Positions 1 to 64,000 of a DNA stretch of 64,000 nt are shown one piece after another. Made by a program: the position numbers and the translations under genes. The stretch is from Fimbriimonadaceae bacterium (lineage in GTDB: Bacteria; Armatimonadota; Fimbriimonadia; Fimbriimonadales; Fimbriimonadaceae). The notes beneath the pieces were generated by a model that was not told the DNA's origin, ran no database searches, and saw only the letters and a program-made list of their open reading frames with translations. Within the stretch, counting starts at the first letter, position 1, and each line of letters starts with the position of its first letter. The stretch is from the NCBI GenBank assembly GCA_019638675.1, contig JAHBTE010000001.1, positions 2,512,605-2,576,604 of the forward strand. The letters run 5' to 3'.

Positions 1-44
1 GCAATTCCCTCTTCATCTAACTTGTTGTAACTCAGTTCAGCCAT
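1..44 (-). CDS. 5' end of an unidentified gene running off the left edge
   Basis: An ATG at 44-42 on the minus strand opens a frame reading MAELSYNKLDEEGIA up to the window edge, with GGAG about 11 nt upstream (56-59). Only 14 complete codons are visible, so no family can be assigned. It lies downstream of the pseudopilin gene on the same strand, separated by a strong hairpin terminator, so it probably has its own promoter. Confidence 0.5.
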   Translation of the reverse strand, partial: MAELSYNKLDEEGI

Positions 45-82
45 GCTTTAATCTACTCCAAACGCTTCGCCGATAAATTAAA

Positions 83-109
83 GTGGAGCATCCGAATCGG
101 ATGCTCCAC
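83..109 (-). terminator. Rho-independent terminator of the pseudopilin gene
   Basis: A perfect 12-bp stem (GTGGAGCATCCG and its complement) with a 3-nt loop lies 25 bp past the pseudopilin stop. Read on the minus strand it is followed by TTTAATTTAT, a T-rich tract as expected for intrinsic termination. Confidence 0.8.
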
Positions 110-133
110 AGATTTTCAGAAGTTTGGTTTCCC

Positions 134-1000
134 TTAAGGGCAGGTTGCAGTATCTTCTGAGTCGGTAATGCTGGTTCCTGGAACACCGTGAAGGTCGTTG
201 TAAGGGCCAGTTGTACCGTTAGCGGTGTAACCGGTTGCGGAGATAGGCACGGTTTGCAGAGTGCCTTCTGTTTTACATAGACCGCTTGTACCACAGTTAG
301 CGGTGTCAACGCGCCAGCTGTAGTAGATCGGAGCTCGACTGCCAGTTGGGGTTGGCTGGTCAGCCGCGATTCCATTGATTGAACTCCACTTGTAGTACTT
401 GGCATGGCTGTCAGCAAAGTTGATAACAACGCCTTCTGCGTGGCGAGCCATGGCCATAAACGTGTAGAAGTTCAGATCAGGGAAGCTCTTTCGGATGTAA
501 CCATCAAAGAACATGATGGTGTTTACTGGTTCTGGCAAACCAGCGTGGTTGCTTACAGGGGTGTAAGCGGTTTTGCCAGCGAGTCCGCAGAGGTTTTCAC
601 CAAAAAGACCAAGGTTTGGAATATAGCTTGCTCGCTCTACGCCACCAGTGGAAACTGCTAGTCCAAGACCAGTCAAACGATCTTTCCAGCTTTGACCAGG
701 GCCATCAGCAGGACTGATCAAGATTTGCTTGTTCTTCATGTATGGCTGAAGAATGTCGTAAACCGAAATGATTACGTTGTTTGTGCTTGACTGCCGGTAA
801 GCAGCTTGTGGCAACACGTCGTCGTAGTCAGCAATATAAATGTGAACCGAGGTACCGGTTTGCTTGAGGTTGCTGATAGATTGAGTCTTCTTTGCCGCGT
901 CTTTCGCTTGAGCGAAAACAGGGAAAAGGATGGCGGCCAAGATGGCGATGATCGCAATAACGACCAACAGTTCGATGAGGGTAAATGCACGTCGCTTCAT
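134..1000 (-). CDS. Type IV pilin-like protein (prepilin N-terminal methylation, H-X9-D type)
   Basis: A 288-residue secreted pseudopilin. MKRRA is followed by [18 protein letters not shown], the class III prepilin signal: a prepilin peptidase would cut before Phe6 and the hydrophobic helix would pack in a pilus or pseudopilus. The motif [17 protein letters not shown] after the helix and [18 protein letters not shown] near residue 190 match the H-X9-D(G) pattern of large pseudopilin families in Planctomycetes and Armatimonadota. The globular part is probably a beta-rich surface domain of unknown ligand. No secretion-machinery genes are adjacent, so it is probably one of many dispersed copies. 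It ends at terminator 83-109. Confidence 0.9.
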
Positions 1001-1164
1001 TCGACAATTTCTCCGTAAGCAGAGAGCTCAGAGCAAATATGATTCTGCTCTAGAGGCAAGAGGAAATCATAGCTCATAACTACTATGACTTGCAAAGAAT
1101 TTTTTGGTTCCCCGCACTCTTACCAGTCACGACGGCAAAAGTGCGGTGATCCGTTCACATTCTT

Positions 1165-3600
1165 TTAAAACGCTCGACTGAAGAAAATTGCGTTCAACCA
1201 GAGTCTACGCTGGGCGGACATAAACCCGCGGAACACGGGATTGTCTGCCATCAAAACAACTCGACCACCGCCCATTCTTTTTGCAAGAACTGCGGCAGAA
1301 CCCCGAGAAGTCTCTAAGACCTTTGGGGAAACGTAGCCCGCTAAGAGCGGAGAATCTGTATAACGAGAGACGGTCACCCCTGCTTCTTTCGGAACAACCC
1401 AGAAACTTCCGCTCTCTCTAAAACTTGATGTCCGATCACATCCAAATGTTAATGGGTGAGTATCATCTAAGACTGTTTCAAAGATCGTGCCCGGAACCGT
1501 ATGCTCGCCTCTCGCGGCCTCCAGTTCTCCGTAAGATAGTCCTTCAAAATCAGATCGAACGCTCTTGGAATCAAGCTTCCAAATCGTTGTTCCGGCAACC
1601 CACTCTGCTCCGCCAGCCGTGGCGACCAGAGTTCCACCGCCTGAAACCCACGCGGAAAGTGTTTCGGCAAATGGTGCTGGATAGCGGCCCCCTGCCAAAA
1701 GCACAACGTTGTAGTTAGCCAAAACGGATTGCGTCGCACTAGAAGCATCAATCACCGAGACTTCCATACTATGCTCGTGGTCGAGTTCCCACCACTGCTC
1801 TCCTGTGTTGTTGCTATCGGTGCCCGATCCGGCGATCAGTGCGATCTTCGGTTGCTCAACCAATGTCAACTGGTTGCCGCCCCAACTCACTATTTCTCCC
1901 GTTTGACCACCGACCATTTCTACCGAATCACCTCTTCCGCGAAGGGCTTTGTTCAGCACTAAGTTTTCGTTTTCTATCAGTACAAATACATCCCCTGGCC
2001 GAGCATTACCAAGTGCCGACTTCACAAAATAATGTCTTCCATCCGGCATCGTGTAATTCACGAGCTCGTGAAAGTTCGGGCTTTCTTTGCGAATGATGTA
2101 GCCGATTGGTTTATCCGCTTTAATCAGCGAATCCTTTTTGGCAAAGTCCGATTCTTGAAGTTCTCTGGCTCCGCTGATTTCTCCCCGTCCTTCCGTTACC
2201 GTTGCTTCAGTTGTATACATTAGCGACCATGCACTGATATCGTAAAACTGAGTGTCTTCAAACGTGGTTCTCGGCTCGAACATCGCTTTTACAAGGGTTC
2301 CAAAGCGTTGACTGACCGGAACTATAAAATCACCGTTCAGAACCATTACTTTGACCTGGTGAGCCAAAACGTTATTGACCAACTTCATTCCTGCCGAATC
2401 TCTTTTGATTCGGTAGTAAGTCACTCCATTGGTAGGCAAAACAGGTGTACGGAAAAAGTCTCGCTGATGCTTGAGCAACTTCACGCGCATATCTTGCCCG
2501 GCCTGCAACGAACTTAAGCAAGTTGCGAATTGGTTCCGGACCGTTGCTTCGTAATGTACAAACTCCTCGCCCTTGCGGATCAATCCCCGAGTAGAGCCTT
2601 GCTCGAACAAGATTCCAATCGAACCAATTACGTCGGGGTAGGTCGAGCCCTTACCAATGTAGAAATCGTCGTACCGCTGCTCTGTGAAATATCGTTGGCC
2701 AATTCGTTCCAAAGCCTTAGCATGGTAGCGAGCGATTTCCTTGGTAAGTTCTTGATTTGACTTAGGAGTCAACGGATTAACGCGGCTCTGTACACCAGGT
2801 TGGAAGAAATAGCTTTCCCCGCCCATTTCGTGGTAATCCAAGATGAGTTGCGGACGTGCAGCCCTGAGAAGTTCATGCCGACCCTGACTTTCTGGTTGAG
2901 TTAGAGGGAACCAGTCGCGGTTCAAATCAAACCAATAGTGGTTTGTTCGTCCACCGGGCCAAGGCTGATTGTGCTCCCGGTCGGCGTTTTCAAAAGTAGC
3001 AATCGCACCGCGGTTTCCATTTACCCAGCTTACAAAGCGGTCGCGACCATCGGGATTGTAGTTTGGAAACAAGAAGATCACTGTGTTATCCAGGGTCTTC
3101 TTCATTTCCGCAGATTCATCTGCAGCCAGGTGATATAAAAAAGCAAGTGCCGCTTCGGGGCCGCTGGCTTCGTCGCCATGAACTCCATGCCCGCTCCAAT
3201 AAATTAGTGGCATTTTCGCCAGTTCAGCATCGGAAACTGTCTCGGGTTCATTCATAAGTCTGCGATTCTGTTCAATAATCCGATTGAAGTTCTTGTGATT
3301 TTCTGGCGAAGTCACAACTGCGTAGATCAGCTCGCGCCCTTCATGAGTTCGTCCATAACTCCGTACAACCACACGGTCGCTCACCGCCGCAACCGATCTA
3401 AAGTAGTCATTGATCTCCCAGCTATAGGTGTGCCGACTTCCAAGAACGAATCCGGAAGTTTTCACAGGGGTCGGAATCTTGTTGGAATACTTGGAATCAG
3501 TTACCTGCCAAATGCCATAAGGAAGTTGTGCCCAAGTTGCCCCTATTGCCATTAAGCCTACTACAACCGAAATTGAACGAAGAATCCCTGCGCGACGCAT
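1165..3600 (-). CDS. Secreted M14 zinc carboxypeptidase with C-terminal amidotransferase-like domain
   Basis: 811 residues with a signal peptide (1-24, ending ATWAQ). The peptidase M14 fold is shown by the zinc motif HGDE (His141, Glu144), NPDGRDRF near 182, FDLNRDW near 225, DYHEMG with the likely third ligand His257, and FEQGST with the probable catalytic Glu333. From about residue 590 a second region (IALIAGSGTD, later VVLLAGGRYP and GGGTLVATAGG) resembles the flavodoxin or class I amidotransferase-like domain often found behind M14 domains. It would cut peptides outside the cytoplasm; the substrate is unknown. It appears monocistronic, divergent from the membrane-protein pair at 3658. Confidence 0.9.
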   Translation of the reverse strand: MRRAGILRSISVVVGLMAIGATWAQLPYGIWQVTDSKYSNKIPTPVKTSGFVLGSRHTYSWEINDYFRSVAAVSDRVVVRSYGRTHEGRELIYAVVTSPENHKNFNRIIEQNRRLMNEPETVSDAELAKMPLIYWSGHGVHGDEASGPEAALAFLYHLAADESAEMKKTLDNTVIFLFPNYNPDGRDRFVSWVNGNRGAIATFENADREHNQPWPGGRTNHYWFDLNRDWFPLTQPESQGRHELLRAARPQLILDYHEMGGESYFFQPGVQSRVNPLTPKSNQELTKEIARYHAKALERIGQRYFTEQRYDDFYIGKGSTYPDVIGSIGILFEQGSTRGLIRKGEEFVHYEATVRNQFATCLSSLQAGQDMRVKLLKHQRDFFRTPVLPTNGVTYYRIKRDSAGMKLVNNVLAHQVKVMVLNGDFIVPVSQRFGTLVKAMFEPRTTFEDTQFYDISAWSLMYTTEATVTEGRGEISGARELQESDFAKKDSLIKADKPIGYIIRKESPNFHELVNYTMPDGRHYFVKSALGNARPGDVFVLIENENLVLNKALRGRGDSVEMVGGQTGEIVSWGGNQLTLVEQPKIALIAGSGTDSNNTGEQWWELDHEHSMEVSVIDASSATQSVLANYNVVLLAGGRYPAPFAETLSAWVSGGGTLVATAGGAEWVAGTTIWKLDSKSVRSDFEGLSYGELEAARGEHTVPGTIFETVLDDTHPLTFGCDRTSSFRESGSFWVVPKEAGVTVSRYTDSPLLAGYVSPKVLETSRGSAAVLAKRMGGGRVVLMADNPVFRGFMSAQRRLWLNAIFFSRAF

Positions 3601-3657
3601 TGATCAATCCTACCTGCCTAATTGGGCTCTGCGCCGTGCGGTAACTTCACTCCCCGC

Positions 3658-4365
3658 ATGGCAAATCAATCGTGGAAAAAAGCGTTTCAACCAGGCATCG
3701 AATCGCTCCGCGCTTCGTGGCCGCCCATGCTTTTGGTGCAGATAGTTTGTGTAGCCACTGTCATCGGCTACTTTAACTTTCAGCCTGCGTACGATTTTCT
3801 TGTTGCGGCTTCCGATTTCAAAGATCGAACTGGGTTATTGTTCGTTCTTGGTTCTGGTTTTATCGCCGGAGGACTGCTACCGGAAATCGCGAAGATTCTC
3901 GTCGGGCGTATCCCAAAATTTGACCGTGCCTGGCTCTCTCTCACCGCTTACACATCATGTGTTTATATGGCACTTGCCGCGCTCGTTTTTTATATGTTTA
4001 AGTTTCAAGTTGTGTTGTTTGGAGATTCCGGCGATTTTGTTTCTGTCACCAAAAAAGTGATCTTTGATCAGTTCATTTTCTCGCCATTCGTATCTATTCC
4101 CCTTGGCGTCGGTTTATTCAAGTGGCGGCAGGCGAATTTCAAGCTCTCAGCTTGGAAGCAAGTCACCACCAAGGCAGGATATAAAGAAAACGTCTTCCCC
4201 GCCCTTGTCATGTGCTGGTCATATTGGGGGCCAATCGTTTGCGGAATGTACTGGCTACCGGAACGAATCCAGTTCGTGGTGAGCGCATTTTGCCAGGCCG
4301 CCTGGAGTCTTCTCTTTGTATTTATGGTCGAGTCAAAAAAACCCGACCTCGCCCCACCCGAGTAA
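3658..4365 (+). CDS. Multi-pass membrane protein, tandem paralogue A
   Basis: About 235 residues starting at the ATG at 3658 (an in-frame TTG at 3622 is possible but less likely). Several hydrophobic segments are visible (PPMLLVQIVCVATVIGYF, LFVLGSGFIAGGLLPEIAK, CVYMALAALVFYMFKF, FPALVMCWSYWGPIVCGMYW). It closely resembles the next gene along its whole length, notably GSGFIAGGLLPE and FDQFIFSPFVSIPLG. This looks like a uniform small membrane family related in layout to Mpv17/PMP22-type proteins, but I cannot assign a function. Confidence 0.8.
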   Translation: MANQSWKKAFQPGIESLRASWPPMLLVQIVCVATVIGYFNFQPAYDFLVAASDFKDRTGLLFVLGSGFIAGGLLPEIAKILVGRIPKFDRAWLSLTAYTSCVYMALAALVFYMFKFQVVLFGDSGDFVSVTKKVIFDQFIFSPFVSIPLGVGLFKWRQANFKLSAWKQVTTKAGYKENVFPALVMCWSYWGPIVCGMYWLPERIQFVVSAFCQAAWSLLFVFMVESKKPDLAPPE

Positions 4366-4368
4366 CCC

Positions 4369-5082
4369 ATGCGAAAAGAATCTTGGGCGATTGCCATCCA
4401 ATCAGGAATTAGGTCAGTCAAGGCCACCTGGCCGCCGATGCTCGTGATTCAGATTGCAACGTTTTTTGTGGTTTTCGGTTACTACGCATCCCCCGCAATT
4501 CGTGACATGCACATCTTCATGTCGAATCTTAAAGACCAGGGAGGTATGCCGTTTATCATTGGTTCTGGCTTTGTCGCTGGCGGCTTGCTCCCCGAGCTAG
4601 CTAAACTTATAGCCGGCCGAGTGCCTAAGCTCAACAAGAGTTACGCCAAGCAAGTCTTTTTCACAGGCCTGGTTTATGGCATCGTTGCAGTTTTGGTTTT
4701 TTATCTTTATAAACTTCAGGTCTTCATGTTCGGAGATGAGGCAACCATGACTGCAACTGCTTTGAAAGTTGCTTTCGACATGCTGATTTTCAGTCCCTTT
4801 TTGAGCATGCCGCTTGCCACCGGGATGTTTATATGGCGCCGAAATAAGTACGCATTTTCTGCGTGGAAAAAAGTGTTCACTCCCGCCGGATATTCCCAAA
4901 ATGTATTGGCCACCCTCGTCTTATGTTGGGCGTTCTGGACTCCGGTTTTAGCCTGCGTTTACGCCTTGCCAGAAAAGCTTCAATTTGTCGTTGCCATCCT
5001 CTGCGAAGCAGCTTGGAGCATCGTTTTCGTGTTTACGGTTGACCCACTTTCAACCCAAGTCGAGATAGTTCCTCCCGAATAA
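4369..5082 (+). CDS. Multi-pass membrane protein, tandem paralogue B
   Basis: 237 residues, 3 bp after paralogue A, so the pair is co-transcribed. Shared signatures with A are ATWPPMLVIQIA, GSGFVAGGLLPELAK, FDMLIFSPFLSMPLATG and LVLCWAFWTPVLACVY. The spacing of WPPM, GLLPE and a C-terminal W-x-P recalls the Mpv17/PMP22 superfamily, but this is a weak inference. Its last 50 bp overlap the 3' end of the convergent HAD gene. Confidence 0.8.
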   Translation: MRKESWAIAIQSGIRSVKATWPPMLVIQIATFFVVFGYYASPAIRDMHIFMSNLKDQGGMPFIIGSGFVAGGLLPELAKLIAGRVPKLNKSYAKQVFFTGLVYGIVAVLVFYLYKLQVFMFGDEATMTATALKVAFDMLIFSPFLSMPLATGMFIWRRNKYAFSAWKKVFTPAGYSQNVLATLVLCWAFWTPVLACVYALPEKLQFVVAILCEAAWSIVFVFTVDPLSTQVEIVPPE

Positions 5083-5659
5083 ACGCCACTGGATCACCAT
5101 TTGGGTCAACGCGCTCCGCAAGCCAGCCGGCTTTTCTTGCTGCTTCCACATTGGCAGGCAGATCATCGAAGAAAATGATCTCATCGCCTCTTGCACCAAC
5201 CGCATCCTCTAAGTATCTATAAATTACTGGGTCGGGTTTATTTACTCCCACTAGGTGCGAAGCCATCAATACGGAAAACGACTTGCAAACCGGAAATCTT
5301 GAGCCCAAAAGCTCCTCATAGTGGAGAGCATTGGTGTTACTCAAGCAAGCAGCTTTTATCCCCCCACTTTTAATCTCGTCAACTAAGATACTTGCGCCCG
5401 AATATTCTTCCATCAAGATCATCCCGTGTGCAATTTTCGCATCCTCTCTTGATAAATCTAGTTCATTCGCGAGTTTTGCGATAAATGCTTCTTCAGAAAT
5501 CTCCGATGCCTGATAGTTACTCAGCAATTGATGTTCAGCTAACCGATCAGCTTTAAACCCCGACGGAAGCTCCTTCCCCATCACCGCTAATATCTCCGAC
5601 CAACGATGGCGAATACGCACCATCACGCCGCCGAGATCGAAGCAAACGACTCGAATCAA
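5033..5659 (-). CDS. HAD-superfamily hydrolase (phosphatase, HAD-IA type)
   Basis: 208 residues from a TTG start. Motif I is CFDLGG with nucleophile Asp8 (the second Asp of the usual DxD is replaced in DLGG, as in YihX-like phosphatases). Motif II is in ACLSNTNALH and motif IV is FFDDLPANVEAARKAGW. This layout belongs to haloacid dehalogenase-like phosphatases acting on small phosphorylated metabolites such as glucose-1-phosphate. It lies 2 bp after the sugar isomerase gene on the same strand, suggesting a joint role in sugar-phosphate metabolism. Its 3' end overlaps the convergent membrane gene by 50 bp. Confidence 0.9.
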   Translation of the reverse strand: MIRVVCFDLGGVMVRIRHRWSEILAVMGKELPSGFKADRLAEHQLLSNYQASEISEEAFIAKLANELDLSREDAKIAHGMILMEEYSGASILVDEIKSGGIKAACLSNTNALHYEELLGSRFPVCKSFSVLMASHLVGVNKPDPVIYRYLEDAVGARGDEIIFFDDLPANVEAARKAGWLAERVDPNGDPVAFIREELSRLGLKVGQP

Positions 5660-5661
5660 AC

Positions 5662-6399
5662 CTAATCCTTCAGGCCTTTCTTAATCAAAAAGTCGCGACT
5701 TTGGATGACCGCTTGTAGAGGGTCGATCTTTGGTTGGTCATTTTCAATAATCGCGTAAAGCATTTTTGCTTCCTTAGCTTCCTTAATAATGCCGTCCCAA
5801 TCTAACGTGCCTTGACCAACTTGGGCGAATTCTCCCTTTTCATCGAAGTCTTTAAAGTGAGATAACCGGAGCCGCTTAGACAGCTTTTTGAGCCAGGCAA
5901 CCGGGTCGTGCCCGCCTTTTTTCACCCAATAGACATCCACTTCGGCAAATAATTTAGGCGAAGCATTTTCCCAGAGTGTTTCAAACCCGCATACGCCATA
6001 ATGCATTTCAAATTCAAACGCGTGGTTGTGGTATCCCAAATGAAGATCGTGCTTTTCAAACCGTTCTGCAAATTTTGAGAGCGTCGCGGCAACTTCCTTC
6101 CAACCGCCCTCGAAAGATTTTGGATCAAGCCAAGGAATCACAACGTATTCAAGACCGAGGGTGTGAGCGTCGCCCACCACTCGATCCAAGTGATCACGCG
6201 CTTCATCGAACCCAATGTGCATGCTTGCCGCTTTCATCCCGCGCTTTGCGAGCCCTTCTTTTACATCAAGTGCCGAGTTTCCATATAGCCCAGCCAACTC
6301 CACCGTTTTGAATCCTGCCTTCGAGAGCCCGTCTATCGTGCCCCAGAAATCTTTTTCAAGCAGGCTTCGCACGGTGTAAAGCTGAACTGATATCTTCAT
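5662..6399 (-). CDS. Sugar phosphate isomerase/epimerase (xylose isomerase-like TIM barrel)
   Basis: About 245 residues. MKISVQLYTVRS at the start, GFKTVELAGLYG, MHIGFDEARDHLD, LGYHNHAFEF, FAEVDVYWVKKGGHDP and LSHFKDFD are the standard strands and metal ligands of AP_endonuc_2/IolE-type TIM barrels. The ATG at 6399 is preferred because GGGGAG lies 9 nt upstream; upstream in-frame ATGs at 6405 and 6426 are possible. The probable substrate is a keto-sugar or inosose, but the sequence does not fix which. It forms an operon with the HAD phosphatase. Confidence 0.9.
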   Translation of the reverse strand: MKISVQLYTVRSLLEKDFWGTIDGLSKAGFKTVELAGLYGNSALDVKEGLAKRGMKAASMHIGFDEARDHLDRVVGDAHTLGLEYVVIPWLDPKSFEGGWKEVAATLSKFAERFEKHDLHLGYHNHAFEFEMHYGVCGFETLWENASPKLFAEVDVYWVKKGGHDPVAWLKKLSKRLRLSHFKDFDEKGEFAQVGQGTLDWDGIIKEAKEAKMLYAIIENDQPKIDPLQAVIQSRDFLIKKGLKD

Positions 6400-6462
6400 T
6401 TCCATATTCTCCCCTAATTCGGGCACTAATCACACCTTCCAAGTGTCTGCCAGAATAGAACC

Positions 6463-7326
6463 ATGAATCGAGCCATTTGGTGCGTAGCACCGCTCATTGC
6501 TTTATTCGCGCTCATTGGATGTTCCTCCGGAAATGCGCTGGGTGGTAAGCAACGACCCGAATTCGTACGCACCTACGCGAGCATGAGCCCGGGTGCCACT
6601 GAAATGCTTTACGCTGCGGGCGTACCGCAACAAGCAATTATTGGAAAGACGAGTTCTTGTAATTATCCAAAAACGGGCGGAGCAATTATTGTAAATGGCA
6701 CGACACCTAATTTCGAAAAAATTCTCGAAATCAAGCCAGAGCGCGTCTACGTTGAGAAAGACTTGTACGGTCAGGCAACAATAGATAAGCTCAATGAACT
6801 TGGTTTGAAAACCGTTGTGCTTGAAATAAATTCATTGGAATCATACGAAGAAGCACTCATTCAAATTTCCAAGCTCGCTGGAACTGAAATCCCAGCCGCC
6901 GAATACATTGATAAGGTTTACGCTGGTGTTTCAACTTACGAAGCATCTGTCAAAAACGGAACTAAGATTTCTGTTCTCACTGGTAATCCACAAGCAGGTT
7001 ATTTGGTTCTTGGAAAACAATCCTTAATCGCTGATCTAATAACAAAGGGGAAAGGAGAATTTGTTGGCCCGGACTCTCAAAAGTTCGATGCTGTAAGTAT
7101 TGAACAGTTAACTGCCTGGAACCCAGATGTTGTTGTCATTCCCAGAGGCGAAAAGGATGCACTAATGGCTGACCCGGCTATGAAGGCAGTACCTGCAATC
7201 GCTAAAAGAAACGTATTGGGAGTAGATGGAGACATCCTTCTCAGAAACGGGGGACGAGTAGATAAGTTATTAGAAGGCTTTGCTGTTGGCATAGGAAGAA
7301 TTGTTGACCTTGGAGGTGTAAAGTAA
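6463..7326 (+). CDS. ABC-type corrinoid/iron-chelate substrate-binding lipoprotein (BtuF-like)
   Basis: 287 residues. The signal peptide ends in a lipobox, ALIGC, with the lipidated Cys near residue 20. ASMSPGATEMLYAAGV, ILEIKPERVYVEKD, AEYIDKVYAGV and WNPDVVVIPRGE are the conserved elements of the two-lobed periplasmic-binding-protein class with a rigid helical hinge (BtuF/FhuD). It probably captures a corrinoid, haem or siderophore. No permease or ATPase gene is adjacent. The stop codon overlaps the mtnP start (TAATG), so translation is coupled to a nucleoside-salvage gene. Confidence 0.85.
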   Translation: MNRAIWCVAPLIALFALIGCSSGNALGGKQRPEFVRTYASMSPGATEMLYAAGVPQQAIIGKTSSCNYPKTGGAIIVNGTTPNFEKILEIKPERVYVEKDLYGQATIDKLNELGLKTVVLEINSLESYEEALIQISKLAGTEIPAAEYIDKVYAGVSTYEASVKNGTKISVLTGNPQAGYLVLGKQSLIADLITKGKGEFVGPDSQKFDAVSIEQLTAWNPDVVVIPRGEKDALMADPAMKAVPAIAKRNVLGVDGDILLRNGGRVDKLLEGFAVGIGRIVDLGGVK

Positions 7327-8162
7327 TGTCAACTGCTGAAATCGGCGTATTCGGCGGCTCAGGGTTTTACAGCCTGCTTGAAGACGTCACTGAAGTCAAA
7401 GTAGATACTCCCTACGGTGCACCTAGCGACAGCATCATGTTCGCTACCGTTTCCGGTAGAAAAGTTGCGTTCCTTCCCAGACACGGGCGAAACCACACGA
7501 TCCCGCCACATAAAATCAACTACCGTGCAAACGTTTGGGCAATGCACAAACTAGGAGTTAAGGCAATCATCAGCCCTTGCGCTGTTGGCTCGCTTCAGCG
7601 TCATATTGCACCCGGGTCATTCCTCGTAGCTGACCAATTTGTGGATCGCACCAAGGGTCGCGACGACACATTTTACGATGGCCCAATTACATCGCACATC
7701 TCCCCGGCGGACATGTACGACAAAACCTTACGTAACATCGCTGTAGAAACCATCCGAGAACACGGAATCGAAGCTCACGATGGTGGCACAGTTGTTGTTA
7801 TCCAGGGGCCAAGATTCAGCACCAAAGCGGAATCAGAATGGTTCACCAAGATGGGCTGGGAGATCATCAACATGACTCAGTATCCAGAGGGGTATCTCTG
7901 CCACGAACTGGGAATGGCGGTTGTCAACATTAGCCTTGTTACCGACTACGACAGCGGAGTTGTGGCGGACGTAGAAGCAGTAACGGCGCACAGCGTGCTT
8001 GAAGTTTTCCAAAAAAATGCGGAAAATGCTCGCAAAGTTGTGCTCGACATTATCAAGAAAATGCCGGCTGATCTCGACTCTCTGGGCAAAAAGGATGCAC
8101 TAAAATATACGAGAGGCGATGGTCACGCGTCATCACCTTACGACATCCGCATCTTTGATTGA
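7326..8162 (+). CDS. mtnP: S-methyl-5'-thioadenosine phosphorylase
   Basis: 278 residues, normal for the family. It phosphorolyses methylthioadenosine to adenine and methylthioribose-1-phosphate, the first step of methionine salvage in the cytoplasm. Visible signatures are GVFGGSGFYSLL, PRHGRNHTIPPHKINYRAN (phosphate site and substrate loop), ISPCAVGSLQ, QGPRFSTKAES and INMTQYPEGYLCHELGM. The adenine it releases could be reused by the apt product encoded at 42384. It overlaps the upstream binding-protein gene by one base. Confidence 0.95.
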   Translation: MSTAEIGVFGGSGFYSLLEDVTEVKVDTPYGAPSDSIMFATVSGRKVAFLPRHGRNHTIPPHKINYRANVWAMHKLGVKAIISPCAVGSLQRHIAPGSFLVADQFVDRTKGRDDTFYDGPITSHISPADMYDKTLRNIAVETIREHGIEAHDGGTVVVIQGPRFSTKAESEWFTKMGWEIINMTQYPEGYLCHELGMAVVNISLVTDYDSGVVADVEAVTAHSVLEVFQKNAENARKVVLDIIKKMPADLDSLGKKDALKYTRGDGHASSPYDIRIFD

Positions 8163-8192
8163 TGTCTTAACCGTCTGTAGAGACAACTCAAC

Positions 8193-10790
8193 ATGCTGAC
8201 TACTGCACTAATGCTTACCGTTGGACTGTCTAATCAACAGTCCAATCCCCTTGAATTTCAGTCGCTTACCGGTCAGCCGGTTGAAAATCTTTTCCCCAAA
8301 CTGGATATGCCAGCCAGCACGGTGAGTGTTGGCGGCCTAACATTTGCTCTGAAAGACGAAAATACCGTTGGTGCTTATTTGCCGAGTTCAAATGCCGCAT
8401 CAATGTGGGAAGGAATTCAATCCACACCCAACCCAACGATTTCAACAGGGAATCCTAAAATCCGCATCAAAATCATGCTCTTTTCGGAAGTGCTGATGAT
8501 GGATCACACGAGCCGCGGATGGATGAGCAAGAGATCAAACTTTTCGTTTTTTGATCGTGAAGAAATCACACGAGCAATGGCTCAGTTCGATTTGGTTCTT
8601 CGCCGATCCGGGCTTGATCCGTACATCCAATTCAACGAAGACGACGACATCATTGTCGTGACAAATGAACCTGGCAAGAGCGAAAATATTTATGATGTCG
8701 TCAGCAAAATCATGGCTCCCAGAGCCAATGATGACCTCTTTGAAAGCGACGACCCAACTTACCGTGGCCCATTTGACATCATCTTTGCTCTACACGCAGG
8801 GTTGAGTGATCGTATCGAAGTTGGCTCTCTCGGCCACACTCCTTTGGCAGTTGTCCCCCTTCTCGGAGCAACTCAGCACAAACTAGATGTTGACCTAAGC
8901 ACACATTTGCTGAAAATGGTCTCCAATCAGATTCAATATCGAAGGTTTCCTCTTCCTACTAACCGACTTTCTTGGCAAGTGCCGTTCACAACGGTCGCTA
9001 GCCTTCCTTCCATTGATCCCAGCTTGAGCGCACCCGTACCAGCCGATGGTCGAGCTAAAGCTGAACCTGTCAAATTCCTGGATACGGCAGATCCAATCAG
9101 TTCTCTTTCTGCTGACACGACGATGGCCGTTTGGGCAACTAATTCGGAAACGAAAGTCGCCGCAACCGGCATGGGCTGGATGGTTGCCAACCAGTTGACT
9201 TCTCCATTCACCCAGTCATCTGTTGTTGCCGATAACACTGGTCGTATCTGGCTGGTCGGAACGATTTCTGGTCGTCACACACTCGCTGACTTGATTTCTG
9301 GCACGGTGAAAATAGCTCCAGTCACTGAACAGCCAGCTCCGATCACGGGTGCGCTTCCCCTCAATCCGCAACCGTTCGGATCGTTTGTCTGGCAACTCAA
9401 TGATAAAAACGAGCGCACGGGCAATATCACCCAAACTGCCGCTCGAACGAACGGCGGAATCCGGTTGATTTCTCGGCAATCCAAGCCAGTGATCAGCAAC
9501 CCTCCCGCAACTACTCTCAGCCTGAAGTTACGGCTGAAATCAGTTGAAGCATATGCCCTGAACTTCTTCGGTCAGAACCACGAATATCTCGGTTCGGTGC
9601 AAATCAGCGGCAACCGAACGGATGAAAAGAATGTGCTCGCGGCTCGGCAACCGCTGACTGGCGAACTACAAACTTTTACATTTAAGCTGACTAACATCCA
9701 ACAACCGATTTACGCAATAGAATTTGGCCCAACTCAGCAAATGACTTTAGCCGTCCGCCGGTCACCTGAACCAGCGGTATTCCTGATAGACAGTCTCTCG
9801 TTCGCGGACGAAGCGGCCCTCACGCTAGACTCACCGACCGAATATGAGTTATTTGATCGAACCGTCTCGCAAGAAGCGCTGGTCAAGACTCAAGACTTCT
9901 CCAACGTACTAATTGCAATCGCGGCCGCTGGACAGCTTGCGGACAATGCGAAACCAGAAAACCTCGCGATGTACGCGGAAATGAGCCGAAGCGGGCGCGA
10001 ACCGATTGCATTCTTTGGATGCCGTGCGCTGAAAAAGCTTAACTCTCCTGCTTCTCTCGCCGAACTCAGGATTACATTGCAACAAGGACCGTTTGATACG
10101 AATCGCCGGTTCGCGGCTGAGGCAATCACTCAACCTTTGCCTGATGACTGGCTAACGGACGTGAACTTCTGCATGGCTTCCCGAAGTTGGCAGACCCGCT
10201 ACTATGCGGCTCAGCTTTTCAAGCTGAATAGTTCACCACGCTCGCAAATCTTCCTTGTATCTTCCCTTCAAGATCCTGTCTCAAATGTCCGTGCTCAAAT
10301 TGCGGCTGACCTAGATGCAAACGTCTCACTCAGTGCGCGACGCCTACTCTTCCTTGCGGTTAACGATTCGAGCGAGCAAGTGCGGGCCGTGAGTTACGCC
10401 CGGTTGCTTGAATCCAAAGATGCGGCAATTTTGGATGAAGCTCTTCGTGGTATCCGAGATGATAGTCGAACTGTCAAGCTCACAATTCTCAATAAAATAG
10501 AAACGATGCCGGATGAAAAATTCCGCGGTGCTCTGCGCATCGGCGTATTGGATCGGAGCCCAGAGATTCAAGCCGCTGTGCTGACCGCTTTCCAAAAATT
10601 GCCAGAAGCTGTTTCCTTCAACGAGATCAGCAACACCGTCGGCAGTCAATCGGAGGCAGTCCAACTGGCTTTGTTACGACTCGCTGAGTCGAAAAGCATT
10701 GCCTTACCAAAACCCGAACTTGATCGGCTTGCGCAAAGCAGAAATGCGACGATTTCGGGAATTGCAAAGCGGCTAGGTGGTGGATCATAA
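8193..10790 (+). CDS. Large secreted or periplasmic protein of unknown function, HEAT-like C-terminus
   Basis: 865 residues with a weak hydrophobic N-terminus (MLTTALMLTVGLSNQQ). Residues 1-550 match nothing I recognise and look beta-rich with many Asn, Thr and Pro. From about 570 to the end there are repeated helical pairs such as VSNVRAQIAADLDANVSL, SSEQVRAVSYARLLESKD and RSPEIQAAVLTAFQKLP, typical of HEAT or PBS-lyase repeats that bind protein partners. Its stop codon overlaps the atypical start of rpiB, placing it in the 6463-13772 run. Confidence 0.75.
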   Translation: MLTTALMLTVGLSNQQSNPLEFQSLTGQPVENLFPKLDMPASTVSVGGLTFALKDENTVGAYLPSSNAASMWEGIQSTPNPTISTGNPKIRIKIMLFSEVLMMDHTSRGWMSKRSNFSFFDREEITRAMAQFDLVLRRSGLDPYIQFNEDDDIIVVTNEPGKSENIYDVVSKIMAPRANDDLFESDDPTYRGPFDIIFALHAGLSDRIEVGSLGHTPLAVVPLLGATQHKLDVDLSTHLLKMVSNQIQYRRFPLPTNRLSWQVPFTTVASLPSIDPSLSAPVPADGRAKAEPVKFLDTADPISSLSADTTMAVWATNSETKVAATGMGWMVANQLTSPFTQSSVVADNTGRIWLVGTISGRHTLADLISGTVKIAPVTEQPAPITGALPLNPQPFGSFVWQLNDKNERTGNITQTAARTNGGIRLISRQSKPVISNPPATTLSLKLRLKSVEAYALNFFGQNHEYLGSVQISGNRTDEKNVLAARQPLTGELQTFTFKLTNIQQPIYAIEFGPTQQMTLAVRRSPEPAVFLIDSLSFADEAALTLDSPTEYELFDRTVSQEALVKTQDFSNVLIAIAAAGQLADNAKPENLAMYAEMSRSGREPIAFFGCRALKKLNSPASLAELRITLQQGPFDTNRRFAAEAITQPLPDDWLTDVNFCMASRSWQTRYYAAQLFKLNSSPRSQIFLVSSLQDPVSNVRAQIAADLDANVSLSARRLLFLAVNDSSEQVRAVSYARLLESKDAAILDEALRGIRDDSRTVKLTILNKIETMPDEKFRGALRIGVLDRSPEIQAAVLTAFQKLPEAVSFNEISNTVGSQSEAVQLALLRLAESKSIALPKPELDRLAQSRNATISGIAKRLGGGS

Positions 10791-11239
10791 GGATCACAAT
10801 CGGCTCTGACCACGCAGGGGATTCGCTTAAACGAGCGTTAGAATCTCACCTGTCCGCGCAGGGGCATTCGATCACCATAGTAGGTTCCACTGGGCCAGAA
10901 CGGTTCGACTACCCCATTGCTTCTGACCTCGTTGCGGCCGCGATTAAATGCGGCGATGCGGACTTCGGCATTTTGGTGTGCGGTTCCGGCATAGGAGTTT
11001 CCATCCGCGCTAACCGCTATTCGTTTGTTCGTGCCGCACTCTGCACAACGGTGGAAATGGCGCAATTGGCCCGAGAACACAATCACGCAAACGTTCTATG
11101 CCTTGGGGAACGTATCATGAATCAAGAGCTCGCTTTGCAGGTTGCTGACAAGTTCCTCACCACCGAGCCAGATCGGAACGAGCGCCATGTTCATCGCGTT
11201 GAACTACTTGGCGCGGAACTTGCGATAGAATCCTGCTAA
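10784..11239 (+). CDS. rpiB: Ribose-5-phosphate isomerase B with non-canonical start
   Basis: About 150 residues, full family length. RITIGSDHAGDSLKRALE at the N-terminus, FDYPIASDLVAAAI, the active-site loop ILVCGSGIGVSIRANR and EHNHANVLCLGERI identify RpiB, which interconverts ribose-5-phosphate and ribulose-5-phosphate in the pentose phosphate pathway. No ATG, GTG, TTG or CTG exists in frame between the stop at 10721 and the conserved N-terminus. Initiation must be at ATC 10784 or ATA 10787, which has AGGTG 7 nt upstream. The first canonical start (TTG 10973) would delete 62 residues, including GSDHAG. ATA shares bases with the TAA stop of the previous gene. Confidence 0.9.
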   Translation: MIRITIGSDHAGDSLKRALESHLSAQGHSITIVGSTGPERFDYPIASDLVAAAIKCGDADFGILVCGSGIGVSIRANRYSFVRAALCTTVEMAQLAREHNHANVLCLGERIMNQELALQVADKFLTTEPDRNERHVHRVELLGAELAIESC

Positions 11240-11259
11240 GCTCTCGCTAAACACCACTC

Positions 11260-12525
11260 ATGGCTGATTCAAAAAATACTGCCTGGGCGTTTATCGCCCC
11301 AATTGTCTGCGTCGCCACGCTCGCAGTTGGATTTCTTGCCCGCAATAAAGCAGAGATGGGTTCGCTCGCTTCAAATAAACCCGTCGGTGTCGGAATTATC
11401 AACGATAAACATAGTTTTGGTGAACTCAGCGAAAGCGAATTTTTCTATGAAGTCGCTTCTCTCCTGAAATCTAATTATGTAGAGCCAACCGAAATTGACC
11501 AAAAGATGGCCAGTGGTGCGATTCGGGGAATGGTCGGCAGTTTGCTTGATCCTGACAGCATTTTTTACGACAAAGACCAGTTCGATTCGTTCCTCGCAAC
11601 CCAGCGAGGTAACTACTCCGGAATCGGGGTTGAACTAGAATATCGCTACGACCAAGCAGAACTGAAAAAACTGCAGGGAGGATCATCTGGCGTAGATTCC
11701 CTTCTGCTCATGCCTCAAATTCTGGTTGCATCGGTTCTTCCGGGCAGTCCGGCAGAACAGGCGGGCCTGAAAACAGGCGATGAATTCCGCCAAATCGCCG
11801 GCAAATACATCATCACCGGGCTTGATATCAAGAAACTTCGTGACCTGCAAACCGCCGTCACTGAGAAAAAAGCCGATCCATCGGAACTTCAGCGCTATCG
11901 GGATGAAATTTCCGTTTGGGTGAAGGAAGTGATGCCCGCCGGGAAAATTCGCGATCACCTGCTCAGTGGAACTGAAGGCGAAGTCGCTCTGAAAGTGAAA
12001 CGAAATGGTGAGTTACTTTCTTTCGATGTTCCCCGCCGCGCAACAACGGTTAAGCCGATTATCACCACGCCTACCGAAACCCAAGTGCGGTTCTTTGAAG
12101 GTGCCGTTGCCGAACTCAGTCGAACAGATTTCAAAGGCAAAACGGTTCTTGACCTCCGCAATTCTGGCTCGGGGAGTTTTGATGAAATGGAGCGTGCACT
12201 TGGCAATTTCCTTCCTGCCGGGCGGTACGGTTCTGTGGTCAACGGCAAAGCCGCTCCAAAGCCAATTAACGTCGTCGCTGGGTTGAAGACCCCGATCTAC
12301 TTCACTTTGCTGGTCGATAACTCCACGCATGGAGCTTCCGCAGTATTCGCTCACATCCTTGCCGATTCGGGCAACGCCATGGTGCAAGGCACTCTACCGC
12401 CGACTCCCAGTTGGATTGAAATCCAAAAACTAACTGATGGAACTGGCTACACCCTTGCCACCGGTAAATACGAAATGAGCGACACGAAAACTGCCGCCAA
12501 CGAACAAAAGGAGCCAATCCGATGA
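11260..12525 (+). CDS. S41/CtpA-like PDZ protein lacking the catalytic dyad (pseudoprotease)
   Basis: 421 residues. An N-terminal membrane anchor (AWAFIAPIVCVATLAVGF), the S41 N-terminal helices, a PDZ domain (VASVLPGSPAEQAGLKTGD) and the S41 core (KTVLDLRNSGSGSFDEMERAL) follow the order of carboxyl-terminal processing proteases. Aligned with the active neighbour, the serine motif NEESASAAEIFA reads DNSTHGASAVFA, with Gly at the nucleophile, and THSYGKAS reads TLPPTPSW, with Pro at the general-base Lys. It should therefore bind but not cleave. It overlaps the active ctpA by 4 bp (ATGA), suggesting a joint complex in the periplasm. Confidence 0.85.
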   Translation: MADSKNTAWAFIAPIVCVATLAVGFLARNKAEMGSLASNKPVGVGIINDKHSFGELSESEFFYEVASLLKSNYVEPTEIDQKMASGAIRGMVGSLLDPDSIFYDKDQFDSFLATQRGNYSGIGVELEYRYDQAELKKLQGGSSGVDSLLLMPQILVASVLPGSPAEQAGLKTGDEFRQIAGKYIITGLDIKKLRDLQTAVTEKKADPSELQRYRDEISVWVKEVMPAGKIRDHLLSGTEGEVALKVKRNGELLSFDVPRRATTVKPIITTPTETQVRFFEGAVAELSRTDFKGKTVLDLRNSGSGSFDEMERALGNFLPAGRYGSVVNGKAAPKPINVVAGLKTPIYFTLLVDNSTHGASAVFAHILADSGNAMVQGTLPPTPSWIEIQKLTDGTGYTLATGKYEMSDTKTAANEQKEPIR

Positions 12526-13772
12526 AAGCTGCCCGAGTTGCCCTCTTCTCTGCCGTTCTTGTCATCTTATTTGGAACCGGGTTTTTCGCCCATGACGTTC
12601 TAGCCGGAACCCCTCCGAATATCGCGGCTCTTGGACGGATTGCATCACCGAGCGCGGCGCAAGCCTCGGTAACACCCGTAGAAACTTTTCAGCACCATTT
12701 CGATCTCATCTTGGCCAAGCACGGAGAAACCACTGATCCAGAAAAGCTCCGGCATGCGGCGATGGGCGGGCTGGTTGCCAGCTTGGGCGATCCACACACT
12801 AACTACCTTGAACCTAAAATAAACGAGTCGTTCACGACCGAAACAAAAGGCAACTACACAGGAATCGGAGCACGACTCGGCGAAGATCCTCTCGGTGCAA
12901 AAATCGCTACCGTTTTCAAAGGTGGGCCGGCTGACAAGGCTGGTTTGAAACCTGGCGATGTCATCACCAAAGTAAATGACTTCGACGCATCAGGAAAGGA
13001 AGTTGACAAGATTGTTGACAAGATTCTCGGCGAAGAAGGAACCCCAGTTACGCTGACCTTGGTACGCGAAGGCCAGGCAGGTGTTCAATCAATTCGTATC
13101 GTTCGTCGGCAAATCTTGATTCCAACCGTGGAATCAAAAATGATCTCCGGCAACGTGGGATACATCCAGGTCAGTGGCTTTAGTGAACCGACCCCCATGC
13201 AGTTCCGCGAAGCACTCGATGAAATTGATCGCCAGCATCCAACTGGATTGGTAATTGACATGCGCGGCAATCCGGGCGGACTGCTTGATTCAGCCGTTAA
13301 GATGCTTTCGCTTTTTGTCTCCGATAAACCGGTAGTGACGATGAAGGAGCGAGGAGACAAAACCATGACCGCGCAGACCTCCAGGGGTCAGGTTATGGGC
13401 ATCAACTACCCGGTCACGATTTTGGTGAACGAAGAATCAGCAAGTGCGGCGGAAATTTTCGCAGGCGTTATGCGGGACTACAAAAAGGCTGTTCTTATTG
13501 GCACTCACAGCTACGGAAAAGCCTCTGTGCAGAACCTCTTCCAACTGCCCGGCGGAGCAAGCGCAAAGATCACCATTGCCAAGTACTTCCTCCCCGCCAC
13601 GGGTGACATCAGCCGCAAAGTGGACGATGACGGTACCTACATCAAAGGTGGTCTCGCACCGGATATCAAGGTTGAAATCCCAACCAAAGGCGACTGGAAA
13701 TTCGGCGAACCAGGCAAAGATCCTCAACTTGATCGAGCGATTCAGTATTTGGGCGGCAGTAAGCAAGGTTAG
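12522..13772 (+). CDS. ctpA: Carboxyl-terminal processing protease (S41 family, CtpA)
   Basis: 416 residues: signal anchor (1-28), S41 N-terminal helices, PDZ (IATVFKGGPADKAGLKPGDV, about residues 125-200) and catalytic core. The nucleophilic Ser lies in NEESASAAEIFAG and the general-base Lys in THSYGKASVQ; GLVIDMRGNPGG is the conserved core strand. It trims or degrades exported proteins from their C-termini in the periplasm. Translation is coupled to the dead paralogue immediately upstream, which may steer its substrates. Confidence 0.95.
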   Translation: MKAARVALFSAVLVILFGTGFFAHDVLAGTPPNIAALGRIASPSAAQASVTPVETFQHHFDLILAKHGETTDPEKLRHAAMGGLVASLGDPHTNYLEPKINESFTTETKGNYTGIGARLGEDPLGAKIATVFKGGPADKAGLKPGDVITKVNDFDASGKEVDKIVDKILGEEGTPVTLTLVREGQAGVQSIRIVRRQILIPTVESKMISGNVGYIQVSGFSEPTPMQFREALDEIDRQHPTGLVIDMRGNPGGLLDSAVKMLSLFVSDKPVVTMKERGDKTMTAQTSRGQVMGINYPVTILVNEESASAAEIFAGVMRDYKKAVLIGTHSYGKASVQNLFQLPGGASAKITIAKYFLPATGDISRKVDDDGTYIKGGLAPDIKVEIPTKGDWKFGEPGKDPQLDRAIQYLGGSKQG

Positions 13773-13821
13773 AAGTTAATCGCTTACACCGCCTTAACAA
13801 TCAATCAGCCACAATAACCTT

Positions 13822-15024
13822 GTGAACCGACTTTCCGCGTTTTCTGGTGGGGTGGCTCTGCTTTCCCTGGCTTCCCTGCTGTTTGTGCAGACCCAACCGT
13901 TACCCAGCGTAGAAAACACGGTTCCCAGCCGAGTTCTGCTGACCTGGAGCGGAGACCCAAGCACAACCGCGACTGTCACTTGGCGAACCAATTCCGCAAC
14001 TCCCAGTTCGCTCGCTCAGATAGCAGTTGCGTCCGCTGACCCTCGATTCATCGCCACCGCAACCCAAACCGTTGCCGAGGCGCAAACTGTCAGCCTTGCC
14101 GAAGGCGGAACCGCCACCTACCACACGGCTCAGTTCCAAACTCTCAAACCCGATACTCGCTACTCTTACCGAGTTGGTGACGGCACTACTTGGAGCGAGT
14201 GGTTCGATTTCAAAACCGCATCCGCCGAATCCAAGCCGTTCACCTTTATCTATTTTGGCGACGCGCAGAACGACGTCAAATCCATGTGGAGCCGCGTGAT
14301 CCGCCAGGCTCAACGCGATGCGCCTTACGCCGATTTTATGCTCCACGCCGGTGACCTGATCAACCGAGCCGAAGTTGATGCCGAATGGGCGGACTGGTTT
14401 TACGCGGGCGGATGGCTCCATTCCACGATTCCGAGCATTGCCGTACCCGGCAACCACGAATACGCCAGCGGCAAACTCAGCCGGCTCTGGCAACCACAGT
14501 TCCAATATCCGCGCAACGGCGTCCCTGGGTTAGAAGACACCAACTATTACATTGACTTCCAAGGCACTCGCATCATCAGCTTGAATTCTAACGAGCGCAC
14601 CGAAGAACAAGCAGCGTGGCTGGAAAAAACTCTGGCGGAAACAAAAACCAACTGGACGATTCTCACGTTCCACCACCCTATGTACAGCACCGCCAAGGGG
14701 CGGGATAACGTCAAACTGCGCGACCTGTGGCTCCCCATCATCCTCAAACACAAAGTGGACTTGGTTCTGCAAGGCCATGACCATTCGTACGGCCGGATGA
14801 ACCTACCTAGCGGAACCAACGAAAAGAAGGGCGTCACTCATTTTGTGGTTTCGGTCAGCGGCCCCAAAATGTACGAACTCGGCGATGATGCCAAAACCCG
14901 CATGACGAATCCGGCGGAAAACACCCAACTCTACCAAATCATCACCGTCACTCCCACGATGCTGAAGTACCGGGCGCACACAGCTACTGGCAAGGTGTAC
15001 GACGAGTTTACGGTCGAAAAATAA
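13822..15024 (+). CDS. Secreted purple acid phosphatase-like metallophosphoesterase
   Basis: 400 residues from a GTG start, with a signal peptide (GGVALLSLASLLFVQTQ). Residues 35-130 form the fibronectin III-like N-domain of purple acid phosphatases (VLLTWSGDPSTTATVTWRTN, LKPDTRYSYRVGD). The metallophosphoesterase domain carries metal-ligand motifs in order: FGDAQND, HAGDLINR, PGNHEY, FHHPMYS and QGHDHSYGR. It should hydrolyse phosphate esters outside the cytoplasm, probably for phosphate scavenging. It follows ctpA by 49 bp and may be the last gene of that run. Confidence 0.92.
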   Translation: MNRLSAFSGGVALLSLASLLFVQTQPLPSVENTVPSRVLLTWSGDPSTTATVTWRTNSATPSSLAQIAVASADPRFIATATQTVAEAQTVSLAEGGTATYHTAQFQTLKPDTRYSYRVGDGTTWSEWFDFKTASAESKPFTFIYFGDAQNDVKSMWSRVIRQAQRDAPYADFMLHAGDLINRAEVDAEWADWFYAGGWLHSTIPSIAVPGNHEYASGKLSRLWQPQFQYPRNGVPGLEDTNYYIDFQGTRIISLNSNERTEEQAAWLEKTLAETKTNWTILTFHHPMYSTAKGRDNVKLRDLWLPIILKHKVDLVLQGHDHSYGRMNLPSGTNEKKGVTHFVVSVSGPKMYELGDDAKTRMTNPAENTQLYQIITVTPTMLKYRAHTATGKVYDEFTVEK

Positions 15025-15045
15025 TTGAGGAGATTCTATTTCTGG

Positions 15046-16848
15046 TCACTTCTCCAAAATGTTCTTAAATCGCACCATTAATGCCTTTCGGATAATTGTT
15101 GCAAATTCTTCTAGCTTTTTACTTCGCCCAGAACTATCCATCAATTCAATTTCCATAGCTCGATTGAAGCGCTTTTTATCTACCTTTGCATCATCACCCA
15201 GTACAGAGCTAATGAGTCTCCTCATCTCATCCTTCCCTATTGCTTCTTCCAATCCTTTACCTTCCCACTCCGAATTACAATCAGTTAAAGTCATCATATG
15301 AATCTTCACCCACTCACCGAACCTATCTGTATAGTTATTCATTTGCTTCTTACCTTCCTCATCTGAATCAAGCAGTACGATGAAGGGAATTCCCCATCCA
15401 GAAAGTAATTGAATCAGGGTTCTTGACGAGCCAGCTCCTGTACCGGGAATAACTGAGAAGGCAAGCTCTTCCCCCATGCCTCTTAATCCCAACCTGAATG
15501 CATGAAAATCGGACTTACCTTCAACTACAACAACAGATTTGTCAAATGATAAGCGATTGGGTTGGTACTCAAGCACGTCCAACACGGGTTGAAAGTAACT
15601 AACTTGGTCAGGGTAGTTGGAAACAAATGTGCGGTACTTAAAGACCTCTATCTCAGTGGATTTAGGATCATAGTCATCTCCCTCTGAAGTATGAAGTAAA
15701 GCCAAATTTCGGACGACATAAGTGCCGCCAAGCCAGTCAGCGTTCACCATATGGTGACTATGCGTAGTGTAAATAATTCGACAGTTGGTCATCGAATCAA
15801 GACTATTAAGTAATCTTGCTTGTGCAGCAGGATGAAGATTGGAAGCAGGTTCATCTAATAGCAACAAAGCTGGAGAACTGAAACCCTTGGTAGCATATGT
15901 TGTTGCCAAAAGAAATGACAAAAACCATCTAAAACCGAGCGACCTATCGTTTACCTCATAAATATCCCCTCCCTCTCGAATCTTAATCTCTATGTAGCAA
16001 TCACCATCCTCGTCGCAGCCAAAATCAAACTTGATTTCCCTCGAAGTCTGCGGTCTGCCAAATATCTTATTCCACTCACCTAAAACCATTTTTGAGACGT
16101 ATTGACTCATTTTCAGTAATAGTGAATCTAAAGCTTGTCGGGCTGCTATTTGATCTGACTTAATTCGATCTATTAGGTGAGTTTGAATTGAGCTTCCTGG
16201 AGCTACTTCAAGTAAAACGTGCTCAATGATTGACCGATAAAATTTGCCCTTACCAGAGTTGTCAGCACTCTCATCCAAGTAAATAGCGTCGGGAAACTCA
16301 AATAGGAAGTTCTCAAAGAAGAAAACCTTTGGCATTCTTGATTTTAAAACTTGCACAAGTGTCTGCCAGTCTGAGCCATCAATCAGTTTTTCCTTCGTTG
16401 ATCGACCCTTAAGAGCTTTAAAGGTTATGTCCCAGCTGTTCATTCGGCTACCAATAAGTTCAGAATTCTTGAATCTATACATTTCAGTAACCTTAAATAA
16501 ATTATCTACAGCTAGTGAGCTATACCCAAGTTCCTTAGCTTTAGCAACCAATGCCTGTACATCGCCTCTGTCAAGATTGAATGTCACTGAAACCGAAATC
16601 TGATCATTGAAATCATGTCTTTCGGATATTGGGATCAGTTTGAAAACTTCAAACTGCCCTACACTGAGTGCAGAAAGATCGGTAGTTTTTTCAACAGTAT
16701 AAGACAGAAAATTTAGAGCTTCTAGAACAGTTGTCTTACCCGTCTCATTCAAGCCTATTAGTGTAAGTGTCTTAGTATTTTCAGGAACATCTAGGTTTAA
16801 TCTTCGTAAGCCCTTGAAATTTCGTACCTCAAACTTAACCTGGTTCAT
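15046..16848 (-). CDS. OLD-family ATP-dependent nuclease (AAA ATPase plus TOPRIM)
   Basis: 600 residues. An SMC/RecF-type ATPase half has Walker A GLNETGKTT (31-40) and a signature/Walker B region LLLLDEPASNLHPAAQARLL near 330, followed by IIYTTHSHHMV. The C-terminal TOPRIM domain has VVVVEGKSDF near 440 and VLLDSDEEG near 492, supplying the acidic metal site for DNA cleavage. This is the overcoming-lysogenization-defect architecture, seen alone or with a UvrD-like helicase in Gabija. No helicase is adjacent, so it is a solitary OLD gene. It is clearly more AT-rich than the genes on both sides, suggesting acquisition as an accessory or phage-defence gene. Confidence 0.88.
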   Translation of the reverse strand: MNQVKFEVRNFKGLRRLNLDVPENTKTLTLIGLNETGKTTVLEALNFLSYTVEKTTDLSALSVGQFEVFKLIPISERHDFNDQISVSVTFNLDRGDVQALVAKAKELGYSSLAVDNLFKVTEMYRFKNSELIGSRMNSWDITFKALKGRSTKEKLIDGSDWQTLVQVLKSRMPKVFFFENFLFEFPDAIYLDESADNSGKGKFYRSIIEHVLLEVAPGSSIQTHLIDRIKSDQIAARQALDSLLLKMSQYVSKMVLGEWNKIFGRPQTSREIKFDFGCDEDGDCYIEIKIREGGDIYEVNDRSLGFRWFLSFLLATTYATKGFSSPALLLLDEPASNLHPAAQARLLNSLDSMTNCRIIYTTHSHHMVNADWLGGTYVVRNLALLHTSEGDDYDPKSTEIEVFKYRTFVSNYPDQVSYFQPVLDVLEYQPNRLSFDKSVVVVEGKSDFHAFRLGLRGMGEELAFSVIPGTGAGSSRTLIQLLSGWGIPFIVLLDSDEEGKKQMNNYTDRFGEWVKIHMMTLTDCNSEWEGKGLEEAIGKDEMRRLISSVLGDDAKVDKKRFNRAMEIELMDSSGRSKKLEEFATIIRKALMVRFKNILEK

Positions 16849-16923
16849 TTGACTCTATTATCTCATAATGTTAAACTTCATCGAATATTTTCTCGTTATT
16901 GAAGTGTTTGATTGTCTTACCAT

Positions 16924-17256
16924 CTACCGTTTGGAACTCACCATCTCCCACGCCTGACCGATCAACCCGGCGAGTTCGTCCCAATCCGTATCCGGCAGAT
17001 CAACCCGAACCCCAACCCAGCCTTTGACCCCAACATACGGCGGGATAAAAAATCGGTTCTCATCCCCGCTCACCAGACCCGCCGCGACTCCCGGAGGCGC
17101 CGGAACCCAGACCGCCGTCCGCTCGGCCCCGTGGTGATGGTCATCGAACATACACACCACCCGCTTGTTTTTGTAGAACCAACACGGCTCCCCGTGCGAA
17201 GGCCGCTCGTTCACCTCCGGCAACGCCAGGCAGATTTCGCGCACTCGATCTAACAT
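16924..17256 (-). CDS. MmcQ/YjbR-like DNA-binding fold protein
   Basis: 110 residues. VREICLALPEVNERPSHGEP, WFYKNKRVVCMF and FIPPYVGVKGWVGVRVDL match the YjbR/CyaY-like double-wing family, whose members are mostly of unknown function and were named for a DNA-binding-like fold. Its ATG at 17256 shares one base with the TGA stop of the upstream GH89 gene (TGATG), so it is translationally coupled to it. Confidence 0.9.
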   Translation of the reverse strand: MLDRVREICLALPEVNERPSHGEPCWFYKNKRVVCMFDDHHHGAERTAVWVPAPPGVAAGLVSGDENRFFIPPYVGVKGWVGVRVDLPDTDWDELAGLIGQAWEMVSSKR

Positions 17257-19808
17257 CAATTCTTCTCCGCTCGGAACACCCGAACTTCCACCAAATGCAC
17301 CCCGATGTTCGCGGAGTTATGCAGCATCGAAACCCGCACAAACCGAGCTTGCACCGGAGCAAATGTATGTTTGTAACCCAGACGGGTAGACGGCTCTGTG
17401 TTCTGGCTAAAGTCCACCGCCGGAACCCACTTTTCGCTATCCACTGAAGTTTCAATTGTGTATTGGTAGTACCGCGATGAATCTGGGTAGGCGAACACGG
17501 TAATGCGGTCAATTGTTTCTGGTTGGGCCAGTTCCGCCGCCCACCACTGAGGCGCGGGCGAGGCCGCCCAATATTTGCCCGTCGCTAATCCATCAACTGC
17601 ATTCGATGGCGACCCACCCGGTTCAGTGTGACCAGAATCAAATGCCCGTGCCCCCACTGCAATCCCGCGATCAACCTTTCTCATCGGAGGATTGCCAAAG
17701 CGGGCGAGCAACGATTTTGTATGGTTCACGGCATCAACTTTGCGCGGACTCTTCATGCCGTTGCCAGGTTTCATTGCCCAAGCGGCTTCCCAAGCCGCTA
17801 AGTCGTTCGGAGCCTTACCTGCAGCCTCAATTGAATCAAAGAATCGCTTCCACCGCTCGGTGTAGAACTGATCAATCAAACCGCTCCATTCTTTGGCCGC
17901 ATAGTCGTACAGCACCGGTCCGCCCCAAACCGTCACCTGAGTTTTGGCGTTTGCTTCCATCAAATCGCGCTCGGCGGAGGTTGTGCCCCAGCTTCGAGCC
18001 ATCGTCACCCAATGCCGTAGACGATGCACTTCTTGGGTGTCCACAAGTTCAGAAATGCCCCTCAGTAGTTCAAAGAACTGAGCCTTGTTCGATTGATAAT
18101 CAGCCGAGTTCTTTTCATCGAACGCGTAGAGGGCATTAGCCAAATACACGCCACTGAGTTGCCCCAGTGTCACTTTAGCGAATTCAACCGCATCGCGCTG
18201 GTACAGCGGATTCTTTTCCACGCCCGGCACTTTCAAAAAGTCGGATAGCGCGGCGACCAGCTTTTGGACTTCAGGATTTGTTTCTCCTACCGCGCCAAAA
18301 CTTGGTCGGATTTGGTACGGCGCGTGTTGCCAAGCCCCTAAAACTGGACTATCGTAAAACGCTTGCCAGGCGGCGGTCAGCCGATCATCATTTACCCCGT
18401 ACCGGTTGCGCGCAAACGATTTAAGCCAAGGATCGTAGTCCAAATCTCCGCTCGACCACATCATGTCGGTCACGAGTTCGTAAACCAACGCGTTCTGCTC
18501 AATGCCTTCGGGTGTCAACCCCATTCCCGACATCCGACCGTGATTTGCATCCGCGATTGCCGCCTTCCACTTAGAAACGTAATCGCGCGGACGCCCAAAC
18601 ACGGAAGTGTTCTGACCAAAGTTATGCAGCACGTTCCAAATCCAAGGCTTATTGCGGAACGATTCGTGTTTGCGCCAAATCTCGACCGATTCTGCTGCGA
18701 GGTCAAGCAATACCATCCGGTCATCGGGAACCCCGCCTAAAAACGCTTCGACCCGTGGGGTTGTCCAGAAATCAGCTTCGTTCAAGAAGAGCCAGCCTTG
18801 CATCACCCAGATCGCATCCGGGTCGCCCGCTTTGATTGCTTCGTAAACCGCCGTGGACATCGATTTGAGCTCACTTTCTACTTTGTCGGGCGGCATAGTT
18901 GGACGCATTTCGTTGAAGACATCCGCCAGATACAGATGGTCGCTGCCGAACATCTTTCGATATTCACGGACATACGCCGCGCCGATTTCTTTGAACTTTG
19001 CTTCGTTAGGATGGAGCAAAACGGTGGGTTCAAACCCCGCCCAGCCGGAACTTTGAATCGTGCGTAAACCCAGGTTTTTCTTTGCCCAAACTGGGGGAAC
19101 AAAACCCGAAAACGCAGGCACAACTGGCGTCATTCCGAGTTCGCGTTCTGCATCAAGAATCCGTTTTTGGAGCTTTGCCTGCCCGTCAATCCACGATTGA
19201 GGCAACGGCCCGAGGTGCGAATTGATGTTCCCCATCCGGTGCCATGGCAAAAATGCAGGGCCACCATAAAATGCCCGGATCTCCTCGTCGGTCAACCCTT
19301 GTTGTTGCCACACTTTCTGCCAGGCGGCTTCCTCTCCGGTCATCGCCAGCGGCATATTGATCCCGTGCAACGCCATCCAGTCGATCTCTTTGCGCCAACG
19401 GTTCCAATCCCAAAATGCGGTTGTGTATCCAAAGGTGCAGACATTAAAGTAGTGGCGGTACTTGTTCTGGGTGGTCTGCCAACCCGAGCTCCAATCTGGC
19501 AACGTATCAGGAATTTCAAACCGCGATCCTTCCCACGTTGAAATGCCGTGACAGTGCTTTTTCAGGTAGTCGTATGCGCCCCTCGCCATAGCGACGCCCG
19601 TCGTGCCAGTTACTTTTGCGCGTCCGTTCTTGACCGTGACGTTGTATCCGTCGGTTTGCTTGCTGTTATCTGCAGTTTCGAATTCAAATTTTGAGGCGAC
19701 GGCTTTGCCAACCGTCCGCTCCAAAACTGCCTTTGCCGCAGATGCTTGATCGGCAAACGCTCCCGCCGGAACCAGTAAGGCAATACAAACACACAGGCAA
19801 CTTCGCAC
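17256..19808 (-). CDS. Secreted alpha-N-acetylglucosaminidase (GH89) with F5/8C carbohydrate-binding domain
   Basis: 850 residues from GTG with a signal peptide (1-20). The NAGLU N-domain, the barrel (FWDWNRWRKEIDWMALHGIN, FLPWHRMGNINSHLGPLPQS) and the helical C-domain are all present. Catalytic acids should be the Glu in VFNEMRP (general acid/base) and the Glu in LTPEGIEQN (nucleophile), the positions established for human NAGLU. After about residue 720 a discoidin/CBM32-like module follows (YWAASPAPQWWAAEL, YYQYTIETSVDSEKW, VRVSMLHNSANIGVHLVEV). It releases alpha-linked GlcNAc from glycans outside the cell. A GH20 enzyme at 38847 would handle beta-linked residues. Confidence 0.93.
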   Translation of the reverse strand: MRSCLCVCIALLVPAGAFADQASAAKAVLERTVGKAVASKFEFETADNSKQTDGYNVTVKNGRAKVTGTTGVAMARGAYDYLKKHCHGISTWEGSRFEIPDTLPDWSSGWQTTQNKYRHYFNVCTFGYTTAFWDWNRWRKEIDWMALHGINMPLAMTGEEAAWQKVWQQQGLTDEEIRAFYGGPAFLPWHRMGNINSHLGPLPQSWIDGQAKLQKRILDAERELGMTPVVPAFSGFVPPVWAKKNLGLRTIQSSGWAGFEPTVLLHPNEAKFKEIGAAYVREYRKMFGSDHLYLADVFNEMRPTMPPDKVESELKSMSTAVYEAIKAGDPDAIWVMQGWLFLNEADFWTTPRVEAFLGGVPDDRMVLLDLAAESVEIWRKHESFRNKPWIWNVLHNFGQNTSVFGRPRDYVSKWKAAIADANHGRMSGMGLTPEGIEQNALVYELVTDMMWSSGDLDYDPWLKSFARNRYGVNDDRLTAAWQAFYDSPVLGAWQHAPYQIRPSFGAVGETNPEVQKLVAALSDFLKVPGVEKNPLYQRDAVEFAKVTLGQLSGVYLANALYAFDEKNSADYQSNKAQFFELLRGISELVDTQEVHRLRHWVTMARSWGTTSAERDLMEANAKTQVTVWGGPVLYDYAAKEWSGLIDQFYTERWKRFFDSIEAAGKAPNDLAAWEAAWAMKPGNGMKSPRKVDAVNHTKSLLARFGNPPMRKVDRGIAVGARAFDSGHTEPGGSPSNAVDGLATGKYWAASPAPQWWAAELAQPETIDRITVFAYPDSSRYYQYTIETSVDSEKWVPAVDFSQNTEPSTRLGYKHTFAPVQARFVRVSMLHNSANIGVHLVEVRVFRAEKN

Positions 19809-19898
19809 GACTTGAGTGTACCGATGAGATGGTCATCCGGTATTTCTCAAAAATGAATTGATGACAAGTGAAGTTCTCTTTGATAAAATAGAAACGAT

Positions 19899-20204
19899 AT
19901 GCCTCCTTCAATATTGCCGTACATCGTTGCCCTTGTCATCCAGTCTCTAGTGATTTATGGAATCGGCGAAATCCGAAGAGGAATTTTTTTGGTTATCCAG
20001 GATAGTGAAAAACCGCAACCGTACCAAGTCATTCATCGAGGCATCTCTACGCTCTACTATTTGGCATGGCTGGGATTGGCGATTTCCGTTCTGGGAGCAT
20101 TAGCCGTCGTTTCAGCAAACATAGAACACCAGCAGCGGATGCAACGTTGGCAAAGTGAACGCAATGACTCACCGCCGGAGTTGTACGTTACGCCGGGTAA
20201 GTAA
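19899..20204 (+). CDS. Small two-helix membrane protein, unknown
   Basis: 101 residues with two hydrophobic helices (PYIVALVIQSLVIYGIG and YYLAWLGLAISVLGALAVV) separated by a charged cytoplasmic-type loop, and a polar tail. I do not recognise the family. It is divergent from the GH89 gene and followed by a convergent unknown secreted-protein gene. Confidence 0.6.
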   Translation: MPPSILPYIVALVIQSLVIYGIGEIRRGIFLVIQDSEKPQPYQVIHRGISTLYYLAWLGLAISVLGALAVVSANIEHQQRMQRWQSERNDSPPELYVTPGK

Positions 20205-20262
20205 GTTGAAATAATACGTACAGCCGACTAGACAAGTGGTTTTATTAAGCTGTCCATTTCCC

Positions 20263-21111
20263 TTACGATATTAGATAAAAGCTAATTCCTGATTCACCTG
20301 GAACAGTAATCCTGATCTCGATAGCAGGGGTAATCAACCTAATTGTCTCGTCACCAAACATTTGCAATTGCGAATCGACTGGGAAAAGGGGGATTAAATC
20401 TTTAGCCGTCTTTAATTCCTTTTTCTGAGATTCTAAATGCTTGTACCCTTGATAATTAAACAACCAACAGAGCTTTTGAATACTGAGTACATTCTGTTCG
20501 GTTGCGGCGGCGATTTTGCCCGTAGCCCACGCCGAAGCCCGAGTGGAAAATTCCGCTTTCATTTTCCTATCGTTTCCCCATACCCTAGTGCTGAGAAAAC
20601 CCATCCAAACTCCAATATCGAATTTCCTAGTTTGAGCGGCTTCACTGAACTTAACCGGAGCACTTACCTTTTCAATTGGAGAAGTCAATACGGTCGTGGC
20701 ACCGCTCTCAAAAAACACCTGATTACCAAACCCAATCGACCCCATACCCTGTTCGCGCATCTTTGCATGTCTTTCCGGTGTGTGAATCCTCTCCCCAATA
20801 TTTAGAATAAATGCCGCAGATTTCGCCCCGAGTGCACCAGTTGCCTCGATCTCATCCGCCATATCGCTTAATCCCTTGCTCATAGCTATCCCAGTCGAAT
20901 CCGTATCTAGGATGTACGCAACATCTTCTTCCGGTTTATAAACTTCCCATTCGCGCTCTTCTTGCAAGGTGCGGAGTGCTTTCAGACTCCGATAATTGAC
21001 CTCAAGCTTCTGGTCTGCACTGATTAAGACCACAACTTTCACGCCGTCAGACCAATGCGGCTGAGGCACTTCTTGAGAGAAAAACGCGGATGCAAGTAAA
21101 ACGGAAATCAT
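20263..21111 (-). CDS. Secreted protein of unknown function
   Basis: 282 residues with a short signal peptide (MISVLLASAFFSQEVPQP). The body contains VKVVVLISADQKLEVNYRSL, a segment around AAFILNIGERIHTPERHAKMRE and a C-terminal beta-rich stretch. No catalytic motif is evident to me. It lies in the AT-rich accessory stretch between the GH89 and groEL genes. Confidence 0.65.
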   Translation of the reverse strand: MISVLLASAFFSQEVPQPHWSDGVKVVVLISADQKLEVNYRSLKALRTLQEEREWEVYKPEEDVAYILDTDSTGIAMSKGLSDMADEIEATGALGAKSAAFILNIGERIHTPERHAKMREQGMGSIGFGNQVFFESGATTVLTSPIEKVSAPVKFSEAAQTRKFDIGVWMGFLSTRVWGNDRKMKAEFSTRASAWATGKIAAATEQNVLSIQKLCWLFNYQGYKHLESQKKELKTAKDLIPLFPVDSQLQMFGDETIRLITPAIEIRITVPGESGISFYLIS

Positions 21112-21294
21112 TTACTACCACTAGAACAAAGCTGCTGCTGAGTTCGTTGAAATTACCTTAATCGATTGAATTTAGGGCTACTAATTTGCATCATGAGTTG
21201 CCCCCTCTGGTTTCCCTGCGTGAGGGCATGAGCGTTGAAATGAACTGCTCCGGAACTTACCGACTCATCTGATCGTTCAAGCCAGTAACCGTCA

Positions 21295-21693
21295 GTGAAA
21301 GCACGCCCAATAAAATCCATACTGGTTTTTTCTGTTATTAGCTTCGTTCTGATTGCGTGCCTTTATTCATGGGTGTGTAGCGATAATCTTGAACTCACCG
21401 AGCATCAACGATCTATCAAATTTCCCGACTCTACAAAAGTAATATCCAGCAAAACGCACATCGAAAGAGCTGGCTCAAGCGGAATCGATTTTATCGCAAG
21501 TTACGAACTCGAATCAAAGGAACCAGAGGCAGTCAAGGAGCATATCCAGAGCTTTTGTGAAGCACGTACCAAGAGCGATGCGTTCGGCTACATTTTTGAG
21601 TTCGCATACCTGGGCGATCAACTCCCCAACGGTGCATACAGGCTCAAAACAATTATTGCCAAGTGCCGTGCAAAGAGCGGCATAGAGTGGTAA
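21295..21693 (+). CDS. Membrane-anchored small protein, unknown
   Basis: 132 residues from a GTG start. A single N-terminal hydrophobic segment (ILVFSVISFVLIACLYSW) could be an anchor or a lipoprotein signal (VLIAC is a loose lipobox). The remainder is polar, with the mixed alpha/beta pattern of a small extracytoplasmic domain. No recognised family. It sits alone between two minus-strand genes. Confidence 0.5.
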   Translation: MKARPIKSILVFSVISFVLIACLYSWVCSDNLELTEHQRSIKFPDSTKVISSKTHIERAGSSGIDFIASYELESKEPEAVKEHIQSFCEARTKSDAFGYIFEFAYLGDQLPNGAYRLKTIIAKCRAKSGIEW

Positions 21694-21808
21694 CTGAAAT
21701 CCCTCTTCCTGGATTACAAGTGAGAGACTTCACAGCTTACGCTGGATCATGGTAATAAAGTAATAGTTAGTGCTTCAAACAAGCCGATAAATGATTCTTG
21801 ACCAAATT

Positions 21809-23245
21809 TTATCTTTTGCTTGCTGATGGTTTCCATTTCGCATCGATCAGTACTGGTTGAGGAAGTCGATCATTTCTTCGTTTTAAATCGACTACTTTTT
21901 TCCACTTGCCTCCTATTGACCCGACATCTATACATACAAAGAAAGCTTGATTAGTTTTAGAAGCTTTCTGATACAAGGGGACTTGACTCTCATAGCCATG
22001 AGCGAGACGAGTATTATTCGACATCTTTATTTCTACAATCACTTTATTATTGCCACCAGCACTCAATTTAAAGTCAACTGGCCCTACACCTGTTTCATGC
22101 TCAGGATCAAGTTCTATAGAATGACGCTGGCATACTGGAAAGGCACTATGGTAAAAAAGTTGTTGCGCAAATTTTTCTTTTCTTGGCTTACCGAGGTCGT
22201 TGTGCAACAACTTATTGCTCCCTTTATATTCTATCAAAAATTTAAATTCCTCAATCAATTTATTAACAAACGCCATTAATTCCTCAGAGCTCTTTGGAGT
22301 CGTATATGTATATTCTGACCCAGCGTTTAGCAAAAATAATTCTTCCCGCAAAATTTCCGCTAAAGATTCACCATCCGGAGTTTGACGAAATTTCGCAGAT
22401 ACTGATGAAATCGCCTTCACAAATTCAATAAGTTCATCACCTAACAGAGGATTCTCGTGGATAGCTTTTTTGGCTGCCTTTTTGACTTCAGCGGCTTTGC
22501 TTTTTGCTCTATTAATCTCGGAAAAAAACTCTGTAAACAAATATCCAAATCTTTCTTTGATTTCTGCGGAATATTGCATAGCCTCCCCAAGAGAATCCCA
22601 ATCTACCGACACTGGCAAGTCCATTACAATATCGGCTGGTACTAACAGGATAGGTTCTCCCGCCTTAAATGGGTGAGGCGGCAAATTGTACTTTTCGCCT
22701 TGAATACTAAACTCGGCAGTTTTGATTCCCTCTATTTGAAGAATGGCATCCTGAGTATATTCGCTTAGTGCAGGTGCCATCGCTGTAGACGCAATGTCAG
22801 ATAATGTATCCGGGCCAATTCCAGGTTGTATGAGAGGCATCACAGAGAATAAAGCCGGATTACTAACACCAGCATCAATGATCTCTCTACAAGCGACCAA
22901 AAACCGCTCAACTTTGATATCTCCCATATTTTGACCGCTGACAGAACTCAACCCATAACCCAGGTTTAATGCTCTCAGTTCGGTTTTACTTAATAACTTT
23001 ATTGCACTATTCCAAGCCATTTTATTTGACCCAGAAAGTGATAGCAAGTCGAATAATACCTGAAAGAAATGCTGTAGCTGCACAGTTCCTTTTTTTCTTA
23101 TTATTTCGCTTTCACAGCTCTCCAGTAATGTAATGTCAATAAAATAAGAATTGTCGTAATTTAAAATTGGGTCAACACATCCTATTTGCGCAAATACTGC
23201 GGGATCAATATTAAAGTGAGAGGAAAAATAAGCAGGGGCGTCCAT
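21809..23245 (-). CDS. PD-(D/E)XK-like nuclease domain protein, probable accessory/defence gene
   Basis: 478 residues, AT-rich. The N-terminal two thirds is an unfamiliar mostly helical region with the segment QPGIGPDTLSDIASTAM near 145. The C-terminal region reads GVGPVDFKLSAGGNNKVIVE then IKMSNN (about residues 390-412): an Asp, then a strand ending in Glu-x-Lys, the PD-(D/E)XK layout. A downstream YESQVPLYQKA helix supports the restriction-endonuclease-like fold. No partner methylase or helicase is adjacent, so it is either a stand-alone abortive-infection-type nuclease or a relic of a larger island. Confidence 0.75.
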   Translation of the reverse strand: MDAPAYFSSHFNIDPAVFAQIGCVDPILNYDNSYFIDITLLESCESEIIRKKGTVQLQHFFQVLFDLLSLSGSNKMAWNSAIKLLSKTELRALNLGYGLSSVSGQNMGDIKVERFLVACREIIDAGVSNPALFSVMPLIQPGIGPDTLSDIASTAMAPALSEYTQDAILQIEGIKTAEFSIQGEKYNLPPHPFKAGEPILLVPADIVMDLPVSVDWDSLGEAMQYSAEIKERFGYLFTEFFSEINRAKSKAAEVKKAAKKAIHENPLLGDELIEFVKAISSVSAKFRQTPDGESLAEILREELFLLNAGSEYTYTTPKSSEELMAFVNKLIEEFKFLIEYKGSNKLLHNDLGKPRKEKFAQQLFYHSAFPVCQRHSIELDPEHETGVGPVDFKLSAGGNNKVIVEIKMSNNTRLAHGYESQVPLYQKASKTNQAFFVCIDVGSIGGKWKKVVDLKRRNDRLPQPVLIDAKWKPSASKR

Positions 23246-23317
23246 AAACTAATGTTACCTTCGCACAATGATAATGGTTCTATGGCATATGAAAAACATT
23301 TAACTTGAAAGGTGGGT

Positions 23318-23345
23318 CCCCATCTGAATCTAGATTCAGATGGGG
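23318..23345 (-). terminator. Hairpin terminator downstream of groEL
   Basis: A 28-nt perfect palindrome, CCCCATCTGAATCT and its exact complement, lies 21 bp past the groEL stop. It lacks a clean U-tract on the minus strand, but its position and strength fit the 3' end of the groESL transcript. Confidence 0.65.
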
Positions 23346-23365
23346 CTCAATAAATCAGGCTGAGC

Positions 23366-25024
<1,659 letters not shown>

Positions 25025-25315
25025 TTACTTCACGATTGCGTAGATTTGGTCTTCGTCGAGAATCGTCATTTCTTGACCTTCGAGGGTCACTTCGTTCCCG
25101 CCGTATTTACTGAAAATCACTCGATCGCCTACTTTTACGGTGAGGCTGTTGCGCTTGCCGTTATCCAGCACGCGGCCCTCACCCACTGCGATCACTTCTC
25201 CTTCTGTCGGCTTCTTTTTTGCCGAATCAGGGAGAATAATCCCGCCCGCAGTCTTTTCTTCTGCGTCGAGAACTTTAACGACAACCTTATCGCCGAGAGG
25301 TCGAATTCCTGCCAT
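25025..25315 (-). CDS. groES: Co-chaperonin GroES (10 kDa)
   Basis: 96 residues. [52 protein letters not shown] and a C-terminal DEDQIYAIV segment are the normal GroES core; the mobile loop includes GGIILP. First gene of the groES-groEL operon, preceded by two CIRCE dyads, so heat-shock control by HrcA is expected. hrcA is not in this window. Confidence 0.99.
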
Positions 25316-25353
25316 TGTGTTTCAATAATCTCCGTTTTAAATACAAACCGCGA

Positions 25354-25380
25354 TTAGCACTCGCGGCTTGGTTCTGCTAA
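25354..25380 (-). promoter_or_regulatory. CIRCE operator 1 (groES-proximal)
   Basis: TTAGCACTC, nine spacer bases, TTCTGCTAA. The left arm matches the CIRCE consensus exactly; the right arm matches 6 of 9 positions of GAGTGCTAA. It lies 39 bp upstream of the groES start codon and would bind the HrcA repressor. Confidence 0.85.
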
Positions 25381-25407
25381 TGATTCTACTAGCGGAGACT
25401 CCAATCG

Positions 25408-25434
25408 TTAGCAATCCTGGGACTAGAGTGCTAA
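25408..25434 (-). promoter_or_regulatory. CIRCE operator 2 (distal)
   Basis: TTAGCAATC, nine spacer bases, GAGTGCTAA. The left arm matches 8 of 9 consensus positions and the right arm all 9, with the canonical 9-bp spacing. It lies 54 bp (two 27-bp units) upstream of operator 1. A TAGAAT hexamer on the minus strand (25383-25388) between the two could be the -10 of the groES promoter. Confidence 0.88.
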
Positions 25435-25479
25435 AAATAGGCGGTTCGACTTGTTAAACAACTGTAAACAAATTTCCTC

Positions 25480-25485
25480 TATAAT
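25480..25485 (+). promoter_or_regulatory. Possible -10 element for the PEP-CTERM gene at 25502
   Basis: TATAAT lies 17 bp before the ATG at 25502. No good -35 hexamer is seen at 16-18 bp spacing, so this would be a short-leader promoter supported only by its -10 box. Confidence 0.35.
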
Positions 25486-25501
25486 TTGATGAGGTCTTCT
25501 T

Positions 25502-26173
25502 ATGAGAATTCACCTGTTTGCATGCCTTGCCGCACTATTGCCAACGACCTCGTTTGCCTTTACCTATTCCTACGATGCCTCGCTCGGAACTCTGCCAGAA
25601 GATCAAGGCTGGCTTAAACACGAATTTCAAACTCCACCAGCACCCTTTCTCCAAAACGGACTACTCCACGTTGGAGCTACTACACCAGGCGGAGAGCAAG
25701 GCTGGGTTATTGGCACCTCGCAAGGGCTGCCCGCCAACTTCGGCATCGGCTCTAGCATTACGATAAATGCGAAGTTCGATTTCGTTACAGGCACATCTGG
25801 TCCGCCCGACGGCGGATTTGCCTTGGGCATCAATTCAACGCTTTATAATCAGGCAGTTTGGTTCCGAAATGGTGAAATCTTCTTTTTAGATTCTGGACTG
25901 AGCGTAGCATTCGATACTACCGACGCCTTTCACGAGTTCCGTCTACAGTTTGGAATCGGACAGGCGGAACTATACATTGATAATATGCTTAAACTAACTT
26001 CGCCTTACTACCATGCTGGCGGTGGAACTGGCGTAGCTGCTTTTGGTGACTTTTCAACAGAGTCAGAATATCAGGGGCAAATTAGGTCAGTTGTGGTCGA
26101 AGCCGTACCCGAACCGTATACCTTGCTTGGCCTTGCCGCCCTCGCTGGCTTCGCTGCCAAACGAAAACGCTAA
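25502..26173 (+). CDS. PEP-CTERM protein with lectin-like domain
   Basis: 223 residues: signal peptide (1-19), a beta-sandwich-like body (SYDASLGTLPEDQGWLKHEF, FALGINSTLYNQAVWFRNGE, FHEFRLQFGIGQAELYIDN) resembling concanavalin/LamG folds, and a C-terminal sorting tail VPEPYTLLGLAALAGFAAK then basic residues. PEP-CTERM tails are processed by exosortases and usually mark exported, often glycosylated, surface or matrix proteins. No exosortase gene is in this window. Confidence 0.88.
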   Translation: MRIHLFACLAALLPTTSFAFTYSYDASLGTLPEDQGWLKHEFQTPPAPFLQNGLLHVGATTPGGEQGWVIGTSQGLPANFGIGSSITINAKFDFVTGTSGPPDGGFALGINSTLYNQAVWFRNGEIFFLDSGLSVAFDTTDAFHEFRLQFGIGQAELYIDNMLKLTSPYYHAGGGTGVAAFGDFSTESEYQGQIRSVVVEAVPEPYTLLGLAALAGFAAKRKR

Positions 26174-26245
26174 TAATCTTTTGATTCGCAAGGGAGAATT
26201 CGTTCTCCCTTGCCCTCCAGCCCATTCAACTGGCATACTGTCAAC

Positions 26246-26701
26246 ATGTCAATGGCCATGGATCTTCACTCCGCCCTCGAGAATAACTATCTCATGCAGG
26301 GTCTTAACCCCACACAGATTTCCCAAATCGCGGCGATCAGCGGCACAAAGGAATTCGGTGGGGGAGATATTTTGGTTCGACAGTTCGCAAAAGATGCCGA
26401 TCTCATGATCGTTTTGGAAGGCTCGGCCAAAATCAAAACGTTCTCGGGTGAAGAAATCGCCGAAGCTGGCCCAGGCTCCGTTATTGGTGAAATGTCGCTG
26501 ATTGACGATAAACCCCGCTCCGCAACCGTGGTCAGTGCTGGCGGAACCAAAGTCGCCACCATCCCCAACTCCATGCTTTGGCAACTCATGAACGATGAGC
26601 CATCCATCGCAAAGGTGATTCTGCTCAACATCGCCCGCATTCTCACCGCTCGCCTCCGCGCCGCCAACGTAGCGTTGGATAGCGTAGTCGAAGGCAAATA
26701 A
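26246..26701 (+). CDS. Cyclic nucleotide-binding domain protein (no HTH)
   Basis: About 151 residues from the ATG at 26246. It is a single Crp/cNMP beta-roll: GDILVRQFAKDADLMIVLEG, AGPGSVIGEMSLIDDKPRSA (the phosphate-binding cassette with GEMSL and PRSA) and a C-terminal helix. Its length leaves no room for a winged-helix DNA-binding domain, so it is a stand-alone sensor or subunit. A paralogue is at 33885. Terminator 26726-26760 follows. Confidence 0.9.
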   Translation: MSMAMDLHSALENNYLMQGLNPTQISQIAAISGTKEFGGGDILVRQFAKDADLMIVLEGSAKIKTFSGEEIAEAGPGSVIGEMSLIDDKPRSATVVSAGGTKVATIPNSMLWQLMNDEPSIAKVILLNIARILTARLRAANVALDSVVEGK

Positions 26702-26725
26702 TTAATTTATCCTGGCCTTGCTGAG

Positions 26726-26760
26726 ACACCTGCCCCACTTACGGGCGGGTGTTTTGTTTT
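26726..26760 (+). terminator. Rho-independent terminator
   Basis: A 10-bp stem (ACACCTGCCC with GGGCGGGTGT, one G-U) and 7-nt loop are followed by TTTGTTTT. It lies 25 bp past the stop of the cNMP-binding gene. Confidence 0.85.
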
Positions 26761-26832
26761 CCACCAACGACTTGCAATCTGACTGCTATTTGCCCGGGAC
26801 AGTTGACATTCTCACGAAGGAGTCAGGGTAGG

Positions 26833-26861
26833 GTTAATCTAACCTTAACCCCAAGATTAAC
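26833..26861. promoter_or_regulatory. Inverted repeat upstream of PEP-CTERM gene, possible operator
   Basis: GTTAATCT at 26833-26840 is repeated as its exact complement AGATTAAC at 26854-26861, with a 13-nt spacer. It lies about 120 bp upstream of the ATG at 26979 in a 277-bp gap that otherwise holds only a terminator. No factor can be named. Confidence 0.3.
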
Positions 26862-26978
26862 GGTTGGTTGTTAATATGGGAACGGTCCCGGGTTTAACCG
26901 AGGCTTCAAATTTGCCATTCAGATTGAACCTGATCCCACAGGATCGTTGAATTTCCTTGAACAGGATTGGATGAAAAA

Positions 26979-27788
26979 ATGAAAAAACTCGCTTTCGCAA
27001 CCCTCACACTTGGTTTAGTTGCAATTTCTGCTTCTGCTCAAGCCGTGTACTTCTACACAGGCTCGCCGATCAACGAAAACTTTGACTCACTGCCAACATC
27101 TGGAACGAGCACCGGATTGTTCACAGTGGGAACACAAACGGCTATCCCCGGAACCACTGGTTTCGTCGGCACCCGAGTAGGTGGCAGCGGTAGCGCAATG
27201 AACTTTGCTGCAAACGACGGCGGTAGCAACTCTGGTGCAATGTACAGTTATGGATCGGGTACAGATTCAGATCGTGCACTGGGCATGCTCGCATCCGGTT
27301 CTAACTGGGGTGCATTCGGTTTTGAACTCGTCAACAATTCCGGATCAGCTCTGACTTCTGTTTCCCTACGATTCACCGCCGAATTCTGGCGATCCAGCAC
27401 CTCCGTGCAAAACGTACTTGCGGCAACCGTAGGCGTTTCCGGCGGATCTGCTAACTCTTCCAACTTCCTCACCGATGGTTCAATGGTCGCGTTCTCTGCT
27501 TTCGACATCGTTGGCCCAGCGCCAGTTGCTTCAAACGGAGCACTTGATGGCAACCTCGCAGCTAACCAAGCTTCGGTAATCGGAACCTTCACGTTCAATA
27601 CACCGCTTGCAAATGGAGATAGCTTCTTTGTTAGCTGGAATGACGTCAACGATGCTGGTAACGATGCTGGCCTCGCAATTGATAACCTCACAATTACGGC
27701 AACAACTGACGCAGTTCCTGAACCAGCAACCATGGCAGTCCTTGCAGCGGCTGGCCTTGCTGCAGCTGCACGACGCAAGCGCAAGTAA
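26979..27788 (+). CDS. PEP-CTERM secreted protein, paralogue 1
   Basis: 269 residues from the ATG at 26979 (an in-frame ATG at 26967 would add four residues). Signal peptide LAFATLTLGLVAISASAQA, then a body with PINENFDSLPTSGT, SALTSVSLRFTAEFWRSS and FVSWNDVNDAGNDAGLAIDN, and sorting tail VPEPATMAVLAAAGLAAAA plus RRKRK. It is closely similar along its length to the gene at 28624; the DUF559 element lies between them. Function unknown, probably a surface or matrix protein. Confidence 0.9.
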   Translation: MKKLAFATLTLGLVAISASAQAVYFYTGSPINENFDSLPTSGTSTGLFTVGTQTAIPGTTGFVGTRVGGSGSAMNFAANDGGSNSGAMYSYGSGTDSDRALGMLASGSNWGAFGFELVNNSGSALTSVSLRFTAEFWRSSTSVQNVLAATVGVSGGSANSSNFLTDGSMVAFSAFDIVGPAPVASNGALDGNLAANQASVIGTFTFNTPLANGDSFFVSWNDVNDAGNDAGLAIDNLTITATTDAVPEPATMAVLAAAGLAAAARRKRK

Positions 27789-27865
27789 GCGTTTTGGGTT
27801 GGTCGGGCGCAACGAGTACCACCCAAGAATCAAGATTCTCCCTAGAATTGGGAAGAATCAACTTA

Positions 27866-27909
27866 ACTCCCTCCCCGAAGATCGGGGAGGGATAAAGGGA
27901 GGGGTTGAT
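27866..27909 (+). repeat. G/C-rich palindromic repeat, copy 1 (left inverted arm)
   Basis: The unit contains the hairpin CTCCCCGAAGATCGGGGAG followed by GGATAAAGGGAGGGGTTGAT. Positions 27868-27909 are an exact 42-bp inverted repeat of 28292-28333, and the two arms bracket the DUF559 gene. Confidence 0.9.
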
Positions 27910-27941
27910 ATTTTGACTTTCGCATTGCTTAAAATATTCTT

Positions 27942-28292
27942 GTGAAACGCTTCGCAACTAGCCAAGCAAAAACTTTCAGTAAACAAAATCGCAAAAATCT
28001 TACAACGGTAGAAGCTGCCTTGTGGAGTCGCCTTCGCGTACTAAGGTCAGAAAATCTAGTATTCAGACGCCAGCATCCAGTTGGGCTATACATTGCAGAC
28101 TTTGCTCATCTCCAGTCAAAAACTGTTATTGAACTGATTGGAAAGAGCCACGCTGAATCTGGTCAATCAGACTTGACTCGGGAGCAATTTTTCTGTGACC
28201 AAGGATGGCAAATTCTGTATTTCGACAATCTAGATGTTATCAGGCAAATTGATTGGGTTGTGGAGCGGATAGTAGAAGCGGTGCATCGGTGA
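27942..28292 (+). CDS. DUF559 (Vsr-like) endonuclease-domain protein
   Basis: 116 residues from a GTG start 33 bp after repeat copy 1. LTTVEAALWSRLRVLRSENL, FRRQHPVGLYIADFAHLQ, TVIELIGKSHAES and QGWQILYFDNLDV follow the DUF559 family, a small restriction-endonuclease-like fold related to very-short-patch-repair nucleases. The usual VIELDG motif reads VIELIG, so one acidic residue of the presumed active site is replaced. The TGA stop (28290-28292) overlaps the first base of the right inverted repeat, so the gene and its repeats look like one unit of about 470 bp. Confidence 0.85.
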   Translation: MKRFATSQAKTFSKQNRKNLTTVEAALWSRLRVLRSENLVFRRQHPVGLYIADFAHLQSKTVIELIGKSHAESGQSDLTREQFFCDQGWQILYFDNLDVIRQIDWVVERIVEAVHR

Positions 28293-28335
28293 TCAACCCC
28301 TCCCTTTATCCCTCCCCGATCTTCGGGGAGGGAAT
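28291..28335 (-). repeat. G/C-rich palindromic repeat, copy 2 (right inverted arm)
   Basis: Positions 28292-28333 are the exact reverse complement of 27868-27909 over 42 bp. It begins at the stop codon of the DUF559 gene and contains the same CTCCCCGATCTTCGGGGAG hairpin. Confidence 0.9.
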
Positions 28336-28421
28336 CCCGGAATGCAAGTTGCCCAACAAGTTGAGCTAACTCTACATAACTCGCTAAACGAAAGTCTGTA
28401 CTTCTAAAAAATCTCACAAAG

Positions 28422-28465
28422 AACTCCCTCCCCGAAGATCGGGGAGGGCAGGGAGGGGTTGATCA
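28422..28465 (+). repeat. G/C-rich palindromic repeat, copy 3
   Basis: Same orientation as copy 1. It shares AACTCCCTCCCCGAAGATCG and GGGAGGGGTTGAT but has CA in place of the ATAAA that joins the two halves. It lies 86 bp beyond copy 2, in the gap before the second PEP-CTERM paralogue. Confidence 0.88.
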
Positions 28466-28623
28466 GGCAAAGTTCAGACTGAGCATAATGGCACTCTTCA
28501 TTACTCGCAAAAGTACTGGATTAGCTATGCCGTGACTAGGCTTTAACATTTTCTTAAGATAAGATATCCAAATTCGTCTTCGGCCTGAGTTTTGGCCGCA
28601 GGATTTCTTTCAGGATTGGAAAA

Positions 28624-29439
28624 ATGAAAAAGATTGCTTTTGCAACCCTCACACTTGGTTTGGTCGCTTTCTCAGCCACTGCAAGCGCTTCATACAGCTT
28701 CACTGGTGCTACGATCAACGAAGACTTTGATTCGCTGCCATCAAGCGGCACCTTCAGTTCAATTTTCGGGCCTGGTTCAGCTCAAGCTGCAGTCCCTGGT
28801 GGTACTCAGTTTGTCGGTGCTCGAGTTGGGGGTAGCAGTGGATCAGCAATGAATTTTGTCATCAATGATGGTTTAGGCAACTCTGGGGCCCTTTACAGTT
28901 ACGGAACTGGTAGTTCTTCAGATAGAGCATTGGGGTCACTAGCTTCTGCAACCCATATTCCTGGTTTCGGTTTTGAAATGGTTAATAACTCTGGAGCGGC
29001 AATTACTTCGGTGACTCTACGATTTACCGCAGAATTTTGGCGATCAAGTACATTAGCAACTAACACACTGAGTGCGTTTTACGGCGTTTCTGGTGGCGCA
29101 ATCAATGCAAGCAACTTTATCACCGAAGCATCCATGACCGCAATCACTAGTTGGGATGTAGTAGGGCCAGCATTTGTAGCAAGCAATGGTGCTCTGGACG
29201 GGAACGACCCTCTTAACCAAGCAACTGTTTTCGCAACATTGACTTTGAGCACTCCACTTGCGAATGGTGGCAGTTTCTTCGTCGCATGGAGAGATTTCAA
29301 CGACGTTGGAAACGACGCTGGTCTTGCTATCGACAACCTTGCTATTTCAGCAACCACCGATGCTGTTCCAGAACCAGCTACCATGGCAGTTCTCGCTGCG
29401 GCTGGTCTTGCAGCTGCCGCTCGACGAAAGCGCAAATAA
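28624..29439 (+). CDS. PEP-CTERM secreted protein, paralogue 2
   Basis: 271 residues. Signal peptide IAFATLTLGLVAFSATASA; body with INEDFDSLPSSGTFSSIFG, SVTLRFTAEFWRSS and DFNDVGNDAGLAIDNLAIS; tail VPEPATMAVLAAAGLAAAA and RRKRK. A close homologue of the gene at 26979, down to the leader (both have GGATTGGA shortly before the start), so a tandem duplication now split by the DUF559 repeat element. Terminator 29453-29500 follows. Confidence 0.9.
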   Translation: MKKIAFATLTLGLVAFSATASASYSFTGATINEDFDSLPSSGTFSSIFGPGSAQAAVPGGTQFVGARVGGSSGSAMNFVINDGLGNSGALYSYGTGSSSDRALGSLASATHIPGFGFEMVNNSGAAITSVTLRFTAEFWRSSTLATNTLSAFYGVSGGAINASNFITEASMTAITSWDVVGPAFVASNGALDGNDPLNQATVFATLTLSTPLANGGSFFVAWRDFNDVGNDAGLAIDNLAISATTDAVPEPATMAVLAAAGLAAAARRKRK

Positions 29440-29452
29440 TCATCTAATCCTA

Positions 29453-29500
29453 AATAGTGGGTTTGATTGTCTAGTTCGACAACCAAACCCATTATTTTTT
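29453..29500 (+). terminator. Rho-independent terminator of the PEP-CTERM gene
   Basis: AATAGTGGGTTTG pairs with CAAACCCATTATT across an imperfect inner stem, followed by an uninterrupted T-run. It lies 13 bp past the stop codon. Confidence 0.85.
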
Positions 29501-29673
29501 TGCCTTCTCGTTCAACGAATTTGTTTATTCGAGGCGCACTCTTGTAAGTTCGCCGCAAACTCGCTGACCTAGTATCTCAATAAATTTTTTGCTTTCTTCA
29601 TATCAATAATTCCTAGTACAAGTTGTGGCGCGAATCTTGCTCGTAAGTGGAAAACGAACCTCAGAGGCTGTCT

Positions 29674-30813
29674 ATGAATCACGTTTCTCACAACTCTGCC
29701 GCGCCTGTGCGATTGATCCCGCAGGCCGAAGCACTAGCTCTCTTGCCCGCAAATCTTGCTTCTATGCATAACATTCTTCCTTTGCGAACAATGGGCGGTT
29801 CGCTTGTGTGCGCGGGGCCAGGGCCGTTTGATTTGAACCTGCTCACTCAACTTCAATTTCAACTCCAAAAGCGGCTAACCTTGGTCAAGGTTCCTCAGGA
29901 TTTGTTTACCGAGGCGTTTGAACGCCAATACGGAACCAGATTGGTACCCCAGGCTCCGGCTCTGCTTGATTTGCTTTGCGGCGAAAAGCCAGAAATCACA
30001 GACCGCGAAATTCATACTAACCTCGAATTCGCCAGTCAGCCTTGCCGAACCGTGGCGATTCTTGGTGCAAAGGGCGGCGTCGGGACAACATCCTTAGCGG
30101 CAAACCTCGCGGTTCATCTTGCGCAAATTGGCAACAAAGTTGGTTTGCTTGACGCGAACTTTGCCAATCCCACCGCGCACATTGCGCTCGGCGCAAGACC
30201 GAAATCAACCTTACGCGACCTCAGTCGAAAGATCAGCACTCCGTGGGCGGCCCTCAGTATGGGTTCAGCTGGTGTTCGGGTTTTAGCAGGCGAACCAGGT
30301 TCTGATCTCCGACTCGATCATACGGAACTCCACGACCTCGGTGCATCCCCGAGCCAATTCGCCGATCATTTCGACTTCTGGCTGATTGATCTTGGTTCGG
30401 AAATGAGCGAACTGCAAATGAGCTACGCGGTGCGCTCTGATCAAGTGGCTATCATCACCACAACCGAACCAGCTTCGCTTCACAATGCGCTGGTTCAAGC
30501 CAAGCTGATTTGCGATAACAATCCGTACGCAACTCCTCAGTTGTTGTTCAATGAGGCCGTTTCTGCGGGAGAAGCGAAGAAAGCATTCCTCAAAGTCCGC
30601 TCAATGCTGGGCCACGATCGAATCTCATTCGCAGGATCAATTCCTGCTTCCAAGCACATGTCTAAATCTTGGGCGGCAAGAACTCCCTTGGCTTTGTTCA
30701 AGCCTAAGGATTCAGCTATGACTCAACTGAAGCAGGCATTCAGTTCGCTTACCAAGCCTCACATGGCACGGGCGGCTCAGCCCTCAAGCCCAGGCGTGAA
30801 TCAAGCGATCTAA
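29674..30813 (+). CDS. MshEN-like domain fused to a MinD/CpaE-type ATPase
   Basis: 379 residues from the ATG at 29674 (AGAGG 7 nt upstream; an in-frame GTG at 29647 is possible). Residues 1-110 (LLPANLASMHNILPLRTMGG, GPFDLNLLTQLQFQLQKRL, EAFERQYG) resemble the MshEN/GspE N-terminal domain of secretion ATPases, some of which bind cyclic-di-GMP. Residues 125-380 are a SIMIBI ATPase with deviant Walker A AKGGVGTTSLAANLA, LLDANFANPT and FWLIDLGSEM. Relatives position flagella (FlhG) or pili (CpaE). A flagellin gene lies 0.6 kb downstream, suggesting a role in placing or controlling an appendage. Confidence 0.82.
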   Translation: MNHVSHNSAAPVRLIPQAEALALLPANLASMHNILPLRTMGGSLVCAGPGPFDLNLLTQLQFQLQKRLTLVKVPQDLFTEAFERQYGTRLVPQAPALLDLLCGEKPEITDREIHTNLEFASQPCRTVAILGAKGGVGTTSLAANLAVHLAQIGNKVGLLDANFANPTAHIALGARPKSTLRDLSRKISTPWAALSMGSAGVRVLAGEPGSDLRLDHTELHDLGASPSQFADHFDFWLIDLGSEMSELQMSYAVRSDQVAIITTTEPASLHNALVQAKLICDNNPYATPQLLFNEAVSAGEAKKAFLKVRSMLGHDRISFAGSIPASKHMSKSWAARTPLALFKPKDSAMTQLKQAFSSLTKPHMARAAQPSSPGVNQAI

Positions 30814-31256
30814 TCGCGTTTGATAAAGAAACCAACACTATCGGTTTCGGGAAAATCTTTGAGGCCTTCGCTTTCCGCGAGGCCTCTGAGATGACCTCGA
30901 TGGTATGTTCCGTGGTTCATTACATGGTGAACCAGTTCGTGCAAAAGCACAGAGCGGCTTTGCCCTTTCCCTTGATTCCATTTGAGAACTTCATCTAAAT
31001 CACGGGTTTGAACAACGTTTTTCCATCGGCGCAATAGTTCGGGCAAGTCGCGTTCAAGCTCCAGTTCTTCGTCCGGAACATCCTTCCAGTCATCCACGCT
31101 GGTAATCCACCCGCTGTGGCATCCGACAATGTGAAGAAGTATCTCTTTTGCCCGCTTCCGATTTTCAAACTTGGGCAAATAGTTAATCCAAGCCTCGTTC
31201 GCCCAAAGCTCATAGTCAATCATTTTGAGAAGCAGATCACGCCTCAAATCTTTCAA
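30810..31256 (-). CDS. DinB-family putative metal-dependent protein
   Basis: 148 residues from a TTG start. LLLKMIDYELWANEAWINYL, HIVGCHSGWITSVDDW and LHELVHHVMNHGTYHRGHL have the four-helix layout and His triad of DinB/YfiT-like proteins, which often act as thiol-dependent or hydrolytic metalloenzymes. It converges on the MinD-like gene with a 4-bp stop overlap. A second DinB-like protein is encoded at 54820. Confidence 0.88.
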   Translation of the reverse strand: MKDLRRDLLLKMIDYELWANEAWINYLPKFENRKRAKEILLHIVGCHSGWITSVDDWKDVPDEELELERDLPELLRRWKNVVQTRDLDEVLKWNQGKGQSRSVLLHELVHHVMNHGTYHRGHLRGLAESEGLKDFPETDSVGFFIKRD

Positions 31257-31339
31257 TTAGTCCCCCCAAATGGCACCCATTTTAGACTCATAACAACGTG
31301 GTCGAGGTTCCCTCTAAAACACAAACCTCACAAGTTGAC

Positions 31340-31367
31340 TAAAGTTTGTTCCACATATCGCCAAAGA
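31340..31367 (+). promoter_or_regulatory. Candidate sigma-28-type promoter for flagellin
   Basis: TAAAGTTT at 31340-31347 matches the FliA -35 consensus exactly. After 12 nt comes GCCAAAGA, sharing GCC and two further positions with GCCGATAA. The site is about 55 bp upstream of the flagellin start. The spacing is one base longer than usual and the -10 is imperfect. Confidence 0.4.
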
Positions 31368-31421
31368 TTTCACATGGAAAATTGACAATTTTTCGATTTT
31401 CCTGCATTTGGAGCCTAAAAA

Positions 31422-32876
31422 GTGAGTTTAAGGATAAACACAAACATCCCGGCGATGACCGCCATGCGACAGCTCGATGTCAACGAGAATATGTTGCAAG
31501 GGGCGATTACGCGCTTGAGCACTGGTCTGCGGATCAATAGTGCGGCAGATGATCCATCGGGAATGATCATCAGCGAAGGGTTGCGAGCGCAGATCAAAGG
31601 CGTTCAGCAGGCAATTCGCAACTCACAAGATGCCGTCAACCTTTCTAAAACTGCGGAAGGCGCACTAGAAGAAGTCAGCCGACTCCTGCAATCCATGCGG
31701 GCCCTTGCTGTTTCATCTGCGAACACGGCAGTTGTTGACGCCAATACGCTCCAAGCCAACCAAAATCAGATTCGCAATATCGTTGCCTCACTCAACCGCA
31801 TTGCCGACCACACAAGCTGGGGGCAAAAGAAGCTTCTGAACGGTGCGAGCGGCACGATTGCCAACGTAACCAACACCACCGACGTTTCCAGCTTGTTCCT
31901 TGGCAGCAGCATTAATGGAGAAACCATCCGCTCCGGCGCAATTGACATTGCCCGAGTGCAAGCGGCAACTCAATCAACCATCGCTCCGATGGCCAACACT
32001 TTTGCAAACGCTTCTTCAACCGTTAACGCGGGCGTATTTGCGATCAACGGCGTTTCGTTCACCAGCGAGCCAGGTGAAACCGTTGGCAGTTTGCTAGCGA
32101 AAATCAACTCCAAGGCAAACCTCACAGGGGTGATCGCTGGTCATACGGCAGGCGGAGGAATTTCGCTGACATCAGTGCAATTCGGAAGCCGATTCCCAAT
32201 TCAATACACCGAAACTTCCAGCATTCTCAACGGCGGTGCCGCGACTTCGGCGGTTCTTGGAACCGATGCGATTTTTGACGTTACTGTTCCGGTCGAACCA
32301 AGCCCCGCAACCCAAGTAGAACGATTCACCGGCGGACAAGGGCCAGGAGTCAACGGCTTAACCCTGACTTCCCCCGGCGGCAACCGAATGGTCATCACAG
32401 CGGCGGGTAACGCCACCGCAGGCACCAACACCATTGGTAGTGTTACAGTCGGTGCGGTGCGGTTCCAAATAGGAGCCAACGCCAATCAGTTCGCTTCGTT
32501 CTCTTTGCCAAGCGTATTTGCTGCGGATCTCGGATTAAATGTCATTGCCGGCCAGTCAATCGACACGATTGACATCACCAACGAGCAAGGTGCGACCCAG
32601 GCTATCCAAATCATTGATGCCGCGGTTCAGCAACTCGGCGTGATTCGAGGTGCATTAGGTTCATTCCAACAAAACTTCCTCGATTCAAACGTGCGTTCTC
32701 TCGGCGTAACCGAAGAAAACCTCACCGCATCCGAAAGCTATATCCGCGATGCTGATATGGCGCGAGAAATGACCGAATACACCAAGATCAACATCTTGCG
32801 TGAATCTGGTCTTGCGGTTCTAGCGCAAGCATCACAATCACCGCAAAGCGTGCTTCAACTCTTGCGCGGCGGATAA
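31422..32876 (+). CDS. fliC: Flagellin
   Basis: 484 residues from a GTG start. The N-terminal D0/D1 helices (LRINTNIPAMTAMRQLDVNE, RLSTGLRINSAADDPSGMII, AIRNSQDAVNLSKTAEGALE) and the C-terminal D1/D0 helices (LGVTEENLTASESYIRDADM, EYTKINILRESGLAVLAQAS) are conserved. The centre (about 170-390) is variable, with a FlgL/flagellin hook-like segment FAINGVSFTSEPGETVGSLL. It polymerises into the flagellar filament outside the cell. No other flagellar structural gene is nearby. Confidence 0.95.
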   Translation: MSLRINTNIPAMTAMRQLDVNENMLQGAITRLSTGLRINSAADDPSGMIISEGLRAQIKGVQQAIRNSQDAVNLSKTAEGALEEVSRLLQSMRALAVSSANTAVVDANTLQANQNQIRNIVASLNRIADHTSWGQKKLLNGASGTIANVTNTTDVSSLFLGSSINGETIRSGAIDIARVQAATQSTIAPMANTFANASSTVNAGVFAINGVSFTSEPGETVGSLLAKINSKANLTGVIAGHTAGGGISLTSVQFGSRFPIQYTETSSILNGGAATSAVLGTDAIFDVTVPVEPSPATQVERFTGGQGPGVNGLTLTSPGGNRMVITAAGNATAGTNTIGSVTVGAVRFQIGANANQFASFSLPSVFAADLGLNVIAGQSIDTIDITNEQGATQAIQIIDAAVQQLGVIRGALGSFQQNFLDSNVRSLGVTEENLTASESYIRDADMAREMTEYTKINILRESGLAVLAQASQSPQSVLQLLRGG

Positions 32877-32899
32877 ACCGTCCGACTCAATCGTGAACA

Positions 32900-32932
32900 A
32901 TGACCAGACCAGCAAGTTGCTGGTCTGGTCAT
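32900..32932 (+). terminator. Strong hairpin after flagellin
   Basis: A 16-bp perfect stem, ATGACCAGACCAGCAA with its complement, and a minimal loop, beginning 24 bp past the flagellin stop and followed by AATCTTAT. Confidence 0.75.
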
Positions 32933-32974
32933 AATCTTATGAGTGGTCGAATTATTTATAAGCGGAGTTAGCGC

Positions 32975-33829
32975 ATGAGACGCGCTTTGGGCAAAGGGCT
33001 TTCTCAACTGCTGAGCGAACCGGCGGAAACTGGCTCGGTAAATTCAGTGTCGATCAGCTCGATCAGGGCAAACACGCGCCAGCCGCGAACTCAATTCGAC
33101 CAAGAAGCTCTCAAAGAACTTACGGCATCTATCCGCGAGTTCGGGGTGATTCAGCCTCTGGTGGTCAGGCCCCTCGGCGACGACCAGTACGAGCTTATCG
33201 CCGGTGAGCGACGTCTTCGAGCTTCTAAACTCGCTGGATTAACCGAAGTACCGGTCACGGTTCGGGCCGCATCGGCACAAGCCAGTCTGGAAATGGCGCT
33301 TATCGAGAACGTTCAACGCGAAGACATCACGGCTATGGAATGTGCCGTGGCCTACAAACGGCTCGCTGATGAATTCGACATGAGCCAGGAGCAGATCGCT
33401 CAGCGAGTCGGCAAAAGCCGGGTCGCAATTGCCAATACTCTTAGACTTCTCCGATTGCCCGATCAGATTCAGAAAGCGATCTACGATGGCGAACTCAGCG
33501 AAGGTCACGCCCGCGCATTGCTGATGGTGGAATCGCCCATCCAACAAAACTCGCTCTTCCACAAGATTTTAAAAGACGGGCTGTCCGTGCGAGAAGCAGA
33601 GCGTCAAGCCAGGCACTCTGATCTTCCCCGTCCTGCTGGCTCCAAACCGCAAAAGAACAAATCAACCAACAAAGATCCCAATTGGTCGGCATTGGAACAA
33701 GGGCTGAGCGAATACTTTGGAACTCCAGTTAGCCTCAATGCAGAACAAATAGGCGGCAAACTTTCGATCAGCTTTTACAGCGACGATGATCTGCAAAGAA
33801 TCCTTGATATTCTCGGAGTCTCGCTCTAA
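32975..33829 (+). CDS. parB: ParB/Spo0J-family chromosome partition protein
   Basis: 284 residues. ALGKGLSQLL at the N-terminus is the usual ParA-stimulating motif. ANTRQPRTQFDQEALKELTA, the CTPase loop GERRLRASKLAGL and ENVQREDITAMECAVAYKRL follow, then the HTH (MSQEQIAQRVGKSRVAIANT), a Lys-rich linker and a C-terminal dimerisation helix. It would load at parS and spread as a CTP clamp. No classical parA is directly adjacent; the only ATPase of that superfamily here is the MshEN fusion 2 kb upstream. No parS consensus was seen. GGAG 8 nt before the ATG supports the start. Confidence 0.95.
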   Translation: MRRALGKGLSQLLSEPAETGSVNSVSISSIRANTRQPRTQFDQEALKELTASIREFGVIQPLVVRPLGDDQYELIAGERRLRASKLAGLTEVPVTVRAASAQASLEMALIENVQREDITAMECAVAYKRLADEFDMSQEQIAQRVGKSRVAIANTLRLLRLPDQIQKAIYDGELSEGHARALLMVESPIQQNSLFHKILKDGLSVREAERQARHSDLPRPAGSKPQKNKSTNKDPNWSALEQGLSEYFGTPVSLNAEQIGGKLSISFYSDDDLQRILDILGVSL

Positions 33830-33884
33830 TCACTCTGCAAATTCCTCCAAGACCATAGTTCACTCCAAGTAAAATGGCGAAGTA

Positions 33885-34328
33885 ATGGATTTGATTGCCG
33901 GAATTAAGAATAGCTACCTCGCAGATGGATTGAGCGATGACCAAATCGCCGCCATGGCGGCAATCAGCACGGTTGTTCATGCCAAAGATATGGAAGAGAT
34001 CGTGAAAGAGTATGAGCAGGCAAACGATATTTTCATTATTCTTGACGGCAAGGTTCGAGTGACCACGGTGAACGGCGATCCGATTGCTCGATTGCAACGC
34101 GGCGCATTGGTCGGAGAAATCGCCCTTTTTGAAGACGCTGAGCGATCAGCAACTGTACTTAGCGAAGGCGAATCTACTTTGATTCGATTTAAGGCCGATA
34201 AGCTCAATGAGCTTATGAACGAACAGCCACAAATCGGTTTGCAAATCCTGCGAAACATTGGCAAAACCCTGTGTCAACGGTTGCGATCTAGCAACGTTCA
34301 GCTAGAAGCTGTTTTGGGCGTACTTTAA
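33885..34328 (+). CDS. Cyclic nucleotide-binding domain protein, paralogue
   Basis: 147 residues. ADGLSDDQIAAMAAISTVVH, ANDIFIILDGKVRV, LQRGALVGEIALFEDAERSA (phosphate-binding cassette GEIALF with ERSA) and a terminal helix LQILRNIGKTLCQRLRSSN. It is similar in layout and length to the gene at 26246 and likewise lacks a DNA-binding domain, so it is probably a ligand-sensing regulator acting through a protein partner. Its neighbours are parB and a candidate structured RNA. Confidence 0.9.
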   Translation: MDLIAGIKNSYLADGLSDDQIAAMAAISTVVHAKDMEEIVKEYEQANDIFIILDGKVRVTTVNGDPIARLQRGALVGEIALFEDAERSATVLSEGESTLIRFKADKLNELMNEQPQIGLQILRNIGKTLCQRLRSSNVQLEAVLGVL

Positions 34329-34350
34329 CTCCCGGCAGGCAAAAAAATTC

Positions 34351-34479
34351 GCAAGGCCGAAATTTCGGTACCGACTAGGATGTTTCCGTAGGGCCCCGGG
34401 GGAGGGCTGCAACCCCACGTAGTTGCGGTACTCGATCCGGGGATTTCTGGGGAAGAGGGATACACCCGGCCGACCTTGC
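34351..34479 (-). ncRNA. Candidate rod-like structured RNA (type unknown)
   Basis: A 129-nt segment closes on itself: GCAAGG (34351-34356) pairs with CCTTGC (34474-34479), TTCC with GGAA (34384/34451), CCCCGG (34394) with CCGGGG (34437), and CTGCAAC (34407) with GTTGCGG (34422), with internal bubbles between. A long rod with a central bubble recalls 6S RNA, but no conserved family sequence is recognisable. The minus strand is favoured because the closing helix is then followed by GAATTTTTTT. It occupies a 268-bp gene-free gap; a 64-codon open frame across it looks incidental. Confidence 0.4.
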
Positions 34480-34596
34480 AAATGGTTGACCGATCACTTT
34501 GCACCGTTAGTTCGGGCAATTTTAGAAATTTTTATAAATTTTTTCCTCAACTTCCTTTGAAGGTAACTCTAGTTCAAAAAGTACGTCTGAACAGAT

Positions 34597-35175
34597 ATGC
34601 TGACCGCAATTACTTTTGCCGCGCTTCTTGCACCGCCTCCGGTCTATATGTCTCGCGCTACCTATCCCGCAGGCTCAACTAAAGAAGACCCTACAGCAAT
34701 CGGCGGGTTTGGTACCTCAAATCTTCTCCCAACGAAAAATAACTCGAAAACGCCTAAAGAGTTTTTAACTCTAGCGGTAGTACAGGGAGCAGTTAACGTT
34801 ACAATTTCTAACCTCGACCAACCTGATTTGTGGTTGCCAGCGGCGGATTCAAACTTGCGGGCCTGGCTAGAAGTTCAGGACGGGGATACTTGGAAGCCAG
34901 CTCAGTTCCAATATTGGGCATCGTGCGGAAATTCTTATCACAAAGTTTTTCTGGAGCAAGGGTTTCATCACCAGTACAAAGTTGAAATTCCAGTTGGCGA
35001 TTGGAAAACCAACATGCGGTTTGCTTTAATGACGATGGATAGCAAGCCCAAATATTCCAAGCCAATTTCGGTCAGCACGGCAAAAACGATCATGCAACTT
35101 GATCCAGAAAAGGCAACAGAATACAAAGTGGATACGCGCTGGACAATTCCAACTTTGTTGCCAAAAGATATGTAG
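34597..35175 (+). CDS. Secreted protein of unknown function
   Basis: 192 residues. A short hydrophobic start (MLTAITFAALLAPPPVYM) suggests export. The body has LTLAVVQGAVNVTISNLDQP, WLEVQDGDTWKPAQFQYWAS and NMRFALMTMDSKPKYSKPIS, a beta-sandwich pattern seen in secreted proteins of this group. No active-site motif is recognisable. Its stop codon directly abuts the stop of the convergent YdcF-like gene with no intervening base. Confidence 0.65.
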   Translation: MLTAITFAALLAPPPVYMSRATYPAGSTKEDPTAIGGFGTSNLLPTKNNSKTPKEFLTLAVVQGAVNVTISNLDQPDLWLPAADSNLRAWLEVQDGDTWKPAQFQYWASCGNSYHKVFLEQGFHHQYKVEIPVGDWKTNMRFALMTMDSKPKYSKPISVSTAKTIMQLDPEKATEYKVDTRWTIPTLLPKDM

Positions 35176-35808
35176 TTAGGCTCGCGTCCAGCGGAAGCTG
35201 AGCCAATATCCAGCCAGATACCAGGCTTCGCGAAGCCAAAATTGCATCGTTTTCTTCCCGCCCGTGTACAAGCTTGTGCTTGTTGGATAGCTTTTTGCAT
35301 CCAAGCCAACACCATCGGCCATCGCGATCGCTCGCCGCATGTGAAGAGGATCGGAAACTACCAGCGTGGAGCTAATATCGTGTTGCTTGCACACAAGTTT
35401 TGCATTCACCAAATTTTCCCAAGTCGTGCGGCTCCCCTCTTCAGTGAAAATCCTTTCCGCCGGAACACCATGGTCTTTTAGATAATCCTTCCCCACGCTC
35501 GATTCGCTCGGCCCGCCTAACCGACCAACTCCGCCCGTGACAACGACGGACTTGATCCGACCGTCTTGATACAACTTGACCGCTTCGTTTAGCCGTTCAC
35601 GGAATACGGGGCTAGGTTTTGGCCCCCAGGCAGCGGCGCCTAAAACGATTGCTGCATCGGCATTGGAGGCACTCCGATCTTTTGCGAATAGATATATATC
35701 ACCCAGCAAAAGCCCAAATCCTACGCTGGCTAACAAGGTGAGTGTGCAGAGAATTCGGAACCAACGCCAGCGTTTCATCCGCTTGATGCCCTTCCTCATC
35801 CCCTTCAT
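35176..35808 (-). CDS. YdcF/SanA/ElyC-like DUF218 membrane protein
   Basis: About 210 residues. A basic N-terminus and one transmembrane helix (WFRILCTLTLLASVGFGLLL) precede a DUF218 domain: AAIVLGAAAWGPKPSPVFRE, VVVTGGVGRLGGPSESSVGK, FTEEGSRTTWENLVNAKLVC and LVVSDPLHMRRAIAMADGVG. ElyC/SanA proteins act in envelope and peptidoglycan homeostasis. The open frame extends to 35934, but that would overlap the divergent dioxygenase gene, so an internal start near 35778-35808 is preferred (AGGAAGGG lies about 10 nt before ATG 35778). Confidence 0.85.
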   Translation of the reverse strand: MKGMRKGIKRMKRWRWFRILCTLTLLASVGFGLLLGDIYLFAKDRSASNADAAIVLGAAAWGPKPSPVFRERLNEAVKLYQDGRIKSVVVTGGVGRLGGPSESSVGKDYLKDHGVPAERIFTEEGSRTTWENLVNAKLVCKQHDISSTLVVSDPLHMRRAIAMADGVGLDAKSYPTSTSLYTGGKKTMQFWLREAWYLAGYWLSFRWTRA

Positions 35809-35920
35809 CACTCCCAAAACAATCATTTGCGGCGAAGAGATTCTACTAGACCCTGCGGTCATTGCCTGATTCCCCCGTTTCCTCATACAATTCTCACCAA
35901 CCTGTTGCACACTACTGATC

Positions 35921-36649
35921 ATGGAGTTCTTCACTTCTCGTTACAATCGGCGCACATTTTTGAGAGAACTCACGATGGGAACCGCGAGCTTTACCGGGCT
36001 GACCGTTTTCTCGCAAGAGGCTTTGCGGTTTATCGAGGATGGTGATTTTGCGCAGGAACTCATCCGAACTCCATCTCAAACCGAAGGGCCGTTTTATCCC
36101 AACAAAATGCCTTTGGATACAGATAACGATTTGGTGATCATCAAAGGCAACGCCACTCCCGCCCTCGGTGCGGTAACCCATCTTTCTGGTCGGATTCTTG
36201 ATTTGAGTGGCAACCCAATCCGCAACGCGACCATTGAAATTTGGCAGGTTGATAACAACGCGGTTTATATCCATACAGGTTCGGATGGATACGAAAAACG
36301 CGATAAGAACTTTCAAGGATTCGGGCGATTTGAAACTGATTCGACTGGTGGTTACCGATTCCGAACCATTAAGCCAGTTTCCTATCCAGGGCGAACTCCA
36401 CATATCCATGTAATGGTAAAAAAAGGCGACCGCCACCTATTAACGACCCAGCTTTATGTTGCGGGTGAAAAGCAAAACGACCGAGACGGAGTGCTACTTG
36501 GCATCCGTGATGAGGCGGCGCGAAAATCGGTGATTACGCCATTCACGCCTCTGGCTGGTTCAAAAGTTGGTGAGTTAGAAGCGAAGTTCAATATCCATCT
36601 CGCAATCACTCCCAACGAAGGCGAAGATCACGAACACCACGACCACTAA
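35921..36649 (+). CDS. Intradiol ring-cleavage dioxygenase-like protein with Tat-type leader
   Basis: 242 residues. The leader NRRTFLRELTMGTASFTGL resembles a twin-arginine signal, suggesting export in folded, metal-loaded form. TEGPFYPNKMPLDTDNDLV, GRILDLSGNPIRNATIEIWQ, GRFETDSTGGYRFRTIKP and PGRTPHIHVMVK carry the Tyr and His ligands of the non-haem Fe(III) site of the protocatechuate/catechol 3,4-dioxygenase fold. Exported members have uncertain substrates, and no other aromatic-degradation gene is nearby. The His-rich C-terminus (EHHDH) could bind metal. Confidence 0.9.
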   Translation: MEFFTSRYNRRTFLRELTMGTASFTGLTVFSQEALRFIEDGDFAQELIRTPSQTEGPFYPNKMPLDTDNDLVIIKGNATPALGAVTHLSGRILDLSGNPIRNATIEIWQVDNNAVYIHTGSDGYEKRDKNFQGFGRFETDSTGGYRFRTIKPVSYPGRTPHIHVMVKKGDRHLLTTQLYVAGEKQNDRDGVLLGIRDEAARKSVITPFTPLAGSKVGELEAKFNIHLAITPNEGEDHEHHDH

Positions 36650-36672
36650 CGCGGTAAAACGTTGTTCGGGAT

Positions 36673-37365
36673 ATGAACAGAACAATTTTTGCCATTGGCG
36701 GCGGTGCATTTGATTCCGACCAACCGCACCGCTCTGCCCTTGATCGGTATGTTCTGAGCCTAGCAAACAAATCTAATCCAAAAATCTGCTTGATTCCAAC
36801 CGCAACTGGCGATTCGCTTTTGAGAATTGCTCGGTTCAACAAAGCCGTTGAATCGCTGGAATGTCAACCTTCCCTTTGCGAACTGTATCGCCCACCGAGT
36901 GCAGATTTGGAAGACTATCTTCTCAACCAGGATGTGATCTACGTGAGTGGTGGCAGCACTTTCAACATGCTCGTTTTGTGGCGTGCTTGGGGATTGGACA
37001 CGATCCTCCACAAAGCTTGGGAGCAAGGTATTCCCCTCGCTGGAACCTCGGCTGGAGCTAACTGCTGGTTCGAGCGATGTAGCACCGATTCGTTTTATGG
37101 CGAACTTAGCGTCACACCCGGGATGGGTTGGTTACCGTTTGATTTTTGCCCGCATTACGACGAAGAAGAATCTAGGCACCCCACTCTCCGCCGGATGATA
37201 GATGCTGGGGAAATGGGCCGAACTCTGGCTTGTGACGGTGGGGCGGGTTGCCACTTTGAAAACCTAGAACTTAAAAGCGTTATTTCAACGACGCCCGACG
37301 CAACCGCATATTGGGTTGACAGAGATGGATACCACGAAAGAATCGCCAACAAAGTGATTAGTTAG
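36673..37365 (+). CDS. Peptidase S51 family (aspartyl dipeptidase / cyanophycinase-like)
   Basis: 230 residues. IFAIGGGAFDS, KICLIPTATGDSL, YVSGGSTFNMLVLWRAWGLD and the nucleophile elbow IPLAGTSAGANCWFE (Ser in GTSAGA) are diagnostic of S51; the FDFCPHYDEEE His is the likely second catalytic residue. It hydrolyses Asp-X dipeptides or related peptides in the cytoplasm. The start lies 23 bp after the dioxygenase gene. The stop overlaps that of the convergent DUF2779 gene by 4 bp. Confidence 0.93.
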   Translation: MNRTIFAIGGGAFDSDQPHRSALDRYVLSLANKSNPKICLIPTATGDSLLRIARFNKAVESLECQPSLCELYRPPSADLEDYLLNQDVIYVSGGSTFNMLVLWRAWGLDTILHKAWEQGIPLAGTSAGANCWFERCSTDSFYGELSVTPGMGWLPFDFCPHYDEEESRHPTLRRMIDAGEMGRTLACDGGAGCHFENLELKSVISTTPDATAYWVDRDGYHERIANKVIS

Positions 37366-38837
37366 TTTCTATTCGCGAGTTCCGCGAGAACTTCATACAA
37401 CTTCACCATAGCAAGAGTGTCTCGTTCGCAGTATTTAAGTAGGGCGTTGCGCCGTTGAGCCAATTCATCGCCAGCTAAAATTCCTTGCCGAGCCAGGATA
37501 TAACTCATTTCCGCGACTCCACCGCCTTTGACTTCCAGATCGTCATAGCTCAACCCCGGCACCATGATCGGTAAAACCACCTTTATTGAGCTCTTCCCGC
37601 GAAAGGCGGGATGATAAACCTGCTGTTTAAAGTAATCCTGTAAATCCACCGCGCATTCTTCAAAACGGCTGAGAAGCTCTTTTGCGCCAAAAACTCCGCG
37701 CTTATCGAGATCACGTAACACTGTGCGCTCAAACCCAGAATAGTGGATTACGCTTCCCGCGCCAGCAAGGATGACGTTGAGCTCATCCACACACCTTGGG
37801 TGGGGATTAGCGCTTTCTAAATCAATGTATTCAAAGTGAGCCAAGTGCCCGCCCGGTTCACTGAGAACATGAGCACTCCATTGGAATACGATCAGTTCTC
37901 CGCCTTTGAATCCGGGATCAAGCGGAAACATTGGGCGAGCCGTCTCAAAATCCAAAAATACGGCTGGGAACTGAATGCGTTCCAGTTCTTGCTTTAAGTT
38001 CGGGCTGACCCAAGGCACTTCTCCACTTGCGAATGCGTTGCGTACGAACTCACTCGTTGGAGGCAGAGTTTCATCGTATGGTAGTTCACTCAGACGGCGA
38101 ATTCCCCTCGACTGTAAATCGTCAAATCGCTTTTTTACTATGCCGGGAACGAACATCAAATCGTCATCCTCAAACCCCGCAAAGCAGTGGTTTGTGAAGG
38201 GGCAATCAGAATCACAATGCTTCCCTGCGAGGATTTGAACCGCTCCCCCTGACTCAATCTGATTTTTCAGCTCCTTAATTTCAGACTCGATTTGAGGTAT
38301 CAATTCGCGGATTTTTTCAATTGCATCTGTAATTGAAAACAGTTGCGAAACTGCGGCACCTTCAATCATCGGCGCATCTCTCGAAATCGTCGCTATTTGC
38401 GCCGAGGCGATTTCTAATCCACTTTTTTCGGCCACCAGTACCTGAAACGCTACATAAAAGAGGTGGTCGTCACTTACGGTTTTTGATGACTTGACTTCCC
38501 GGATCACCCAGCCGTCCGCCACTCGGAACAGGATATCAACTTGAGCGAAAAGTTCTTCGGCTAAAAATGCCGCTTCGTAAATAATGGAGTGCCCTTCGCG
38601 AATCAACCGTTGCGTTACTTCTGCCCGTTCTTCGAGTGATCTGGCTTCTACGATCTCGCCGCCCGGGTTCAATCCTCGCGCTAATTCGCCAACTTGGCGA
38701 CCAAGTTCGGCCCGCATCTCCAGGCCTTCGTCGAAGACGCGCAGTTGCGGCTCATGCCACCGCAGATACAACCGCTTGGCACACTTTCGCCCATCCTTGT
38801 ATGCTGATTTGGATAACGTGCGCCAGGCGGAGTTCAC
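37362..38837 (-). CDS. DUF2779 nuclease: RecB-like domain plus RNase H-like domain
   Basis: 491 residues from a GTG start. Residues 1-220 form a Cas4/RecB-like PD-(D/E)XK domain (LSKSAYKDGRKCAKRLYLRW, QVDILFRVADGWVIREVKSS with Asp...Glu-x-Lys) and a cysteine cluster (HCDSDCPFTNHC) that may hold an Fe-S centre. The rest is a DUF2779 DEDD-type domain: FPAVFLDFETARPMFP with the metal-binding Asp/Glu, IHYSGFERTVLRDLDK, VDLQDYFK and a final YCERDTLAMVKLYEVL. It is probably a DNA exonuclease acting in repair or defence. GIRRLSELP suggests a helix-hairpin-like DNA-binding segment between the domains. Confidence 0.88.
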   Translation of the reverse strand: MNSAWRTLSKSAYKDGRKCAKRLYLRWHEPQLRVFDEGLEMRAELGRQVGELARGLNPGGEIVEARSLEERAEVTQRLIREGHSIIYEAAFLAEELFAQVDILFRVADGWVIREVKSSKTVSDDHLFYVAFQVLVAEKSGLEIASAQIATISRDAPMIEGAAVSQLFSITDAIEKIRELIPQIESEIKELKNQIESGGAVQILAGKHCDSDCPFTNHCFAGFEDDDLMFVPGIVKKRFDDLQSRGIRRLSELPYDETLPPTSEFVRNAFASGEVPWVSPNLKQELERIQFPAVFLDFETARPMFPLDPGFKGGELIVFQWSAHVLSEPGGHLAHFEYIDLESANPHPRCVDELNVILAGAGSVIHYSGFERTVLRDLDKRGVFGAKELLSRFEECAVDLQDYFKQQVYHPAFRGKSSIKVVLPIMVPGLSYDDLEVKGGGVAEMSYILARQGILAGDELAQRRNALLKYCERDTLAMVKLYEVLAELANRN

Positions 38838-38846
38838 GGGTGGAAT

Positions 38847-40604
38847 CTACCCGCTGGCAAGCTGAGAAGCTTCCCGGTTTTTGTTTGACCACTTATGACC
38901 GCCAAAGAACAAACCAACTAATACGGCAAAAAATGATGCGAGTTTGCTTGCTTCTCCACTAGGTGGGCCGCCACTAATGAGTATCCGCGATCCGATCAAA
39001 CCATCTTGCCGTTCTTCATCCTTGCCGTGGTAGTTCACGCCTAAAGCGTTTAATCGGTTCTGTGCTTGAGGCAGATTTTTTTGGAATCGGGCAAAGCTCT
39101 TTAGTTTTGATGGCGTCCACAATGCTTCGCTGAGCGCAAGCACACGCGGAAAAACCATTTCTTCGACCCGATCGAAGCTTTCCATTCTCTCTGTCCAGAT
39201 GTTTCCTTGGGCACCTAAAAGCAAAGCTTGCTGAAGAACGGTGAGTTTTGGAGGCATTGGATCAAACCCGTAAACCTTTTCAACTGGAGTAGTCGCGTAG
39301 CTGTAATCAAAGTAACAGTGGCTCGTAGGCGACATCACGGCGGCAAACCCTTGATTGATGGCTTTGGTGCCGCCTTCGGTTCCACGCCAACTCATAACCG
39401 CGGCATCTTTTAATTTGCCGCCCTCCAATATTTCATCCCAACCTATGGCTACTTTGCCCTTGCTTTTCAAATAACTCGCCATGCGGGAAACAAAATACGA
39501 TTGCAACTCATCGGTACCGTTGAGTCTTTCTTTTATTCGGCGGTCAACGCATTTTGTACAAGTTTGCCATGCTCTTTGATCAACTTCATCGCCGCCAATA
39601 TGAACGTATTTCCCGGGGAATAACTCGCAGACTTCATCAAGTACGCCTTCTAAGAATTCGTAAGTTTTTTCGTTGCCAGCACAGTAAACGTTGGCGAATT
39701 GATACGGCAGGTTCGGTAAGAGTTTGTTAAGCGTTGCGTCGTCACATGCCAGTTCACGATTGACCCACAACGCTGGCAAGCTGTGTCCTGGCATTTCAAT
39801 CTCTGGGACAATTTCGACATTACGTTCTGCCGCATAAGCGACTACATCTCGAATCTGGTCTTGCGTATAGAATCCGCCATAGACTTCAACAATGCCGTCA
39901 TTCGGATGGAAAAAGACGTCGGAATTATTCCATCCACGACCGTCTCCCGCCCGCCAAGCCCCGATTTTGGTGAGTTCAGGATATTTCTTTATCTCAACTC
40001 GCCAGCCACCATCATCAACCAGGTGCCAATGAAAGCGATTGATCTTATACAAAGCTAAAGTATCGATTAACTTTTTGACTTTTTCTTGCCCAAAAAAATG
40101 GCGACTTTCATCGAGCATCAACCCGCGCCAACTGAACCTCGGCATATCTGTGATATCTAATCCCGGCACCTTCCAGTTGGTGAAGACTGCTTCTTTGCTT
40201 TCAATGCTGTGGGGTAGCAACTGGCGCAACGACTGGACTCCATAAAACAACCCTTGTGGTGTGGCAGATCGAATACTGATAAAGGTCTCTCGCACGTTGA
40301 TGCGATACCCTTCTGGGCCAAGCCATTTGAGTTCATCTTTGACTTCAAACTCTATGTAATCCTTGATGGGTTTTGTTGGTCGTATCGAAAGTGGGTAGCC
40401 GGTTGGAACTCGGGCGTAATTGGCAAAACTATTGGCTACTTCTAACGCTTCGCCTGTCGCGACGATTTGAGTAGAAGGCAGTATTTCAAACTCACCGGGC
40501 TTTTTTGTCATCTCCATCGGATACGGAATGACAACGGGATCAGGCTTTGCTGGTTGCCCAAACAAGCCAGCAACTAATACGCTCGCCGCAAGCAACCCTG
40601 CCAT
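38847..40604 (-). CDS. Secreted beta-N-acetylhexosaminidase (GH20)
   Basis: About 585 residues. The ATG at 40604 is preferred because a signal peptide (MAGLLAASVLVAGLFGQ) starts there; the frame extends to 40640. The GH20b N-domain is followed by the barrel: FSWRGLMLDESRHFFG, NRFHWHLVDDGGWRVEIKKY, IVPEIEMPGHSLPALW, the catalytic pair VHIGGDEVD (Asp-Glu) and GNIWTERM. It releases terminal beta-linked GlcNAc or GalNAc. A hydrophobic C-terminal segment before SNKNREASQ could be a membrane or sorting anchor. It complements the GH89 enzyme at 17256. Confidence 0.93.
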   Translation of the reverse strand: MAGLLAASVLVAGLFGQPAKPDPVVIPYPMEMTKKPGEFEILPSTQIVATGEALEVANSFANYARVPTGYPLSIRPTKPIKDYIEFEVKDELKWLGPEGYRINVRETFISIRSATPQGLFYGVQSLRQLLPHSIESKEAVFTNWKVPGLDITDMPRFSWRGLMLDESRHFFGQEKVKKLIDTLALYKINRFHWHLVDDGGWRVEIKKYPELTKIGAWRAGDGRGWNNSDVFFHPNDGIVEVYGGFYTQDQIRDVVAYAAERNVEIVPEIEMPGHSLPALWVNRELACDDATLNKLLPNLPYQFANVYCAGNEKTYEFLEGVLDEVCELFPGKYVHIGGDEVDQRAWQTCTKCVDRRIKERLNGTDELQSYFVSRMASYLKSKGKVAIGWDEILEGGKLKDAAVMSWRGTEGGTKAINQGFAAVMSPTSHCYFDYSYATTPVEKVYGFDPMPPKLTVLQQALLLGAQGNIWTERMESFDRVEEMVFPRVLALSEALWTPSKLKSFARFQKNLPQAQNRLNALGVNYHGKDEERQDGLIGSRILISGGPPSGEASKLASFFAVLVGLFFGGHKWSNKNREASQLASG

Positions 40605-40715
40605 TGCTGGTAAGTGTACCGGACTCGAAATAATCCACATCCGGCATAAAACTTGAATCTCACTGCAACTGTCACTCCAGTTAATCGTTGAAGTAAAATA
40701 GAGCTACAAAATTCT

Positions 40716-41897
40716 ATGATCACAATTGCATTAGCCGCATTGCCGTTATTGGCGACTAACACAGCGATTCAAGCTGAATCGGAATGGCCGTTTAAGGTCA
40801 TGGATCATGCGATCATTGTTGATTCGCAGGTGAACGGTCGGAACGTTTCATGTATGTTCGATACAGGCTTTTCTGGTTCATATGTTTTGAATCAAAGCGT
40901 GAATATTGGTAAGCCAACCGGAACCATGACCCTGCAAGACTTTGTAGGGACGTTTGAGGCTCCAACCGTGCCAATCACCAGCCTAAAAATGGGATCGGTC
41001 AGTTTTGATACCAAAGGCATGACAGTTGTGCAAATGCCGGATGAAAATTACTCCCTCAACTATGGTACTCACTGTGACGGAATCATGGGTCTAGAAGTGG
41101 TTGCCCATAAGGTCTTCCAAATCAATTTTGAAAAGAAGAAATTTATTTTCTATCCGCAGTCGTACGACATTAATAAGTTTCGAGGTCAAGAAGGCAAGCA
41201 CGTCGTTAAGCTCTTACCATTCGGGAATAACTCGATGGAAATGAGCGTTGTCGCGCACAACGGCGAAAAAATGCACTTGGCTCTTGACACTGGCAACGCT
41301 TTCTACAGCACAACGCATAAGGACACGCTTGAGCGAATTGGGCTATGGAAAACGGGTGTGGAGCCAAACTATCCCAAGCAAAGTTGGGTTGCCTCAGGGC
41401 CTGTAAAGAGTTGGGACATTGAAATGAAAGATGTGAGTATCTTCGGTGTCCCAGTTGCTAGTGCGGTATGGAACATCATTGACCGTCCATCCAGTTCAGC
41501 AGAAGGCGATGGAACCGTAGGTTTTGGATTTCTTAAGAACTTTAATATCACGGTGGACATGGAACGCCGAGTTATCATGCTCGAAAACTGGACAGGCAAA
41601 GTCAGCGACGAGCCGGAGGGCGAAGTCGGCATCAGCGCATTTTATAGTGCGCGCGATAAACGAATGTTGATCTACAGCGTAACACCGGGAAGTCCAGCTG
41701 CGAAAGCTGGGGTTAAGGCAGGAGACTTTCTCATCGGTTTAGAAGGTGAAGTCATTGAAAATATGAACCCCTATACACTTCGAGACAAGCTATCTGGAAA
41801 GCCAGGAACAACCGTAAAGATTTCTGTTTCTCGAAATGGATTGCTTGAGCGTTTTGAGCTAGAGCGCTCTGTGATGGTTAATCAGATTCACAAATAA
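40716..41897 (+). CDS. Aspartyl protease-like protein with C-terminal PDZ domain
   Basis: 393 residues with a short leader (IALAALPLLATNTAIQA). Two aspartyl-protease-type Asp-Thr-Gly motifs are visible: CMFDTGFSGSYVL near residue 48 and LALDTGNAFYSTT near 190, giving a single-chain pepsin/retropepsin layout. A PDZ domain follows (LIYSVTPGSPAAKAGVKAGD, about residues 305-385). Such fusions are known but scarce in bacteria; they would act in the periplasm. Divergent from the GH20 gene. Confidence 0.85.
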   Translation: MITIALAALPLLATNTAIQAESEWPFKVMDHAIIVDSQVNGRNVSCMFDTGFSGSYVLNQSVNIGKPTGTMTLQDFVGTFEAPTVPITSLKMGSVSFDTKGMTVVQMPDENYSLNYGTHCDGIMGLEVVAHKVFQINFEKKKFIFYPQSYDINKFRGQEGKHVVKLLPFGNNSMEMSVVAHNGEKMHLALDTGNAFYSTTHKDTLERIGLWKTGVEPNYPKQSWVASGPVKSWDIEMKDVSIFGVPVASAVWNIIDRPSSSAEGDGTVGFGFLKNFNITVDMERRVIMLENWTGKVSDEPEGEVGISAFYSARDKRMLIYSVTPGSPAAKAGVKAGDFLIGLEGEVIENMNPYTLRDKLSGKPGTTVKISVSRNGLLERFELERSVMVNQIHK

Positions 41898-41915
41898 TAA
41901 TTTGCTTCTCTTTAA

Positions 41916-41954
41916 AATAATCCAGCCCAAGCTGTCAGCTTGGGCTGGATTATT
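41916..41954. terminator. Bidirectional terminator between convergent genes
   Basis: An 18-bp perfect stem, AATAATCCAGCCCAAGCT and its complement, with a 3-nt loop lies midway between the stops of the aspartyl-protease gene (41897) and the OB-fold gene (41973). Confidence 0.85.
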
Positions 41955-41972
41955 AAGCGCCTCTTGGAATTA

Positions 41973-42371
41973 TTAACTCCCCTTGCGTTTTGTGATTTTG
42001 ATGCCGTACTTTTTCTTTTCTTTCTTGGTGGCATCAATTTCATCTTTCACAACAAAATCATCGTTGACTTTCTTTTCTTTGCGATAGACGCCGTTGACTT
42101 CAACCGTGTCGCCATCCTTAGGAGCAGCATCGCCTTCTAGTTTGCCTTGCATATACACGCTGGCGATTTTGTTTTCACCCTTGAGTTTCAGAGTCACATA
42201 AGGGTTACCCAAGCGAGATTCGCGTTGGCGATATTCCGAAACTACGCCTGTGACGACCACATCTTTGTTGTCGTACTCATCTCTTTCCTTCAGCAACTTA
42301 TCAACGGTCAGTGCTTCCGCAGCTAATGCGGCAACGCTGAGTACAGAAATCAGTAAGAGTGCTCGTTTCAT
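41973..42371 (-). CDS. Secreted OB-fold protein (tRNA_anti-like)
   Basis: 132 residues: signal peptide (1-20), then LKERDEYDNKDVVVTGVVSE, GNPYVTLKLKGENKIASVYM and GDTVEVNGVYRKEK, a five-strand OB-fold of the tRNA_anti-like/YgiW type. Binding partner unknown. The C-terminus is very Lys-rich. It follows apt by 12 bp on the same strand. Confidence 0.75.
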   Translation of the reverse strand: MKRALLLISVLSVAALAAEALTVDKLLKERDEYDNKDVVVTGVVSEYRQRESRLGNPYVTLKLKGENKIASVYMQGKLEGDAAPKDGDTVEVNGVYRKEKKVNDDFVVKDEIDATKKEKKKYGIKITKRKGS

Positions 42372-42383
42372 GGTTCTATTGTA

Positions 42384-42905
42384 TCAGTAAGTGATCAAGC
42401 TGTGAATGTCGTACCCGGGCAGATTTTTTCGACCGCCGAGAAACTCGAGTTCAACCATAAATCCAAATCCGCAAACCGTGCCGTTGAGGCGTTCAATTAG
42501 CTTAGCGGCAGCAGCGGCAGTTCCTCCAGTTGCGAGAAGGTCATCCACTACGTAAACTCGTTGACCCGGCGATATTGCATCCACATGCATCTCAATCGTA
42601 TTGGTGCCGTATTCCAGCGAATACTCTTCGGTGATTTTTTCGTAAGGGAGTTTTCCAATCTTACGAGTGAGCGCGAATGGCAAGTCCAGATCCAAAGCGA
42701 GCGGCACGCCAAAAATAAATCCGCGGCTTTCGATTCCCACGATAACGTCCGCCCCTTTCGATTTCACGTCCTCTTTAAGTAGTTCGATCACTTCATGAAT
42801 CGCTTGCGGGCTTTGGAGCACCGGGTGAATATCTTTGAAAATGATGCCCGGTTTCGGAAAATCCGGAACGTCGCGAATTAAGCTTTCGGCCAAAAGAGTT
42901 GCCAT
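42384..42905 (-). CDS. apt: Adenine phosphoribosyltransferase
   Basis: 173 residues. DVPDFPKPGIIFKDIHPVLQ, VGIESRGFIFGVPLA, TRKIGKLPYEKITEEYSLEYG and the PRPP motif VYVVDDLLATGGTAAAA are diagnostic. It makes AMP from adenine and PRPP in the cytoplasm, salvaging adenine released by MtnP (7326). Upstream of it on the same strand lies a ferredoxin gene. Confidence 0.97.
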   Translation of the reverse strand: MATLLAESLIRDVPDFPKPGIIFKDIHPVLQSPQAIHEVIELLKEDVKSKGADVIVGIESRGFIFGVPLALDLDLPFALTRKIGKLPYEKITEEYSLEYGTNTIEMHVDAISPGQRVYVVDDLLATGGTAAAAAKLIERLNGTVCGFGFMVELEFLGGRKNLPGYDIHSLITY

Positions 42906-42932
42906 GGCGTCCAGGTTTATACCTCTGACTGA

Positions 42933-43256
42933 TTAAGGATCAACGGTCGGGCCTGGATCCCAACCCTGTTCACTTGCCCTCATGAGCACTGCAACACTCA
43001 TTTCTCGGTCAACCCGAATTTGACAGCTTAAACGGAACTCTCCCAAAACACCATCTTCTTCCAGGCTGTTCATTTCATCTGAATCCATAGGAGGCTCATC
43101 CGATTTGAATTCGACCCGGCACGTAGTGCAACGGGCAAATCCACCGCACCGATGGCTGACATCCACGCCATTGCCTTCCATCGCGTTAACAAGCTTTGTG
43201 CCTTCTGGAACTTCAAATGTTCCGAACCCAGCAACCGTGACCTTATGATCGGGCAT
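42933..43256 (-). CDS. 2Fe-2S ferredoxin
   Basis: 107 residues. GVDVSHRCGGFARCTTCRVE, then FRLSCQIRV, gives the plant-type C-x4-C-x2-C...C ligand set for a [2Fe-2S] cluster in a beta-grasp fold. It is a cytoplasmic electron carrier; redox partners are not evident from the neighbourhood. Followed after 27 bp by apt. Confidence 0.92.
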   Translation of the reverse strand: MPDHKVTVAGFGTFEVPEGTKLVNAMEGNGVDVSHRCGGFARCTTCRVEFKSDEPPMDSDEMNSLEEDGVLGEFRLSCQIRVDREMSVAVLMRASEQGWDPGPTVDP

Positions 43257-43417
43257 ATCAACAAAATCCTACCTGTGTTTACCAAAAAATCTGTATTCGG
43301 CTTTTCCAAATTCTGCTGTTGGTGAACTCTAGTTTTCGCAAGCCAGCCAAACATATTGTTTGACTAGGACTGAGCGCAACCAACTTTGACCCCGACTGGT
43401 ATCATCTACAGTTCCCT

Positions 43418-43981
43418 ATGAGTGCCAACGAGAAGATTTTTCCGGCCCCAGATATTCTGAATGAAGTCGAATACGGCAAGTTCGTTCTCACGAACCTTGC
43501 TGCTAAACGAGCCAAACAGATTAAAGAAGGCGCCCCCCCACTCGTTCGCATTGATACCAACCATCCTCTCAGCATCGCGCTCGAAGAAATTGCCAAAGGC
43601 AAAATCAAACCGATCCTTGGTGCAGATGCTCAAGCTGCCGAGTTGGATGAAGACTACTCAGCACTCGACGAATTGGGTCTGGACGATGTTGGTCTCTTGT
43701 TGCCAAGCATTGAAGAAGATGAAGATTCAATGGACGACGACGATATCCTCGGCCTTGGCGACTTTGGCCTGGATGACGAAGATGACGACGACGATTCTGA
43801 AGACAGCAGTGACGAAGATGCAGATCCTCTCGCCGCTTTGCTCGGCGACGATGATTCAGACGATTCCGATTCAGAGGAAACAGACGTAGTCACAAAAGAT
43901 TCGGACGAAGCAACCGAAGTCTCGCTCGATGACCTGGCGGAAGAAGAAGAAGCCGGTAACGACGAAGAGTCCGACGATTAA
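43418..43981 (+). CDS. rpoZ: RNA polymerase omega subunit with long acidic tail
   Basis: 187 residues. The first 75 match omega: EYGKFVLTNLAAKRAKQIKE, NHPLSIALEEIAKGKIKP. Omega clamps the beta-prime C-terminus during polymerase assembly and is usually 60-110 residues long. The remaining roughly 110 residues are almost entirely Asp, Glu and Ser (for example DDEDDDDDSEDSSDEDADP) and should be disordered. It heads the rpoZ-dnaJ-prmA-rsmE operon, 3 bp before dnaJ. The acidic extension could contact basic partners such as nascent ribosomal proteins, histone-like proteins or DnaJ; this is inference. Confidence 0.88.
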   Translation: MSANEKIFPAPDILNEVEYGKFVLTNLAAKRAKQIKEGAPPLVRIDTNHPLSIALEEIAKGKIKPILGADAQAAELDEDYSALDELGLDDVGLLLPSIEEDEDSMDDDDILGLGDFGLDDEDDDDDSEDSSDEDADPLAALLGDDDSDDSDSEETDVVTKDSDEATEVSLDDLAEEEEAGNDEESDD

Positions 43982-43984
43982 CCC

Positions 43985-45109
43985 ATGAGTGTTCAAGACC
44001 CCTATGCAACTCTAGGGGTGGCTCGTTCAGCAAGCCCCGACGAGATTAAATCGGCGTACCGCAAGCTTGCGCGTCAGTATCACCCAGACGTCAACCCCAA
44101 TAACCCTGAGGCTGAAGAGAAATTCAAAGAGATCAGCCAGGCATACGCCATTCTTGGCGACCCAGAAAAGAAAGCCCGTTTTGACCAATTTGGCTCGGTG
44201 GAAGATACAGGATTTGGCGGCGGACAAGGCGACTTTTTCCAAGGTGGCGGATTCGGTGACCTGTTCGAAGCATTTTTTGGCGGCCAACAAGCTCAACCTC
44301 GTGCCCGTGGCGGTGCACGCGATGGCGACGATCTCCGGGCCGAAGCAATTATCGAACTCGTTGATGTTTTAGAAGGCAAAGAAGTTCCGGTGAAGTTCCG
44401 CAAGGCCGCTCGGTGCGAAACCTGCTCAGGCTCCGGGACATCGGACGGCTCCAAACCAACGACGTGCTCCGAATGCCAAGGCCGTGGTTCCGTGACGGCC
44501 GTTCGCCAAACGATGATTGGCAGCATCCGCACTTCTACACCTTGTCCGAAATGCCGAGGTGAAGGAATCACTATTGAGAATCCTTGCTCTACTTGCCGAG
44601 GCGAAGGGGTGACGCCAGTTCAAGAAGAACTCTTTGTGACCATCCCGCCAGGAATTGACGGCGGACAAACTTTGCGCGTTCAAGGCAAAGGATCGGATGG
44701 AATCCGCGGCGGTAGCAACGGCGACTTGTACGTTGTAGTGCACGTTGCCGAAGATAAGAGATTTATCCGCGAGGGACGCAACCTAGGCACTGAAGTCGAA
44801 ATCACCTACGCCCAAGCGGCTATTGGAGACGTGATCGCCGTCGAAGGATTAACAGAAAACCTGGAGTTGAATATCGAACCAGGCACACAACCGGGCGACA
44901 CTTTCCGCATCAAAAATCAAGGACTGCCGCGAATCGGCGGTGGAACACGAGGTGATCTCTTTGTCGAAGCGAAAATCATCGTTCCTAAGAAAACCAGCCA
45001 AGCCGAAGCTAATTTGTTGAAAGAGTACTCGGAGCTACGGGGCGAACCAGTTCCTCAAGGGCCAGGAAAATCGGCCAACATCTTTGAAAAAATATTCAAA
45101 CGAAAATGA
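43985..45109 (+). CDS. dnaJ: Chaperone DnaJ (type I)
   Basis: 374 residues. J domain with YHPDVNP, Gly/Phe-rich linker (GFGGGQGDFFQGGGFGDLFE), zinc centre with four CxxCxGxG repeats (CETCSGSG, CSECQGRG, CPKCRGEG, CSTCRGEG) and a C-terminal substrate-binding region. It stimulates DnaK ATPase. It lies between rpoZ and prmA; the last 4 bp overlap prmA. grpE and dnaK are not in the window. Confidence 0.97.
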   Translation: MSVQDPYATLGVARSASPDEIKSAYRKLARQYHPDVNPNNPEAEEKFKEISQAYAILGDPEKKARFDQFGSVEDTGFGGGQGDFFQGGGFGDLFEAFFGGQQAQPRARGGARDGDDLRAEAIIELVDVLEGKEVPVKFRKAARCETCSGSGTSDGSKPTTCSECQGRGSVTAVRQTMIGSIRTSTPCPKCRGEGITIENPCSTCRGEGVTPVQEELFVTIPPGIDGGQTLRVQGKGSDGIRGGSNGDLYVVVHVAEDKRFIREGRNLGTEVEITYAQAAIGDVIAVEGLTENLELNIEPGTQPGDTFRIKNQGLPRIGGGTRGDLFVEAKIIVPKKTSQAEANLLKEYSELRGEPVPQGPGKSANIFEKIFKRK

Positions 45110-45945
45110 GCGTCTGGATTGAAGTCAAAGCACATCTTGCGGCTGCCCCCTTGGATTGGTCAGCTTGGGACGAAATTTTTGCCGATCATGGAGTCAACGG
45201 AACGGTTCAGACCGATGAACCACCCACTCTTTCGGGATATGTTGCTCCTGGCTCAGAACACTTAAAAGAAGACCTGAAAGCAAAACTATTAGAATTCGGT
45301 GCCCAGGATGTCACTGAATCTGAAGTGCCCGAAGTGGATTGGGCAGAAGCTTGGAAGCAGTTTTTCGTCCCGCGAAGAGTTGGCAAACGGTTTATCGTCG
45401 TCCCGAGTTGGACGGAATTTGAACCAGAACCTGATGATTTAGTGATTACTCTCGATCCTGGCCAAGCTTTTGGAACTGGCGACCACCCTACTTCCCGCGG
45501 TTGCCTTGAGCTTCTAGAACGCGAAGGAGCCGAGGGCAAAGACATCGCGGACATCGGTTGCGGGAGCGGAATCCTCAGCGTCGGGGCTGGACTCCTCGGC
45601 GCGAAATCAATTGTTGGTGTGGACACTGAGCAAGTCAGCGTGGCCTCTTCGCAAGAGAATCTGAAGCGCAACGGAATCAGTGGGACAATTTATCACGGAG
45701 CGGGATTCGAACCACTCCCTTTTGAAGACACATACGATATTGTGCTTAGTAACATTATTTCCGCCGCGCTGATCGGAATCGCGCATGACGCGGCAAAACG
45801 CGTGCGTCCGGGCGGAGCGTGGATCATCAGCGGAATCATTGAATCAAACTGGCCCGACGTTTTAGATAAAGCCACTCGCTGCGGCTTTACGCTGGTTGAT
45901 CATTTTCAAGAAGGCGATTGGGTCGCGGCCAGGTTGCGAAAATGA
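45106..45945 (+). CDS. prmA: Ribosomal protein L11 methyltransferase
   Basis: 279 residues. LDPGQAFGTGDHPTSRGCLE, ADIGCGSGILSVGAGLLGAK and DIVLSNIISAALIGIA are the PrmA signatures: SAM-binding motif I and the NPP-like loop, here SNI. Trimethylates L11. Its ATG overlaps the dnaJ stop by 4 bp and its stop overlaps the rsmE start (ATGA). Confidence 0.95.
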   Translation: MSVWIEVKAHLAAAPLDWSAWDEIFADHGVNGTVQTDEPPTLSGYVAPGSEHLKEDLKAKLLEFGAQDVTESEVPEVDWAEAWKQFFVPRRVGKRFIVVPSWTEFEPEPDDLVITLDPGQAFGTGDHPTSRGCLELLEREGAEGKDIADIGCGSGILSVGAGLLGAKSIVGVDTEQVSVASSQENLKRNGISGTIYHGAGFEPLPFEDTYDIVLSNIISAALIGIAHDAAKRVRPGGAWIISGIIESNWPDVLDKATRCGFTLVDHFQEGDWVAARLRK

Positions 45946-46655
45946 GCCAGCTTCCCATGCGTGCGCTTCCTCGCGCTTTTGTTGACGCGCCAGTTGATCC
46001 AACAAACCTTCCCGACTCCATTCCACTGCCCGAAGAGGATTTTAAGAAGTTCAAGAATGTCTTGCGGCTTGGAACGGGCGACCAAGTGGCAATCCTTCCC
46101 GGAAATGGCGCGGTTATCCGCTGTGAACTCGCGGGCAAAACGGCTATCCCGATCGAAGTTGAATTTCCTGAAACCGAATCAAAACTAGAACTCACGTTAG
46201 CACTTGGCATATCCAAACCCGATGCGCTAGAGGATTCTATCCGTATGGCTTCGGAACTGGGAGTGGCCCACTTTGTTTTGTTCACCGCACGTCGCACGGT
46301 CGCTAAATGGGAACCAGCCAAGTTTGAAAAAAAGCTAGTGCGGCTGCAGACGATCTCACGAGAAGCATGCGAAGTCGCTTACCGTACTAAGCTACCAACT
46401 TTCTCTATCCTAAAAGACTTATCCGAAGTATTGCGAGAGTATCCAGATTCACTTACCCTGAGCGAAATGGATTACGTTACTGCCACTCTACCAAAACTGG
46501 AATCTAATGCAACTCTGATAATCGGTCCAGAAGGTGGCTGGGATCAGCGAGAAGTAGCGTTGATTGCTGATCGTTCTATCACTCTTGGCCCACGTGTCTT
46601 GAGAGTCGCCACGGCTGTAACTACAGCCTGTGCCCTCGCTCTCTCAAATCAATAA
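45942..46655 (+). CDS. rsmE: 16S rRNA (uracil1498-N3)-methyltransferase
   Basis: 237 residues from the ATG at 45942 in the ATGA overlap with prmA. PUA-like N-domain (FKKFKNVLRLGTGDQVAILP), SPOUT core with ALGISKPDALEDSIRMASEL, CEVAYRTKLP and LIIGPEGGWDQREVALI. The final knot motif, usually LRxETA, reads RVLRVATA, losing the Glu. It methylates U1498 in the decoding centre of the small subunit. Last gene of the rpoZ operon. Confidence 0.93.
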   Translation: MSQLPMRALPRAFVDAPVDPTNLPDSIPLPEEDFKKFKNVLRLGTGDQVAILPGNGAVIRCELAGKTAIPIEVEFPETESKLELTLALGISKPDALEDSIRMASELGVAHFVLFTARRTVAKWEPAKFEKKLVRLQTISREACEVAYRTKLPTFSILKDLSEVLREYPDSLTLSEMDYVTATLPKLESNATLIIGPEGGWDQREVALIADRSITLGPRVLRVATAVTTACALALSNQ

Positions 46656-46784
46656 CCCCGCTCACTCGGTTAAAGTTTCGCTCAAAATCCTGCAATCAGT
46701 CCTACTTTATGGAATTCATGATAACGTTATGGTAACTTTCTCTCATTGACAGTTTATTGATTGTCTTGGAGAGAATTTCCCAAA

Positions 46785-47435
46785 ATGAAAATCCAATCCC
46801 TTGCCTTAGCCCTCGCTCTGAGCGCATTCACAGTTCAAGCTCAAGCTTCCCTTTACAAAGTCACCGTTCTTGCAAACGTTGATTACAACGTGATCGGTGG
46901 ATCAATGGCTGGTGTGCAGTCCGGTGCACCAGTTTCTATGTCGTTCAATGTTGATTCCAACACGTTTTTGAACAGCACCATGTTTCCGACCCGCGGCTAC
47001 AACGTCATCGAAAACTCTTTTGCTATGACAGTTGATGGCCGCCCGGTTTCTTTCGACGTTCCGCAACCAAATCCTGCCTATTTTGTTCTGCGAAACAATG
47101 ATCCGGCGATTGACGGAGTGTTTCTTTCATTCGGAACCGATATCGATGTTCCATTGAACGTCCATATTCCTGGCCTGACACCAACCCATGAACTGAGCTT
47201 TAAGCACACGTTTGCTAACGGAACAACTTTTAGTTCATTGAACATTGGTGATGCTGTTGGAACCTACAACCTTTCGACCAACGTCAGTTCATACCTCTTC
47301 GGTATTGGTCGCTTCGGAGGATTCGGTGCGGAATATGTTCCGTCGACAATGACCATTGAATCTGTGCCCGAACCAGCAACAATGGCAATCCTCGGTGCTG
47401 GTGCATTGGCCCTGCTTCGCCGACGCAAAAAGTAA
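46785..47435 (+). CDS. PEP-CTERM secreted protein
   Basis: 216 residues from the ATG at 46785 (GGAGAG about 11 nt upstream; the frame also reaches 46761). Signal peptide LALALALSAFTVQAQA, a beta-rich body (VQSGAPVSMSFNVDSNTF, ENSFAMTVDGRPVSFDVP) typical of PEP-CTERM proteins, and a tail VPEPATMAILGAGALALL then RRRKK. Its tail is nearly identical to that of the next gene. Confidence 0.88.
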   Translation: MKIQSLALALALSAFTVQAQASLYKVTVLANVDYNVIGGSMAGVQSGAPVSMSFNVDSNTFLNSTMFPTRGYNVIENSFAMTVDGRPVSFDVPQPNPAYFVLRNNDPAIDGVFLSFGTDIDVPLNVHIPGLTPTHELSFKHTFANGTTFSSLNIGDAVGTYNLSTNVSSYLFGIGRFGGFGAEYVPSTMTIESVPEPATMAILGAGALALLRRRKK

Positions 47436-47648
47436 TTACGCATATGAAAAGCAGGCTCGTCCTCTTAAGGCAAGTCTGCTTTTCTTAATTTCTTGATTTT
47501 GGGGAACTTTTTTTGCAGGTATTTCTGCTAGTTTAATGTGTTATCCCCCATTAAATTTGCTTGCCACAAGGATTTCTGGCAACATGAAATTTGAATAGGG
47601 GTGGAGGGTAACAACCTTCTATGCCCAATATTCGAGAGGAAAACAATC

Positions 47649-48275
47649 ATGAAGAAATTACTTGTCCTGGGATTAGTATTAACTAGTGCCTCAGGATTTG
47701 CTTACGTCTTAGATGACGGTGTCGCAGAAAATTCACTTGGTTTGACAAATGGAGGAGATCTCATCTGGGCAAACCAATTCACAGTAACTGCAGGAAATGA
47801 AACTATTACCCAAGTGTTAGGAGCCTGGAGTTTTCAGGGAAACCCTGGCGGATTACCTAACGGACATGCTGTCACGGCATTTCTGTGGAGCGATCCAAAC
47901 AACGACGGTAACCCTACAGATGGAGGAATTCTGAGCCAAGTAGCGGGTGTTGTTGCAAACAGCAATACCGATATCTTCAATGCTTATGACATTCCTGATG
48001 TCACATTGAGCGTTGGCGACAGCTTCTTCGTAGGCTTCATCGCTAATCACGCAGCTGGTCAATTTGCAGCTGCGCTTGACCAAAGTGCTCCAGTTCCTAA
48101 CCGAAGCTGGTTGCAAGTAGGAACATCGCTTTCAGGCGCGTTCACCACTGAAGGCGTTGGCTTCCCAGGTAACTGGATGGTACGAGCTGATTCGCAAGCT
48201 GTACCAGAACCAGCCACAATGGCGATTCTCGGCGCAGGTGCTTTGGCACTCTTGCGTAAGAAAAACAAAAAATAA
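47649..48275 (+). CDS. PEP-CTERM secreted protein
   Basis: 208 residues from the ATG at 47649 (GAGAGGA upstream). Signal peptide KLLVLGLVLTSASGFAYV, a body with GGDLIWANQFTVTAGNETIT, AFLWSDPNNDGNPTDGGILS and GDSFFVGFIANHAAGQF, and tail VPEPATMAILGAGALALLRK. The body is unlike that of the 46785 gene although the sorting tails match, a common pattern of shared signal and variable cargo. Confidence 0.88.
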   Translation: MKKLLVLGLVLTSASGFAYVLDDGVAENSLGLTNGGDLIWANQFTVTAGNETITQVLGAWSFQGNPGGLPNGHAVTAFLWSDPNNDGNPTDGGILSQVAGVVANSNTDIFNAYDIPDVTLSVGDSFFVGFIANHAAGQFAAALDQSAPVPNRSWLQVGTSLSGAFTTEGVGFPGNWMVRADSQAVPEPATMAILGAGALALLRKKNKK

Positions 48276-48299
48276 AGTATCTCCGCTCCTTAAGCAAAA

Positions 48300-48322
48300 A
48301 GAGGCCAGCATAGCTGGTCTCT
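48300..48322. terminator. Bidirectional terminator between convergent genes
   Basis: AGAGGCCAGC pairs with GCTGGTCTCT (one G-U) around an ATA loop, followed by TAATTTAT. It lies between the stops of the PEP-CTERM gene (48275) and the ankyrin gene (48327). Confidence 0.8.
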
Positions 48323-48326
48323 TAAT

Positions 48327-48677
48327 TTATAGCTTGCCGGCATTTTTTGCAATCCAATCACGTTGGGCTGCTGTCCCCTTTTTCTCAAGATGCTCTTTGC
48401 TGTTTACATTGTTATCGTCAAAGTAATCAAATTTCCCACCCTTTTCAAGGAGATAATCCGCCACTTCAAATTGAGATGCAGTCACCGCATAGGTAAGTGC
48501 TGTGGTTCCATGTTCGTCCTTGATATTGACATCGGTGCCAGATTCAATTAGTGCTTTGACACGGGTTAGATCGCCATCGGCAGATGCGCGGTGTAATTCT
48601 GGACGGTATGAAGAGCAGCTAAGGCAAGCGGCTACAAAAACAATTAGCAACGCAGAATTCAATTTTTGACGTTCCAT
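48327..48677 (-). CDS. Ankyrin-repeat lipoprotein
   Basis: About 116 residues from the ATG at 48677 (a TTG at 48683 is also in frame). Signal peptide with a lipobox-like VAACLSC; lipidation at one of these Cys residues is likely. Two ankyrin repeats follow: ELHRASADGDLTRVKALIES with GTDVNIKDEHGTTALTYAVT, and FEVADYLLEKGGKFD. It would be an envelope-attached protein-binding module; partner unknown. Confidence 0.85.
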   Translation of the reverse strand: MERQKLNSALLIVFVAACLSCSSYRPELHRASADGDLTRVKALIESGTDVNIKDEHGTTALTYAVTASQFEVADYLLEKGGKFDYFDDNNVNSKEHLEKKGTAAQRDWIAKNAGKL

Positions 48678-48772
48678 CTTCAACTTAGCTAAATACTATA
48701 ACAAAGTTGCATTTGCCTCGTTCCCAAAATGTCAACTGAGACTTAATCAAACTGCCCGGTACACTGATTCCC

Positions 48773-49489
48773 ATGCGCATTGACGGACGAGCACTCGACG
48801 AGCTCCGCCCCATCTCGATTGAAACTGGCGTAGCCAAACACGCCGAAGGTTCTTGCTTTATCAAAATGGGTGACACCCACATGTACATCACCGCAACGGT
48901 CGAAGACCAAGTTCCTCGATGGTTAAAAGGCAAAGGCCAGGGTTGGGTAACCGCAGAGTATTCCATGCTCCCTCGCAGTGGCAAACAGCGCAACCAGCGA
49001 GATGCCCACCGGGGTGGTCCGAACGGACGCACCATGGAAATTCAGCGGCTCGTTGGCCGAGCTCTCCGTGCAAATATCAATATGGAAGTCATGGGCGAAC
49101 GCACCATCACCATTGACTGCGACGCAATCATGGCGGATGGCGGAACCCGATGCGCCAGCATCACCGGAGCCTATATCGCCACCTACCAAGCAATGCAGTG
49201 GATGATGCAAAATCGGATGCTCAAAAAGCCGTTTATGAAAGAGCCAATGGCAGCGATTTCGGTTGGCGTCGTTCGTGGACACGAAATGCTTGACCTCTGC
49301 TACGAAGAAGATTCCACCGCCCAAACCGACATGAACATCGTGATGACCGAGAGCGGAAAGTTCATCGAAATTCAAGGCACGGCCGAAGCTGATCCGTTCG
49401 GTGCCGACACCCTAGGCAAAATGCTCGCCCTTGGTAAGAAAGGCATTCTTGAGCTGATTGAAGCTCAAAAGCAAGCCTTGAACATTTAG
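48773..49489 (+). CDS. rph: Ribonuclease PH
   Basis: 238 residues. RIDGRALDELRPISIETGVA, GSCFIKMGDTHMYITATVED, GWVTAEYSMLPRSGKQRNQR, GPNGRTMEIQRLVGRALRA and DCDAIMADGGTRCASITGAY are the RNase PH hallmarks. It trims tRNA 3' ends phosphorolytically. ispH follows 45 bp downstream. Confidence 0.97.
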   Translation: MRIDGRALDELRPISIETGVAKHAEGSCFIKMGDTHMYITATVEDQVPRWLKGKGQGWVTAEYSMLPRSGKQRNQRDAHRGGPNGRTMEIQRLVGRALRANINMEVMGERTITIDCDAIMADGGTRCASITGAYIATYQAMQWMMQNRMLKKPFMKEPMAAISVGVVRGHEMLDLCYEEDSTAQTDMNIVMTESGKFIEIQGTAEADPFGADTLGKMLALGKKGILELIEAQKQALNI

Positions 49490-49534
49490 ATTCGAGCCTA
49501 ACAGGAAAACTCCAAACGCCGTAAAATAGAACCG

Positions 49535-50488
49535 ATGGCTCTTAGCAAAATCGTTCTCGCTGCGCCGCGCGGATTCTGTGCGGGAGTTGCTTATGCCATT
49601 GAGGTTGTCAACCTCGCCCTCAAAATTCATGGCGCGCCGCTCTATGTGCGCCACGCCATCGTTCATAACGAGTTCGTTGTCAAAGATTTTGAATCCAAAG
49701 GCGTGATCTTCATCGAAGATGTCACGGAAATCCCCGAGGGTCAAACCGTTGTTTTCTCCGCGCATGGAGTTTCACCCGCAGTTCGTGAAGCCGCCGCTAC
49801 CAAGAACCTCAACGTCATCGACGCCACTTGCCCGCTCGTGACCAAGGTTCATAACGAAGCGAAACGGTTCGCCGCCAAAGACTTCCTAATGATCTATGTG
49901 GGCCACCGAGGTCATGTTGAAGCCGAAGGCACAATGGGCGAAGCGCCAGAGCGGATGGTGCTTGTGGAAACCCCGGAAGAAGCGGAAAACATCACTCTTC
50001 CCCCACACGAACGGCTTGCGCTCGTCACTCAAACCACCCTCTCCGTAGATGAAGTCACTGCGATCACTTCCGTACTTGAACGCCGATTCCCTCATCTCCA
50101 AAAACCGCAGAAAGAGGACATCTGCTACGCAACCACTAACCGCCAGATTGCGGTCAAATCGCTGGCGGAAATCTGCGATTTCATTATCGTCGTCGGTAGC
50201 ACAACGAGTTCTAATTCTAACCGGCTCGCCGAAGTCGCCGAGGCTTACGGAGCAAAGTCTACGCTTCTCATGTCGCCAGATGAAATGAATCCAGAATGGG
50301 CGCAACTATACGGCACTATCGGAATCACTTCAGGGGCATCAACCCCAGATGAGTTGGTCGAAAACGTCATCGGCACTTTGCTGAACTGGATGCCTGGCAC
50401 CCCGGTCGAAACGCTTGAAGTCGTAAAAGAAGAAGTAGAATTTCTACCGTCTCGAAATCTGGTGAATCTCGCGCTTGCTAAAGGCTAA
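49535..50488 (+). CDS. ispH: 4-hydroxy-3-methylbut-2-enyl diphosphate reductase
   Basis: 317 residues. The three conserved cysteines binding the Fe-S cluster are in APRGFCAGV, DATCPLVTKVH and EDICYATTNRQ; VGSTTSSNSNRLAEVA and TSGASTPDELV are also diagnostic. It performs the last step of the methylerythritol phosphate route to isopentenyl and dimethylallyl diphosphate in the cytoplasm. It converges on tRNA-Trp. Confidence 0.97.
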   Translation: MALSKIVLAAPRGFCAGVAYAIEVVNLALKIHGAPLYVRHAIVHNEFVVKDFESKGVIFIEDVTEIPEGQTVVFSAHGVSPAVREAAATKNLNVIDATCPLVTKVHNEAKRFAAKDFLMIYVGHRGHVEAEGTMGEAPERMVLVETPEEAENITLPPHERLALVTQTTLSVDEVTAITSVLERRFPHLQKPQKEDICYATTNRQIAVKSLAEICDFIIVVGSTTSSNSNRLAEVAEAYGAKSTLLMSPDEMNPEWAQLYGTIGITSGASTPDELVENVIGTLLNWMPGTPVETLEVVKEEVEFLPSRNLVNLALAKG

Positions 50489-50525
50489 GCATATTGAATA
50501 TGCATCACTAACATAAGAAATTTAG

Positions 50526-50601
50526 TGGCAGGGGCAACAGGATTCGAACCCGCGACCTAAGGTTTTGGAGACCTTCGCTCTACCAACTGAGCTATACCCC
50601 T
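50526..50601 (-). tRNA. trnW: tRNA-Trp (anticodon CCA)
   Basis: A full cloverleaf on the minus strand: acceptor AGGGGTA with TGCCCCT, D arm GCTC...GAGC, anticodon stem AAGGT/ACCTT around loop CTCCAAA (anticodon CCA), and T arm with TTCGAAT. Discriminator G is followed by an encoded CCA 3' end (50526-50528). Confidence 0.97.
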
Positions 50602-50705
50602 GCTCGGGAACCTATTTATACCCAAACCCGAGTAATCATCACTCAGACCCAAAGGCACTCAAAACGTGAATCGTTTAACCTACCTGGTTAGTCTGAAATC
50701 GTACA

Positions 50706-51941
50706 GTGATCCCAACTCTTCTCGGCGGCATTCTCCTTGGGCAAGAAAACCCCTTGCTCCGGCCTCAACAAGGCATTGATCCTCTGCGCCTAGCAATCAC
50801 TCCGATTGCCGACGGCGTTGTTTCGGATCAGGAATGGGATCAATTCACCGAAACCGAAGGCGGGCCGACCTTCTTCCAGTGGGAGCCAGGAAAGCTGTAT
50901 TGGGGAGCCAAGCCACGGCCAGGGTTTGACGTTGTTTTGAGCTTAGATACCAACGGCGACGGCTGGCTGGTGGGCGACGATAACCTGGAAATCCGGGTGA
51001 CGATGAACGGCGACTCCACCAAGACAACAGTTCGCCAATTGGATGCCACCGACCGCAACGGCCCGATCTGGGTGGTGCCGCGAGTTCTGCCGGATTCAAT
51101 CAAAGTCGCGGGCAAACCTTCTACCGCTTACTGGAACCTTGAAGGCTCGTTCAACGCCGAAGGATTCTCTAAAGAGATCAAAGAAGATTCACGGGTTGGG
51201 GTTCGGGTTGACGTTTTGCCAACCGACGCCGATACTGGCCCCTCGTATCTCCCACGAAACTTGCAGTTTTTGAGATTACGGTTCGATAAATCACGCAATT
51301 TGTTCAGCGGATTGGTTTGGAAACCAGGAATCAGTAACCGCAACGTCGCGCGGTTCGATCCTCTTAATTTCAAGTTCAATTTCACGGTAGAAGAAGACTG
51401 CCCGATGATTCAATCGGTAGATATTGTTGGCGAAGGATATGCGCGAGATGCCATCAATCAAGTCACGCTTCCCTTCCCAGGGCTTGACCGACGAGGCAAC
51501 GCATCGCTTAACTACAGCTCGGAAATCAAGAACGAAGCGGTTGGTGGTTACCGGGTTCTGCGGGCAACGGTTTTAGCGGCAGATGGTCAGATCGCGCAAA
51601 TCCGCACAAGCTTCAGAATCGCCGATTTACTTGATTTTGAATTCGGATTACCCAAATCTGTGCGGTACTCCGATGAAGCCCAGGTCATTAAAGGAACCGT
51701 GACTCTGCGTTCCCAAGGCACTGGGCGAATGGATGGAACGTTTGATTACGTGCTTCCGGAAACCTGGTCTTCGCGTCGAGGTAAAGGGGAAAAGTTCTTG
51801 ATCTACTTCTCCCGGGGCAACGCAAAAATCAACGTGGAATATTCCATTCCGGGCGGCACTGTTGGCACATTCCCAATCACACTCACCGCGAACGTGGGCG
51901 AGCAGAACCTCAGCAAGACTTTCTACGTTCTAGTAAAGTAA
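50706..51941 (+). CDS. Exported beta-rich protein of unknown function, CBM9-like N-terminal region
   Basis: 411 residues from a GTG start. The leader is short (MIPTLLGGILLGQ). Residues 25-200 (IADGVVSDQEWDQFTE, DVVLSLDTNGDGWLVGDDNL) follow the pattern of CBM9-like or DOMON sandwich domains: a small fold evaluated against D-G-x-L-D-x-x-W. The C-terminal half looks like Ig-like or alpha-macroglobulin-type strands (VIKGTVTLRSQGTGRMDGTF, PITLTANVGEQNLSKTFYVL). No catalytic motif is seen. Four bp separate it from the methyltransferase gene. Confidence 0.7.
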   Translation: MIPTLLGGILLGQENPLLRPQQGIDPLRLAITPIADGVVSDQEWDQFTETEGGPTFFQWEPGKLYWGAKPRPGFDVVLSLDTNGDGWLVGDDNLEIRVTMNGDSTKTTVRQLDATDRNGPIWVVPRVLPDSIKVAGKPSTAYWNLEGSFNAEGFSKEIKEDSRVGVRVDVLPTDADTGPSYLPRNLQFLRLRFDKSRNLFSGLVWKPGISNRNVARFDPLNFKFNFTVEEDCPMIQSVDIVGEGYARDAINQVTLPFPGLDRRGNASLNYSSEIKNEAVGGYRVLRATVLAADGQIAQIRTSFRIADLLDFEFGLPKSVRYSDEAQVIKGTVTLRSQGTGRMDGTFDYVLPETWSSRRGKGEKFLIYFSRGNAKINVEYSIPGGTVGTFPITLTANVGEQNLSKTFYVLVK

Positions 51942-51945
51942 ATTC

Positions 51946-52719
51946 ATGAGCCAAAAACCCGCCGACCCACGATCTCAGTTCGGGGCCGTCGCGGAGAACT
52001 ACCTCACATCAAAAGCGCATAACAAACCCGACGAGTTGGCGCGTATCGTCGCGCGCGTACAACCTTACGGGAAGATTTTAGATATCGGCACGGGTGCCGG
52101 TCACACAGCTTACGCCTTCGCACCTTTTGTTGAGCAAGTCACCGCAATTGATATCACTCAGCAAATGCTGGATATTGTCGCTCGTGAAGCCGGGGCAAAA
52201 GGGCTCCAAAACATTGATACGTGCCTGGCATCTGCGGAGAAGCTTCCGTTTGAGTCGGGATCAATGGATGGCGTAGTCTGTCGACTCTGCGCGCACCACT
52301 TCGAGAGTGTTGCCGATTTCATGTCTGAAGTCAACCGGGTGCTCAAGCAAGGCGGCTTTTTTGTCCTTATCGACACGATTGGGCCAGAAGATGAAGCAAC
52401 TCAACGCGAAGTTGACGCAATCGAAGCTCTGCGCGATCCATCCCATGCCCACGATTTGAGCGTTACCGAATGGAACCAGCACCTTGCATCAGTCGGTTTT
52501 GTCACCGAATGGATTGATGTCACCCGCAAGCAACTTGACTTGGAAGATTGGCTGGAGCGGATGAACGTTCCAGACGAGCACAGAGTAACTTTGCGCGGTC
52601 AAATCTTGGATTCCGCTGGCACTCTGCGCGACTACCTCAACCCGCAAACCGAACCAAAAACTGCCTTCGATTTGTGGGAGATCACATTTCTTGCCCGCAA
52701 ACCTGCGACAACCCTTTAA
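51946..52719 (+). CDS. Class I SAM-dependent methyltransferase (UbiE/BioC-like)
   Basis: 257 residues. SAM motif I ILDIGTGAGHTAYAFAPF, acidic loop ITQQMLDIVAREAGAKG, SAEKLPFESGSMDGVVCRLC, HHFESVADFMSEVNRVLKQG and GGFFVLIDTIGPED are standard for methyltransferase type 11 enzymes. The substrate is not determinable; ubiquinone/menaquinone or small-molecule methylation is possible. It is in a tight plus-strand cluster with an exported protein, a DapA-like aldolase and a MFS transporter. Confidence 0.9.
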   Translation: MSQKPADPRSQFGAVAENYLTSKAHNKPDELARIVARVQPYGKILDIGTGAGHTAYAFAPFVEQVTAIDITQQMLDIVAREAGAKGLQNIDTCLASAEKLPFESGSMDGVVCRLCAHHFESVADFMSEVNRVLKQGGFFVLIDTIGPEDEATQREVDAIEALRDPSHAHDLSVTEWNQHLASVGFVTEWIDVTRKQLDLEDWLERMNVPDEHRVTLRGQILDSAGTLRDYLNPQTEPKTAFDLWEITFLARKPATTL

Positions 52720-52739
52720 TCGCATTCGTCCCTAATTGC

Positions 52740-53513
52740 GTGGAAATCCCGCGTCTCATTGTTCCGCTGATCACACCGTATACTGATGACGGTTCGACGA
52801 TTAGTGAAATCCGGCTAGCCCGGTTGATGCGGCATTTTCGAGATCAAGGATTTGAGGGGGTTATTGTTGCTTCTGATGCCGGCGAAGGAGCCAGCCTTTC
52901 TCTAGCCGAACGCAAAAAGCTATTGGAATGGGTGATCCGTGATGCCGCGGATATGGCGGTTTACATCAACGCCACCGCTCAAACCACCGCCATTGCGATT
53001 GATCTTTGCCAAGATGCCGCCGAATCGGGTGCGGTTGGCGCAATCATCTGCCCGCCTCCTTCGGGGCACCTTACGCAAGAGGAAGCCGTGAATTACCTCA
53101 CGGTGATGCGCCGTCATGCTAATTTGGCTTGCGGATTCATAGATCCGACCGGGCACCTTTCAGATCAAACTGCCTCGGTGGAAACTGCGGGGCTCAAACC
53201 TCCCGGCTCATTGGCTGAACACAACCTGGAACACCTTGCCGTAACTGCTCACGGGAGTAGTTGCGAATGCTGGACTCCCAGCGGAATGATCCACCCAGCC
53301 GCGATGTTCGGCATGAACGCCGCGAACAACATTCTGAGTAAGTGGGAAACGTTTAAGCCCGTCGTTCAGGGGCTTCTCAAACTCGCTGGCCCAGCGCGGA
53401 TTGGAAAATACGTCATGGAATCGCAAGGTTTAGAAAGTGGCCCGCTCCGAGGTCCGTTCATGCCACTTAATCCCGCAGGGCGAGAGATTGTGGATCACAT
53501 CTTGAAGGCTTAG
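52740..53513 (+). CDS. DapA/NAL-superfamily protein with degenerate active-site motifs
   Basis: 257 residues from the GTG at 52740. RLIVPLITPYTDDGSTISEI, FEGVIVASDAGEGASLSLAE (normally GTTGE...LS..E) and the C-terminal ARIGKYVMESQGLESGPLRG then PFMPLN show the dihydrodipicolinate synthase/N-acetylneuraminate lyase fold. The usual catalytic YN-P segment reads ACGFIDPTGH, with no Tyr, and the Schiff-base Lys region is shortened (possibly AGLKPPGS). It is also about 35 residues shorter than typical members. It may use altered chemistry or be a non-enzymatic relative. Confidence 0.8.
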   Translation: MEIPRLIVPLITPYTDDGSTISEIRLARLMRHFRDQGFEGVIVASDAGEGASLSLAERKKLLEWVIRDAADMAVYINATAQTTAIAIDLCQDAAESGAVGAIICPPPSGHLTQEEAVNYLTVMRRHANLACGFIDPTGHLSDQTASVETAGLKPPGSLAEHNLEHLAVTAHGSSCECWTPSGMIHPAAMFGMNAANNILSKWETFKPVVQGLLKLAGPARIGKYVMESQGLESGPLRGPFMPLNPAGREIVDHILKA

Positions 53514-53543
53514 CCACAAATTTCAATAGAGTAATCTCCGCCG

Positions 53544-54779
53544 ATCAAACCGTACAAGCTCTACTGCTCGCTCCTGTTCGTTGATGGACTATTGAATTCC
53601 ATCATTGGCACACTGATGGCGGTGTACTTTATTAAATCTGCGGGTTTGGGAGATTTCCAACTCGTCATTCTTGGAACCATATTTGAAGTCACGATTTTCC
53701 TATTTGAAATCCCAACCGGAGTAGTTGCCGATGTTTATAGCCGCAAGCTCAGTGTGACTCTCGCGTATTTGTTAACCGGTATCGCCTTTTTGATCACTGG
53801 CCTTTCCACTCCGTTCGCGCTACTTGCGTTGGGAGCCGTGGTTTGGGGCATTGCCGAAACTTTTCTTTCTGGTGCAAGGGAGGCCTGGATTGCCGATGAG
53901 CTGACTGCGGTTCAGCCAGATGTCTCTGCCGACCAAGCTTTTATTGGCGGAAATCAGTACAGCCTTGCCGGACGGTTTATCGGCGTTTGGGCGGCCTTTG
54001 GGATTAGTTTTGTAAGCGTTCGAGCTTCAATTGTTGTGGGGGCGATTGGTTTTGTAATCTTGGGGGTTATTTATTTTCTAACGGCAAGCGAACATGGATT
54101 CAAGCGTGTGGTTGGCCATACACATAATCTTGGCGACCTGAAGCAGACTCTTCTTGATGGATTCAATGTCATTAAAAGCCGTGCCGCGTTGGTGGCAGTA
54201 GTGCTCACCACATTCTTTGTAGGCTTTAGTAGTGAAGCTATGGATCGCCTCTGGCAAAAGCGATTCCTAGATTCATTTTCTTTACCGACCTTGTTCAACA
54301 ACCCGGAAGGCATCTGGTCACTGCTCCAAAGCGGGGTTTTGCTCGGAACGATTATCGTGCTTGCAATTGTTAACCGCGCGAAAACCGAAATTCCACCGCT
54401 CAAGCTCCTCGGAATCATTCTTACATTGGTCATCTGCATCGCTGGCGGAATGATCGTTTTCGGATTCGCACCCGTGCTTCCAGTTGTGATTGCCGCATTT
54501 TTCGCTGTTCGTATCGCTCGGCGTGCGCTTGACCCGCTCATCAAGGCTTGGCTTAATCGCAGGGCTGAATCGCCAGTCCGTGCCACTGTTTTGAGCTTTG
54601 CCGGGCAAGCTCACAGTTTTGGCGAAATCATTTCGGGACCGGTGCTTGGCTCAATCTCTCAGCTAGCGGGATTCCGCTGGGCGATGCTTGCCTCATCAGG
54701 GTTACTCATGCCAAACATCCCCATCTTGCTCAAGCGGATTGCGGTTGTGAAATCCGATCCTGATAATCCTGATCATTAA
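53544..54779 (+). CDS. MFS transporter with apparent ATC start
   Basis: 411 residues from the ATC at 53544. KPYKLYCSLLFVDGLLNSII opens the first transmembrane helix, matching the YRLY-type start of this MFS family, followed by GDFQLVILGTIFEVTIFLFE and the loop motif IPTGVVADVYSRKLSV; about 11-12 helices follow. The first standard start codon (TTG 53592) would remove half of helix 1. Between the in-frame stop at 53532 and 53592 the only other near-cognate start is CTG at 53574. Substrate unknown; the conserved VADVYSRK motif is common to putative drug-efflux members. Confidence 0.88.
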   Translation: MKPYKLYCSLLFVDGLLNSIIGTLMAVYFIKSAGLGDFQLVILGTIFEVTIFLFEIPTGVVADVYSRKLSVTLAYLLTGIAFLITGLSTPFALLALGAVVWGIAETFLSGAREAWIADELTAVQPDVSADQAFIGGNQYSLAGRFIGVWAAFGISFVSVRASIVVGAIGFVILGVIYFLTASEHGFKRVVGHTHNLGDLKQTLLDGFNVIKSRAALVAVVLTTFFVGFSSEAMDRLWQKRFLDSFSLPTLFNNPEGIWSLLQSGVLLGTIIVLAIVNRAKTEIPPLKLLGIILTLVICIAGGMIVFGFAPVLPVVIAAFFAVRIARRALDPLIKAWLNRRAESPVRATVLSFAGQAHSFGEIISGPVLGSISQLAGFRWAMLASSGLLMPNIPILLKRIAVVKSDPDNPDH

Positions 54780-54819
54780 CACCTACACAAAGTGGTCAAA
54801 TAAGACTACACTGCAATCA

Positions 54820-55299
54820 ATGAACGACTTCCGCATGACATGGGAACTCTCGCGTGGGCGATTTATCGAATCGTTTTCCAACCTCAATCACGAGCAGTTG
54901 AACTGGAGAATGCATCCAAACACGCTCACTATTGCCGAGATGGCTATGCACGTCGCAGGAGTTGAAGTTTCATTCGCCAGCCAGTTACTTGGCACCACTC
55001 TCACTCCTGAGCAAGAACTCGTTCGATCATGCTCAACCCAAGGCGTTGTCAACGATGAGCAATTCCCCGTTGCACCAGAACTGCTTTCGCCGGAGTATGT
55101 AAAAGAAGCCATGAACGTTGGCAAAGGCTTTGCGGAAGCTCTTTTTGAAAAAGGCGAAGGTCTTCGTCAAAAAGAGTTAAAGTCGGCTCTCGGGCCGATG
55201 ATTACGGGCGAAGGAGCATTTGCACGGTTAGCAATGCATGCGCTTTATCACCAAGGTCAGGTGTATCTTATGATCACTGATCCACGATTTCCGAAATAA
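54820..55299 (+). CDS. DinB-like protein
   Basis: 159 residues. [40 protein letters not shown] and [19 protein letters not shown] give the four-helix DinB/DUF664 layout with His residues positioned to bind a divalent metal. Function unknown. 22 bp upstream of the thioredoxin-like gene, so probably in one transcript. A distant family relative lies at 30810. Confidence 0.85.
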
Positions 55300-55321
55300 C
55301 TCACGAGATAGGAGAAACGTC

Positions 55322-55873
55322 ATGAAGAATATGAAGCCAATAATCGTCGTTGCTCTCGCGCTAGCGACTGCATTATCGCTCACGGCACAAAACACGCCGA
55401 GCTATCCGCCAATTGTCAAAGAAAAGACCTTGTACGCCAAGATGGATTTTCGCGGGCAAAAGGCACCTAAACTGGAATTCGGCAAAGCCCTTAACGGCGC
55501 AATTCCCGAACTGAAGGGCAAAGTGCTGTTGGTTGATTTCTGGGCAACTTGGTGCGGCCCTTGCAAGAAAATCATGCCTGAACTCAATGAATGGCAAAAA
55601 GAATTCAAAGAAGACCTTGTGATTATTGGCGTCAGCGACGAAAAACCCGAAGTCATTAACAAATTCCTCGAAGGCTTTAAGGCAGAATATACAATCACCA
55701 CCGACGAAGATAAAACAATGAGCAAGGTTCTCGGCGTCGAGGGCATTCCGCACGTGATGATTGTCACGCCAGATGGAATCGTGCGGTGGCAAGGCTTCCC
55801 TGGTTCGGTTGAAGATCAATTGACGAAGGAAAAAGTTAAGCAGATCATCGCCGCAAGCAAAATGGATAAGTAA
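55322..55873 (+). CDS. TlpA-like thioredoxin-domain protein, exported
   Basis: 183 residues: signal peptide ([17 protein letters not shown]), then a thioredoxin fold with the active site [17 protein letters not shown] and the cis-Pro loop [15 protein letters not shown]. It should reduce or isomerise disulfides, or support cytochrome c assembly, outside the cytoplasm. GGAGAAACGTC precedes the ATG. A strong terminator follows. Confidence 0.92.
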
Positions 55874-55882
55874 TCCAGACAC

Positions 55883-55921
55883 AAAAAAAGCGGGAGTGTT
55901 TGAGCACTCCCGCTTTTTTTT
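55883..55921. terminator. Bidirectional Rho-independent terminator
   Basis: AAAAAAAGCGGGAGTG pairs with CACTCCCGCTTTTTTT around a 6-nt loop, giving a U-tract on either strand. It lies between the thioredoxin-like gene (ends 55873) and the convergent ABC binding-protein gene (ends 55932). Confidence 0.95.
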
Positions 55922-55931
55922 GTTTGCCAGC

Positions 55932-56933
55932 CTAATAGGCGGCGTCTGGGAAGTAATAATCCTTCGCGTTATCTGGTTTCACCAAGTCAACCGGAAGAAC
56001 TTCATCTACTTGGGTGCTACCCTTTGTTTTGCCCGCTTTGAGGTCAGCCACACATCGTTTGATAGCATCAGCGATCATCATTGGCGAGTAGGTCACAGTT
56101 GCCGGATAAGTTGCATCGCCATCCATGACTTTCTTCACCACGTCTTTCATTCCGCCGCCGCCGACTAACCAAACACCTTTGCGACCAGCTTCTTGTAGAG
56201 CTTTTTCGATACCTAGAGCCATGTCATCATCAGCCGCCCAGATTGCATCAACCTTCGGATGTTTAACAAGCAGGTTTTGAGCCAACGTAAAGCTCTTATC
56301 TCGGCTCCAATCACCATGTTGCATATCTAAGATTTTGATGTCTGGGAATCCTTTCATGACTTCTTGGAATCCGGCTACGCGATCATCATCAACCGGGCCA
56401 GCGATTCCACGGAAAACCAGGATCGAACCCTTGCCGCCCAGTTTTTCTGCCATAAATGTCGCGGCTTCGCTACCGAACTTCTTATTGTCTCCGCGCATCC
56501 ACACGTCTGCGATTGGTTCGGTGAGACCACGGTCAACGCTAACGATATAACCAAAGCTGTCGCGATTTGCCTTGACGATGGGAGTCACAACATCTGGCTC
56601 AAAGCTAAGAATAACCAGCGCATCGTAACCCTGGGTCGCCAGAGTTTCGAGTTTCTTAGCTTGATCGCTTGCGGTTTCGCTGGTAACTACGGTGATGTCG
56701 GCGTCCCCGGCGAGTTCTTTCGCGGTTTCAGTTGCCCAATAAACAACGCCCGCCGTCCAACCGTGAGTTGCGGTTGGAATGCTCACCGCGATTTTTGGCT
56801 TCACTGTATTTGCCTCGGGAGCTGGAGTCGTTCCGCCACCAGTATCGGTAGCAGGTGGATTGCATGCAAACATCGCAAGACCAGCAAGGGCGGCTACGCC
56901 CCATGATAATAGTCGCGTCTTCATCAAGTCCAT
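55932..56933 (-). CDS. Ribose-type ABC transporter substrate-binding lipoprotein
   Basis: 333 residues. Lipobox LAMFAC, low-complexity linker (TDTGGGTTPAPEAN), then the periplasmic-binding-protein 4 fold: KIAVSIPTATHGWTAGVVYW, GYDALVILSFEPDVVTPIVK, VFRGIAGPVDDDRVAGFQEV, DAIWAADDDMALGIEKALQE. It resembles sugar-binding proteins RbsB, XylF and YtfQ. It is the last gene of the importer operon, after the ATPase and the permease (28 bp gap). The exact sugar cannot be read from the sequence. Confidence 0.92.
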   Translation of the reverse strand: MDLMKTRLLSWGVAALAGLAMFACNPPATDTGGGTTPAPEANTVKPKIAVSIPTATHGWTAGVVYWATETAKELAGDADITVVTSETASDQAKKLETLATQGYDALVILSFEPDVVTPIVKANRDSFGYIVSVDRGLTEPIADVWMRGDNKKFGSEAATFMAEKLGGKGSILVFRGIAGPVDDDRVAGFQEVMKGFPDIKILDMQHGDWSRDKSFTLAQNLLVKHPKVDAIWAADDDMALGIEKALQEAGRKGVWLVGGGGMKDVVKKVMDGDATYPATVTYSPMMIADAIKRCVADLKAGKTKGSTQVDEVLPVDLVKPDNAKDYYFPDAAY

Positions 56934-56961
56934 TCTGCCCTATTCTGGGCAATGAACGCAC

Positions 56962-57957
56962 CTAGTTTTCTCGTTTGCCTCGGGAGATCAGCACAGCCAC
57001 CAAGATAATCCCGCCTTTGACTACTCCCTGCCAATAACCGCTCACTCCCGCCGCTACCAGCGTGGTTGTGATCATTCCTAAAAGCAGCACCCCAATGAAA
57101 GTGCCCCAAATTCTTCCTTTACCGCCGCTCAGAGCGGTTCCGCCAATCACAACTGCCGCGATGGCATCAAGTTCGTATAACTGCCCCAAAGTTGTGCTTG
57201 TAACTGAGTTCAACCTGGCCGATGCGACCCATGCCGCTAACCCAACGCACAGCCCAAGAATTGTGTAAGTCCACAGGCGCACCCGGTCAACAGAAATCGC
57301 CGAATACTTCGCCGCTCGCTCGTTGCTTCCTACCGCCACTAGATGGCGACCAAATGGCGTCCAGTTCAGCAGAAATCCCAAAATGAGCGCAACGGCAATC
57401 AGTACAAAAACACTCCAAGGAATTAGCATTCCCGCCTTTCCGACTGGCAAGGTAACACCAGTTAGTGCAACTTTCGCCCATTCGTTCTTGCTTGAACTCG
57501 TGATCGTTCCACCGTTAGCGTAAGCCAAAGCGAGACTCCTGAAAACAAGCAACCCGACAAGTGTCGCCACAAACGGCACAACTCGAAACTTGGTAATGAT
57601 CACGCCGTTGATCGCACCAAGTACCCCGCCGATTCCAACCATTCCCAAGGCACTCAGCAGAACTGCGGAGGATTCGCTCCCACTTCCCATCTGGCGATTC
57701 AAAAACGATAACCCAAGCACCCCAGTCAAAGCCAACATACTGCCGACGCTGAGGTCTATTCCCCCGCCAATAATGACCATCGTCATCCCCAGTGCAATTA
57801 GCCCGACATCAACATTTTGTGAGAATAGGTTTCGCCATGTCAGGGGGTTATGGAAGACATCGGGAAACTTAACGAATACAAAAACTGAGAATAGGACGAA
57901 GGCGATGAGCACACCCCATTCCTGCACGAACTCGTTGGGCTTAAACTCCTTTTTCAT
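56962..57957 (-). CDS. Ribose-type ABC transporter permease (RbsC-like)
   Basis: 331 residues with about ten hydrophobic helices. LGMTMVIIGGGIDLSVGSML, GVLGAINGVIITKFRVVPFV, GSNERAAKYSAISVDRVRLW and YELDAIAAVVIGGTALSGGK are conserved in the BPD_transp_2 family of sugar permeases. Its start overlaps the ATPase stop by 4 bp, so it is co-expressed with the importer. Confidence 0.95.
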   Translation of the reverse strand: MKKEFKPNEFVQEWGVLIAFVLFSVFVFVKFPDVFHNPLTWRNLFSQNVDVGLIALGMTMVIIGGGIDLSVGSMLALTGVLGLSFLNRQMGSGSESSAVLLSALGMVGIGGVLGAINGVIITKFRVVPFVATLVGLLVFRSLALAYANGGTITSSSKNEWAKVALTGVTLPVGKAGMLIPWSVFVLIAVALILGFLLNWTPFGRHLVAVGSNERAAKYSAISVDRVRLWTYTILGLCVGLAAWVASARLNSVTSTTLGQLYELDAIAAVVIGGTALSGGKGRIWGTFIGVLLLGMITTTLVAAGVSGYWQGVVKGGIILVAVLISRGKREN

Positions 57958-59390
57958 GCCGACTGCACCCCGGCGGCAAGTTTCATCATCGCTTGTTCAG
58001 TTATTTCTTCGCCCTCTAATTCTCCCGCAAACGATTGGTCGCGCATGACCACAACCCGGTGGCAAAGGCCGATCAATTCCTGCATCTCGCTACTGATCAC
58101 GACCACCCCTTTGCCTTGATTCGCGAGTTGGGCGATGATTTCGTAAATCTGGGCTTTACTGCCAACATCTACACCGCGCGTTGGTTCATCGAGGATAATC
58201 ACCTCCGGATTGCCTTCTAGCCACTTGGAAAGGCTCACTTTTTGCTGATTGCCGCCGCTCAAGCTACCGACTCTAGAGGCGACCGTCGGTACTCGGATCG
58301 AGAGCTTTTCCTTCCAGCCTTCCGCGCAAGTCTGAACTTCTTTTCGGTTTGTTACCGCCTTGCCAAACTTGCCGAGCCACGGCAAAACGATGTTGTCTTG
58401 AACCGAAAACTCCAAATGCAACCCTGCCCCTTTGCGATCTTCGCTCACGTACACAACCCCGCGTGAAATTGATCCCGCATAGTTTTTTGATTGGCTTAGC
58501 TCACCAGGGCGAAGTCCACAGATTTCTTCCCAAAGTTCTGTTCTGCCACTTCCGATCAATCCCGCAAACCCAAGAACTTCTCCCGCCTTCACTTGGAGCG
58601 AATTGCTCTGCAAGAGAGTTTTATCCATCGAGGGCGTGCTTTTCACCGGGAACAAATCGCCCAGTTCACGACCAACCATCATGTTGGCCAGTTCATGTTC
58701 GTTGATTTCGCTGGCCTGAACCGTAGCCACAAATTCTCCATCACGAAGTACAGATATCCGGTCGCAGTTTGCAATCAACTCGCCTAATAAGTGTGATACA
58801 AGAATGATGGCTTTGCCTTCTGATTTCAACCGCTTCACAAGCTCAAAGAGAGCCGACTTTTCGCGCTCGGAAAGAACTGCCGTTGGTTCATCCATAATAA
58901 GCACGTCGGCGTTACAACTCAGCGCCTTGGTGATTTCGACAAGCTGTTGCTGAGCTAACGGCAGACTGCCAACCAGGTCAGTAGGTTTTGCATCCGATTT
59001 GACATCTGCTAAATACTGCGCCGCGAGTTCATTCATTTCTCGCCGATTGAGCTTTGGCCCGACTAAAATCTCTCTACCTAAAAAGATGTTTTCCGCTACG
59101 GAAAGATGTTCAACTAAGTTCAATTCTTGGTGGATCATGGCGATTCCCGACGCCATTCCATCGCGCACGTTTTTCAGTTTGGTCAGATTCCCCGCCACCG
59201 AAACTGTGCCTTCGGTGGGTTCTTCCACGCCAGAAAGTATCTTCATTAGCGTGGACTTTCCGGCCCCATTTTCGCCGATTATTCCGTGGACTTCGCCTTC
59301 GCGAAAATCGAGGCTGATTCCGCCAAGCGCACGAACGCCGGGATACTCTTTCACAACGCCCTGGCATTCCAACCGAACCATTCCGTTCAT
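57954..59390 (-). CDS. Ribose-type ABC transporter ATP-binding protein (RbsA/MglA-like)
   Basis: About 478 residues. Two fused ABC domains: the first with Walker A GENGAGKSTLMKIL, signature LPLAQQQLVEITKAL and Walker B VLIMDEPTAVLSERE; the second with a degenerate Walker A region GLIGSGRTELWEEI, signature SLSGGNQQKVSLSKWL and VIILDEPTRGVDVGS. This double-domain layout with one degenerate site is typical of sugar importers. The start is uncertain between 59405 (GTG), 59390 and 59381. First gene of the operon. Confidence 0.95.
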   Translation of the reverse strand: MNGMVRLECQGVVKEYPGVRALGGISLDFREGEVHGIIGENGAGKSTLMKILSGVEEPTEGTVSVAGNLTKLKNVRDGMASGIAMIHQELNLVEHLSVAENIFLGREILVGPKLNRREMNELAAQYLADVKSDAKPTDLVGSLPLAQQQLVEITKALSCNADVLIMDEPTAVLSEREKSALFELVKRLKSEGKAIILVSHLLGELIANCDRISVLRDGEFVATVQASEINEHELANMMVGRELGDLFPVKSTPSMDKTLLQSNSLQVKAGEVLGFAGLIGSGRTELWEEICGLRPGELSQSKNYAGSISRGVVYVSEDRKGAGLHLEFSVQDNIVLPWLGKFGKAVTNRKEVQTCAEGWKEKLSIRVPTVASRVGSLSGGNQQKVSLSKWLEGNPEVIILDEPTRGVDVGSKAQIYEIIAQLANQGKGVVVISSEMQELIGLCHRVVVMRDQSFAGELEGEEITEQAMMKLAAGVQSA

Positions 59391-59433
59391 TATCCCCAAG
59401 TTCACGCGGAACGTGCTTGGTGTCTCATCTCTG

Positions 59434-59475
59434 GATTAACCCCTCCTTTGGTTCCTCCCCAGAATTGGGGAGGAG
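59434..59475 (-). repeat. G/C-rich palindromic repeat, divergent copy 4
   Basis: GATTAACCCCTCCTTTGGTT and CCTCCCCAGAATTGGGGAGG repeat the layout of the DUF559-flanking unit (AACCCCTCC, short A/T link, CCTCCCC hairpin), but the loop is AGAATT and the link differs. Located between the divergent ABC-importer and rdgB genes. Confidence 0.65.
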
Positions 59476-59514
59476 ATTTGCGTGGCATTACACTCTCAGA
59501 GGTAAAACAAACCC

Positions 59515-60114
59515 ATCAAAACGCTCGTCATCGCCACCCATAACGCCAAAAAAGCCGGAGAAATGATCACCATTCTTTCGCGAGCTTTTCCTGAACTTGA
59601 AATTCGCACGTTAGCCGATTATCCGGGCGCGCCGGAGCCAGAAGAAACGGGCACGACTTACGCAGAAAATGCGGCGATCAAAGCGGAATCAGCCGCCGCT
59701 TTCACTGGCGAATGGTGCCTAGCCGACGATGCAGGGTTAGAAATTGATGCTTTGCCTGGCGAACTCGGCGTGTTCAGCAAGCGATTTGCGGGCGAGGAAA
59801 CCCCCTTCCCCGAAAAAATGGCGATCATCCTTGACCGGATGAACGGATTGCCCGAAGAAAAACGCGGCGCCAGGTTCAACTGCCATATCGCGCTGGCATA
59901 TCTCGGCCAACCCACTCAGCACTTCTCCGCTTTCTGCGAAGGCCGCATTGCCGCATCTTCCAGCGGAAACGGCGGCTTTGGCTACGATCCGATTTTCTGG
60001 TTGCCGGAAATGAATTGCACGATGGCAGATTTAACCGCCGATCAGAAACACCAGATTTCGCACCGTGGAAAGGTACTCAGCGCATTTTCTGAATATCTAA
60101 AATCAATCCTGTGA
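59515..60114 (+). CDS. rdgB: XTP/dITP diphosphatase with apparent ATC start
   Basis: 199 residues from the ATC at 59515. The N-terminal strand and nucleotide motif KTLVIATHNAKKAGEM is essential in RdgB/HAM1. It is followed by EETGTTYAENAAIKAESAAA, CLADDAGLEIDALPGELGVF, GFGYDPIFW and the C-terminal SHRGKVLSAF. It hydrolyses non-canonical purine nucleotides (ITP, XTP). The only standard start is ATG 59563, which would delete that motif; the in-frame stop is at 59503. AGAGG lies at 59498-59502, 12 nt upstream of ATC. The 3' end overlaps the convergent UDG gene by 12 bp. Confidence 0.93.
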   Translation: MKTLVIATHNAKKAGEMITILSRAFPELEIRTLADYPGAPEPEETGTTYAENAAIKAESAAAFTGEWCLADDAGLEIDALPGELGVFSKRFAGEETPFPEKMAIILDRMNGLPEEKRGARFNCHIALAYLGQPTQHFSAFCEGRIAASSSGNGGFGYDPIFWLPEMNCTMADLTADQKHQISHRGKVLSAFSEYLKSIL

Positions 60115-60780
60115 TAGATTTTTGAACTTGAGCATCACTTTATCGAGCATCTCTTCCGTCAGCCGACCGGTAAACGTGTTCTGCTGACTTGGGTGGTAGC
60201 AACCCAAAACCATCAGGTCGCCAACCTTACTTTCCACCCCGTGACCAAACTTCGGTACGGGACGGACACCCAGATACCGATGAACCTCATTCCAAGCGAT
60301 TCCGCCCAAGCATAGAACCGCCTTCCATTCTCGCAGGGCAAAGGTGGCGGTCAACCAATCCCGGCAGTTTTCTATTTCTTCGCGCGTGGGTTTATTATCG
60401 GGCGGGGCGCAATGGCAGACCGGGGAGATAATTGTGCCGATGAGTTCTAGCCCGTCATCGGCGGAAACCGCTTCGGCTTGGGTAGCCAGGCCCGCTTTAT
60501 GCATGGCACGGAACAGCCAATCGCCGCTTCGGTCGCCGGTGAACAGCCTTCCCGTGCGGTTCGCTCCATGGGCGGCGGGAGCGAGGCCAACGATTAATCC
60601 TCTCGCGTTAATATCGCCCATATTGGGGACTGGTTTGCCCCAGTAAGTCCAATCCATAAAGCTCTTGCGCTTTTCTTGGGCGACCTGCTCGCACCATGCC
60701 CGCAACCTTGGACACCGCTCGCATGCCACAATCTGCTCATTCAGAACGTCAAATTCCTGCAAGACTCTATTCAACCCCAT
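60103..60780 (-). CDS. Uracil-DNA glycosylase, family 5 (UDGb) with Fe-S cluster
   Basis: 225 residues. VACERCPRLRAWCEQV and CHCAPPDNKPTREEIENCRD carry the four Cys of the [4Fe-4S] cluster; VGLAPAAHGANRTGRLFTGD then RSGDWLFRAM is the family 5 active-site block, and VLGCYHPSQQN is motif 2. It removes uracil and other deaminated bases from DNA. Start may be ATG 60780 or a TTG six bases further (60774), which has AGAGG 6 nt upstream. Its ATG and that of the divergent FmdB-like gene share a CATG. Confidence 0.95.
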   Translation of the reverse strand: MGLNRVLQEFDVLNEQIVACERCPRLRAWCEQVAQEKRKSFMDWTYWGKPVPNMGDINARGLIVGLAPAAHGANRTGRLFTGDRSGDWLFRAMHKAGLATQAEAVSADDGLELIGTIISPVCHCAPPDNKPTREEIENCRDWLTATFALREWKAVLCLGGIAWNEVHRYLGVRPVPKFGHGVESKVGDLMVLGCYHPSQQNTFTGRLTEEMLDKVMLKFKNLSQD

Positions 60781-61120
60781 GCCTCTTTACGAATACGAAA
60801 AACGCGACGGAGAATGCGAAATGTGCCCGGGCAGATTCGCGGTTTTGCAGGCGATAGACGATGAGCCTCTTGCATACTGCCCCACATGCGGGTTGCCAGC
60901 TAAAAAAGTGATCTCACGAGCGAGTATTTCAACAACTCCAACGAAAGTGGATTACGAAAAAGCCGCTCGGCACGGTTTAACTACATTCCGGAAATCGGGC
61001 GAAGGCACTTGGGAAAAAATCGCAGGTGAAGGAGTTGATGCGATCATCGGCACGGATGAAGATAAGCAAGCAGTTCGGGAAGAAAAGGAACCAGGAATCG
61101 TGATTGACTTGGATGAGTGA
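60779..61120 (+). CDS. FmdB-family zinc-ribbon protein
   Basis: 113 residues from the ATG at 60779. PLYEYEKRDGECEMCPGRF and AYCPTCGLPAKKVISRAS contain two CxxC-type pairs forming a zinc ribbon, as in the FmdB/CxxC_CXXC_SSSS regulatory family. The remaining acidic tail is unclassified. It is divergent from the UDGb gene, with the start codons overlapping in CATG. There is no Shine-Dalgarno before the ATG. Function is probably protein or nucleic-acid binding. Confidence 0.85.
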   Translation: MPLYEYEKRDGECEMCPGRFAVLQAIDDEPLAYCPTCGLPAKKVISRASISTTPTKVDYEKAARHGLTTFRKSGEGTWEKIAGEGVDAIIGTDEDKQAVREEKEPGIVIDLDE

Positions 61121-61123
61121 AGA

Positions 61124-61864
61124 TTACTTTGATTCCGGCACTTGCAAGCCAAGACACTCTTCAAATCCGCACATCACATTCATCGCATGAAGTATCTGCG
61201 CTGCGCCACACTTGCCTTCAGCGTCGGCCATGACTAAACAGGTCACCAGCGCCCGATCTTCGCCAACGCTCACCCTGAGCGAATAGACCGCATGGTGTTT
61301 ATCTCGCACTTGTTCGGCATCCCAATAAAGTGCAACCACCGGCCGTATAAAGAATGAACGCCCAAACGCTTCGTCGTAGAGATCATCAATCTCTTGGTAA
61401 TCATCCATCAGCGGCACTTCTGCCATGCACACAGCGGCGCGAACTGTGCCGAGTTCCTGTTCATCCACTGAAACGACTGCGTCCCCCGACCAACCTTGGA
61501 TTCGCAAAGCTTCGTGTAAGTCGTCTTTTTCTGGTGTAAAGCTGAGTTGCACAACCGGATCATCGAGTATCAAACTCGCCCGAATCAGCGGCCCGAGACC
61601 AATCAAGGCAAGCGTAGCTTCGGGCGAAGGGACGCTGAATATATCAGCGCAGACAAGCGGATTGTTGTCACAAAGTTCAACCAACCCATACAAGCAACCA
61701 TTGATCGCCTCAAATCCTGGCTCAGCTACCAGTAGTTCTCGATCCCATTTCTCTTTGTGAAAGTGAACTCCGGTTGATGGCTCTCCAATAACTTCAAAAA
61801 TAGGATGACCCTCCAGCAAATGCTGAAGGGTCGGATTCTTTACAGGCTGGACTGACCAGTTCAT
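61124..61864 (-). CDS. Protein with ArgC/Asd-like C-terminal dimerisation region, no NAD-binding domain
   Basis: 246 residues. The last 50 (VSVGEDRALVTCLVMADAEG, KCGAAQILHAMNVMCGFEEC, LGL) resemble the DN-x-KGAAGQAVQ-NMN...G-x-E-x-GL ending of N-acetyl-gamma-glutamyl-phosphate reductase. The N-terminal two thirds (HPIFEVIGEPSTGVHFHKEK, PLIRASLILDDPVVQLSFTP) lacks a Rossmann motif and the catalytic Cys segment. It may be a decayed or repurposed dehydrogenase relative. Its ATG overlaps the stop of the upstream secreted gene by 4 bp. The assignment is tentative. Confidence 0.6.
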   Translation of the reverse strand: MNWSVQPVKNPTLQHLLEGHPIFEVIGEPSTGVHFHKEKWDRELLVAEPGFEAINGCLYGLVELCDNNPLVCADIFSVPSPEATLALIGLGPLIRASLILDDPVVQLSFTPEKDDLHEALRIQGWSGDAVVSVDEQELGTVRAAVCMAEVPLMDDYQEIDDLYDEAFGRSFFIRPVVALYWDAEQVRDKHHAVYSLRVSVGEDRALVTCLVMADAEGKCGAAQILHAMNVMCGFEECLGLQVPESK

Positions 61865-62550
61865 TTCTTGGTCATTTTAACGACCATATTGATCGTTTGC
61901 GATTGCGGTTTGCCGCCGTTTTGTGCAGGCATTGTAAAGGTCATTTTCATGTTCATAGTTGAACGAAGTGTATGACCATCTGCCATTGAAACTAAGCTAT
62001 CTGAGCTACCGGAACCTTTCAAATCGTTGCCGCTTGAAGTAGTGATGGTGCTCGCGATATGCGCGTATTGCTTCCCTGAAATCGTCTTAAAACCTTTAAG
62101 CGTGTGCTTAGCGGTGCCATCCATGGTGCCACCTGTCATGCCAGGCAACGAACCTTTTGTTGACCAACTTTCGCCAACTCCAATTGGGTTCACGGGATAT
62201 TCAAGGAAGTTGCCCATGCTTTGAGAATCACCGCCGGAGACCCGACCGCGTTCATCTATGCTAACTGTGCTTGATGACGGCTTCTCGCCCATTCCGCTCA
62301 TCGTGACTAAAACTGAACCAGTTGTTCCCTTCACGCTCTTGACGAGATAGGTGAGGCCCATTTTCATGGATTGGCTTTGACCAGGAGCTTGGATATCAAT
62401 GTCGTAGCTCATTTTTAGGTTCTTCGTCCACTTCATTCGAAGTTGGTACTTGGTTCCTTTTTTGCTGACCTGAGCTTCCGCAATTGAAGGGGCGACCACT
62501 ACTGCCGAACCCATCAGACCAACCAATAACGCCGTTGTGATGATTCTCAT
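61861..62550 (-). CDS. Secreted beta-rich protein, unknown
   Basis: 229 residues: signal peptide (1-25, ending in AEA), then alternating strands with YQLRMKWTKNLKMSYDIDIQ, GSVLVTMSGMGEKPSSSTVS, PVNPIGVGESWSTKG and MNMKMTFTMPAQNGG. This repeated beta-sheet pattern resembles DUF6263-type lipocalin-like envelope proteins. No active-site motif. Located 20 bp after the FKBP gene and coupled to the next gene, so in an envelope-related operon. Confidence 0.75.
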   Translation of the reverse strand: MRIITTALLVGLMGSAVVVAPSIAEAQVSKKGTKYQLRMKWTKNLKMSYDIDIQAPGQSQSMKMGLTYLVKSVKGTTGSVLVTMSGMGEKPSSSTVSIDERGRVSGGDSQSMGNFLEYPVNPIGVGESWSTKGSLPGMTGGTMDGTAKHTLKGFKTISGKQYAHIASTITTSSGNDLKGSGSSDSLVSMADGHTLRSTMNMKMTFTMPAQNGGKPQSQTINMVVKMTKK

Positions 62551-62569
62551 TGTTATCCTTTTAGACGAG

Positions 62570-63358
62570 CTAACCTTTGTTGCCGTTGACGCTGATTAGG
62601 TCTACGACGACTTTGACCGGTTGATTTCCTTGAATGCTTTGGTTTCCATAAGGGCCAAATACAAGATCAGGAGGTAGCACGAGCGTTCGCTGTCCACCTG
62701 CTTTCATACCCTTAACCCCGGCTACCATGCCCGGAACCGCATCGCTTTCTTTGCCTATTACATATTTAACGGTTTCACCGCGAACTCTCGAATCGTCCCA
62801 AACTTTTCCGGTGAGATAAGTTCCTTTGTAGTGAATTTCGACAGTTGAACCATCCACTGCTTCTGGGCCCGTGCCGACCTTATTGTCGTTGTAATCGTAA
62901 ACTCCCCGCTCATCTTTTTTGAGCACGAAAAGTAACTTGATTTCAAAGTTCAAATCTGCTTTTGCAGGGATTTTGTTTCCATCCCCATGTTCACCGTATG
63001 CTAGCTGCCAAGGAACTTCAATTTTCCGAGTTCCGCCCTCTTTCATTCCCTCAACACCGTCGGCAAATCCTTGAATCGCACCGCCGTTTTCTATCACCCC
63101 GAAGCCAAACGGCATTTGTGATGTAACGTCGTCCATATTTGTATCAAACTGCTTGCCGTCTTTAGCGAAAGTGCCTCGATATAGTACGAAAACATAATCA
63201 TCTCTCTTGGCTTCTCTACCAGTACCAACTTCAATGTCGGTAGTGGTTACTTTCGCGGGTGTATTGGTTGCTCCGGTACCAGAATCTGCACCTTTAGGTT
63301 GGCAACCCACCATCATTAAACACAGGGCAAGACCAACCGCCGTGTAACTCTTTTGCAT
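62570..63358 (-). CDS. Lipoprotein with two FKBP-type peptidyl-prolyl isomerase domains
   Basis: About 262 residues from the ATG at 63358 (the frame reaches 63385). Lipobox LCLMMVGC. FKBP domain 1: DYVFVLYRGTFAKDGKQFDT, GGAIQGFADGVEGMKEGGTR, EVPWQLAYGEHGDGNKIPAK. Domain 2: VEIHYKGTYLTGKVWDDSR, MVAGVKGMKAGGQRTLVLPP, LVFGPYG. Domain 2 lacks several aromatic residues of the active site, so one domain may be structural. It assists folding of exported proteins at the envelope. Confidence 0.92.
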   Translation of the reverse strand: MQKSYTAVGLALCLMMVGCQPKGADSGTGATNTPAKVTTTDIEVGTGREAKRDDYVFVLYRGTFAKDGKQFDTNMDDVTSQMPFGFGVIENGGAIQGFADGVEGMKEGGTRKIEVPWQLAYGEHGDGNKIPAKADLNFEIKLLFVLKKDERGVYDYNDNKVGTGPEAVDGSTVEIHYKGTYLTGKVWDDSRVRGETVKYVIGKESDAVPGMVAGVKGMKAGGQRTLVLPPDLVFGPYGNQSIQGNQPVKVVVDLISVNGNKG

Positions 63359-63402
63359 CCCGAAATGGTACCTTTTTGAACTCACGGTAAACTCAACGAC
63401 CT

Positions 63403-63870
63403 ATGGGGGCGAAAAATTCCAAAGCGGGAGAAAAAAAAGGCCCTGCAACAATCCAAAATCGTAAAGCTAGTTTTGATTACCATTTTGAAGACACAGTCGA
63501 AGCAGGAATCGTCCTAATCGGTTCCGAAGTGAAATCGCTTTTTTTAGGGCGAGCCAATCTGACTGATGCTTACTGCATTGTCAAAGACGATGAGTTGTGG
63601 CTACATAACCTTGATATTGAGCCCTACGAATTCGCCCATAAATTCGGACACGAACGGCGAAGAACCAGAAAGCTCTTGATGCATCGCAAGGAAATTGATC
63701 AGCTCCGCCGTAAATCCGAAGAAAAAGGTCTTGCCTTGGTGCCGTACAAGATTTATTTCAAAGACGGCAAAGCAAAAGTTGGAATCGCTTTGGGCCGAGG
63801 TAAGAAAACTTACGATAAACGTGAGACAATCAAAGCTCGTGATGAGAAGCGCGAATTAGAACGCGGTTAA
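63403..63870 (+). CDS. smpB: SsrA-binding protein SmpB
   Basis: 155 residues. ASFDYHFEDTVEAGIVLIGS with EVKSLFLGRANLTDAYCIVK, WLHNLDIEPYEF and LVPYKIYFKDGKAKVGIALG then RGKKTYDKRETIKARDEKRE form the OB-like core and the basic tail that binds tmRNA. It rescues stalled ribosomes by trans-translation. A tmRNA gene was not seen here. The gene ends 4 bp inside the convergent dapF. Confidence 0.97.
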   Translation: MGAKNSKAGEKKGPATIQNRKASFDYHFEDTVEAGIVLIGSEVKSLFLGRANLTDAYCIVKDDELWLHNLDIEPYEFAHKFGHERRRTRKLLMHRKEIDQLRRKSEEKGLALVPYKIYFKDGKAKVGIALGRGKKTYDKRETIKARDEKRELERG

Positions 63871-64000
63871 TCTTCGTCTGGCCAGCATCCTCGCAAGCCA
63901 AGCCACGAGCCAGTAAAAGAGCGTTCAGCCGGGCCAACCATAGTCACTCGGTCGTTTTCGATCTCAATGTGTAAGTCTCCGCCTGGCAAGTGAACCAACG
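63867..64000 (-). CDS. dapF: Diaminopimelate epimerase, C-terminal fragment (runs off right edge)
   Basis: The visible C-terminus reads LVHLPGGDLHIEIENDRVTM then VGPAERSFTGSW, matching the PGG-L-x-V...M-x-GPA-x-x-x-F-x-G ending of DapF, which makes meso-diaminopimelate for peptidoglycan and lysine. The stop lies within the end of smpB (4-bp convergent overlap). The rest of the gene is outside the window. Confidence 0.85.
   Translation of the reverse strand, partial: LVHLPGGDLHIEIENDRVTMVGPAERSFTGSWLGLRGCWPDED

Follow-up and report, generated by a model that had tools for sequence, protein, structure and literature searches.

Inward-facing triplex motifs frame DUF559 nuclease genes across bacterial phyla: a candidate enzyme for the BoxC/PIT/TM repeats

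Genes of the DUF559 family are framed by inward-facing class II triplex motifs (TMs), and this framing is general across bacterial phyla. The case described here lies in a 64,000-nucleotide stretch of DNA from a Fimbriimonadaceae bacterium, hereafter the window, in which a DUF559 gene stands between two such motifs. We propose that this 470-bp unit is probably an autonomous copy of a repeat system, with the DUF559 nuclease as the enzyme that spreads or keeps the TMs; both the catalysis and the transposition are what we infer. The elements of the locus are the following.

27868..27909, + strand: left triplex-motif repeat (inverted-repeat search, sequence, ssDNA fold); Y arm CCCTCCCC at 27869-27876, loop GAAGATC, R arm GGGGAGGG at 27884-27891, loop ATAAA, mirror tail GGGAGGGG at 27897-27904, then TTGAT; the tail faces into the DUF559 gene
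27942..28292, + strand: DUF559 PD-(D/E)XK (Vsr-like) nuclease gene; GTG start, 116 aa; PF04480 profile match
28292..28333, - strand: right triplex-motif repeat, a perfect inverted copy of the left repeat; the tail faces into the gene
28425..28465, + strand: third triplex-motif repeat; hairpin 28425-28448, loop CA, tail GGGAGGGG at 28451-28458

The initial annotation had described the gene as boxed by a perfect 42-bp inverted repeat, and a repeat search of the window bears this out: the two 42-nt arms, 27868-27909 and 28292-28333, are inverted copies with 100% complementarity, 382 nt apart. The left arm is separated from the start codon by 32 bases, and the stop codon TGA (28290-28292) was correctly said to overlap the right copy, with which it has one base in common. 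The third repeat lies 91 bp beyond the boxed unit; thus, the right repeat is also part of a divergent pair. The core word CCCTCCCCG occurs six times in the window, against 0.32 expected, and none of 100 shuffles reaches six. Each window repeat is made up of a C-rich hairpin followed by a mirror-image G-rich tail, with ATAAA or CA as the loop between the two. In the full layout, CCCTCCCC-GAAGATC-GGGGAGGG-ATAAA-GGGAGGGG, the tail mirrors the purine arm exactly. When the window repeats are folded as single-stranded DNA, the stability of their hairpins is well beyond that of shuffled sequences (z about -3.3 to -3.8); the left one has -13.3 kcal/mol and a z of -3.8.

Read from its letters, the window repeat is a class II intrastrand triplex motif, the element called TM, BoxC in E. 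coli, and PIT. It follows the class II grammar without a mismatch, as CCCTCCCC-N7-GGGGAGGG-N5-GGGAGGGG. It shares with BoxC/PIT/TM-ECO the order pyrimidine arm, purine arm, mirror tail, as well as the intergenic location, the occurrence in inverted pairs, and the large differences in number between close strains. However, the TM-ECO consensus, CCCTCNCCCN3-6GGGNGAGGGN3GGGNGAGGG, does not fit, as the window arms are of 8 nt and the loops of 7 and 5 nt. By this comparison of sequences, the window repeat is a variant of the TM class and not TM-ECO itself. BoxC has been known in E. coli since the 1990s and has also been named the PIT element (PMC4666352). TMs are common in more than 260 genomes and differ strongly in number between close strains; the E. 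coli motif, the only one with in vitro evidence, folds as a triplex in vitro (PMC4666352). Holder et al. (2015) never found mobility genes beside TMs, and DUF559, ycjD, and nucleases of any kind go unmentioned in their paper, from which the words “endonuclease”, “DUF” and “nuclease” are absent (PMC4666352). The open-access literature on DUF559, COG2852/PF04480, ycjD, and REP-nuclease links yielded no DUF559-TM association.

The assignment of the gene to DUF559, made initially from the letters of the window, holds: the protein matches PF04480 with 89.9 bits (curated cut-off 20.6; E 1.2e-25). Its nearest solved structures are 3hrl, an endonuclease-like protein (E 1.7e-33), and 3r3p, a mobile intron protein (E 0.0025), the latter a distant match that spans the catalytic core. 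We take 3r3p to be I-Bth0305I, an EDxHD-type homing endonuclease. Like DUF559, I-Bth0305I is a nuclease that is small, free-standing, and associated with a mobile element; in contrast, it is intron-borne and has a defined target, whereas in the case of DUF559 there is no intron, and the putative target repeats stand on both sides of the gene. DUF559 is a member of the PD-(D/E)XK/Vsr superfamily, and YcjD, the E. coli member, was grouped with Vsr in 2005 (PMC1189080). YcjD and 3hrl are of the same protein family as the window protein. Elsewhere, DUF559/PF04480 proteins are annotated as “function unknown” or “very short patch repair”, and the literature covered gave no link to repeats. A role in anti-phage defense was considered and set aside: PADLOC gave no match for the window protein, and the only matches that two further DUF559 proteins from this genome gave were short, partial, and inside large defense proteins.

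The catalytic core of the window protein, D...E-x-D-G-x-x-H, is incomplete. In the alignment, the equivalents of D54, E65, and H71 are kept and D67 is replaced by Ile; the remaining three DUF559 genes of this genome have an intact core. Since the D of the E-x-D-G motif is missing, the window copy's own catalysis is doubtful. The orthologue in the congener G060 (G060:C1:182793-183113) has the same Ile. Between these two genes dS is about 1.0, dN is 0.06, and dN/dS is 0.059; therefore, the window protein is under purifying selection, despite the Ile in both copies. Perhaps the window copy is catalytically altered, or is a binding-only protein, kept by selection.

In the 2.85-Mb genome, palindromes of the form CCCTCCCC...GGGGAGGG number 34, and the reversed control is absent. 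Convergent repeats of the hairpin-plus-tail kind stand on both sides of each of its four DUF559 genes. At the window gene and at that of locus L021 the box is simple, and the right repeat overlaps the stop codon in each case. The gene of locus L020 lies within an array of two-hairpin elements of about 100 bp (L020:1180-2030), each laid out as CCCTCCCC..GGGGAGGG-AGGGCGGGGTTGA ... CCACCTCTT-CTCCTCCC..GGGAGGAG, and the gene of locus L023 has another type of repeat, CCCCTCTCC-...-GGAGAGGGG-TTGGGGTGAGG. The three DUF559 proteins with the CCCTCCCC repeat are 35-51% identical to one another and 30-33% identical to that of L023. Co-variation of protein and repeat within the genome is positive and modest (rho 0.46, p 0.0025; the pairs are not independent).

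In congener G060 the gene and all three repeats are found at the corresponding position, with a DNA identity of about 82-83%; there the loops of the hairpins have changed in a coordinated way, GAAGATC having become GAACTTC or its complement. A sister genome inspected for the gene without its repeats thus proved to keep both. The 470-bp unit is located between two tandem PEP-CTERM paralogues (window 26967-29439), as had been noticed; that it looked inserted stands as a description of its position, and not as a recent event, since the same arrangement at a divergence of dS about 1.0 implies that the insertion of the window unit is old. In congener G061, the interval between the neighboring genes is about 0.6 kb, versus 3.5 kb here (from match coordinates), a difference that suggests the absence of the PEP-CTERM genes and of DUF559 from that interval. 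At the L020 locus, comparison with G060 shows the array and the DUF559 gene absent at the aligned left junction, which is clean; the right flank could not be aligned. Single TMs, too, can be gained or lost: G060 has one at a position where there is no TM in this genome.

Whether in this genome, in the family, or across phyla, the repeats cluster strongly at DUF559 genes, as the idea of an associated module had anticipated. PF04480 is patchy in the family, being found in 40 of its 61 genomes. We scored the best inverted repeat between the 300 bp upstream and the 300 bp downstream of each gene. Among 64 family loci (60 fetched DUF559 loci and the four of this genome), 75% scored at least 13, compared with 0.5% of 366 control windows taken from those regions; for a score of at least 18, the figures were 53% and none. 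A scan of species genomes, queried with four DUF559 sequences, gave 80 loci from about 20 phyla, and the proportions were nearly those of the family: 74% versus 1.5% of 594 controls at a score of at least 13, and 52.5% versus none at 18 or more. Counting hairpins directly, 111 of 143 DUF559 genes (78%, about 20 phyla) have one on both sides within 350 bp, as against 19 of 1088 random windows (1.7%); eleven of the 143 have none on either side. The tail of the nearest hairpin points inward rather than outward in 83 versus 26 cases upstream and in 79 versus 23 downstream. The stop codon is within a TM in 53 of the 108 genes that have a downstream motif and at most 15 bp away in 20 more. The letters of the repeats vary between taxa and the grammar is common, as in CCCCTCTCCC-GGGAGAGGGG-TTGGGGTGAGGG of Rhodanobacter, Lysobacter, and Stenotrophomonas.

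At loci L175, L180, L193, and L200, from several Chloroflexi and from Gastranaerophilales, the third strand lies outside the hairpins, reversed with respect to most taxa and consistent within the group. A Neisseria gonorrhoeae record (L207) contains a DUF559 gene with TMs on both sides.

TM copy number depends on the presence of DUF559 in two unrelated bacterial families. For the 61 genomes of the window's family, the TM count, taken as matches to a generic hairpin pattern minus those of its reversed control, has a median of 25 with DUF559 (n=37) and of 1 without it (n=24; p 3.7e-7, Spearman 0.72, with genomes treated as independent, as also in the Lysobacter-family and Y1_Tnp tests below, the within-genus contrasts excepted). 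Six of the seven within-genus contrasts agree. The Lysobacter family (that of L177 and G066, 79 genomes) replicates the result: the CCCCTCTCCC-N-GGGAGAGGGG palindrome has a median of 9.5 with DUF559 (maximum 145) and of 0 without it (maximum 7), p 1.1e-9, and the reversed control is zero in all genomes. A few DUF559-less genomes have 13-20 TMs.

Elements without a gene, and with the same two inward-facing ends, also exist, and they are present or absent at fixed sites. Genome G100 has gene-less convergent TM pairs about 100 bp long, along with further pairs about 125 bp apart, and the ends of the gene-less pairs match those of DUF559-bearing units. In MG1655, four of the five inverted TM pairs (1+2, 7+8, 10+11, and 12+13) are convergent elements of 85-100 bp. 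The pair between hrpB and mrcB is missing in IHE3034 and 254D-1 (771 versus 669 bp), and that between fepB and entC is missing in CFT073 (901 versus 715). Elsewhere a pair has collapsed to one hairpin, in O111:H11 at hrpB-mrcB and in FDAARGOS_1268 at alx-sstT. The junctions of these presence/absence alleles show replaced bases and no clear target-site duplication. The E. coli units have common outer flanks, GTTTTCT on the left (two sites) and GAC(C/T)GA(C/T)CGAG on the right, with a similar form beside ycjD; therefore, the E. coli unit reaches slightly past the hairpins. A TM motif is also found on the record of a 155-kb E. coli plasmid (NZ_CP074792.1:1627-1664).

The DUF559 gene of E. coli is ycjD, whose 3′ end runs into a TM, with further TMs within about 250 bp beyond it. 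The TM beside ycjD is, as matched by sequence, motif no. 9 of Holder. The ycjD region is found in about 3,330-3,360 of 5,426 E. coli genomes; according to a 2026 paper, phylogroups A, B1, and C conserve ycjD, and outside them its position is taken by eefRABCD (PMC12817139). Counted with a combined ycjD+TM query in 60 evenly sampled genomes, TM places have a median of 18 (11-26) with ycjD and of 4 (1-19) without it (p 1.4e-9), a contrast confounded with phylogroup. About 12 TMs are retained in O157:H7 E. coli, which lacks ycjD. The sapF-fabI interval (L248-L263) has two alternative contents: in one, ycjD is accompanied by three TM elements; the other is the efflux operon eefRABCD. The junctions of this interval are not simple. 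As it carries eefRABCD, the ycjD-less allele was rejected as a simple empty site. None of the places compared offered a clean empty site for a unit with DUF559, the window locus being occupied in G060, L020 being readable on its left side only, and E. coli being as just described. The search for empty sites thus succeeded for the gene-less repeat pairs of E. coli and failed for the 470-bp unit.

In the Lysobacter family, the DUF559 unit occupies a common position at five loci (L274, L278, L279, L281, and L282), where it is flanked by an hppD-like and an hmgA-like gene and has same-type repeats on each side, and at three others (L273, L275, and L283) it lies beside a prpF-like gene; these gene names were given by eye to translated flanks. 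The common position in several species argues for vertical inheritance of the DUF559 gene, as for RAYTs.

It is tempting to propose a mechanism. DUF559, a small PD-(D/E)XK protein of the Vsr and homing-endonuclease kind, would recognize the hairpin and its tail in their folded form, be it single-stranded or triplex DNA, wherever this is exposed (replication forks being one example), and would nick it. The nick could seed copying, or excision and insertion, of TM pairs and single TMs via host repair; host repair or replication would then copy, move, or delete TM units. The gene itself would be mostly stationary and vertically passed, in the manner of a RAYT, and the short gene-less TM pairs would be the multiplying, REPIN-like population.

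What else might account for these data? If TMs were terminators or spacers that gather around any small non-essential gene in non-coding stretches, the framing would be a coincidence of intergenic DNA. TMs are intergenic, and the one hundred CCCTCTCCC...GGGAGAGGG palindromes of Enterobacter sp. 638 were once presumed to be terminators (PMC2869309). However, TMs have neither promoter nor terminator activity, the terminator result for PIT elements being earlier work cited in the same paper (PMC4666352), and TM number tracks DUF559 across genomes. Among small ORFs flanked on both sides by 80 bp or more of intergenic DNA, moreover, hairpins occur on both sides in 6 of 107 (5.6%), against 78% for DUF559 genes (odds ratio 58). 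Rejected both by the random windows and by these intergenic-flanked ORFs, simple coincidence is already largely refuted, and we regard it as extremely improbable. A different suspicion is that something else moves the repeats, be it a RAYT, another IS200/IS605 protein, or host slippage, with DUF559 as a passenger, or else as a housekeeping enzyme whose task in TM-rich genomes is to clear away triplex obstacles. Y1_Tnp (PF01797) proteins occur in 33 of the 61 family genomes, and the profile search found two in this genome, both beyond the window; the E. coli loss alleles resemble slippage between hairpin arms; and the purifying selection on the DUF559 gene fits a cellular role. Yet in the same 61 genomes the partial correlation with TM number is 0.65 for DUF559 given Y1_Tnp (p 1.4e-8) and 0.11 for Y1_Tnp given DUF559 (p 0.40), and genomes with DUF559 and no Y1_Tnp have a median of 25.5 TMs (n=10), compared with 2 for those with Y1_Tnp and no DUF559 (n=6). 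We therefore reject RAYT as the explanation of TM number, as it has no effect once DUF559 is counted. A housekeeping role, for its part, has no need of the physical boxing by the repeat seen in 78% of cases. Another mover is, in our judgment, unlikely.

The remaining possibility is that of a homing endonuclease. DUF559 would make double-strand cuts at TM sites, and repair from the DUF559-bearing allele, with the flanking TMs as homology, would copy the gene in; TMs would then be targets of the enzyme and not its offspring. This is in keeping with the mobile intron endonuclease 3r3p being among the nearest characterized fold relatives, and a gene inside TMs on both sides, its stop codon often within one, has the look of a gene dropped into its target. 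However, homing predicts that TMs are independent of DUF559, and DUF559-less genomes have almost none; nor does homing alone account for gene-less pairs, about 100 bp long, whose ends are the same and likewise face inward. We give homing a small probability, much like that of another mover. The suggestion with which the work began, a repeat-maintaining module that resembles RAYT/REP and has a restriction-fold nuclease in its place, gains support, inasmuch as repeat number follows DUF559 and not RAYT; its enzymology is what we infer.

On the wider proposal our opinion is evenly divided: that DUF559, a stand-alone PD-(D/E)XK family, recognizes intrastrand-triplex hairpins and is the dedicated mobilizer of BoxC/PIT/TM, which rank among the most common orphan repeats of bacteria, in a RAYT-REPIN-like symbiosis of independent origin, based on an unrelated enzyme, spread over about 20 phyla, and represented in K-12 by ycjD. 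BoxC/PIT/TM elements occur in hundreds of genomes and have been linked to genome instability, and published work came upon neither a mobility gene nor a function for them. Orphans since the 1990s, these repeats may at last be paired with their enzyme. If DUF559 is indeed the TM enzyme, a large nuclease family of “unknown function” would have its function named, the jumps in TM number between close strains would be explained, and the question would be testable in E. coli K-12 through ycjD. There would also be a second, unrelated type of enzyme behind REPIN-like repeat populations, and possibly the first bacterial enzyme known to act on intrastrand triplex DNA.

The comparison with known systems is instructive. 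Autonomous units accompanied by shorter gene-less units with the same ends are typical of MITEs and of IS elements with terminal inverted repeats, and the present units share with such transposons both the terminal inverted repeats and the presence or absence at orthologous sites, the latter for the gene-less pairs only (hrpB-mrcB, fepB-entC). In contrast to MITEs and IS elements, the unit has no DDE, HUH, or recombinase gene, its ends are hairpins, and no target-site duplication has been established. The likeness to REP/REPIN-RAYT systems goes further. In both, the repeats are short, palindromic, and intergenic, with inverted pairs of about 100 bp; the enzyme is encoded by one or a few repeat-flanked genes, apparently vertically kept and outnumbered by the repeats; and, by analogy, repeat number depends on the enzyme gene, that of TMs depending on DUF559 and being independent of Y1_Tnp. 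The gene-less inverted pairs of about 100 bp with the ends of the enzyme unit (G100; 85-100 bp in MG1655) resemble REPINs. Nevertheless, DUF559 is a PD-(D/E)XK/Vsr-like nuclease and not an HUH Y1 transposase, the TM has a mirror-image G-rich tail, and the GTAG/CGTC foot borders no window hairpin. The two kinds of repeat system may interact locally at one place in this genome, G000:C1:1866021-1873575 (L014-L016), where a Y1_Tnp (RAYT-like) gene (G000:C1 1868818-1869189) has three TM palindromes within 3-5 kb of it.
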